Source: Spirochaetota bacterium (GTDB lineage Bacteria; Spirochaetota; UBA4802; JAGODF01). Taken from it: a DNA stretch of 34,394 nucleotides. The translations under genes and the position numbers were made by a program. A model generated the notes under the pieces. The model saw nothing but the letters and a program-made list of their open reading frames with translations. It did not search any database and was not told the origin of the DNA. The DNA lies in NCBI GenBank assembly GCA_026419015.1, contig JAOAAF010000021.1:1-34394 (forward strand). The letters are read 5' to 3'. Below, piece by piece: positions 1 through 34,394 of the stretch (position 1 is its first letter; the number at the start of each line of letters is the position of its first letter).

Positions 1-373
1 ACATTTCAATGAATTGCTGTTTGGTTACCTGTACCGGAAGAGGGCTAAAGCGCATCAAAAGCGGTCGATACGAAAAACTCATAATAGATGAATATATACC
101 AGATTGGTTAAAAGTTGTGCCAAGGTAAATGCTCCGTTTTTCATTGAGCGCAAAAAACGTGGCTTTCCGTCCCATTGGCTTTTGCGTACCACTCGATTCA
201 AGAATATACTCCCCTTCGATAAGCTGATCGAAGATGCTCAATATCGTATTCATCGAATAGCCCGAAAGCACGCGTGCTTGAATTTTTGACAAAAGGCCAT
301 ATCTCCGAAACAAATCCACCACGTGATTTCTTTTATTCTTCTTTCGCAAATCTATTCGCGATCCAATTGCCAT
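1..373 (-). CDS. ROK-family transcriptional repressor, N-terminal part (partial)
   Basis: This gene is absent from the ORF track because it runs off the left edge. The minus strand from ATG 373 reads 124 residues without a stop. It begins MAIGSRIDLRKKNKR, then a winged-helix region with NTILSIFDQLIEGEYI, then KPMGRKATFFALNEKRSIYLGTT. That succession (HTH, wing, GR(K/P)A, a short strand, then the start of the ROK domain) is the layout of NagC/XylR-type ROK repressors, which bind sugars or sugar derivatives. The start is supported by AAGAAGG a few bases upstream. Only the DNA-binding part and the first strands of the ROK domain are visible, so the ligand cannot be guessed. It is divergent from gspG across a 194-base intergenic region. 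The identification rests on pattern recognition of the translated sequence. Confidence 0.75.
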   Translation of the reverse strand, partial: MAIGSRIDLRKKNKRNHVVDLFRRYGLLSKIQARVLSGYSMNTILSIFDQLIEGEYILESSGTQKPMGRKATFFALNEKRSIYLGTTFNQSGIYSSIMSFSYRPLLMRFSPLPVQVTKQQFIEM

Positions 374-523
374 ATAATGCACCTTCTTTGCAGCCATTTT
401 AGTATGATTGTAAAACCCATCTTTTTCGATGCAACTACTTTTCTGTCCAAAAATTACATATCATTTGTGCTTTTATTTCATAAGAAAAAATTGTTGCAAT
501 GGGATGCTTCTTTACTCATTATT

Positions 524-540
524 ATTGCGAATATCGCAAT
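524..540. promoter_or_regulatory. Inverted repeat in the ROK repressor / gspG intergenic region
   Basis: The region 374-567 holds no credible gene. It contains a perfect dyad, ATTGCGA-ATA-TCGCAAT, whose right edge lies 27 bases before the gspG start. A weak promoter-like TTGCAA...CATTAT with 17-base spacing lies just upstream (494-522). The dyad could be a repressor operator, possibly for the divergent ROK protein, or a short leader hairpin, since T-rich sequence follows it. The dyad is seen directly; the function is inferred. Confidence 0.4.
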
Positions 541-567
541 TTGTTTTGAATTTTAAGGAGGAACAAT

Positions 568-1053
568 ATGCAAATGATCATCGACAATATTAAATTGTAC
601 TATGCCCATGTTCGCCGCACCATGTCGGAATTATTCCGTTCCGATGGTTTTTCATTGCTTGAACTTCTCATCGTAATTGTGATTATTGGTATATTAGGAA
701 CAATTGTATATACCAGATTTATGGATCTTCCCGAAAGAGCAAAAATTCAAGCAGCAAAACAACAAATCCTTATATTTAAAATGGCAATGGATCGCTATCG
801 GCTCGATCACGATGAGTATCCTTCTGGGGAACAGGGGTTAGAAGCGATTCGGAATTATTTAGACTCAAAGGAAGTTCCGCTGGATCCATGGGGAAAGGAA
901 TATATTTTACGCGTCCCTGGCGAAAATGATCGCGAATACGACATTATCAGCTGCGGTCCTGACAAACAAGAAGGGACGGATGATGATATTCGAAGCTGGG
1001 AAATTCATAAAAAAGGTGGCGCATCTGAAACAAAGAATGTCAAACAAGAATAA
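568..1053 (+). CDS. gspG: Type II secretion major pseudopilin GspG
   Basis: GspG is the main subunit of the periplasmic pseudopilus that pushes exoproteins through the outer-membrane secretin. The prepilin peptidase site is SDG/FSLLELLIVIVIIGILG, with Glu at +5, followed by the hydrophobic helix. The C-terminal region has the GspG-specific pattern ISCGPDKQEGTDDDIRSW, which matches the calcium-binding loop. The ATG at 568 has an excellent SD (AAGGAGG), so the leader before cleavage is 27 residues, much longer than the usual 6-10. An internal ATG at 622 would shorten it but has no good SD. It is the first gene of gspG-N, and its 3' end overlaps gspH. The 161-aa length is normal for the family once the leader is discounted. 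Confidence 0.95.
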   Translation: MQMIIDNIKLYYAHVRRTMSELFRSDGFSLLELLIVIVIIGILGTIVYTRFMDLPERAKIQAAKQQILIFKMAMDRYRLDHDEYPSGEQGLEAIRNYLDSKEVPLDPWGKEYILRVPGENDREYDIISCGPDKQEGTDDDIRSWEIHKKGGASETKNVKQE

Positions 1054-1654
1054 TCTATCAAAATTGCGCAGCAATATTTTTCTCGATTGGGACGGGTTCA
1101 CGCTTTTGGAACTCATTATCGTATTGGTCATCATTTCTGTAATTACGCTCATCGTGGCTCCTCGCCTTTCAGTTTTTTTTAGCAGCAGTCGAACAAATTT
1201 TATGCTATTCGCATCCATGATAGAAAAAACGTTCGATGATGCATATTTAAAAAAGAGAACGAATTTTTTAGTTCTCCACCTCGGAGAAGGTCCAAGCGAA
1301 CTTTCCGAAATTTCAGAAAAAATCTTCTCCCGCAAAAATGGCATCTCTGTCGTCAACTTTATCGACGGGAAATTCAAGGATAGCCCCAATCCATTGCTTT
1401 CGTATCGAGAATTCCCATCATCGTTCAAACTAGAAGAAGTACTATTATCGACAGGGGAAAAAGTAACCACTGGAAACGTGCTCATCCCTTTTTATCCAAA
1501 TGGTTATTCCGATGATGTAATCGTGCACATTGTAACCAATGATGAAAAATATTCCTTTCGCATTCGGAAATATCAAAAAAAACCTCAGTTCGCGAAGGAC
1601 TTCATTAATTTCGATTACGAAGAATCAGAAAAAGAATTGGAGGCAGAACTTTGA
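1037..1654 (+). CDS. gspH: Type II secretion minor pseudopilin GspH
   Basis: This is a minor pseudopilin of the type II secretion tip complex. The cleavage motif is DWDG/FTLLELIIVLVIISVITLIV, with Glu at +5 and a single hydrophobic helix, followed by about 160 periplasmic residues. The ORF track begins at 926, deep inside gspG, which is unlikely. The ATG at 1037 gives a 205-aa protein overlapping gspG by 17 bases and a 20-residue leader. No strong SD precedes it, so translational coupling to gspG is likely. The assignment as GspH rather than another minor pseudopilin comes from its place between gspG and gspI and from its size. The C-terminal part is too divergent to identify by eye. Confidence 0.85.
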   Translation: MSNKNNLSKLRSNIFLDWDGFTLLELIIVLVIISVITLIVAPRLSVFFSSSRTNFMLFASMIEKTFDDAYLKKRTNFLVLHLGEGPSELSEISEKIFSRKNGISVVNFIDGKFKDSPNPLLSYREFPSSFKLEEVLLSTGEKVTTGNVLIPFYPNGYSDDVIVHIVTNDEKYSFRIRKYQKKPQFAKDFINFDYEESEKELEAEL

Positions 1655-2025
1655 AAAAGCAAAACGGATTTGCTCTCATCGAAGTGCTCATCGCAACGGC
1701 AATTTTATCGATCGTTCTTTTGAGCATCATCACCGGCATCACTACTGGAATTAATGTGATTACTGGCAATAAAAATCTTACGCGCGCCGTACTGATTGCC
1801 AAAAGCCGCCTCAATGAATTTAAACTTCTTCACATGCGTGGACCCGATCTTGAAAATGAACCAGTTGAAGAATATCCAAACTTCACCTATTCGCGGCGAA
1901 TCCAGCGCTTTGAGCACGAAATTTTTGGACCAATTTCTGCAAACAGGGTTGAAATCATCGTGCGATGGAAAGAAGGTGAAAACGAAAAAAAATACTCTCT
2001 CTCGTATATTTATCCTTCCCAGTGA
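1651..2025 (+). CDS. gspI: Type II secretion minor pseudopilin GspI
   Basis: A short minor pseudopilin of 124 aa with a compact leader, MKKQNG/FALIEVLIATAIL, and Glu at +5. GspI nucleates the GspI-J-K tip of the pseudopilus. The start is TTG at 1651, overlapping the gspH stop (TTGA), with GGAGG upstream; no ATG fits. The mature domain has the size and the LIAKSRLNEFK stretch typical of GspI/PulI. Gene order H-I-J-K supports the call. It is the only pseudopilin here with a leader of ordinary length. Confidence 0.9.
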   Translation: MKKQNGFALIEVLIATAILSIVLLSIITGITTGINVITGNKNLTRAVLIAKSRLNEFKLLHMRGPDLENEPVEEYPNFTYSRRIQRFEHEIFGPISANRVEIIVRWKEGENEKKYSLSYIYPSQ

Positions 2026-2032
2026 GTACACG

Positions 2033-2725
2033 ATGGCTCAAAAAAAATTAATTTCATCGCACAACCTTCCGTATATCTACATCGCACGAAACGGTGATGG
2101 ATTTTCGTTAATCGAAATGCTCGTTGCAATTGCTATTTCGTCTGTTATTCTTCTGATGCTGTATACCTCATATCACTCGGTAATTTCTGCTACAAGCGAA
2201 CTTTCGAAAGTTGCAAACTTTTATGAACAGATTAATTTGGCAATCCATCACATCGATCGCGACATTTCCAACGCATACGTAAATAGACAAAATAAAGATA
2301 TATTTTTTATAGGTGAAAATCAAACTTCATCTCCCTTCAAGGGCAAGCTCAATTTCGTCACTATCAATCATCGTAATTTTGTAATTAACTCGGATCCAGG
2401 AAAAGAAATTCGCTCTAGCGATGTCCACGAAGTAGGATATTATCTAAAATCTTACCGTGACAAACCCGACGAGTTTATGTTAATAAAGCGCGAACAAAAT
2501 ACCTATGATGATGAACCCGAAACAGGTGGCAACGAAAGCGTTATTCTCGATCATGTGATCGACCTTAAATTCGAATTTCGCCTTCGGAACACATGGGTCG
2601 ATTCATGGGATTCACGGAAATACATTAAATTCCCACACGCAGTAAAAACAATACTAAAAGTAAAAAACTATCGCGGTGAGGAAGAAGATTTTATTTTTAT
2701 CTCATATTTGTACATGTCAAAATAA
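2033..2725 (+). CDS. gspJ: Type II secretion minor pseudopilin GspJ
   Basis: A minor pseudopilin with cleavage motif NGDG/FSLIEMLVAIAISSVILLML and Glu at +5, followed by a periplasmic domain of about 185 residues. That length fits GspJ, the larger tip partner of GspI and GspK. The ORF track starts at 1796 inside gspI. The ATG at 2033, seven bases after the gspI stop, gives 230 aa and a 23-residue leader and is preferred on spacing, although no clear SD precedes it. Downstream, gspK begins five bases after its stop. Confidence 0.88.
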   Translation: MAQKKLISSHNLPYIYIARNGDGFSLIEMLVAIAISSVILLMLYTSYHSVISATSELSKVANFYEQINLAIHHIDRDISNAYVNRQNKDIFFIGENQTSSPFKGKLNFVTINHRNFVINSDPGKEIRSSDVHEVGYYLKSYRDKPDEFMLIKREQNTYDDEPETGGNESVILDHVIDLKFEFRLRNTWVDSWDSRKYIKFPHAVKTILKVKNYRGEEEDFIFISYLYMSK

Positions 2726-2729
2726 GAAT

Positions 2730-3971
2730 ATGTTTCGCAAAAAAGCCCATATTGCACTTTCTTCTGCGATAAAAATATTTCTCCACAATTATCGGAAAAG
2801 GGAGATGTTGCTCCTTGAGAAAGGGATCTTTCCGTATCTTTTACAGTCAAAGGGGTACGTCCTTGTAATTGTTCTTTTGGTCACTTCTATGCTTGTATCC
2901 ATTTCAACAGAATTTCTCATAACCGCTCAAACCAATATCAATTACCTCCAGAATGTCCGCGATGGGGCCCGCGCTCAATTGATTGCATGGACAGGCATTG
3001 AATTGTGTAAATTCTTGCTCGAGGCCGACAGAAGAGGTTTGGCAGCAGGAACCTTCCTTCAAAAAGCTGACAAAAACATCGATTGTTATGACGACCTCTG
3101 GGCATTTGAATTTCCGGAACTTCCAATTGAAGGAGCTACGCTAAAAATTAGAATTTACGATGAAAATGCAAAAATAAATTTAAGCGTGTTGGCAAACGAA
3201 TTTGTGGATCGCTCACAATTTTATGTTATCACACAGCGTTTCTTTTTAAACCTTGGCCTTCCGATGGATTTAGCAGACTGCATCCTCGATTGGGTTGATA
3301 TCGATGATCAACGTTCCCCTTTTGGAGCAGAATCTCCCGACTATTATCTTACCTTAGAACGCCCTTACCGCGCGCGCAACAAAGAACTCGACAGCCTCAA
3401 TGATCTATTTTTAATTCGCGGAATAACTCCACTATATTTTTATGGACTGGGAGGTGGAAACTTTGGGAAAGAAGAAAATCTTGTTGACGATAACATGGGC
3501 AAAAGAAAGCTACATCCATTATTGCTTTCCGATATGTCACCCGAAAAGGCAAAGGCACTATTAGAAGAAAGAGAAAGAGATGTGCAGCATCTCGAATTAA
3601 AAATAGGGAAAGAAAAAAGCCGCGCGTTCTCAGACTATTTTCGCGCTTATGGCGATAGGAGTGACGTGTATAATGAAATTAATCGAATAAATATAAATAC
3701 TGCGCCATACCGCGTGCTTTCCGCTCTCACCGATTACATGACCGATGATGTAGTTAGCGAACTAATTCGCAGAAGAATTCAACAACCATTCAGTTCTGTA
3801 AATGAAGTCAAAGAATTAATACGCGACGAAACTGTGTTAAAAAACGTGCTGACAGTGAAATCGTATATTTTTAAACTGGAATCAACTGCGAAAGTAGGCC
3901 ATTCTACAATAAAGATTACTGGCTATTACCATAGAGATGATAAACGGTTTTATTACATAAGCGAAGAGTGA
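2730..3971 (+). CDS. gspK: Type II secretion minor pseudopilin GspK
   Basis: GspK is the large tip pseudopilin capping the pseudopilus. The hydrophobic segment QSKG/YVLVIVLLVTSMLV has Gly at -1 but no Glu at +5, which is the family-specific feature of GspK. The long mature part contains a helix-hairpin-helix-like stretch near the C-terminus (NRININTAPYRVLSAL), also typical of GspK. The ORF track starts at 2676, inside gspJ; ATG 2730 follows the gspJ stop directly and gives 413 aa. This leaves a 42-residue leader, extremely long for a prepilin. A later ATG at 2804 would give about 17 residues but has poor spacing to its purine run. The true start is therefore uncertain. Confidence 0.9.
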   Translation: MFRKKAHIALSSAIKIFLHNYRKREMLLLEKGIFPYLLQSKGYVLVIVLLVTSMLVSISTEFLITAQTNINYLQNVRDGARAQLIAWTGIELCKFLLEADRRGLAAGTFLQKADKNIDCYDDLWAFEFPELPIEGATLKIRIYDENAKINLSVLANEFVDRSQFYVITQRFFLNLGLPMDLADCILDWVDIDDQRSPFGAESPDYYLTLERPYRARNKELDSLNDLFLIRGITPLYFYGLGGGNFGKEENLVDDNMGKRKLHPLLLSDMSPEKAKALLEERERDVQHLELKIGKEKSRAFSDYFRAYGDRSDVYNEINRININTAPYRVLSALTDYMTDDVVSELIRRRIQQPFSSVNEVKELIRDETVLKNVLTVKSYIFKLESTAKVGHSTIKITGYYHRDDKRFYYISEE

Positions 3972-3984
3972 TGGGAGGAACGCT

Positions 3985-5625
3985 TTGTTCGAAAAAATTG
4001 CCGCGATAGATGTTGGTACTTCTTGCATTAAGCTTTTGACAGTAAAAACAGGTATTCGAGATTTTCAAATTACCTCATTTGCGTATGAAGATATCGATCC
4101 TTTCATTGAAGATCGCGAAGAAGCACAACGGGATGCACTCGCAAAGCTTTTAGAAGGAAGAGATTTAAAGGGCTATACGATCTATACCAATCTACCGATG
4201 GAAAAAGCAATTATTCGCAACATTGCATTCCCTTTCAGCGATGTTGAGAAGATCGCTGAAGCAATACCATTCGAAGCAGAAGAAAACATCCCGTTTAAAA
4301 TCGAAGATCTCTCGATGGATTTTCAACCTTTAAAGAGCCCAAACTCTCAGGAAGGAAGGATTCTACTGGCTGCAACGCATAAGGATACTTTAATTAATTT
4401 TCTAAGCCTTTTTAAGGATTTTAATCTCCCCCCTGCGCGAATGGGTCTGGAGTCAAATGCACTGTTTGAATGTTATCGCTATTTCAACAAAATCGAAAAC
4501 GAAGCCATCATCCAGCTCGATATTGGACATTCGAAAACCATCCTCAATTTTATCGAAAACAATTCACTGCTTTTCACACGGAGCATCGCTATAGGAACCG
4601 AAGCAATAATAGATGCCTTTCAAGAAGTGTTGGGAACTTCATATGCGGAAGCAATCAGAATTTATGAAAAAGTACGCCTCGATCTCACCTCACTTGAGAA
4701 TAATCTCCAACGAGACATTTTTCGTACACTTGGGATTTCGAAACCAAAATTTCAAAAAATTTTCGCTCTTACCATTGATGTTGTCAATGAACTAATAGAA
4801 CAAATTGGACTTACGCTCAAATCGTTTCAAAACGAATACGGCCATATCGATTTTAATCGCATCATCATCTCAGGAGGAGGATCAAATATTATTGGACTTG
4901 GCCACATGCTTTCCCATGAATTTGAATTACCTGTTGTTTCTCTCCCATTCCTAGAAGGATACGAAGATGTGCGACTCCATAGCCAGTTTCCAATTGCATT
5001 GGGTACAATTCTTTCAATCCTAAACAGAAAATCGTACATTATCAATTTTCTTAAAGGCGAATTTACGCCAGACGTTCTTCACGAAACGAAAAAAATTTAT
5101 TATCTTTCGGGTACCCTTGCAGCATTTGGAATACTTGTCTTCGTGTTTAATTTAAGCATTTCTACTGCATTCGAATCGCGCACAGAAGCAAAGTACGATG
5201 CCCTTTTACAAGAACGTTTCAAACGCTATTTTCACAGTAGACACCCTGTTGAAAATCCCGTTCGCGAAGCGCAAAAAATTCTCTCTGAAGAGAAAAAAGA
5301 TCTTGCGAACCTCGAAAACATCGTTCAAAGCTCAACAAAAATAATTCATGTGCTCAAAGACATTACTGATGCCTTTCCTCGCGACGAAACATTTGTGTTA
5401 AAAAATCTCGTAATTAACGAAAATGTTGTTCGCTTTGATGGAACTGCTTCTTCGAGCAAATTGTTAGAAGATTACAAAAATAAACTCATAGAATCGAAAA
5501 AATTTGAATCTACTGTTTTAAACACGAATATAAAAAGAGGAAATCAAGTAGGATTTACTATGACTATTAAACTGAAAGAAACCAATGGGAAAAAGAATGA
5601 ATCAAAAGGAGACAACATCGAATGA
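3985..5625 (+). CDS. gspL: Type II secretion inner-membrane protein GspL (PilM/PilN-like)
   Basis: GspL links the cytoplasmic secretion ATPase GspE to the inner-membrane platform. Residues 1 to about 360 form an actin-like PilM/GspL fold: the phosphate-1 loop AAIDVGTSCIKLL at the N-terminus, IQLDIGHSKT near residue 180 and IIISGGGSNIIGL near 295. One membrane helix follows (roughly 370-390, LSGTLAAFGILVFVFNLSI), then about 150 periplasmic residues with a coiled-coil-like start and a ferredoxin-like end resembling PilN. The start is TTG with GGGAGG upstream. The stop overlaps gspM (ATGA). At 546 aa it is longer than proteobacterial GspL and resembles a PilM-PilN fusion. Confidence 0.88.
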   Translation: MFEKIAAIDVGTSCIKLLTVKTGIRDFQITSFAYEDIDPFIEDREEAQRDALAKLLEGRDLKGYTIYTNLPMEKAIIRNIAFPFSDVEKIAEAIPFEAEENIPFKIEDLSMDFQPLKSPNSQEGRILLAATHKDTLINFLSLFKDFNLPPARMGLESNALFECYRYFNKIENEAIIQLDIGHSKTILNFIENNSLLFTRSIAIGTEAIIDAFQEVLGTSYAEAIRIYEKVRLDLTSLENNLQRDIFRTLGISKPKFQKIFALTIDVVNELIEQIGLTLKSFQNEYGHIDFNRIIISGGGSNIIGLGHMLSHEFELPVVSLPFLEGYEDVRLHSQFPIALGTILSILNRKSYIINFLKGEFTPDVLHETKKIYYLSGTLAAFGILVFVFNLSISTAFESRTEAKYDALLQERFKRYFHSRHPVENPVREAQKILSEEKKDLANLENIVQSSTKIIHVLKDITDAFPRDETFVLKNLVINENVVRFDGTASSSKLLEDYKNKLIESKKFESTVLNTNIKRGNQVGFTMTIKLKETNGKKNESKGDNIE

Positions 5626-6140
5626 TCGAACTTACAGGACGCGAAAAAAAGCTTCTTCAAATTTTGGCGGTAGTGCTCGTGCTTGCATTCATTTACTTTT
5701 TTATTATCATGCCCATATCCAACAGAAGGCGTGAAAGCGCAGGGGGTGTGCGCGAGAAAATTGAAAGCATTGCGAAAATCGATCGCATATATGAAGAATA
5801 TCGCCAAGTAAAACAGAAAAAAGCACAATACATGTCCCAATTAGGAAATCGCGACGCAAACATAAATTCAATGATTGAACAATGGGCCGCAAATGCAGGG
5901 GTATCGAGCGCTCTTGCATACACGCGAAGTACGCAAACCTTAATTCAAAATAAATATACAATGGTAACGACAATTATGAAATTCGATGGTGTTGCAATTG
6001 AACCCCTTTTAAAGTTTATTTACGAAGTTGAAAATTCAGCGCTCCTTTTAAAAATAAGCTATATTCGAATGCGGGAAGCAATGAAAGGGGGAAATACGTA
6101 CGATGTCGAATTAAAAATAAACAGCTATTCATTACAATAA
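5622..6140 (+). CDS. gspM: Type II secretion protein GspM
   Basis: A small bitopic inner-membrane protein of 172 aa. It has a short cytoplasmic N-terminus (MIELTGREKKLL), one membrane helix (QILAVVLVLAFIYFFIIMPI), a coiled-coil segment and a small periplasmic domain. This matches GspM, which pairs with GspL and localises the platform. The ATGA overlap with gspL implies translational coupling, and the 29-base gap to gspN keeps it in the operon. Sequence conservation in this family is low, so the call depends mainly on topology and position. Confidence 0.82.
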   Translation: MIELTGREKKLLQILAVVLVLAFIYFFIIMPISNRRRESAGGVREKIESIAKIDRIYEEYRQVKQKKAQYMSQLGNRDANINSMIEQWAANAGVSSALAYTRSTQTLIQNKYTMVTTIMKFDGVAIEPLLKFIYEVENSALLLKISYIRMREAMKGGNTYDVELKINSYSLQ

Positions 6141-6169
6141 TGTAATTTCAATACAATAAGGGAAATTGA

Positions 6170-7084
6170 ATGAATCTAAAAGATATGTTGCCAACAATAA
6201 AGCGTTTTATAACTAATATAAAGGCATTCATTCAAGAGACATGGAGACTTCCATATGCCAAGTTTTATTTTGCTCTCACATTTATAATGGTTCCGTTTTT
6301 TGTATTTTTTACCTTTCCGTATGAAATATTAATTCGAAATCAACTCCAAAAACTCGAGTCGACTATGGGGCGCAACATACAGATTGGGATGATCGATTTC
6401 AGCATCATTGGCGATAGCTATATTGATTATTTGAATGTTGTATTAGCTGACGGAGCAGAAATTCGATTAAAAGATATAGCTTTTAATATCTCACTCAATC
6501 CCTATCGCCTGTTCATCAGCAAAAAAATAAAAGGTGAAATTCAAATTGGTTCATTTAAATTTACAAAACAAGATATCGCAATAACACACAGCCTTAAAAC
6601 TTCTTTTAATATTCAATTCGATGGGAAAACGGGGATTCCCACAAATGGCGATATAAATCTCGATATCTCTTCAGCTTCGCTGAAAGGAATCACAATAAAG
6701 GGATTTGATATTCCACCTTTAAAATTTTCATCGATTAATGGAGATGGTACGCTAAAAAACCGCCGCCTTCGAATCGATTCATTAAAATTTTCTGGCAACG
6801 ATGTGAATGGAGAAATAAAGGGTTCAATTCAAATCGAACCCATCGCCCATGGATCAAAACTAAACCTTTACATCTATGTGAATTCCGATTCTCGCATCTT
6901 CCAAGAATATAAAATGCTATTGGATAATCTCGAAGAATCAGGGGGAAAAGTAAAAATAGAAATTACTGGCAATTTCAACAATCCGAATGTAAAGATGCCA
7001 TTTAAAGGAAGTGAAACCACAAGGCCGCCAAAAGATGAATTTGAAAAGGCCATTCAAAAACAGGGAACTTTCGATGAAGATTAA
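6170..7084 (+). CDS. gspN: Type II secretion protein GspN
   Basis: A 304-aa protein with one N-terminal membrane helix (about residues 34-52, FYFALTFIMVPFFVFFTF) and a periplasmic part made mainly of repeating beta-strand segments such as RLKDIAFNISLNPYRLF and GDINLDISSASLKGI. This is the pattern of the GspN proteins found at the end of type II secretion operons in Leptospira and Myxococcus-like bacteria; related AsmA/YhdP-like strands are known in lipid-transfer proteins. The ATG has AAGGGAAA upstream. The C-terminus is charged (PPKDEFEKAIQKQGTFDED). Its exact role in secretion is not well defined. Confidence 0.78.
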   Translation: MNLKDMLPTIKRFITNIKAFIQETWRLPYAKFYFALTFIMVPFFVFFTFPYEILIRNQLQKLESTMGRNIQIGMIDFSIIGDSYIDYLNVVLADGAEIRLKDIAFNISLNPYRLFISKKIKGEIQIGSFKFTKQDIAITHSLKTSFNIQFDGKTGIPTNGDINLDISSASLKGITIKGFDIPPLKFSSINGDGTLKNRRLRIDSLKFSGNDVNGEIKGSIQIEPIAHGSKLNLYIYVNSDSRIFQEYKMLLDNLEESGGKVKIEITGNFNNPNVKMPFKGSETTRPPKDEFEKAIQKQGTFDED

Positions 7085-7131
7085 TTTGACTGCAATTCAC
7101 ACTTTTACGTTCTCAGCGAATATCGAATAAT

Positions 7132-8859
7132 ATGAGAATTGAACTGTCCTCGCATTCAGGTTTCTGCATGGGTGTGCGAAATGCGGTATTAAAAGTCATA
7201 AAAGAACTCAATTCTTTAAAAGAACCAATTTATGTACATGGGCCAATAATACACAATCCACAAACAACTGCAATTCTCGAAAAGCGCGGGTTATTGTTTC
7301 TTGGCGAAAATGAATCGGTCCATGGAAAAATAATCGCAATTCGAACTCATGGCATATCCAAAGAAAAACTGTCGTACATAAAAAATAATGCAACCCGCAT
7401 CATCAATCTTACCTGTCCTCGAGTTGCAAAAGTCCAGGCAATTGTAAAAAAGAATTCAAAAGAGAATGCATTCACCATTATCATTGGCGATGAAGAACAT
7501 GCCGAAGTAATTGGGTTAAAAAGCTATGCGCAATCGGGAGTAATGGTTATATCCAACAAAGCCCAAATCGATGACATTCCACCTGCCTCTCAATATCTGG
7601 TAGTATCTCAAACAACCTACGATCGCGTTTTGTTTGAAGAAATAGTACATGCGCTTAAAGAAAAATTCAAAGATAGGGTGTTCATATTCGATACGATTTG
7701 CAATTCGACTAAAGATAGACAGCAAGACGTGATGATGGCCATTGCTCGCGGTATTAATGTGCTGGTAGTCGTTGGGGGGAAAAATTCTGCCAATACGCGA
7801 AGGCTTGCTGCGTTAGGCACTGAACACGGCATTCGCACCTATCATATTGAAAATGCTGATGAGCTGCGCACAGAAGATTTTAACAAAAGCGACTATGTAT
7901 TCATCACTGCAGGCGCTTCAACACCAGCGTGGATCATAAACAACGTTCTGGAAAAGTTATACAATATACAATATCGCCACTATGGATTTGCTGTCAATTT
8001 TTTGAAACGGCTTTTTGAATTTTTCGTTCGCACAAATATAATTTCATCTGTTTCTGCATTTTTTATCACTGCCTTTACCTCTGCATTCATAGGGATGCGG
8101 AATGGTATTATGATGCCATTGGCATCTTCCCTTTATCTTTTTTCGATGTACACTCTCAATAATTGTCTTACCGCATTGCAGCTTGTTGAAAGCAATCCGT
8201 ATAAATATTCAATTTATTCTAAAAATAAAAAATTATTCCTTGCGCTCGCAATGCTCTGTGCGATTGCGGCAAATATTTTCATATTATCCTGCGGAATTTT
8301 CGCTTTTTCCATCTACCTTTTTTCAACAGCTCTTGGAATTATATATTCCATGAACTTTTTTAAGAAAATGATCGAGAAAACAGGTATATCGCTTGTTCAA
8401 AAGGCATACAATTCAAAAACATTAGTCACGTCGTTTGGTTGGACTATTGTTTGCGCTATCATTCCAATTATTGCACTTAACATTTATAATTTTTCATCCA
8501 TTGCAGTTCTTTTTTTTGTGTTTGGATTTACTTTTTCACGAAACATCATTCTCGACATCATTGGCCTTCAGGGAGATCTCATTTTTGGGAGAGAAACCCT
8601 GCCAATTGTACTTGGAATCACATCGACTGTGCGCACCGCAATATTTGTGAACATTTTATGCTTAACGATATTTCTTTCAATAAGCTTTGCTTTGGGAAAA
8701 TTCCCCATGCTCCTTTTTGCAACTACATATCCGTATTATCTTCTCCTTTTGTTGCATATTTCAAAAAAGGAATATCTTGTGTCCCTCAAATATGAAGTTC
8801 TCACCGAAGCAAATTGTCTATATTTTATACTGCTTTACTGGATATCCTCATCGCTGTAG
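7132..8859 (+). CDS. ispH: IspH (HMBPP reductase) fused to a UbiA-type prenyltransferase domain
   Basis: Residues 1 to about 285 are a complete IspH, the [4Fe-4S] enzyme that reduces HMBPP to IPP and DMAPP in the last MEP step. The cluster cysteines are C12 (GFCMGV), C95 (LTCPRV) and C190 (DTICNSTKDRQQ). Substrate residues lie in VHGPIIHNP, IRTHGIS, EEHAEVIG and AGASTPAW. Residues from about 300 to 575 form 7-9 membrane helices with a UbiA-like second Asp motif, DIIGLQGDLIFGRETLP (D475, D482). The first UbiA motif position reads TLNNCLTALQLVESNPYK, with no aspartates where NDxxDxxxD is expected. There is no frameshift or stop between the domains. No strong SD is visible. The gene follows gspN by 47 bases, so it may be cotranscribed with the secretion genes. 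The IspH half is certain; the activity of the second half is uncertain. Confidence 0.9.
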   Translation: MRIELSSHSGFCMGVRNAVLKVIKELNSLKEPIYVHGPIIHNPQTTAILEKRGLLFLGENESVHGKIIAIRTHGISKEKLSYIKNNATRIINLTCPRVAKVQAIVKKNSKENAFTIIIGDEEHAEVIGLKSYAQSGVMVISNKAQIDDIPPASQYLVVSQTTYDRVLFEEIVHALKEKFKDRVFIFDTICNSTKDRQQDVMMAIARGINVLVVVGGKNSANTRRLAALGTEHGIRTYHIENADELRTEDFNKSDYVFITAGASTPAWIINNVLEKLYNIQYRHYGFAVNFLKRLFEFFVRTNIISSVSAFFITAFTSAFIGMRNGIMMPLASSLYLFSMYTLNNCLTALQLVESNPYKYSIYSKNKKLFLALAMLCAIAANIFILSCGIFAFSIYLFSTALGIIYSMNFFKKMIEKTGISLVQKAYNSKTLVTSFGWTIVCAIIPIIALNIYNFSSIAVLFFVFGFTFSRNIILDIIGLQGDLIFGRETLPIVLGITSTVRTAIFVNILCLTIFLSISFALGKFPMLLFATTYPYYLLLLLHISKKEYLVSLKYEVLTEANCLYFILLYWISSSL

Positions 8860-9233
8860 ATGAGAAATTCCTTTTCTGCAATTACATTCTTCCCATCGGT
8901 AATTACAATTTTATATTTCCCTTCTGGGAGATCCTCAATTGTTCCATATACCACATTCTGCTCCTTTGAAACGCGTTGTCTGTTGTGCATCACTTCTGCC
9001 CATACGATCTCCTTTTTCATAATAAATACGCCCGCATCAAATGATTCGGTTACATTTTTAAAAACAAAAACCCACTCGCGTTTTTCATCGCTTTTTATTT
9101 CCACCACCTTTGAAACTTTTCTATAATGATCATCAAATGGAGCTTTAAATCCGAAATCTCCTTCCAATTTCGCACAGCGCAAACCAATAAGCATTGCAAA
9201 CAACGCGCACGCGAGTATCCTTTGCCTCATCAT
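8835..9233 (-). CDS. Small putative lipoprotein
   Basis: A 132-aa protein whose N-terminus, MMRQRILACALFAMLIGLRC, is a short basic segment plus a hydrophobic run ending in Cys20. It looks like a lipoprotein signal with a relaxed lipobox (Arg at -1), as is common in spirochaetes. The rest is soluble and strand-rich, with YGTIEDLPEGKYKIVITDGK resembling a small Ig-like or carboxypeptidase-regulatory-like fold. I do not recognise a named family. The start overlaps the stop of the preceding small membrane protein (ATGA) and follows AAGGTAG. It is the last gene of the long minus-strand operon. Its 3' end overlaps the convergent ispH fusion by 25 bases. Confidence 0.7.
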   Translation of the reverse strand: MMRQRILACALFAMLIGLRCAKLEGDFGFKAPFDDHYRKVSKVVEIKSDEKREWVFVFKNVTESFDAGVFIMKKEIVWAEVMHNRQRVSKEQNVVYGTIEDLPEGKYKIVITDGKNVIAEKEFLIYSDEDIQ

Positions 9234-9439
9234 TCTACCTTATACTGGTCTTTGTTAAGCTCAATAACCTTGTCGTGCTCATTTTGATCTTTGCTTTTCC
9301 ACTGATTAAAATGGCGATTGTGAAAGCGCGAAAAATGCTTTTGCGATTGGTTACTCAACAATCGAATCACAAACATGATGATCGAATAGATGCTATATGC
9401 GATAACGAATATCAAAAAAAGACGTAGTAAAAACGACAC
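9230..9439 (-). CDS. Small membrane protein, unrecognised
   Basis: The ORF track extends this frame to 9523, into pdxJ. A GTG at 9439 with a strong SD (GGAGAGGTGG) gives a 69-aa protein instead, beginning 13 bases after the pdxJ stop. It has one membrane helix near the N-terminus (FLLRLFLIFVIAYSIYSIIM) followed by a basic, His/Asn/Gln-rich tail (HFSRFHNRHFNQWKSK). The stop overlaps the lipoprotein ATG by four bases, so the two are probably coupled. I know no family for it. The SD and overlap arrangement argue that it is a real gene. Confidence 0.6.
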   Translation of the reverse strand: MSFLLRLFLIFVIAYSIYSIIMFVIRLLSNQSQKHFSRFHNRHFNQWKSKDQNEHDKVIELNKDQYKVE

Positions 9440-9452
9440 TTTTCCACCTCTC

Positions 9453-10190
9453 CTAATGAGTAAAATGGCGAATAACATCTTTAAGCTCGCGTACCACTGC
9501 TGGTAACCCTTTAAAAATTGCACGCGAAATTATCGAATGGCCAATGTTAAGTTCCTCTAACCCCGCAAGGCCAAGTATTGGAATCACATTTTCCGAATTA
9601 AGTCCATGACCCGCATTGACACGAATCCCAATCTCAATGGCATGGTGCGCTGCACGATACAAACGTTCAAGTTCCTTTTCCATCAACGGCGTACGGAATA
9701 CATTGCAATACGTTCCTGTATGCAATTCTATGAAATCCGCACCCGCTTTCTTCGAAAATTCAACTGATTCAATATCCGGTTCGATAAACAGAGAAACCAA
9801 AATCCCTTTTTCATGAAACCGCAAAATCGTTTCTCTGATTTTTTCAAAATTCGCTTTTACATCGAGCCCTCCTTCAGTGGTAAGTTCCTGACGCTTCTCG
9901 GGTACAAGCGTTACTTGATGCGGTGCAACTTCCAGTGCAATTCGAATGATATCCTCAGAAAGTGCCATCTCGAGATTGTATTTCCCGCGCACCACCTCTT
10001 TTAATAATCGAACATCGCGATCTTGAATATGGCGTCGATCTTCGCGCAAATGAACAGTAATGCCATCTGCCCCATTTTGTTCGCACAATATCGCACCCCA
10101 AATCGGATCTGGTTCCTTTCCTCCTCTTGCTTGCCGCAGTGTTGCGATATGATCGATGTTCACGCATAGTAATACTTCTTTTGATGGCAT
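9453..10190 (-). CDS. pdxJ: Pyridoxine 5'-phosphate synthase PdxJ
   Basis: PdxJ condenses 1-deoxy-D-xylulose 5-phosphate with 3-amino-2-oxopropyl phosphate to make pyridoxine 5'-phosphate in de novo vitamin B6 synthesis. The TIM-barrel family signatures are all present: VNIDHIATLRQARGG at the N-terminus, DGITVHLREDRRHIQD, VTLVPEKRQELTTEGG, FIELHTGTYCN and RVNAGHGLN. The length, 245 aa, is standard. It lies 11 bases after ybbR. The DXP substrate is made by Dxs, encoded about 5 kb away on the same strand, so this organism uses the DXP-dependent B6 route. Confidence 0.97.
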   Translation of the reverse strand: MPSKEVLLCVNIDHIATLRQARGGKEPDPIWGAILCEQNGADGITVHLREDRRHIQDRDVRLLKEVVRGKYNLEMALSEDIIRIALEVAPHQVTLVPEKRQELTTEGGLDVKANFEKIRETILRFHEKGILVSLFIEPDIESVEFSKKAGADFIELHTGTYCNVFRTPLMEKELERLYRAAHHAIEIGIRVNAGHGLNSENVIPILGLAGLEELNIGHSIISRAIFKGLPAVVRELKDVIRHFTH

Positions 10191-10201
10191 ACGAATTTCT
10201 C

Positions 10202-11188
10202 CTACCCCTTTGTGACTCGCAATTTAATTGTGGAAGGAATTGCCACCGTCATCGTTATTCCTTCTTTATTATTTTTTGTTCCTACCTGCACTTTCATGAT
10301 GTACTCTGCGTTTTTTTCATTACCGCCGGCTTGCAGCTCCACTCTATTTACATCCACATAGGCTTCGAAATCGTCAGGTGAAACTTGTTGCCCAAAAGTT
10401 GTTTTAACATAAACCAACACCTTGCGCTTTGAAAGTTCAACGCGAAACTCCTCAGAAAGATTTTTAACGATTAAAGGAAGCTCTATTTTCTGCAAACCAT
10501 CAACTGACAAAAGCGAATATTGAACTCGAACAGATGACGGATATAACTCTATCTCTTTAATTCGCGTTCGATCTATCGGCATTTCTCTTTCGAAACGACC
10601 TACATCGCGAAACCCACTTATCATTTCTGTATATACAACACCAACTCTTCCAACTATCGATTCCGACCCGCTAATTGTGACAAATGGTGGAATGATTGCC
10701 ACGTTTCCAATAGCAAGGCTTTCTTTGATGTTATCGCTAAAAATTGCTTCCACAGGAACTTTTTTTGTTAATCGCCGTTCAATATCGACAATCACATAGT
10801 TTTTTGAGTTTGTTACCCGTATGCTTTCGGGCAACTCATTTTTAATAATCGCAATGGGGAAACGCTGATCTGTTCCCACCTTTGCATTTTCTAAGTTTGC
10901 CACTGCCCTTATGTTTTTAATATTAAAATTTGCAAAATCTTCTTTTTTTCCATTTAACCGAACGGTGATGCTCGTGAGATTCATTTTAGAAACAACAAGA
11001 GAAGGTGGGAGATTTTTTATCTCAATGGGAATGCGGTATTCAAACACCGCAAGCTTTGTGCTTCCAATATATGCCCAGAGCAATACTGCTAAAAGTAAGG
11101 ACACAAATTTTGGAACCAAATCCCTGCGCGAAATAACATCACGGATCTGTACAAGCGCCTTGCTTATTTCATACAAAATTTTTCTCAT
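10202..11188 (-). CDS. YbbR-domain protein (CdaR-like partner of the diadenylate cyclase)
   Basis: A 328-aa protein with one N-terminal membrane helix (KFVSLLLAVLLWAYIG) after a short cytoplasmic stretch. Several YbbR repeats of about 80 residues follow outside the membrane (for example FEYRIPIEIKNLPPSLVVS). In Firmicutes, YbbR/CdaR binds and modulates the membrane cyclase CdaA. Here it is the next gene after cdaA with a 13-base gap, the same arrangement as the characterised pairs. The C-terminus is basic. I leave out a gene symbol because the regulatory role here rests on context. Confidence 0.88.
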   Translation of the reverse strand: MRKILYEISKALVQIRDVISRRDLVPKFVSLLLAVLLWAYIGSTKLAVFEYRIPIEIKNLPPSLVVSKMNLTSITVRLNGKKEDFANFNIKNIRAVANLENAKVGTDQRFPIAIIKNELPESIRVTNSKNYVIVDIERRLTKKVPVEAIFSDNIKESLAIGNVAIIPPFVTISGSESIVGRVGVVYTEMISGFRDVGRFEREMPIDRTRIKEIELYPSSVRVQYSLLSVDGLQKIELPLIVKNLSEEFRVELSKRKVLVYVKTTFGQQVSPDDFEAYVDVNRVELQAGGNEKNAEYIMKVQVGTKNNKEGITMTVAIPSTIKLRVTKG

Positions 11189-11201
11189 TTTAAAATAGTT
11201 C

Positions 11202-12014
11202 TCATTTTATTGGATATTTTTCCTCATATGCGGTTTTCGGATTCATAAAATATAAAATCATATTTTTTAAATCGGCATTCCTAATTTTTGAAAACAATCT
11301 CCCATTCACCATTACTGAAATGGCACCTGTTTCTTCTGACGTGACGATCACCAATGCATCGGTTTCTTCTGCTATTCCCAAAGCTGCCCGATGGCGCGCG
11401 CCGTGATATTTTTTTAGCTGTTTTGAATCGCTTAATGGAAGATAACAAGCAGCTGCAGCAATGCGTCCTCCTTGAATGATAATTGCACCATCGTGCAGGG
11501 GAGTATTGGGGAAAAAGATAGTTCGAATGATCTCTTCCGAAACGTGCGCATTGATAACAACTCCCGATTCAATATAGCTTTTAAGCCCCGTATTTCGCTC
11601 GATGACAATTAGCGAACCAATTCTCTCTTCAGACATACTGAATACGGCATTAACAAGCTCATCCAGTTGAAAACCCTCTTCACCCGTTAATGCAGCTGCA
11701 AACCAATTGCGCTGTCCAAACTGCGTTATTAGCCTTCGAAGTTCGGGCTGGAAAAGTACAACTACCGTTATTACCAATGATGTCGCTAAATTGGTAATAA
11801 GCCAGTTTACCGTATCGAGCATCAACACCCATGAAAGTATGCCAATGAGCAAAATAACAAAAAAACCGCGAAGAAGCTGAATAGCGCGCGTGTTTGAAAG
11901 AAATGAATAAATCCAGTAAAAAATAAATGCGACGATTAAGATGTCGAGCACATTTCGAAAATATGACCAAAACACTGTAACGTAATACAATATTTTATCG
12001 AACAATGCTTCCAT
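11202..12014 (-). CDS. cdaA: Membrane diadenylate cyclase CdaA
   Basis: CdaA converts two ATP into c-di-AMP, a messenger controlling potassium, osmolyte and wall homeostasis. Three membrane helices occupy about residues 15-90 (ILIVAFIFYWIYSFL; LLRGFFVILLIGILSWVLML; LATSLVITVVVLFQ). The DAC domain follows with both catalytic motifs, PLHDGAIIIQGG and GARHRAALG. The ORF track uses a TTG at 12023. The ATG at 12014 is preferred because AAAAAGG lies nine bases upstream; it gives 270 aa. The start lies inside the 3' end of folP (20-base overlap). The overlap with folP and the short gap to ybbR indicate one transcript. Confidence 0.95.
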   Translation of the reverse strand: MEALFDKILYYVTVFWSYFRNVLDILIVAFIFYWIYSFLSNTRAIQLLRGFFVILLIGILSWVLMLDTVNWLITNLATSLVITVVVLFQPELRRLITQFGQRNWFAAALTGEEGFQLDELVNAVFSMSEERIGSLIVIERNTGLKSYIESGVVINAHVSEEIIRTIFFPNTPLHDGAIIIQGGRIAAAACYLPLSDSKQLKKYHGARHRAALGIAEETDALVIVTSEETGAISVMVNGRLFSKIRNADLKNMILYFMNPKTAYEEKYPIK

Positions 12015-12831
12015 CGAAACCAACCTTTTTTAGCATTTCTACTGCCTTGAGCGCAAGCACATGGGGCCTCACATCGTGGACGCGAACGATATCGGCTCCC
12101 AAATACACAGCAATTGCGTTGAGCGCAATCGTTGCTGGAAGGCGGTCTTCATCAGCATCGTACAGCTTTCCAATAAGCGATTTCCGAGAAAGCCCAATGA
12201 GCAGCGGAAATCCCAACTCTTTGAAAAAAGAAATATTGTTTAATATCTCATAATTTCCCTCGAGAGATTTACCAAACCCGATTCCTGGGTCAATAATAAT
12301 TTTTTCGCGCATTACCCCTGCTGCAAGCGCTTTTTCAATCGCGCGTTGTAGAAATGTGCGAACTTCCTGTAACAGATCGTCATACTCAACATTCTGCTGC
12401 ATCGTTTGTGGCGTTCCCCGAATGTGGGAAATTACCACATGCGCGTTGGCGTCAGCCACTACGCGGACCATTTCATCGTCAAAAGTTAACCCGCTGATGT
12501 CGTTAACCATCGAAGCACCACATCGAATCGCTTCGCGCGCAACGACGGCCTTCGTGGTATCGATCGATATTGGGACTTTACACTTTTTGGCAATTTCTTC
12601 AATCACCGGGCATACCCGCGAAATTTCAACCTCTGCCGGAACAAATGATGCACCCGGGCGCGTTGACTCGCCTCCCACATCGATAATGTCAGCACCCATC
12701 TCGACCATCTCCAACGCATGAGCAACGGCATCTTCAAAACTAATATATCGACCACCATCGTAAAATGAATCGGGTGTCACATTAAGTATTCCCATTATCA
12801 ACGGATATCGCTTTTCTTTATCCCAAATCAC
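11995..12831 (-). CDS. folP: Dihydropteroate synthase FolP
   Basis: FolP joins p-aminobenzoate to dihydropterin pyrophosphate in folate synthesis and is the sulfonamide target. The family motifs appear in order: GILNVTPDSFYDGG, ADIIDVGGESTRPG, PISIDTTKA, GASMVNDISGL, RGTPQTMQ, IIDPGIGFGKS and FPLLIGLSRKS. The length, 278 aa, is normal. The usual HMRGTP reads HIRGTP here, a mild change. It begins one base after the porV-like stop and overlaps cdaA at its 3' end, so it sits in the middle of the long operon. Confidence 0.97.
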   Translation of the reverse strand: MIWDKEKRYPLIMGILNVTPDSFYDGGRYISFEDAVAHALEMVEMGADIIDVGGESTRPGASFVPAEVEISRVCPVIEEIAKKCKVPISIDTTKAVVAREAIRCGASMVNDISGLTFDDEMVRVVADANAHVVISHIRGTPQTMQQNVEYDDLLQEVRTFLQRAIEKALAAGVMREKIIIDPGIGFGKSLEGNYEILNNISFFKELGFPLLIGLSRKSLIGKLYDADEDRLPATIALNAIAVYLGADIVRVHDVRPHVLALKAVEMLKKVGFDGSIVR

Positions 12832-12832
12832 C

Positions 12833-13843
12833 TCAAAACTCCACTAATACGGAAACCATGTTATTATATCCGCTGTTGACATTATCGTACGAAAATGCGT
12901 AGCTACATTCGATATTCAAAATATTAATTGAAATTCCTGTGGTAAAATAAGAGTTGTTTAATCCCCCATAAAGCGAAATCGAATCGGCAAGCGCATAACT
13001 TATCCCCAGATTGAGTTCATAGTTTTTCGATTCAAGCTTTCTGACCCCAGTAATCGCCAACACAAAATCCGATTCCCTGCTGGTTAGTGCCACTGCGACT
13101 TTAATAGTTGGTGTTGCAAAATCGTATTCATTTTCGATATATTCGTATTCTTTTATTGGTTTTAGGCCTGACGCGATATCGCTTACCATGCAACCTACTC
13201 GTAAAAAAGGAACAACTTCTGTTTGAACACCCACATCAACGCCACTTCCGGTATATGTTATATCGCCAATCGTTTCATATAATCCTTTCATCGACACCCC
13301 AATCGAAGTAATTCCCGAAATCCATGCATAAGAAACATATCCTACGCCTCCCCTATATGCTATTGATTTTACATAATTGCCACTTTCATCCCTCGATTCG
13401 ATATTTAACGATTGTATCCCATACACCCCCATCCCTACTACTCCTTTAAACGCAGTAAACGCAATGCCCGAAAAACCTGCTTCGCGCTCTACATCCAACA
13501 GAGCAGCCGACGCTCCAATTTGAATTACTGTCCGGGGCCCTTCTTCATCAGAAAATCGAATTAAATCATCTTCTGTGACTGCAGAAACATCTCCTTTCTT
13601 TGCTTTGCTTCTGATTTCTTCAGCGGTTAAATGCTCTTTGGATTTCAATGCAACCAAACCCGCGGGATTCCAGTAAATTGCAAAGACATCATCTACAATT
13701 ACTTCAGCCGCTTTCCCCATTGCGGCATACTTTGCACCCACAAATCCCCCGCGGGTAAACGCAGCGCGACTTCCAGCTTCCTGAGAAAAAAGAAGCGACG
13801 GTACCCACCACGCGCAAAATATTACGATCCACGTACTTCTCAT
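12833..13843 (-). CDS. PorV/PorQ-type (UPF0164) outer-membrane beta-barrel protein
   Basis: A 336-aa protein with a signal peptide (MRSTWIVIFCAWWVPSLLFSQ), the family N-terminal signature GGFVGAKYAAMGKAAEVIVDD...IYWNPAGLV, repeated amphipathic strands and a terminal Phe (VSVLVEF) typical of outer-membrane barrels. UPF0164/PorV proteins belong to the FadL-like barrel superfamily. In Bacteroidetes, PorV shuttles type IX secretion substrates; in spirochaetes UPF0164 proteins are common and of unclear function. A charged insertion (KSKEHLTAEEIRSKAKKGDV and following) breaks the barrel after the first segment. The start overlaps the preceding FlgD-like gene by ATGA. No type IX machinery is visible here. 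Confidence 0.82.
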   Translation of the reverse strand: MRSTWIVIFCAWWVPSLLFSQEAGSRAAFTRGGFVGAKYAAMGKAAEVIVDDVFAIYWNPAGLVALKSKEHLTAEEIRSKAKKGDVSAVTEDDLIRFSDEEGPRTVIQIGASAALLDVEREAGFSGIAFTAFKGVVGMGVYGIQSLNIESRDESGNYVKSIAYRGGVGYVSYAWISGITSIGVSMKGLYETIGDITYTGSGVDVGVQTEVVPFLRVGCMVSDIASGLKPIKEYEYIENEYDFATPTIKVAVALTSRESDFVLAITGVRKLESKNYELNLGISYALADSISLYGGLNNSYFTTGISINILNIECSYAFSYDNVNSGYNNMVSVLVEF

Positions 13844-14214
13844 CGTATCACCGCTATGCGAATTGTTCTCCTTTCAAGAGTACCGAGCGAACTTTGTTCC
13901 ACAACAAGGCGAATGATATACATGCCGGGATGCACTACTTTCCCTTCGGTATTTCTTCCATACCAATAAATGGGCAATGATGAATACCAACTCTCAAATA
14001 CTCTATCGCCATTGACATCAAAAATAGTCATTTGAATTTTATCAGGTGCGGGAACATCTCGCTGCGATTCAGGGGCATAGTCGATTGTGAGAAAGTGTCG
14101 ATTTGGGTTAAAGGGAACAGGCCAAGCAACTATACGACTCGCATTCAATGCGTATGTCGAGTGGAAAATGCAAATAAAAATTATTGGGATTAATAATCTT
14201 ATAACTTTTCTCAC
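13840..14214 (-). CDS. Secreted FlgD-like Ig-domain protein
   Basis: A small exported protein: a signal peptide (MRKVIRLLIPIIFICIFHST), then one FlgD/T9SS-C-terminal-like Ig domain with the pattern PVPFNPNRHFLTIDY, IQMTIFDVNGDRVF, IYWYGRNTEGKVVHPGMYI. Such domains usually end large surface proteins; here the domain stands nearly alone. The ORF-track start (TTG 14223) is only one base from the SD GGAGG. The GTG at 14214 is correctly spaced (10 bases) and gives 124 aa. The stop overlaps the PorV-like gene by ATGA. This FlgD-like plus PorV-like pairing suggests a joint surface role, but no function is known to me. Confidence 0.75.
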   Translation of the reverse strand: MRKVIRLLIPIIFICIFHSTYALNASRIVAWPVPFNPNRHFLTIDYAPESQRDVPAPDKIQMTIFDVNGDRVFESWYSSLPIYWYGRNTEGKVVHPGMYIIRLVVEQSSLGTLERRTIRIAVIR

Positions 14215-14258
14215 GTGCGCCAAACCTCCAATCCTTTACGGTGAAATGCTCACTTCTA

Positions 14259-14287
14259 ATATTTTTTTCAAAAGAAGAACGGGTCAA
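14259..14287 (-). promoter_or_regulatory. Possible promoter of the FlgD-like to lipoprotein operon
   Basis: On the minus strand, TTGACC (14287-14282) is followed after 17 bases by AAATAT (14264-14259), about 45 bases before the GTG start. Both boxes are imperfect matches to a sigma-70 type promoter. The 117-base gap between tlyA and this gene is otherwise empty apart from a 7-bp AT-only inverted repeat over the tlyA stop (14318-14335), which has no T-tract. Confidence 0.3.
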
Positions 14288-14331
14288 ATAATTTTTTATT
14301 AAGAAGAGAAAATTTGTGTAAATTTTTTAAT

Positions 14332-15144
14332 TTACGACGATGTGATGCGATGCGCTTCGAGTACAACTTTTGTAAGTTCTTCATCTGAAATCCTTTGCGA
14401 GATCCTATTGTGCTGGGAATAAAACCCATAAACAAAAAATTCAATGTTCCCCGCAGGACCTTTTATGGGAGATGGACAAAGTCCTCGCATGGCAAATCCT
14501 TTACTGCATAACGTTTCTAAAAGTCTTTGTAAAATTTTTTCATGCAGCGCTGCATCTTTCACTACCCCTTTTTTATGTTCCTCACGCTTTGCTTCAAATT
14601 GCGGTTTTACAAGAAAAAGATATTCGGCATCTGGGAACACGCGCGCAATTACATCGAACACTTTTGTAAGAGAAATAAAGGAAAGGTCTGCTGTGACAAA
14701 GTCAATGCGGTGATTAAAATTACAATGTACCAAATCCTTCACATGGGTGCGCTCCATAACCGCTACCTGCGGATGCTGGCGCAATCGATAATCCAGTTGA
14801 CCGTATCCCACATCAATGGCATACACATAAGCCGCACCGTGCAAGAGCATACAATGAGTAAATCCACCCGTGGAAGCACCCAAATCGGCGACAACTCGCC
14901 CGTCAAGATTTATGGAAAAACGCTTAAGTGCATAATCTAACTTTTCTCCACCTCTGCTTACAAATCTTTTCCCTGGCCGTTCGATTGAAATGCGTTCATC
15001 GCCGGTTACTAGATGAGCTGGTTTGCGAACAAGCTCACCGTTTACTCTCACCCATCCGGCTAATATCTCTCTTCGCGCTTGCTCTCTTGATTCTACATAT
15101 TCATTTTCAGTTAGATATACGTCGAGACGCTTTTTTCTTGGCAT
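14332..15144 (-). CDS. tlyA: TlyA-family S4-domain rRNA methyltransferase
   Basis: An N-terminal S4 RNA-binding domain (KKRLDVYLTENEYVESREQA...RVNGELVRKP) is followed by an FtsJ-like SAM methyltransferase domain with DLGASTGGFTHCML, DVGYGQLDYRLR, FVTADLSFISL and LVKPQFEA. TlyA enzymes 2'-O-methylate rRNA; some members were called hemolysins, a legacy name. The ORF track extends to 15399 inside dxs. The ATG at 15144 (MPRKKRLDVYL) gives the family length of 270 aa and has a GGGA purine run upstream. This start makes a 38-base overlap with the end of dxs. Confidence 0.92.
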   Translation of the reverse strand: MPRKKRLDVYLTENEYVESREQARREILAGWVRVNGELVRKPAHLVTGDERISIERPGKRFVSRGGEKLDYALKRFSINLDGRVVADLGASTGGFTHCMLLHGAAYVYAIDVGYGQLDYRLRQHPQVAVMERTHVKDLVHCNFNHRIDFVTADLSFISLTKVFDVIARVFPDAEYLFLVKPQFEAKREEHKKGVVKDAALHEKILQRLLETLCSKGFAMRGLCPSPIKGPAGNIEFFVYGFYSQHNRISQRISDEELTKVVLEAHRITSS

Positions 15145-17023
15145 TGAGAATCTTTTTCCCACTACATTCAATGATCTTTCCTGCGATGCTCTCAGGATCG
15201 AGTTCGTACTTTCGCAATAATTCCGGGATAGTGCCATGCGGAATAAAACAATCCGGAAATCCAGCAATGAAAAGGCATTTTTCGCGCAGTTTTGGATGAA
15301 TTGCGCTAAGAATGTATTCTCCGACGCCACCAAGACGATAGGCATTTTCAATTGTAACAAAGCACCGCGTGCGCAAAATCTCTCGTTCAATTCCTTCAAT
15401 GTCCAGCGGCTTAATCGAAAGAATATTAATAACGGCTACACTAATACCCCTTTGCGCAAGCAAGTCTGCACTTTGCAATGCGATGCGCACCATATCGCCT
15501 AAAGCGAATATCGCAACATCGCGCCCTTTTTGTGCAATGACAATTTTTCCCGGCTTAAAAATAAATTTTGATTTTGAAAACCCCTCCACTTCTGCTAATT
15601 GCCCGCGGGGATACCGAATCAAAAGGGGACCACGATCGTAGTTGACTGCAAACTCAAGGATTGCTTCAAGCTCATATGCATTTGCAGGAGCTAACATCAT
15701 GAGATTTGGCACGCCTCTAAAAAGAGCGATATCGAAAAGTCCCTGATGGGTTTCCCCATCGCTTCCAACAACTCCGGCTCTATCCACCAAAATTCGCACT
15801 GGGAGATTCATAAGCGCGACATCGTGAATTATTTGATCGACCGATCGCTGTAAGAATGTAGAATATATTGAAACAAACGGTTTAAAACCTTTCGATGCAA
15901 GCCCCGCCGCAAATGTAATCGCATGTTGTTCGGCAATGCCAACATCAAAAAATCTATGGGGGATTTTTTGCTCAAATTCATAAAGACCGGTTCCAAGCTT
16001 CATTGCCGCGGTAATCGCAATTATTTTTTTGTCTTTTCGTGCAAATTTTGCAAGAGTTCTCCCCACGAGTTCCGAATACGAAAGGCGGTACCCTTCAATT
16101 GTCTGTCCTGTCTCTCTATTAAATGGACCTATGCCATGAAAAAAGGCGGGATCGTTTTCTGCAGGTTTATATCCCCTTCCCTTCTTTGTGATGACGTGTA
16201 AAAGTTTGGGGCCATCATTGATGCTTTTTAATCGCGTAAGAATATCGATGAGCAAATAAATATCATGCCCATCGATTGGGCCGAAATACCTGATTCCTAA
16301 ATCTTCAAAAATATGACCAGGAAGCAAAATACCTTTAAAACTTGCTTCCATTTTATATAAAAAATCGTAAATTTTATTTCCTATTCGCGGTAACTTTTTT
16401 ATTATTTCATACGAACGCTTTCGCAGCCGATTATAAAAACTACCCGTTATCATTCTCATAAGATATGCAGGTAGCGCCCCGACGTTTTTTGATATAGAAT
16501 GTTCGTTATCGTTAAGAATTATAATAATATCGTTTTTTAAATGGCCAATTTGGTTAAGAGCTTCGAACGCCATACCGCCTGTAAGCGAACCATCACCGAT
16601 GACCGCAACCACTTTATACTTTTCACCTTTAAGGTCTCTGCCCACCGCTTCCCCCAACGCGAGCGATAGGCTGGTACTGCTATGACCGGTATTGTATGCA
16701 TCAAATGGCGATTCCGAACGTTTTGGGAACCCACTTATGCCACCAAATTGCCGAAGCGAAGCGAACTCTTCTCTTCTTCCCGTAAGAATTTTATGCGCAT
16801 AGCACTGATGCCCAACATCCCAAATAATCTTATCATTGGGTGTTTTAAAAACGCGATGGAGCGCAATCGTAAGTTCTACCACTCCCAACGAAGAAGACAG
16901 ATGCCCCCCCCTTTGCGCAACAACATCGATAATGTAATCGCGAAGCTCCTGTGCTAAAATTGGCAATTCTCTTTCATCGAGCTTGCGAAGGTCAGAAACA
17001 GTACGAATCGACTCGAGAATCAC
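15107..17023 (-). CDS. dxs: 1-deoxy-D-xylulose-5-phosphate synthase Dxs
   Basis: Dxs condenses pyruvate and glyceraldehyde 3-phosphate to DXP using thiamine diphosphate, feeding the MEP isoprenoid pathway and, through PdxJ, vitamin B6. Motifs include VGHQCYAHKILTGRR, the ThDP site GDGSLTGGMAFEALNQIGH...IILNDNEHSIS, ITKKGRGYKPAE, DVGIAEQHAITFAAGLA and DRAGVVGSDGETHQGLFD. The ORF track starts at TTG 17041. I prefer GTG 17023 because AGGGGG sits eight bases upstream and no SD precedes the TTG; this gives 638 aa. Both forms are within family length. It sits between ymdB and tlyA, with the start 28 bases after the ymdB stop. Confidence 0.96.
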   Translation of the reverse strand: MILESIRTVSDLRKLDERELPILAQELRDYIIDVVAQRGGHLSSSLGVVELTIALHRVFKTPNDKIIWDVGHQCYAHKILTGRREEFASLRQFGGISGFPKRSESPFDAYNTGHSSTSLSLALGEAVGRDLKGEKYKVVAVIGDGSLTGGMAFEALNQIGHLKNDIIIILNDNEHSISKNVGALPAYLMRMITGSFYNRLRKRSYEIIKKLPRIGNKIYDFLYKMEASFKGILLPGHIFEDLGIRYFGPIDGHDIYLLIDILTRLKSINDGPKLLHVITKKGRGYKPAENDPAFFHGIGPFNRETGQTIEGYRLSYSELVGRTLAKFARKDKKIIAITAAMKLGTGLYEFEQKIPHRFFDVGIAEQHAITFAAGLASKGFKPFVSIYSTFLQRSVDQIIHDVALMNLPVRILVDRAGVVGSDGETHQGLFDIALFRGVPNLMMLAPANAYELEAILEFAVNYDRGPLLIRYPRGQLAEVEGFSKSKFIFKPGKIVIAQKGRDVAIFALGDMVRIALQSADLLAQRGISVAVINILSIKPLDIEGIEREILRTRCFVTIENAYRLGGVGEYILSAIHPKLREKCLFIAGFPDCFIPHGTIPELLRKYELDPESIAGKIIECSGKKILNAKKKASRRISN

Positions 17024-17051
17024 AGAAAAATCCCCCTGCAAATATGGTGCT

Positions 17052-17831
17052 TCATGAACAATTTATTCTCTCGATTTTTTTCGCTTTTCCATCACAACCA
17101 ATTTCAAGTAAGATTCCACAAATCGTTGCTAAGCCTTGCGCGACTTCATGCGATTCGTATGAGTGGAGTAAGAAATTTTTTATAGATTTTTCCTTATCCA
17201 TCCCAATTACCGAATCTTGCGCACCCGTCATTCCAATATCGGTAATATACGCCGTTCCTCCTGGCAGAATTGTTTCATCCGCCGTCTGAACATGAGTGTG
17301 GGTTCCAAACAATGCAGATGCCCTTCCATCGACATACCACCCCATTGCCTTTTTTTCCGACGTAGCTTCCGCATGGAAATCAATTATTATAATACACGCT
17401 TCGCTCTGCACCCGCTCGTAAATTTCGTCGAACTTTCGAAACGGACAATCGATTGCTCTCATGTAAATGCGCCCTTGGAGATTAATCACACAGATGGGGA
17501 AATCTTTTACGCGCACTATACAATGCCCACTTCCCTCGCTCCCAGGCGGAAAGTTTGCAGGACGAAGCAATCTTTCTTCCAAAGTTAGCATACTTATGAT
17601 ATCTTTAAAACGCCAGATGTGATTCCCCGTGGTAATCACATGAATTCCATACGAAAAGAGCTCTTTCGCAACTTCCTTAGTAATACCTCTTCCATGTGCC
17701 GCATTCTCGCCATTTGCAATGACAAGATCGACAGAATGCATAGTCACCAAATGCGAAAGGCGGTCACGAACAATATGCCTTCCCGACCGTCCCACAATGT
17801 CGCCTAACGCGAGAATGCGGATGGCATTCAT
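17052..17831 (-). CDS. ymdB: YmdB-family metallophosphoesterase (2',3'-cyclic-nucleotide phosphodiesterase)
   Basis: A 259-aa dinuclear-metal phosphoesterase with the family pattern ALGDIVGRSGR, ANGENAAHGRGIT, TTGNHIW, IIDFHAEATSEK and FGTHTHVQTAD. In Bacillus, YmdB hydrolyses cyclic nucleotides, affects biofilm and motility decisions, and is encoded next to rny, exactly as here. It starts 28 bases after the rny stop with an SD-like GAGGTG. Coupling of ymdB to rny is a conserved arrangement, so a shared transcript is likely. Confidence 0.95.
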   Translation of the reverse strand: MNAIRILALGDIVGRSGRHIVRDRLSHLVTMHSVDLVIANGENAAHGRGITKEVAKELFSYGIHVITTGNHIWRFKDIISMLTLEERLLRPANFPPGSEGSGHCIVRVKDFPICVINLQGRIYMRAIDCPFRKFDEIYERVQSEACIIIIDFHAEATSEKKAMGWYVDGRASALFGTHTHVQTADETILPGGTAYITDIGMTGAQDSVIGMDKEKSIKNFLLHSYESHEVAQGLATICGILLEIGCDGKAKKIERINCS

Positions 17832-17859
17832 CGATCACCTCTTATGCGCGCAATGCACA

Positions 17860-19395
17860 TCACTTTGCATAATCGATTATTCTTGTCTCCCTAATAACAA
17901 TAACCCGCACAATGCCAGGATATTTTAATTCCGATTCAATTTTTTCGGCAATCTCACGCGCCAACAATGCCGCTCTCTCATCGCTGACGAGTTCATTCGA
18001 TACTATGACCCGAAGTTCCCTGCCTGCTTGAATTGCATAACATTTTTCTACACCCTTAAAGCTTAATGCAATTTTTTCCAAGTTATCGAGTCGCTTTAAA
18101 TAGGTCTCAAGCGATTCCCGCCGCGCACCAGGACGAGAAGCTGAAATCGCATCAGCTGCTTGTACAATGACAGATTCAAAACACTCATGTTCGGCATCGT
18201 TGTGGTGAGCTGCAATGATGCTCGCAACCTTTTGATTTTCGCCGAACTTTTTGACCATCTCCGCCCCTATAAGCGCATGAGCGCCTTCTCCTTCCACAAT
18301 GCTCCCCTTACCAATATCGTGAAGAAGACCTGCTCGCTTTGCTAACATTACATCGAGTCCAAGCTCTCCCGCCATGATGCCTGCTATATTTGCAACTTCC
18401 TTTGAATGGGAAAGGACATTTTGCCCATAACTCGATCGAAATTTGAGTTTTCCAATATGATACAATGCATCTTTGCTCAAACCGGGAATCCCAAGCTCAA
18501 ATGCAGCTTTTTCACCTTCTTCGAGCATGCTATCATCGAGCTCAACTGTCACCTTTTCAACCACCTCTTCAATTCGAGCGGGATGAATTCTGCCATTTTG
18601 AATAAGTCGTTCGAGCGCAAGCCGTGCAATTTCTCTCCGTATTGGATCAAAGCACGAAATGACAACGACCTCTGGCGTATCATCGATGATCATGTCCACT
18701 CCAATGAGATTTTCGAGGGTGCGCACATTTCTCCCTTCACGACCGATAATGCGCCCTTTCATGTCATCGGAGGGAAGCGAAACAGTAGTAATTGTCGATT
18801 CGGATGTGTAATCGGATGCGCTGCGCTGAATTGCGGATAATATAATTTCTTTTGCTTTTTTATCGGCAGTTCTGCGAGCCTCTTCCTCGATTTTATTGAT
18901 GAGTTTAATCGATTCAAATCTCACCTGTTGTTCTAAATTTTTTAAAAGAAGCTCTTTCGCTTCTTCCGTAGTCATCCCCGCAATTCGTTCTAACTCTTTT
19001 TTATGCTTTTCAAATTCTCTTTTAAGTTCTTCTTCCTTTTCCTGATTTTCTTGCTCTTTTAGCTGTAGGAGTTTTTCTTGCTTTTCGAGATGTTCGAGCT
19101 TTTTTTCAAGCGTTTCTTCTTTCTGCAATAACCTTCGTTCTAAGGCTTGCAGTTCTTGACGCCGTTCTCGTATTTCTTTCTCAAATTGATTATTTTCTTT
19201 GAGAATTCTATCCTTCGTTTCAAGCAACAACTCCTTTCGCCGAGCTTCAGCTTCGCGAATCGCATCTTGTATGATTCTTTGCGATTGCGATTCAGCAGAA
19301 GTAAGCTTTATTCTCCCCAGATACGCGCGCACCGCGTATCCAATAATTGCTGCCAGCGGAAGAGCAATAATCAGGAGGATTGTCGTTGTGGACAT
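17860..19395 (-). CDS. rny: Ribonuclease Y
   Basis: RNase Y is a membrane-bound endoribonuclease that initiates mRNA decay. The ORF track starts at 19470; the ATG at 19395, with GGAGG upstream, gives MSTTTILLIIALPLAAIIGY, the expected N-terminal membrane anchor, and 511 aa, the usual length. Then come a long coiled coil (about residues 30-200, very rich in E, K, Q and L), a KH domain (KGRIIGREGRNVRTLENLIG) and an HD domain (LLHDIGKG) with downstream AHHND. It is the first gene of rny-ymdB-dxs-tlyA. A stem-loop lies directly before its SD (see separate entry). Confidence 0.97.
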   Translation of the reverse strand: MSTTTILLIIALPLAAIIGYAVRAYLGRIKLTSAESQSQRIIQDAIREAEARRKELLLETKDRILKENNQFEKEIRERRQELQALERRLLQKEETLEKKLEHLEKQEKLLQLKEQENQEKEEELKREFEKHKKELERIAGMTTEEAKELLLKNLEQQVRFESIKLINKIEEEARRTADKKAKEIILSAIQRSASDYTSESTITTVSLPSDDMKGRIIGREGRNVRTLENLIGVDMIIDDTPEVVVISCFDPIRREIARLALERLIQNGRIHPARIEEVVEKVTVELDDSMLEEGEKAAFELGIPGLSKDALYHIGKLKFRSSYGQNVLSHSKEVANIAGIMAGELGLDVMLAKRAGLLHDIGKGSIVEGEGAHALIGAEMVKKFGENQKVASIIAAHHNDAEHECFESVIVQAADAISASRPGARRESLETYLKRLDNLEKIALSFKGVEKCYAIQAGRELRVIVSNELVSDERAALLAREIAEKIESELKYPGIVRVIVIRETRIIDYAK

Positions 19396-19419
19396 CGCAA
19401 GCCTCCATTGTAAAATTGT

Positions 19420-19448
19420 GAGAAACACTAATCCTTTTGGTGTTTCTC
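19420..19448 (-). promoter_or_regulatory. Stem-loop in the rny leader
   Basis: On the minus strand a perfect 9-bp dyad, GAGAAACAC and GTGTTTCTC with an 11-base loop, ends about 12 bases before the rny SD (GGAGG). Only a short T stretch follows (ACAATTTTAC), so it is a poor terminator for pta. A 5'-UTR hairpin that controls rny expression or stability is more likely, by analogy with autoregulated ribonucleases. The structure is seen directly; the role is inferred. Confidence 0.5.
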
Positions 19449-19499
19449 TGTTAAAATACAAGCAATGCAAAACCCACTCATTACTTCATCAAAAGCACC

Positions 19500-20489
19500 T
19501 CATGGGCATTGCAATTGCGAAATAATCGATAAGTTGACGAGATCCATCTCGTCAGCGCCTCGTGAAATATCATTAAAAGGCTTATTGAGACCAAAAATGA
19601 TAGGGCCAACTAACTTCGCCTTACCAAAAAACTGTACAAGTTTCGAACCAATATTCGCTGCATCTAAATTTGGAAAAATGAGAATATTCGCCATCCCTTT
19701 CAGTGGACTTTCCGGTGCCTTAATTCGCGCAATCGATGGCGATATCGCTGCATCGAGTTGCAATTCCCCATCGACGACACAATTTTTAAGTTTTACTGCT
19801 GTTCGCTCTGCTGCAATTCTCATTTTATCGACCGATTTACCTTTTCCGCTTCCTTTCGTAGAATATGAGAGGAAAGCAATCTTCCCTTTTATGCCCAAAA
19901 AATTTTCCATAAAATAAGCCGCAGCTTCTGCAATTTTACAAAGAACACCCACCGAAGGATCGGGATTAACAACCGGGTCTGCCACAAGAATAACCCCGTT
20001 TTCACCAAGCTGGGGGTTATCCGAAAAAATGAGCAAAAATGACGTTACCACGCCAAACTGCCTGTTCGCCTTAATGATATTAATCCCTGTGCTCAAAACA
20101 CGCGCAGTTGTGTTCTTTAAGCCGGCAATTAGGCAATCGGCTTCATCGAAACGAAGCAAAAGTGCACCGCCTACAATTGGGTCGGCAAGTGCTTCAGCAA
20201 TCAAATCATCCTCAAGAATGCTCATCGCACGGGCCTTTTTGTATTCGTTTCGATAGCGCACTTCTTTTGCAAACACATCAGCTTCGATGACCCGAAAACT
20301 GTGTTCTGCCAAACCTTCTGCCCTGGCATTTGAAATAATAATTTCCTTTCGCCCGATTAGAATCGCTTCCCGAATAAGGTTTTCATTCACTAATTCTTTA
20401 ACCGCACGCACAACGCGGATATCATCTCCTTCAGGAAAGACAATTCTTTTGGGATTTGCTTGAACCCTTTGCTTAAATGACGCTAAAAT
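19500..20489 (-). CDS. pta: Phosphate acetyltransferase (Pta-type), probable ATT start
   Basis: This enzyme interconverts acetyl-CoA and acetyl phosphate. Motifs include KRIVFPEGDDIRVVRA, SILEDDLIAEALADPIVGGALL, VADPVVNPDPSVGVL, FLSYSTKGSGKG, DGELQLDAA and NILIFPNLDAANIGSKL, the single-domain Pta/Ptb catalytic fold. The ORF track starts at 20564, far upstream of the family's usual N-terminus. A very strong SD (AAGGAGG) lies five bases before an in-frame ATT at 20489, which gives 329 aa and places the protein start at the usual distance from FPEGDD. No ATG, GTG or TTG sits in that position. Acetate kinase is not in the window. A phosphate butyryltransferase is possible but less likely. Confidence 0.88.
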   Translation of the reverse strand: MLASFKQRVQANPKRIVFPEGDDIRVVRAVKELVNENLIREAILIGRKEIIISNARAEGLAEHSFRVIEADVFAKEVRYRNEYKKARAMSILEDDLIAEALADPIVGGALLLRFDEADCLIAGLKNTTARVLSTGINIIKANRQFGVVTSFLLIFSDNPQLGENGVILVADPVVNPDPSVGVLCKIAEAAAYFMENFLGIKGKIAFLSYSTKGSGKGKSVDKMRIAAERTAVKLKNCVVDGELQLDAAISPSIARIKAPESPLKGMANILIFPNLDAANIGSKLVQFFGKAKLVGPIIFGLNKPFNDISRGADEMDLVNLSIISQLQCP

Positions 20490-20627
20490 ATACGCCTCCT
20501 TCAGTTTACGGTATTGAAAAACCAAAAAACGCGAATCTGCAATGCCATAAAATCGACACTGCAAAACGCACGATTAAGTACCTTACAAAAACGGTAAGCT
20601 ATTGCGGATATGTTTTCACGCACGCAG

Positions 20628-21119
20628 TCATTCGCTGCGCGATGAAAACTTTTCTTGAAGCTTTTGCTGCACGAATTGGGGGACTAAGGTAGAAATATCA
20701 CCACCTAAGCTGGCAACTTCTTTTACTATATTTGATGAAAGAAAAGAATATTCTCCTTTTGCCATCATAAAAACTGTTTCGATATCAGGCGCGAGTTTTT
20801 TGTTCATCAATGCAATTGCATATTCGTATTCAAAATCCACTATTGCCCGAAGCCCTCTGACAATAAAATTAACATGGCGCTTTTTACAATATTCTGCCAG
20901 AAGCCCTTCAAAGGTAACTATTTCGATTCCGTTATATAGGCTCTGACAACAATGCTTTAGCATATCCAGCCGCTCTTCAATTGTAAAAAGCGACCTCTTT
21001 GCGCTATTTCGAGCAACGGCAACTATAAGATGATCGCAAATTCGCTTTGCGCGTTCGATTATATCGAGATGGCCGTTGGTCAAAGGATCAAAGGACCCCG
21101 GATATATTCCAATTCGCAT
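20628..21119 (-). CDS. coaD: Phosphopantetheine adenylyltransferase CoaD
   Basis: CoaD makes dephospho-CoA from 4'-phosphopantetheine and ATP, the penultimate CoA step. The N-terminus MRIGIYPGSFDPLTNGHLDII carries the nucleotidyltransferase GSFDPxTxGH motif, and GLRAIVDFEYEYAIALMN, FLSSNIVKEVASLGGDIS and VPQFV follow in family order. Its 163-aa length is standard. A candidate -35 TTGACA lies on the minus strand at 21179-21174, but no convincing -10 is found at proper spacing. The 138 bases between its stop and pta hold no gene, only a weak 5-bp repeat (CTTAC/GTAAG). Confidence 0.97.
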   Translation of the reverse strand: MRIGIYPGSFDPLTNGHLDIIERAKRICDHLIVAVARNSAKRSLFTIEERLDMLKHCCQSLYNGIEIVTFEGLLAEYCKKRHVNFIVRGLRAIVDFEYEYAIALMNKKLAPDIETVFMMAKGEYSFLSSNIVKEVASLGGDISTLVPQFVQQKLQEKFSSRSE

Positions 21120-21202
21120 AAAAAGCTTTCAAGACCGCAATAAGCAGTACTATCATTCTATTATCGACTCATTTGTCAAGAAAATATAAAAACAAAAATA
21201 AA

Positions 21203-21232
21203 AAAAGCCGGCATGCTAATTTGCCGGCTTTT
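21203..21232 (-). terminator. Intrinsic terminator after the acyl-CoA ligase gene
   Basis: A perfect 11-bp stem (AAAAGCCGGCA / TGCCGGCTTTT) with an 8-base loop lies 26 bases beyond the fadD stop. Read on the minus strand it is followed by TTTTTTTATTTTT, a classic intrinsic terminator. It separates fadD from coaD, which therefore needs its own promoter. Confidence 0.9.
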
Positions 21233-21258
21233 ACATTTGTTTTACAAGAATGTCATTT

Positions 21259-23079
21259 TCATTCACCTTTTTCTGGTGGGTACATGCTCTCGATTTCCGC
21301 TGCATATTTTTGTTCAATTACGCGCCGTTTTACTTTTAACGTAGGAGTAAGTTCACCAGTGGCTTGAGTCCACTCCGCATCGAGAAGCTTAAATTTTCGA
21401 ATTTGTTCAACACGCGCAAAATTTTTCGTATATTTTTCAATTTCCTTTGCAATCAAGTCATTCACGCGGCTATCGTTAATGAGTTCTTGCCGGGATGAAA
21501 ACTGAATACCTTGCTTTTTGGCCCATTTTTCCACTTCGGCAAAATTAGGAATTACAAGCGCCGAGAGATATTTTCGGCGATCACCTATGACTGCAATTTG
21601 CTCAATATACTTAGAAGCTTTTACGCTATTTTCAATATTTTGTGGGGAAATATTTTTCCCACCGGCTGTAACAATGATGTCTTTTATTCTTCCAGTAATG
21701 TACAATCTTCCCTGTTCATCAATTGTGCCAATATCCCCTGTGCGAAAATATCCATCTTTTGTGAATGCTTCTCTCGTAGCTTTTCTATTTTTATAATACC
21801 CCATCATTACCTGTGGCCCTTTGATGAGTATCTCTCCTTCATCAGATATTTTGATATCAGTTTCAACAAGAGGCCTTCCAACTGACCCTGGTTTAATTTC
21901 CCCCGGTCGGTTCACATTCGTGACAGGAGTGGTTTCGGTAAGCCCAAAACCTTCCAATACAACAATTCCCATCCCAAGGAAGAATTCTGCGTCGCTGACA
22001 GAAAGCGGTCCTCCGCCCGATACGGCAAAACGAAGCCTATCCAAACCGAGCGCTGCTTTTAATTTTGAATAAAAAAGTTTATCGATAATCTTGTATTCCA
22101 GCGCTAAAATACCGCGCGGTTTTTTGTTTTGGCACACATAGGGGAGATTTCTCCGGGCTACGCTCATGCCCCATTTAAAGATGAGTTTTTTAATTCCTTT
22201 AATATCTGCAACGCGACTTAAAATTCCCGCATGGATTTTTTCGTACAAACGGGGGACGCTAATCAACACATGGGGGCGAATTTCCTGAAGATTTTGTTGA
22301 ATTGTCGAAAAATCTTCTGCAAACGCAACTTTTAGCCCCGCTGCAACTGGCATATAGTACCCAGCAGTTCGTTCGAGCGAATGCGAAAGCGGCAAGAACG
22401 ATAAAAATGTAAAATCGTCTTCAAACATATTCCCAAAATCGGCTTTAATTTGATACAGATTTGATAAGAAGTTATCGTGCGAAAGCATTACGCCTTTCGG
22501 ATTACCAGTTGTCCCCGACGTATATATGATAGTTGCCATATCTTTAAGCTTCACAGCTTTCAAGCGCCTCTCAAATTCCCCTTTGTGTTTTGCGTTATAT
22601 GCTTCTCCCTTTTTGTATGCTTCCTTAAGCGTTATTACACCGGCAGGCTTTTTTGAAATATCATCAAAAATTAGTATTCTTTTTAACGCCTTCAACTTTT
22701 TCTTCACAGCCAATACCCACGACAGATGATCTTCAGTGGCAACAATGCAGATTTTTGAACCAGAATGATCTATCACATATCTTGCTTCCTCGGCAGAATT
22801 TGTCGCATAGATGGGAACATTCACTGCGCCAATTGAAAGAATTGCCTGATCGGCAACCCACCATTCATACCGATTTGGTGAAAAAAGGGCCACCCTATCG
22901 CCCTTTTTAATCCCTTCTGCCATAAGATATCCTGCAAGTTTTCGGATTAGCGCATCCATTTCTTTCCAGGATATATCAACATACTTTCCCCCCATTTTTG
23001 CGGCAACACATGCCTTATCTTGCAATTTTTTTACTTGATCTTGAAACATTTCACCAATCGAATTGTATTCCTTTTCCAT
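21259..23079 (-). CDS. fadD: Long-chain fatty acyl-CoA ligase (AMP-forming)
   Basis: A 606-aa adenylate-forming enzyme that activates fatty acids with ATP and CoA. The P-loop-like motif TIIYTSGTTGNPKGVMLSH is at about residue 190, GFGLTETTPVTNVNRPG near 380, and GYFRTGDIGTIDEQGRLYITGR(I)KD near 450. The length and the N-terminal QDKACVAAKMGGKYVDISWKEMD match the FadD15/long-chain synthetase group of bacteria rather than short-chain acetyl-CoA synthetases. The ATG follows a strong SD (AAAGGAGGAGCG). It is preceded by two dyads (separate entry) and ended by a strong terminator, so it is probably monocistronic. The exact chain length is not readable from sequence. Confidence 0.92.
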   Translation of the reverse strand: MEKEYNSIGEMFQDQVKKLQDKACVAAKMGGKYVDISWKEMDALIRKLAGYLMAEGIKKGDRVALFSPNRYEWWVADQAILSIGAVNVPIYATNSAEEARYVIDHSGSKICIVATEDHLSWVLAVKKKLKALKRILIFDDISKKPAGVITLKEAYKKGEAYNAKHKGEFERRLKAVKLKDMATIIYTSGTTGNPKGVMLSHDNFLSNLYQIKADFGNMFEDDFTFLSFLPLSHSLERTAGYYMPVAAGLKVAFAEDFSTIQQNLQEIRPHVLISVPRLYEKIHAGILSRVADIKGIKKLIFKWGMSVARRNLPYVCQNKKPRGILALEYKIIDKLFYSKLKAALGLDRLRFAVSGGGPLSVSDAEFFLGMGIVVLEGFGLTETTPVTNVNRPGEIKPGSVGRPLVETDIKISDEGEILIKGPQVMMGYYKNRKATREAFTKDGYFRTGDIGTIDEQGRLYITGRIKDIIVTAGGKNISPQNIENSVKASKYIEQIAVIGDRRKYLSALVIPNFAEVEKWAKKQGIQFSSRQELINDSRVNDLIAKEIEKYTKNFARVEQIRKFKLLDAEWTQATGELTPTLKVKRRVIEQKYAAEIESMYPPEKGE

Positions 23080-23124
23080 CGCTCCTCCTTTAATTTTTAA
23101 AGAAATGAAGAAATTCTCATACCA

Positions 23125-23184
23125 TTTCCCATCATTGGAAAGCGGCCTTATTTTTCAAGAAATATTTCCCCTTTTCAGGGAAAT
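23125..23184. promoter_or_regulatory. Two TTTCC/GGAAA dyads upstream of the acyl-CoA ligase
   Basis: The 124-base gap between putP and fadD contains two related inverted repeats: TTTCC-N7-GGAAA (23125-23141) and ATTTCCC-N7-GGGAAAT (23164-23184). Their centres are about 41 bases apart, close to four helical turns. Both precede the fadD start by 46-105 bases, a position suited to a dimeric repressor. The second dyad could alternatively be a weak terminator for putP, but its T-tract is poor. The function is inferred. Confidence 0.35.
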
Positions 23185-23203
23185 GAATCGAAGTTTCATT
23201 TTG

Positions 23204-24661
23204 CTATTTACAACTTTCAACGACTTCTTCATATACCTTCAACACCGTTTGGTCTTTTTGGGGAAAGATAGCATTTATGATCAGCATTGCGAAAAAATTT
23301 GCAAAAAAACCCGGTACAAGTTCATATACGATTTCGCTTAAACCCATTGCTTTCCACACTATCAAAACTGCGGTTCCAACAATCATGCCAACGAGCGCTG
23401 CGCGATGAGTTGTATTTCGCGAAAATAGCGCAAAAAGCACTACCGGCCCAAATGCTGCACCAAATCCACCCCACGCATGCGATACCACGCTAAATACTGT
23501 ATTCGTTCTTTCTAATGCGAACACTATTGCTACTGCTGAAACAAGTATTACGCTCAACCGTCCCATGATCACCTGTTTTCTTTCTTTTAATTTTTCTTCC
23601 ATACAAACAAGATAGATATCTTCCGTAAGATTTGATGAACACACTAACAGTTGCGAATCAGCTGTCGACATGATGGCAGAAAGAAGGGCTGAAAGCAAAA
23701 AGCCGGTTATCAATGGGGGAAAAAGCTTTTGCGTCATATAAATGTACACTTTCTCTTCCGCTCCTCCTTGAAGCCCCGGCACAAGAGAAATGCCCATCAT
23801 ACCTATTGCAATTGCTCCCCCTAAAGAACCTACAAGCCACCAAAGTGCGATCTTTCGAGCAGCAGGAATATTTTCAGCTGAATTGATTGCCATAAATCGC
23901 ACCAAAATGTGCGGTTGACCAAAATAGCCGAGCCCCCATCCCAAAAGCGAAATTACCGCACAGAACGGAAACTGACCCTCAGGAAATATGCCTGTGAAGA
24001 ATACATGGGATGCAAAGCCTCCCCACAATCCTTCCGTATGATGCACAGAAAAATACGAAATGGCCACTGTAAGAATGATCCCACAGACCATGATCATCCC
24101 CTGCAAAAGGTCTGTCCATGCAACTGCAAGAAATCCACCCAAAAAGGTATACGCAACGATTATTCCACTTCCGACCATCACGGCTATCGGATAATCGATT
24201 CCAAGGACTTCTTCAAAGAGTTTCCCCGATGCAACAAAACCCGATGAAACGTAAATTGTAAAAAAGAACAATGTGATGAGTGAAGTCACAATGCGCAGTA
24301 ACCCTGAAGTATCGTTAAACCTCCTTTCAAAAAAAATGGGAATGGTAATCGCATGCAGAGTCGCCGTATAGATGCGCAGTCGCTTCGAGACAAATTTCCA
24401 GTTCGCATACGTACCCGCAAAAAGCCCTAACGCAATCCATAGTGCCGATACACCGCGGGAATATACGGCGCCAGGCAATCCCATTAAAAGCCATCCACTC
24501 ATGTCGCTTGCCTGTGCAGAAATTGCAGTAACCCATTTGCCCAGTTTTCTGCCACCAAGAAAAAAATCATCCACATGGGATGCACGGCGATACGCATACA
24601 ATCCTATCGCAAGCATGATCGCATAATACACAATAAACGATACCACAATTGGAAGTTCCAT
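23204..24661 (-). CDS. putP: Sodium/proline symporter PutP
   Basis: A sodium:solute symporter of the SSS family with about 13 membrane helices. Near the N-terminus, ISAQASDMSGWLLMGLPGAVY is essentially the PutP signature that binds Na+ and proline, and FFLGGRKLGKWVTA precedes it as usual. The ORF track starts at GTG 24670, which overlaps the SD. The ATG at 24661 has GAGGTGG correctly placed and gives 485 aa, the family length. It is divergent from the dehydratase-like genes. The likely substrate is proline; related amino acids cannot be excluded. Confidence 0.93.
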   Translation of the reverse strand: MELPIVVSFIVYYAIMLAIGLYAYRRASHVDDFFLGGRKLGKWVTAISAQASDMSGWLLMGLPGAVYSRGVSALWIALGLFAGTYANWKFVSKRLRIYTATLHAITIPIFFERRFNDTSGLLRIVTSLITLFFFTIYVSSGFVASGKLFEEVLGIDYPIAVMVGSGIIVAYTFLGGFLAVAWTDLLQGMIMVCGIILTVAISYFSVHHTEGLWGGFASHVFFTGIFPEGQFPFCAVISLLGWGLGYFGQPHILVRFMAINSAENIPAARKIALWWLVGSLGGAIAIGMMGISLVPGLQGGAEEKVYIYMTQKLFPPLITGFLLSALLSAIMSTADSQLLVCSSNLTEDIYLVCMEEKLKERKQVIMGRLSVILVSAVAIVFALERTNTVFSVVSHAWGGFGAAFGPVVLFALFSRNTTHRAALVGMIVGTAVLIVWKAMGLSEIVYELVPGFFANFFAMLIINAIFPQKDQTVLKVYEEVVESCK

Positions 24662-24764
24662 AGATACCACCTCGTAAAACGCATCTATGCGCTATACCGT
24701 GATCTGTCAATCATGAATACGATGCGTTAATTTTTGGTCAAATTTTTACAGAAATCAAAAAAGC

Positions 24765-24785
24765 GAGCAATTGCTCATTTTTTTT
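24765..24785 (+). promoter_or_regulatory. Palindrome plus T-run in the leader of the dehydratase-like genes
   Basis: The divergent gap 24662-24841 holds the perfect palindrome GAGCAATTGCTC (24765-24776), followed by A and eight Ts. It resembles a short intrinsic terminator (GAGC-AATT-GCTC plus T-run) 57 bases before the start of the downstream gene, so it could act as an attenuator; it could also be a dimer operator. On the other side, a short dyad CGCAT-CT-ATGCG (24680-24691) lies just upstream of the putP SD, and TTGACA (minus, 24710-24705) is a possible putP -35 box. No gene is present in this gap. Confidence 0.4.
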
Positions 24786-24841
24786 CTTGCATTTTTGTGG
24801 CGCTCGCCGAGGATGGAGAAAATAGACAAAGGAGAACGTTG

Positions 24842-25873
24842 GTGCGTATACTTGCATATTTCGATTCATCGCACGACATGCCCGAGGAAATAATAATCGC
24901 TGCTGGATTTACGCCAATGAAAATAATGGGAGATGTTCATCAACCGAATGACCCGGCAGACCAATATTTGCAAAAATTCTTCTGCCCTGCTGCGCGCAGT
25001 TTCCTTACGCAAGCTCTTGCCCAATCCGCCCAATGGGCAGGGATTGTTGTTGCACACGGGTGCGATGCAACAAACAGGCACTACGATGTATGGAAGCGCC
25101 ATGTACAAACCCCCTTTCTTTACTGGTTCAACAGTCCCATTCGTAATGATGACATCGCAAAGCGTTTTTACATTGCCGAGCTTAAACGATTAATCGCTGC
25201 ACTTGAAAAACATTTCAATATTTCAATCTCGCACGATAATCTGAAATCAGCAATTGCACAATCAAACGAAATAAAAATCCGTTTAAAAACGATTGCGGCG
25301 CTGCGCTCTACGAAAGATATTTCCAACAGCGAATACTTCAACACCATCGTCGCATGCCTCACGAAACCAAAAAACGAATGCATTGACCTTTTAAAACAAA
25401 TCGAAGTTGAGTGGAAAAATAGACCCCCGTTTCCACAAAATAAAAAGCGATTTTACCTTACTGGTTCAGACATCACCTATGTAGAGTGGATGGAACTTCT
25501 GGATGAATGCAGTATTCGAATTGTCCGTGATGATCTTTCAATTGGGGAACGATATTTCACAACAACCATTCCAGAAGGCAACGATCCTCTCGAAGCAATT
25601 GCAGAATACTATCTTACCATACCACGCCCGGCAACAAAAATATCGCTTGATGGTAGAATCGAATTCATCGTAAACTCTTTGAGGGAAACGCCTGTCGATG
25701 CAGTGCTTTCCCAAAATTTGAAATTCTGTGAACCATACGCATACGATGCAGTACCCGTAAACAACGAGCTTCGCAAAAGAGGTTTTAAGGTCTTACACCT
25801 TGAGCGGGAGTTTACACCTCTATTTGACCAGCAGGTGATCAACCGAATTTCCGCATTTCGTGAGATGTTATGA
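24842..25873 (+). CDS. 2-hydroxyacyl-CoA dehydratase / benzoyl-CoA reductase family subunit (first)
   Basis: This 343-aa protein belongs to the HgdA/HgdB/BcrB-like family of [4Fe-4S] proteins. The three family cysteine positions are present: C48 (FFCPAAR), C74 (VVAHGCDATNRHYDVWK) and C296 (NLKFCEPYAYD). The ORF-track start at 24734 adds an implausible tail; GTG 24842 has AAAGGAG seven bases upstream (a TTG three bases earlier is the alternative). Family members catalyse difficult radical dehydrations or reductions of acyl-CoA thioesters after ATP-driven activation. The activating ATPase (HgdC/BcrAD type) is not in the window. The stop nearly touches the second subunit. The substrate is unknown, and a role outside acyl-CoA chemistry, as in double-cubane proteins, is possible. 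Confidence 0.82.
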   Translation: MRILAYFDSSHDMPEEIIIAAGFTPMKIMGDVHQPNDPADQYLQKFFCPAARSFLTQALAQSAQWAGIVVAHGCDATNRHYDVWKRHVQTPFLYWFNSPIRNDDIAKRFYIAELKRLIAALEKHFNISISHDNLKSAIAQSNEIKIRLKTIAALRSTKDISNSEYFNTIVACLTKPKNECIDLLKQIEVEWKNRPPFPQNKKRFYLTGSDITYVEWMELLDECSIRIVRDDLSIGERYFTTTIPEGNDPLEAIAEYYLTIPRPATKISLDGRIEFIVNSLRETPVDAVLSQNLKFCEPYAYDAVPVNNELRKRGFKVLHLEREFTPLFDQQVINRISAFREML

Positions 25874-25881
25874 GGAATACC

Positions 25882-27159
25882 ATGGCACAGCAACACGCTA
25901 CTTCACAATCGCCTATTCGAATCAAAACTCTCCCACATGCACAAGAATTAAAAAAGCCAATGATGTACTATTTTTTGCGAAGCATTATCTATCCAAAACT
26001 GCCGTGGAAGCTTACCGCATGGACAGGTGCTGGATTCCCAATTGAACTTTTGTGGGCTTACAATGTATTTCCACTTCATCCCGAAAATATGGCAACAGTT
26101 GCTGCGGCACGGAAACAATCACAGCGCCTCATTGAACATGCCGAAGGGATGGGATATTCGAGAGATCTCTGTTCGTACTGCAAAACCAATTTTGGTGCAG
26201 TGGACACGAAGATAAAAACATCGCTCGGTGGCATCGCGAAACCCGATTTCATCGCCATCACGAACACTATCTGCGATACTCATTGGAAATGGTTTCAAAT
26301 CCAAGCGCGAAACTTTAATGTTCCCGCTTTTATTTTTGATTGCCCAAGCTATGTGAGCGGCACCAGCGATGAAACCCTGGAAGGATATATCGACTATCTG
26401 GTTGAACAGTTTTTTGACTTCGCGGCATTTATGGAAAAGCATTTCGGGAAAAAGCTTACCGAAAAGAAAATGCGAAAGGTATTGGAAAAATCGGACAGGC
26501 TTTGTCAACTGTGGCAAGAAATTTACGAATTGCGGAAAGCAATTCCTGCTCCATACAGTTCAGCTGAAACATCTGCTTCGTTTTTCCCACTCGTTGTTTT
26601 GTGCGGAGTCGATGTCGGTATAAAGTTTTTCGAAAAAATTTTAGCCGATCTCAAAGAGCGTGTGGCAAAGGGTGAAGGAACTCTTACTTCGGGAAAAGAA
26701 AAATATCGCCTCCTCTTTGAAGGCATTCCTTTCTGGTATAAAATGAAATTCATGTACGAACTTGCAAACTACGAAGCGGTTGTGGTATACGAACCATATA
26801 CGTATTCCTTTGGCCCTCGAAAACCGCTTAATTTAAGCCTTGAAGAAACTCTTCGCCACGTCGCTCGTCTTATGCTCGATATCCCTTACAGTTATAATCT
26901 TGAAAAGCGCATCGATTACTTCAAACGCTGCATTGCCGAATACAACATCGATGGCGTCATTTTGCACGAAAATATGTCATGTCGGCCTTCGTGTTCTGGA
27001 ATGCTCGATTTGAAAGAAGCAATACAAAAGGAATGCAAAATACCAGTTCTTATTCTACAATGCGACATGAACGATCCCCGCGCGTATGCGGAAGGACCAA
27101 TCAAGACGCGCATCGAAGGATTTATTGAACTTTTGGCTGCCAACAAAAAAGCGAAATAA
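25882..27159 (+). CDS. 2-hydroxyacyl-CoA dehydratase / benzoyl-CoA reductase family subunit (second)
   Basis: A 425-aa partner of the preceding gene with the family layout AGFPIELLWAYNVFPLHPEN, then cysteines C97/C100 (SRDLCSYCKTNFG), C131 (ITNTICDTHW) and C367/C371 (HENMSCRPSCSG), ending in the characteristic LQCDMNDPRAYAEGPIKTRIEGF. The second and last cysteine positions are typical cluster ligands of HgdB/BcrC-like proteins. ATG 25870 would overlap the upstream stop (ATGA), but ATG 25882 has GAGG at better spacing. The pair would form the usual heterodimer. It is followed after 93 bases by DUF39 on the same strand, which may place it in a sulfur or amino-acid context rather than fermentation. 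Confidence 0.85.
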   Translation: MAQQHATSQSPIRIKTLPHAQELKKPMMYYFLRSIIYPKLPWKLTAWTGAGFPIELLWAYNVFPLHPENMATVAAARKQSQRLIEHAEGMGYSRDLCSYCKTNFGAVDTKIKTSLGGIAKPDFIAITNTICDTHWKWFQIQARNFNVPAFIFDCPSYVSGTSDETLEGYIDYLVEQFFDFAAFMEKHFGKKLTEKKMRKVLEKSDRLCQLWQEIYELRKAIPAPYSSAETSASFFPLVVLCGVDVGIKFFEKILADLKERVAKGEGTLTSGKEKYRLLFEGIPFWYKMKFMYELANYEAVVVYEPYTYSFGPRKPLNLSLEETLRHVARLMLDIPYSYNLEKRIDYFKRCIAEYNIDGVILHENMSCRPSCSGMLDLKEAIQKECKIPVLILQCDMNDPRAYAEGPIKTRIEGFIELLAANKKAK

Positions 27160-27187
27160 ATATCTTCGTGTTTTTCGAATAGTTTCC

Positions 27188-27229
27188 TTGACAAAATTTT
27201 GTTTTTCCCAATTTTGTAACTGTGATAAT
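27188..27229 (+). promoter_or_regulatory. Possible control region before the DUF39 gene
   Basis: The 93-base gap contains TTGACA (27188-27193) running into the perfect palindrome ACAAAATTTTGT (27191-27202), a second AATTTTGT at 27210-27217, and an extended -10-like TGTGATAAT (27221-27229). The TTGACA to GATAAT spacing is too long for one sigma-70 promoter, so the two boxes may not belong together. The palindrome overlaps the -35-like box as an operator would. The function is inferred. Confidence 0.35.
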
Positions 27230-27252
27230 TTTAAAGAAACAACTATATTTTT

Positions 27253-28443
27253 ATGGAAACTGTTCCCATTAAAAAAACATACGAAGAAATAAATGCTCGC
27301 ATAAAAAAAGGTGAAGCAGTGGTAGTCACTGCTGAAGAGATGGTCAACATCGTAAAACGCGAAGGCGTAAAATCCGCTTTTAAAAAGGTAGATGTGGTTA
27401 CCACAGGTACATTCGGTGCCATGTGTTCTTCTGGGGCTTTTCTCAATTTTGGTCATACTACGCCTCGCATGAAAGCAACAAAGGTGTGGCTTAACGATGT
27501 CGAAGCCTATGGGGGGCTTGCTGCTGTTGACTGTTACATAGGTGCAACGCAAGTCCAAGAAGACGACCCTCTCAACAAAGTTCACCCTGGCAAATTTCAA
27601 TATGGCGGGGGACATGTCATCGAAGATCTCATTGCAGGAAGACCGGTACGGCTAAGAGCGAAAGCGTATGGCACTGATTGTTATCCGTTAAGGGAGTTTG
27701 AAAAAACTATTACGATACGCGATCTTCGCAATGCATTCCTCTACAATCCGCGCAATTGTTATCAAAATTATAACTGTGCAGTAAACTGTTCAAAAAAAAC
27801 AATATATACTTACATGGGAATTCTTCGGCCGCACATGGCTAATGCGACATACTCAAGCGCAGGGCAGCTCAGCCCACTGTTAAAAGATCCCTACTATTGG
27901 ACTATTGGTACTGGTACAAAAATATTCTTAGCTGGTTCGGTTGGCGTTGTCACCTGGCAAGGCACACAACATTCGCCCAATTGCATTCGTGGAGAAAATG
28001 GCATACCAAAAGAAGGTGCAGGAACCATTGCAGTAACGGGCGATATGAAACAGATGAATGCGCGATACATTCGCGGTGCTTCAATTACTGGATATGGATG
28101 CTCATTGTTTGTGGGCATTGGCATCCCAATCCCAATCCTTAATGAAGAATTAGCATATTTTACTGGAATTGGCGATGAAGAAATTTTCTGTCAGGTGATC
28201 GATTATGGAAATGATTATCCACTTGGACAGCCAAAAAGCCTTGGCGAAGTAAGCTATGCGCAACTCAAAAGCGGACAAATTCACATTTTAGGCAAAACTA
28301 TTCCTACTGCACCGCTTTCGAGCTATCCAATGGCGCGCGAAATTGCATGCAAGTTAAAACAATGGATACAAGATCAAAAATTTACATTGGGAATTCCACA
28401 ATTCCCACTACCAACAATCCCGTGTACAATTACCATTGAATAG
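27253..28443 (+). CDS. DUF39 (COG1900) homocysteine biosynthesis protein
   Basis: DUF39 proteins are needed in methanogens and some anaerobic bacteria to make homocysteine from aspartate semialdehyde and sulfide, without O-acyl-homoserine. The family signature is clear: KTYEEINARIKKGEAVVVTAEEM, VVTTGTFGAMCSSGAFLNFGH, VWLNDVEAYGGLAAVDCYIG, and later GVVTWQGTQHSP. Conserved-looking cysteines occur in GAMCSSG, AVDCYIG, GTDCYP and NYNCAVNC. At 396 aa it consists of the DUF39 domain alone, without the C-terminal CBS domains found in some archaeal homologues. It overlaps the UPF0280 gene by eight bases and lies upstream of a NIL-ferredoxin, the classic partner set. The pathway role here is inferred from family and context. 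Confidence 0.92.
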   Translation: METVPIKKTYEEINARIKKGEAVVVTAEEMVNIVKREGVKSAFKKVDVVTTGTFGAMCSSGAFLNFGHTTPRMKATKVWLNDVEAYGGLAAVDCYIGATQVQEDDPLNKVHPGKFQYGGGHVIEDLIAGRPVRLRAKAYGTDCYPLREFEKTITIRDLRNAFLYNPRNCYQNYNCAVNCSKKTIYTYMGILRPHMANATYSSAGQLSPLLKDPYYWTIGTGTKIFLAGSVGVVTWQGTQHSPNCIRGENGIPKEGAGTIAVTGDMKQMNARYIRGASITGYGCSLFVGIGIPIPILNEELAYFTGIGDEEIFCQVIDYGNDYPLGQPKSLGEVSYAQLKSGQIHILGKTIPTAPLSSYPMAREIACKLKQWIQDQKFTLGIPQFPLPTIPCTITIE

Positions 28444-29167
28444 ATTTGAAGAACCATTTTATCGCGATTTAAAAAACAATGTGCGCTGGCACACCTTTCG
28501 GGTAAAGGTGGAAACCAGCGACCTATATATTCGCGCGCACTGCGAACTTTTTAACGAAGCAAAAATTGTGGTGGAAGAACTTAGGGAACAGCTGCGCACC
28601 CATATCGCTATGCAACCCGATTTTCTAAGCGCGCTTTCCCCAATACCTCGCCTTGAAGATGTTCCCGAAATTATTGCAATAATGTACGAAGCTTCTGAAA
28701 AAGCGAAAGTTGGTCCAATGGCAGCAGTTGCAGGGGCAATCGCACAATGCGTTGGTAAAAAACTTCTTTCAAAAAGCAATGAAATAATAGTTGAAAACGG
28801 CGGAGATATATGGTTGCATGTAAATTTACCGACAACAATTGGGTTGTATGCAGGAAACTCAGCTTTTTCCTCAAAAATTGGCCTCAAAGTTTACCCACAT
28901 CAAATGCCGATGGGAATTTGTACTTCATCAGCAAAGGTGGGCCACTCATTTAGTTTTGGAAATGCCGACGCTGTCACAATTTGCGCGTGCGATGCTGCTT
29001 TAGCCGATGCCATCGCTACCGAAACGTGCAATCGCGTAAAAAATGAAAACGATATAGTGCATGCCTTAAACTATGCGCTTTCAATCGACGGCGTGTGTGC
29101 GGCAATCATCGTATTGAGAGATAAAATTGGAATTAAAGGTGATGTTGAACTTGTGGATATATCTTGA
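28436..29167 (+). CDS. UPF0280 (COG2122) ApbE-like protein
   Basis: A 243-aa protein of the UPF0280 family, distantly related to ApbE flavin transferases. Family motifs are KVGPMAAVAGAIAQCVGKKLL, EIIVENGGDIWLHV, MGICTSSAKVGHSFSFGNADAVTI and AALADAIATETCN. COG2122 repeatedly occurs with DUF39 and NIL-ferredoxin and has been linked to homocysteine synthesis or sulfide handling in anaerobes; its biochemical activity is unsettled. The start is TTG 28436, inside the end of the DUF39 gene, with no strong SD, so translation is probably coupled. A promoter-like TTGACA overlaps its stop codon. Confidence 0.9.
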   Translation: MNRFEEPFYRDLKNNVRWHTFRVKVETSDLYIRAHCELFNEAKIVVEELREQLRTHIAMQPDFLSALSPIPRLEDVPEIIAIMYEASEKAKVGPMAAVAGAIAQCVGKKLLSKSNEIIVENGGDIWLHVNLPTTIGLYAGNSAFSSKIGLKVYPHQMPMGICTSSAKVGHSFSFGNADAVTICACDAALADAIATETCNRVKNENDIVHALNYALSIDGVCAAIIVLRDKIGIKGDVELVDIS

Positions 29168-29192
29168 CAAAATAAAGAAGGAAACCTAAAAT
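29164..29192 (+). promoter_or_regulatory. Sigma-70-like promoter before the NIL-ferredoxin gene
   Basis: A consensus TTGACA (29164-29169) followed after exactly 17 bases by TAAAAT (29187-29192) lies between UPF0280 and the NIL-ferredoxin; the -35 box overlaps the UPF0280 TGA stop. This is the best promoter match I see in the window. Downstream, before the SD, a 6-bp dyad ACGAAT/ATTCGT (29231-29253) followed by TTTTTAAGTTTTT could be a weak terminator or attenuator. Confidence 0.5.
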
Positions 29193-29280
29193 CTTAATAA
29201 TACGCATTTGTTTTTTGAATAATCGCTAACACGAATTGTTGCTTGATATTCGTTTTTAAGTTTTTAAAGGAAAAATTACT

Positions 29281-29739
29281 ATGGAAGAAAGGAAAAGCAT
29301 ATCGATAAATGTCCTTTTGATTTTCAACCAAAAGATCATGTACAAACCAATCATTTACAGACTGGCGGGGGATTTCGACATCGTGTTCAACGTTTTGGAA
29401 GCGAAAATTCTGCCAAAACAGGAAGGAAGAATAATTTTAGAATTACAAGGCAAGGAAGAAAATTTGCAGCGGTGCATTGAATACCTTAAAAACGAACAAG
29501 TGCAGGTTGAAATTCTTGCCGACAAGATGCATCGCGATGATTCGCGATGCATACACTGCGGCGCATGTACTGCTGTCTGCCGAACAGATGCTCTTTCGAT
29601 TAATCGCGCGACGATGGAAGTAATATTTATACCTGAAAAATGCGTCGCATGTGGATTATGCATCATGGCGTGTCCAATGAAAGCAATGTCGGGAATTGCC
29701 ATCGACAAAGATATTGACAACGAAACAATCGCACAGTAA
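29281..29739 (+). CDS. NIL-domain two-cluster ferredoxin
   Basis: A 152-aa protein. Residues of about 15-80 are a NIL domain (ligand-binding fold also found at the end of MetN methionine transporters), and residues of about 88-140 form a 2[4Fe-4S] ferredoxin with CIHCGACTAVC and CVACGLCIMACP. The first cluster motif ends in CR rather than CP. In anaerobes this NIL-ferredoxin supplies or relays electrons in the DUF39-dependent homocysteine pathway. The ATG follows AAAGGAAAAA. The junction of the two domains is encoded over a perfect 10-bp inverted repeat (separate entry). It lies 113 bases after UPF0280 with its own promoter-like site. Confidence 0.9.
   Translation: MEERKSISINVLLIFNQKIMYKPIIYRLAGDFDIVFNVLEAKILPKQEGRIILELQGKEENLQRCIEYLKNEQVQVEILADKMHRDDSRCIHCGACTAVCRTDALSINRATMEVIFIPEKCVACGLCIMACPMKAMSGIAIDKDIDNETIAQ
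29527..29552. repeat. Perfect inverted repeat at the NIL / ferredoxin domain boundary
   Basis: ATGCATCGCG (29527-29536) and CGCGATGCAT (29543-29552) are exact reverse complements around a 6-base loop, inside the coding region. They encode the short linker KMHRDDSRCIH between the two domains. Such a strong hairpin inside a coding sequence stands out here; it may be chance, a pause site or a trace of a rearrangement. Confidence 0.6.
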
Positions 29740-29783
29740 CTTAATATAAAGAGATTTTATTAAATCAATAAGGGCTTTCGCTT

Positions 29784-30695
29784 ATGGCGGGGAGAATTGG
29801 CGACGATTTCGATTTGGAGAGCGCGTTTAGCGATGATTCTCAAATCGATGCTCTTTTTGCTGATACCGAAACAACACGGCCTATCGACAATAACAAACGT
29901 TTGTCAAAAACCGTACCTCCACAAACAAAAAAAGAAATGACCAATAGCTTTTTAGAACCTGTTGAGAGTTCAGATCAAAAGAAGCGAATTGAAGAAGAGC
30001 GCAAGCGCACCTCAAAGGATTTTGAACTCAATATGGACGCGATCTTACTTACTGCCCAATCCGCGATGATCATCGAAGGTATTAAATGCTACTCAACAAA
30101 AGATTTTTCTCCTGCAACTTTACCCATTTATATTGAAGCGCTCAAAGGAATTGATCTTTATATAAAAATCATCGACCGAAATCCAACAAACTACAATAAA
30201 TTAAAAACAATCATCGATACTGACATCGACTGCCAGCGAGTCGAAAACACTGCGTTTAATCTCTTTAAAAAATTATTCGGTCGCATGCCCGATGATAATT
30301 CTGAAAAAATAATTGCATTTGAAAAGTTTCGCTTGCTTTTCGAAAATGCAAAAAACAAAGCAACCATAAGCACAGCATCCAAAACAATCAAAAAATACTG
30401 TCTCCTTTCAGGCGGAGTCGATAAAGAAAAAGTTAATAAACTGGTGCAATCGAAAGATCGGGAACTGCTAAGCGACATCAATGCGCTTTTAGGTCATATA
30501 CAGCTTGCAATCGAAATGGTAAAAACAGGAAATTTTGAAATAGTTCAGGGGCTACGGGGAAGAGATCTTAATGCATTCATCATCAATTCATCGGAGCTTT
30601 TAAGTTATTACTTTCGCACAGTGGGCAATATTCAGGCAGCTGCATACTATGAGCGAATCCACACTAACTATAAGAAATACTTTATCACCAAATGA
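29784..30695 (+). CDS. Unrecognised helical cytoplasmic protein
   Basis: A 303-aa protein without signal peptide or membrane helix. The first roughly 85 residues are acidic and low-complexity (DDFDLESAFSDDSQIDALFAD), then charged (KKRIEEERKRTSKDFE). The remaining 215 residues look all-helical, with stretches such as ALKGIDLYIKIIDRNPTNYN and AAAYYERIHTNYKKYF that recall TPR-like or scaffold proteins. I do not recognise a family. The ATG has AAGGG upstream; the 44-base gap to the NIL-ferredoxin makes cotranscription possible. Its end lies only six bases from the convergent hemW end. An assembly or regulatory role is possible, but nothing in the sequence fixes a function. Confidence 0.75.
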   Translation: MAGRIGDDFDLESAFSDDSQIDALFADTETTRPIDNNKRLSKTVPPQTKKEMTNSFLEPVESSDQKKRIEEERKRTSKDFELNMDAILLTAQSAMIIEGIKCYSTKDFSPATLPIYIEALKGIDLYIKIIDRNPTNYNKLKTIIDTDIDCQRVENTAFNLFKKLFGRMPDDNSEKIIAFEKFRLLFENAKNKATISTASKTIKKYCLLSGGVDKEKVNKLVQSKDRELLSDINALLGHIQLAIEMVKTGNFEIVQGLRGRDLNAFIINSSELLSYYFRTVGNIQAAAYYERIHTNYKKYFITK

Positions 30696-30701
30696 ATCTG
30701 C

Positions 30702-31841
30702 TTATAAAAGCGGTTCAACGCATCGGTATATCACATAATCCGAAATACAAATCCCTTCTCTTGTTAAACAATACCTGCGCGTATTTCCTTCGTGCCAACA
30801 CCGAAGCAAATTTTCACGCACAAGTTCGTTTAAGCAAACAACGATGCTATCGGGAAGTTTGGTATGAAAGGTTTCTTCAAAATTTACCTCGCTAAACCCT
30901 TCAATGAGCCGAAGCCCAGTCATGAGAAACTCAGCCATCGCTGCGCGCTGCGAACGGACATCTTTTTGGTATTGTTGAAATTGAATATATTCCTCTACTT
31001 TTTGAGTATTGTAATACCTCACCAAACCAGTAAAGCCATGCGCACCCGCCCCAAATCCAAGGTATGGGTGAAACGTCCAATATTTCATATTATGTCGTGA
31101 GTGATAGCCTGAAAGGCAATAGTTTGAAATCTCATAGTGCACATATCCCTTGTGCGATAACATATCCATTGCAAATTCAAGTTGTTGGCGTTGAAATTCC
31201 AGAAAACTGTCATCGTTAAACACTGTTTTTGCAAGGGGAGTATTGCTCTCAACGGTAAGCAGATATACTGAAATGTGTTCAGGTTTCAACGAAGTGACAG
31301 TTTCGATATCGCGCGCAAGTTCTTTCTCTGTGGCATCGGGAATGCCACACATAATATCGATCCCATGCACAATTTCAAAAATGCGCATAAATTGCTCAAG
31401 TTGCGATTCCGTCGGTGCTGCGGGAATGCGGCCAATTCGGCGTCTTAAATGTTCGTGAAATGTTTGGATACCAACAGTTACTCTATTTATTCCTGCCTCA
31501 ACAAGTGGCAGAAGAACATTTTCCGCTAAATCCGATGGATTGCATTCAATGCTTATCTCGGCATCAGGCGTGATGCGGAAAAAGCTTTTTAACGCAGAAA
31601 GCACAGTCAAAATTCGATGATGCCCAAACAATGTTGGAGTCCCACCCCCAAAATACACAGTATCGACCGAAACTCCATGGAATTCCTTGTGAGAAGCGAT
31701 ATCGCCAAGCAACGCCCGCAAATAAGAATCAAAAAGCGCATTCGCTTCGCCATGCGGTGTTGGCACAGGAATAGAATAAAACGAACAATACGAACATTTC
31801 CCCTTGCAGAATGGAATATGGATGTACACTCCGTACTTCAC
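30702..31841 (-). CDS. hemW: HemW-type radical SAM protein (heme chaperone)
   Basis: A 379-aa radical SAM protein. It starts YGVYIHIPFCKGKCSYCSF with the CxxxCxxC cluster motif, followed by VYFGGGTPTLF, ISIECNPSDL, INRVTVGIQTF and the HemW heme-binding motif HNMKYW. The last of these separates it from coproporphyrinogen oxidase HemN. HemW delivers heme to respiratory proteins. The start is GTG, overlapping the nagZ stop by four bases (GTGA). No tetrapyrrole biosynthesis gene lies nearby. The convergent neighbour ends six bases away without a visible terminator. Confidence 0.93.
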   Translation of the reverse strand: MKYGVYIHIPFCKGKCSYCSFYSIPVPTPHGEANALFDSYLRALLGDIASHKEFHGVSVDTVYFGGGTPTLFGHHRILTVLSALKSFFRITPDAEISIECNPSDLAENVLLPLVEAGINRVTVGIQTFHEHLRRRIGRIPAAPTESQLEQFMRIFEIVHGIDIMCGIPDATEKELARDIETVTSLKPEHISVYLLTVESNTPLAKTVFNDDSFLEFQRQQLEFAMDMLSHKGYVHYEISNYCLSGYHSRHNMKYWTFHPYLGFGAGAHGFTGLVRYYNTQKVEEYIQFQQYQKDVRSQRAAMAEFLMTGLRLIEGFSEVNFEETFHTKLPDSIVVCLNELVRENLLRCWHEGNTRRYCLTREGICISDYVIYRCVEPLL

Positions 31842-33556
31842 TTGAGCGATTTTGGAAATCCTAAATCGAAATTAATTTTCCTCTTTGGCTCAAACGAACC
31901 GCTGATGCATTCTGCAAGTTCATCGAGAGACGCCTTTGTTGCCGAAAACGTAAATATAGTAGGGGGCAAATCTTCCATTGCTGCAAGCGGAAACGGATTG
32001 CCTGTCGATAAAATGCACAGACGCAATTTTCGATCGTTGCAAAGCTTTGCAACCTGACGAATTGCCGACTCATTCGGTTCGTGCACGTGAAACAATACCA
32101 TTGGTCTTTGATCAATTTTTTCTGTCTTTTTCTTCGCTTCTTTCTCGCTATCTGTTTCTTTAATTTCCTCTATTGGAATGGTACTAATTTCGCTGCTTGC
32201 AATAAACTTTGCTCTCTCGCCGCAGAGCGCTGCAATTCCCGATTTTAAATACGCATCGTCAGTAATTACATAAAGGAGTTGTTTGCTATTGTGAAAAATT
32301 TTTTCCTCGTCATCGAATCCATGAGCGTAAATTGCCATGCGAGATATTTTTCGATTTACGCTTTCGGCATGTTCGAGTATTTCAGCATCTTCCTTTGATA
32401 TGCTAAACTTTTTTCGAACAATTTTGCCGTTTACTACTTCCATAATCTTGTACCGAAGTTTTAATTCAATAATCCGATTCACCGATGCATCGAGCCTTTC
32501 TTGAGAAATGTCACCGCGCTTCACTGCAGCGCGCAATGCGCTCTGTATTTTTTTAAGCGCGCTTCCATAACTTGAGATTAAAATGATATCCGCGCCTGCC
32601 TGTATCGCTTTCACCGCAGCTTCGCCGATGTCGTAATTTTTTGAGATCGCATGCATTTCCATATCGTCTGTCATGATTATTCCCTCAAAACCAAAATTTT
32701 TCCGCAAAAGTTCAGTAAGGAAATACGGTGAAAGTGTGGCTGGTATGGCATCTTTTAACACTTCGGGATATGCAATATGCGCGGTCATTATACCATCAAT
32801 TCCCCTCTCAATTGCGCGAATGAATGGAACAAGCTCAACTTCCATCAACCTTGCAAGCGGATAGGGAATGATTGGTAATGTGAAATGCGAGTCCTCGCTG
32901 GTATCGCCATGGCCAGGGAAATGTTTCCCTACGGCAATGCAGAGAGCTCCCTGAAGGCCAATTACGTATGCGACACCCATGCGCGATACTACAACCGGCG
33001 ATGAACCAAACGCACGGGTATTTATGACGGGATTTTTGGGATTGTTGTTCACATCGAGAACTGGTGCAAGATTCATGTTTATGCCTAACTGTCGAAGCTG
33101 CAACCCAAGAATGCGCGCAGATGTTTTAACTAAATCTTCGTCATCGCAAATGCCCATTGCCATTGCACCGGGGAACTGCGTTGCACCATCAACCACGCGA
33201 ATAACCCGCCCGCTTTCTTGATCGAGCGAGATGAAAAGCGGAAATCCAGAAACTTTCATCGACTCTTCTTGCATGTCTTCGATGAACTTTGCAGTTTTCG
33301 CTCGATCGCTTATGTTATACCGAAACAGGATAATGCCACCCGGCTGATATTTGGCTATGAGATTTCGAACCTCGCGCGTCATGGTATTTGTTGGCACACC
33401 AATCATAAGGAGCATTCCAATTTTTTGTTCCAGCGTCATCTGTTTTACAACTGTTGAAGCTTCTCTATGCATTCTTCTCACCGGACACGATGTGTACGAA
33501 AATGCGAGAAAAATGATGGAAAGTATAACAAGTGCAAGTCGTTTTTTCATACTCAT
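31838..33556 (-). CDS. nagZ: Lipoprotein beta-N-acetylhexosaminidase NagZ (GH3)
   Basis: A GH3 glycosidase of the NagZ type, which releases N-acetylglucosamine from cell-wall fragments. The hallmark KHFPGHGDTSEDSH loop carries the catalytic His/Asp dyad, and FEGIIMTDDMEMHAI carries the nucleophile Asp. The N-terminus (MSMKKRLALVILSIIFLAFSYTSC) is a signal ending in Cys24, so it is probably a lipoprotein. At 572 aa it is the two-domain form (extra C-terminal domain of about 200 residues), unlike the short proteobacterial cytoplasmic NagZ. Starts at 33556 or 33550 are both possible; the GGGGG run is better spaced for 33550. It is coupled to hemW. Confidence 0.93.
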   Translation of the reverse strand: MSMKKRLALVILSIIFLAFSYTSCPVRRMHREASTVVKQMTLEQKIGMLLMIGVPTNTMTREVRNLIAKYQPGGIILFRYNISDRAKTAKFIEDMQEESMKVSGFPLFISLDQESGRVIRVVDGATQFPGAMAMGICDDEDLVKTSARILGLQLRQLGINMNLAPVLDVNNNPKNPVINTRAFGSSPVVVSRMGVAYVIGLQGALCIAVGKHFPGHGDTSEDSHFTLPIIPYPLARLMEVELVPFIRAIERGIDGIMTAHIAYPEVLKDAIPATLSPYFLTELLRKNFGFEGIIMTDDMEMHAISKNYDIGEAAVKAIQAGADIILISSYGSALKKIQSALRAAVKRGDISQERLDASVNRIIELKLRYKIMEVVNGKIVRKKFSISKEDAEILEHAESVNRKISRMAIYAHGFDDEEKIFHNSKQLLYVITDDAYLKSGIAALCGERAKFIASSEISTIPIEEIKETDSEKEAKKKTEKIDQRPMVLFHVHEPNESAIRQVAKLCNDRKLRLCILSTGNPFPLAAMEDLPPTIFTFSATKASLDELAECISGSFEPKRKINFDLGFPKSLK

Positions 33557-33710
33557 TTACCCCCAAAGTTACAATCGCTGGCTGCAAAAAATAAACTGCC
33601 CTCGACAATTTTTTTAAGTGTGTTAAAATTATTCCACTATTAATTTATTTTTCGATAATTTAAATAAAATTTTCCATTCAGTTTTCCCGCGAATCAACAT
33701 AAAAATTGTT

Positions 33711-33740
33711 TTGACAAAATAATTAGTTGTTCGCACAACT
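33711..33740 (+). promoter_or_regulatory. Dyad and -35-like box before the HIT gene
   Basis: The 226-base gap 33557-33782 is AT-rich and gene-free. It has TTGACA at 33711-33716 and an inverted repeat AGTTGT-TCGC-ACAACT at 33725-33740, about 43 bases before the HIT start. No good -10 is found 16-18 bases from TTGACA; TAATAA at 33745 is too far. The dyad is a possible operator. The SD (AAGGAG) is clear. Confidence 0.3.
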
Positions 33741-33782
33741 TTTGTAATAAATTCATACCATAAAAAAAAGAAGGAGCATACT

Positions 33783-34133
33783 ATGGGTTGTCTTTTTTGC
33801 TATATCATTGAAGGGAAAAAGCCTTCGCAGAAGGTTTTTGAAAACGAAAAAGTATATGCGTTTCACGATATAAATCCACAAGCGCCGGTTCATGTGCTGG
33901 TGGTACATAAAACCCATACAAAAGATATTGAAGACACTCTTTCGAACCAAAAAGGTATTTTCGATGATCTTTTCGAAGGGGTGAAGGAAGTTGCAAAAAT
34001 TTTGGGATTATCTGAAAAAGGATATCGGGTAATAATCAACAATGGCCCTGCGGGGGGCCAAATCATTTGGCACATGCATGTGCACGTGCTTGGCGGAAAA
34101 GAAAATATGGGACCGATGGTTGTAAAAACATAA
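33783..34133 (+). CDS. HIT-family nucleotide hydrolase (HinT-like)
   Basis: A 116-aa HIT protein. The catalytic histidine triad appears as IIWHMHVHVLGG, the substrate loop as HDINPQAPVHVLVVHKTH, and GCLFCYIIEG at the N-terminus contains the CxxC seen in many HinT proteins. HinT enzymes hydrolyse nucleoside phosphoramidates such as AMP-lysine. The length is typical. It appears to be monocistronic, with its own SD and a terminator whose stem starts inside the last codons. Confidence 0.95.
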   Translation: MGCLFCYIIEGKKPSQKVFENEKVYAFHDINPQAPVHVLVVHKTHTKDIEDTLSNQKGIFDDLFEGVKEVAKILGLSEKGYRVIINNGPAGGQIIWHMHVHVLGGKENMGPMVVKT

Positions 34134-34169
34134 GAAGGTCATAATTGACCTTCTTATGTTGTGTTGTTT
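34127..34169. terminator. Bidirectional intrinsic terminator overlapping the HIT stop codon
   Basis: A perfect 15-bp stem, AACATAAGAAGGTCA and TGACCTTCTTATGTT with a TAAT loop (34127-34160), is followed by GTGTTGTTTTT on the plus strand. On the minus strand the same stem is followed by TTTAC, so it can also stop transcription from the converging gene at 34201. The HIT TAA stop lies inside the left arm. Confidence 0.9.
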
Positions 34170-34200
34170 TTGTCAAATTTTTACGTTTTCGCCTATTTTT

Positions 34201-34394
34201 CTACCGCAATACGCTCGCCGCTTTGCTTGCAACGCTTGCCCATTGCACAAGTTCCATATGATCCGCATCCCAGAAGAAAGCTAACGTATTTGCATCTCCG
34301 TTTCTGTTGTTTGTCAGATTTGCCGACTGGTGTGACACAAGGCCATCGTTATCGCCTTCCCATACGCACAGAATTGGCCATCCAGCTGCAAGCT
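34201..34394 (-). CDS. C-terminal fragment of a probable lipase/esterase (alpha/beta hydrolase)
   Basis: The minus strand is open from the right edge to TAG at 34203-34201 (63 residues). It reads WPILCVWEGDNDGLVSHQSA, then LAFFWDADHMELVQWAS and ends SVLR. The GDxDGLV turn followed about 40 residues later by DHMEL matches the catalytic Asp and His of alpha/beta hydrolase lipases or depolymerases. The nucleophile serine would lie outside the window. The ORF track misses it because no start is present. The family call is moderate; that it is coding is more certain, given the codon pattern and the terminator facing it. Confidence 0.55.
   Translation of the reverse strand, partial: LAAGWPILCVWEGDNDGLVSHQSANLTNNRNGDANTLAFFWDADHMELVQWASVASKAASVLR

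Follow-up and report, generated by a model that had tools for sequence, protein, structure and literature searches.

The DNA examined here (the window) is a stretch of 34,394 nucleotides, contig C112 of a Spirochaetota genome of 3.0 Mb in 217 contigs (G000), in which two genes for the HGD subunits of an oxygen-sensitive acyl-CoA enzyme, from the benzoyl-CoA reductase / 2-hydroxyacyl-CoA dehydratase (BCR/HAD) family, lie directly upstream of the DUF39, UPF0280 and NIL-ferredoxin genes of a homocysteine set. Does the HGD pair take part in homocysteine synthesis, as an initial annotation proposed from gene order while allowing for coincidence, or is the set a chance neighbour? We regard the proposed functional tie as weak, and consider the pair to be probably a conventional activator-dependent component of the BCR/HAD family, adjacent in one bacterial family to an ordinary, self-sufficient homocysteine set. 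If the adjacency is due to chance, it is a warning against reading function from a single locus; should the methionine-related neighbours described below have a functional basis, a radical acyl-CoA enzyme would prove to act in the metabolism of sulfur amino acids, and the DUF39 pathway, which is poorly understood, would have a new player.

The five-gene locus and its transcription

The window carries five adjacent open reading frames on one strand, at the positions given to them in the initial annotation, and matches to PF06050, PF01837, NF003323 and the NIL and Fer4 domains bear out the identities that it had assigned. The features are:

24842-25873, plus strand: HGD1, HadC/BzdN-like subunit (component D, the second cluster subunit); PF06050, 237 bits
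25870-27159, plus strand: HGD2, HadB/BzdO-like catalytic subunit; PF06050, 257 bits
27160-27252, plus strand: HGD2-DUF39 intergenic gap, 93 bp; a separate DUF39 promoter is possible
27253-28443, plus strand: DUF39 (HcyBio), L-aspartate semialdehyde sulfurtransferase catalytic subunit family; PF01837 over 1-349 of 349 positions, 522 bits
28436-29167, plus strand: UPF0280 (COG2122); NCBIfam NF003323, 286 bits against a cut-off of 271
29281-29739, plus strand: NIL-ferredoxin; PF09383 (NIL) and two Fer4 domains
29784-30695, plus strand: ORF303, the next gene after NIL-ferredoxin in all three family members

HGD1 and HGD2 both clear the PF06050 cut-off of 28.4 bits and overlap by 4 bp. The HGD1 frame is open from a TTG at 24734, the GTG at 24842 agrees with the starts of its relatives, and its stop ends at 25873. 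ORF303, which has no Pfam or NCBIfam match, is 61-63% identical in two relatives of the window genome (G001 and G003).

The three proteins of the homocysteine set are all present, contiguous and full length. They are the same three as in the known L-aspartate semialdehyde sulfurtransferase pathway, with the HGD pair added upstream. Homocysteine synthesis in Desulfovibrio needs DUF39, NIL-ferredoxin and COG2122, and the available part of that report mentions no HGD protein (PMC5764234); the Methanosarcina enzyme has been described as a two-subunit sulfurtransferase (PMC12068725). A literature search returned no paper tying HGD proteins to the DUF39 homocysteine pathway. The window genome additionally encodes a MetY-type O-acetylhomoserine sulfhydrylase, adjoining cysK (L293:2932-5252, contig C141), and the DUF39 set may therefore not be its only route to homocysteine.

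In the window's family (f1) the gap between HGD2 and DUF39 ranges from the 93 bp of the window, in which no terminator was found, to about 155 bp in G001, where it carries TTGACA-17-TACTAT (shuffled sequence gives 0.1). A promoter of its own for DUF39, clear in this relative, is plausible in the window, and given the 93-bp gap the five genes may not share a single transcript. In the rest of the order, DUF39 is mostly preceded by a divergent gene across a gap of more than 100 bp, so that the set normally begins its own transcript.

Cluster ligands, active site and activator

The fold of the HGD pair is settled by sequence matches to solved structures: HGD1 matches 3o3m_B and 8s02_B, its best solved match being BzdN, and HGD2 matches 3o3m_A (E 5e-44) and 8s02_A, its best matches being HadB. 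According to the BzdNO structure paper, six irons of the [8Fe-9S] double cubane in BzdN are bound by cysteines, and HadC-type subunits contain a [4Fe-5S] remnant (PMC11971306). HGD1 retains three of the six BzdN cysteines (C48, C74 and C296), which are invariant in all 17 orthologs, and the other double-cubane cysteines are missing from the same 17; this pattern assigns HGD1 to the dehydratase type. The cluster ligands of HGD2 (C101, C135 and C371) are likewise kept in 17 of 17, and its subfamily has the invariant motifs LCSYC and CDTHW.

The active-site candidates of HGD2, E72, H138 and W51, align with Glu65, His131 and Trp46 of BzdO and are invariant in the subfamily; in BzdNO the catalytic aqua-[4Fe-4S] cluster lies beside Glu65 and His131 (PMC11971306). 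Given these counterparts, the pair could be a reductase comparable to the class I benzoyl-CoA reductase BzdNO, an alternative with which the best solved match of HGD1 also agrees. We hold it to be rather unlikely, since HGD1 lacks the three further cysteines of the double cubane, which is the electron store in BzdN, since the best match of HGD2 is HadB, and since the histidine is missing from MbdO, another reductase, so that this active site is not diagnostic. The predicted cluster anatomy of the pair is closest to the dehydratase branch of the family.

Like HadBC, the (R)-2-hydroxyisocaproyl-CoA dehydratase (PDB 3o3m), the window pair has two subunits with three cluster cysteines each, a catalytic Glu, no double cubane and an HgdC-type activator; it differs in scoring 210.8 bits against 750 and 108.9 against 700 with the HadBC equivalogs NF052455 and NF052456, in having Ala54 in place of Ser37, in the presence of His138 and in an activator encoded in trans. 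BzdNO (PDB 8s02) shares with HGD2 the three active-site residues and the three ligands; its double-cubane cysteines are absent from HGD1, and the pair scores below its equivalog cut-offs. The double-cubane cluster protein DCCP (PDB 6eno) also differs in its double-cubane cysteines, the window genes encode a heterodimer, and HGD1 scores 141 bits with NF040772 against a cut-off of 350. With each subunit below all equivalog cut-offs, the scores point to no particular substrate.

The initial annotation had reported that no activator ATPase is present. This holds for the window; the genome, however, encodes a stand-alone HgdC-type activator on another contig (C145:11687-12430), which passes TIGR00241 with 290 bits against 125 and whose neighbours look like genes for fumarase subunits and for a Nudix protein. 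The activator missing from the window is thus encoded in trans. The C145 protein shares 63-65% identity with the activators found near orthologous pairs in Desulfobacterota and only 42-44% with those on contig C129 of its own genome; its close relatives also follow HGD pairs of another class in two genomes (G009 and G037; L205, L210). We infer that it serves the window pair. If the adjacency to DUF39 is due to chance, the pair defines a distinct HGD subfamily with a predicted activator in trans.

The C145 activator would take an electron from ferredoxin, spend ATP and hand the electron to the HGD1 cluster, from which it would pass to the aqua-[4Fe-4S] cluster of HGD2; there an acyl-CoA would be converted via a ketyl radical and the electron recycled. 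In the BCR/HAD family electrons flow from ferredoxin to the activator to the HGD component, not outwards. It was also suggested that the pair feeds low-potential electrons to DUF39 or NIL-ferredoxin. We consider this very improbable: the one point in its favour is adjacency, the flow of electrons in the family runs the opposite way, HGD1 offers no double cubane for storage, and the genetics, in the part of the Desulfovibrio report cited above, need only DUF39, NIL-ferredoxin and COG2122.

Two further groups of ATPase genes were seen in the window genome. Contig C129 (L157:1-8812) carries, in one cluster, two more HGD pairs, three activator genes and what looks from its sequence like a gene for a MinD/ParA-like ATPase. 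Contigs C158, C205 and C206 encode three proteins of about 1400 residues with two BadF-type ATPase domains each, which presumably resemble the plasmalogen synthase PlsA.

The range of the HGD-DUF39 adjacency

DUF39 was found in 36 of the genomes searched, 35 of which belong to the window's order. An HGD pair lies 5' of DUF39 solely in family f1, in three genomes of two genera (G000, G001 and G003, the copy in G003 being cut by a contig end); the fourth member of the family (G002, 69% complete) has no DUF39 match. An HGD pair is missing from 31 of the 35 DUF39 loci of the order and so is not a regular member of the locus. Among 80 DUF39 loci in named genomes, three are from members of the order, and none of the 77 outside it (about 40 with flanks of no less than 2.5 kb on the 5' side and 4 kb on the 3' side) has an HGD gene beside DUF39. 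A conserved DUF39-HGD neighbourhood, which the initial annotation proposed to look for in other genomes, is thus confined to one family.

The exception within the order is G031, where an HGD pair lies directly 3' of NIL-ferredoxin (L164:9466-14451, in the order DUF39, UPF0280, NIL-ferredoxin, HGD pair). In the tree this pair is not part of the window subfamily, and the pairs of the order most closely related to it, at 42-45% identity, are those of IclR / acyl-CoA-synthetase operons. The idea that the DUF39-linked pairs form one clade was therefore rejected for the G031 pair.

These two arrangements bear on a rival reading, that in the window's order the pair has a part in the metabolism of homocysteine, methionine or SAM and that gene order reflects this; its substrate might be, for example, a methionine- or aspartate-derived acyl-CoA, or it might serve DUF39 as a redox partner. 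We find this reading rather unlikely. The gene order is kept in the two genera of f1, but two unrelated genes, hemW and nagZ, are kept equally in the same block, and so its retention says little. In favour of the reading, a different HGD pair lies 3' of NIL-ferredoxin in G031. By rough arithmetic, 0.03-0.07 independent same-strand HGD-DUF39 adjacencies are expected in the order by chance and two were seen, one of them the discovery case; this excess over the rough expectation counts against our preferred explanation.

Outside the order, the spirochaete G048 was seen to carry two full copies of DUF39 (G048:C1:2744617 and G048:C1:2195832), one with NIL-ferredoxin directly 3'.

Orthologs of the pair and their neighbours

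Two families of the order, f4 and f7, and ten Desulfobacterota genomes carry orthologs with 65-68% identity; a sample of 250 Bacillota genomes yielded none, the best identity being 38%. In nine of the ten Desulfobacterota genomes a same-strand HgdC-type activator of 255 residues follows within 1-3 genes, and in the tenth the contig ends too early. DUF39 is found on other contigs in these genomes. Co-occurrence of HGD and DUF39 was discarded as evidence, being uninformative where 31 of 34 sampled genomes of that Desulfobacterota order have DUF39. In f4 and f7 the pair mostly stands by itself or faces an acyl-CoA synthetase gene in convergent orientation. Most orthologs thus lie away from DUF39 though their genomes carry it, which speaks against a role in homocysteine synthesis.

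Other neighbours appear to be older. G001 and G027, a member of f4 with no DUF39 beside the pair, have in common three outer-membrane-type genes next to it (61-77% identity), one of them with a sub-threshold match to FadL/TodX; this suggests that the pair stood in that setting before DUF39 adjoined it. In G001 an IclR gene lies directly upstream of the pair and is 51% identical to the IclR of a conserved module in which related pairs of the order sit, with a divergent IclR gene, HGD1-HGD2 and an acyl-CoA synthetase gene (L204, L206, L207, L208, L209 and L212). The acyl-CoA synthetase gene of the window (21262-23079) was rejected as a conserved neighbour, as it shares only 27% identity with its counterpart near the G027 pair.

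With close relatives that have an activator gene of their own and mostly other neighbours, the pair is most simply read as an ordinary dehydratase-type enzyme with a chance neighbour, the DUF39/UPF0280/NIL-ferredoxin set having probably joined it on the 3' side in an ancestor of family f1; the pair would then act independently of homocysteine synthesis. Two orthologs count against this explanation, as do the reductase-like Glu, His and Trp of HGD2. The G035 pair follows, 172 bp downstream and on the same strand, a gene for S-adenosylhomocysteine hydrolase (SAHH; L166:9493-13441), and an ArsR-methyltransferase fusion gene precedes SAHH. The G038 pair follows, about 390 bp downstream and again on the same strand, a gene for aspartate-semialdehyde dehydrogenase (Asd; L168:2146-5986), and the product of Asd is the substrate of DUF39. 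No terminator-like site was found between SAHH or Asd and the respective pair. A single clade made up of the pairs of G000, G001, G035 and G038 is neither rejected (p-AU 0.205) nor supported.

The link to homocysteine synthesis drawn in the initial annotation thus gains from the second, independent adjacency (L164) and from the SAHH and Asd neighbours, and loses from the activator encoded elsewhere and from the Desulfobacterota orthologs, which have their own activator and lie away from DUF39 in DUF39-bearing genomes. The DUF39, SAHH, Asd and G031 settings would all be explained if a radical HGD-type enzyme with an activator in trans had been recruited into homocysteine or SAM metabolism in this uncultured spirochaete order, which we consider unlikely. 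Rfam at gathering thresholds returned tRNAs only near the pair and the DUF39 operons, with no SAM-type riboswitch, and the pathway in Desulfovibrio works, according to the part of the report available, with the three known proteins (PMC5764234). We stress that which neighbours count as 'methionine-related' was decided once the data had been seen, so that these neighbours are a lead, not evidence of function.

Beside the orthologs at eight Desulfobacterota loci (L239, L240, L255, L257, L258, L260, L261 and L262) we also noted an apparent DUF523-DUF1722 (TudS-like) gene, together with a TrpB-like gene where the contig allows and, near four of them, a PRK07515-type ketoacyl synthase III.
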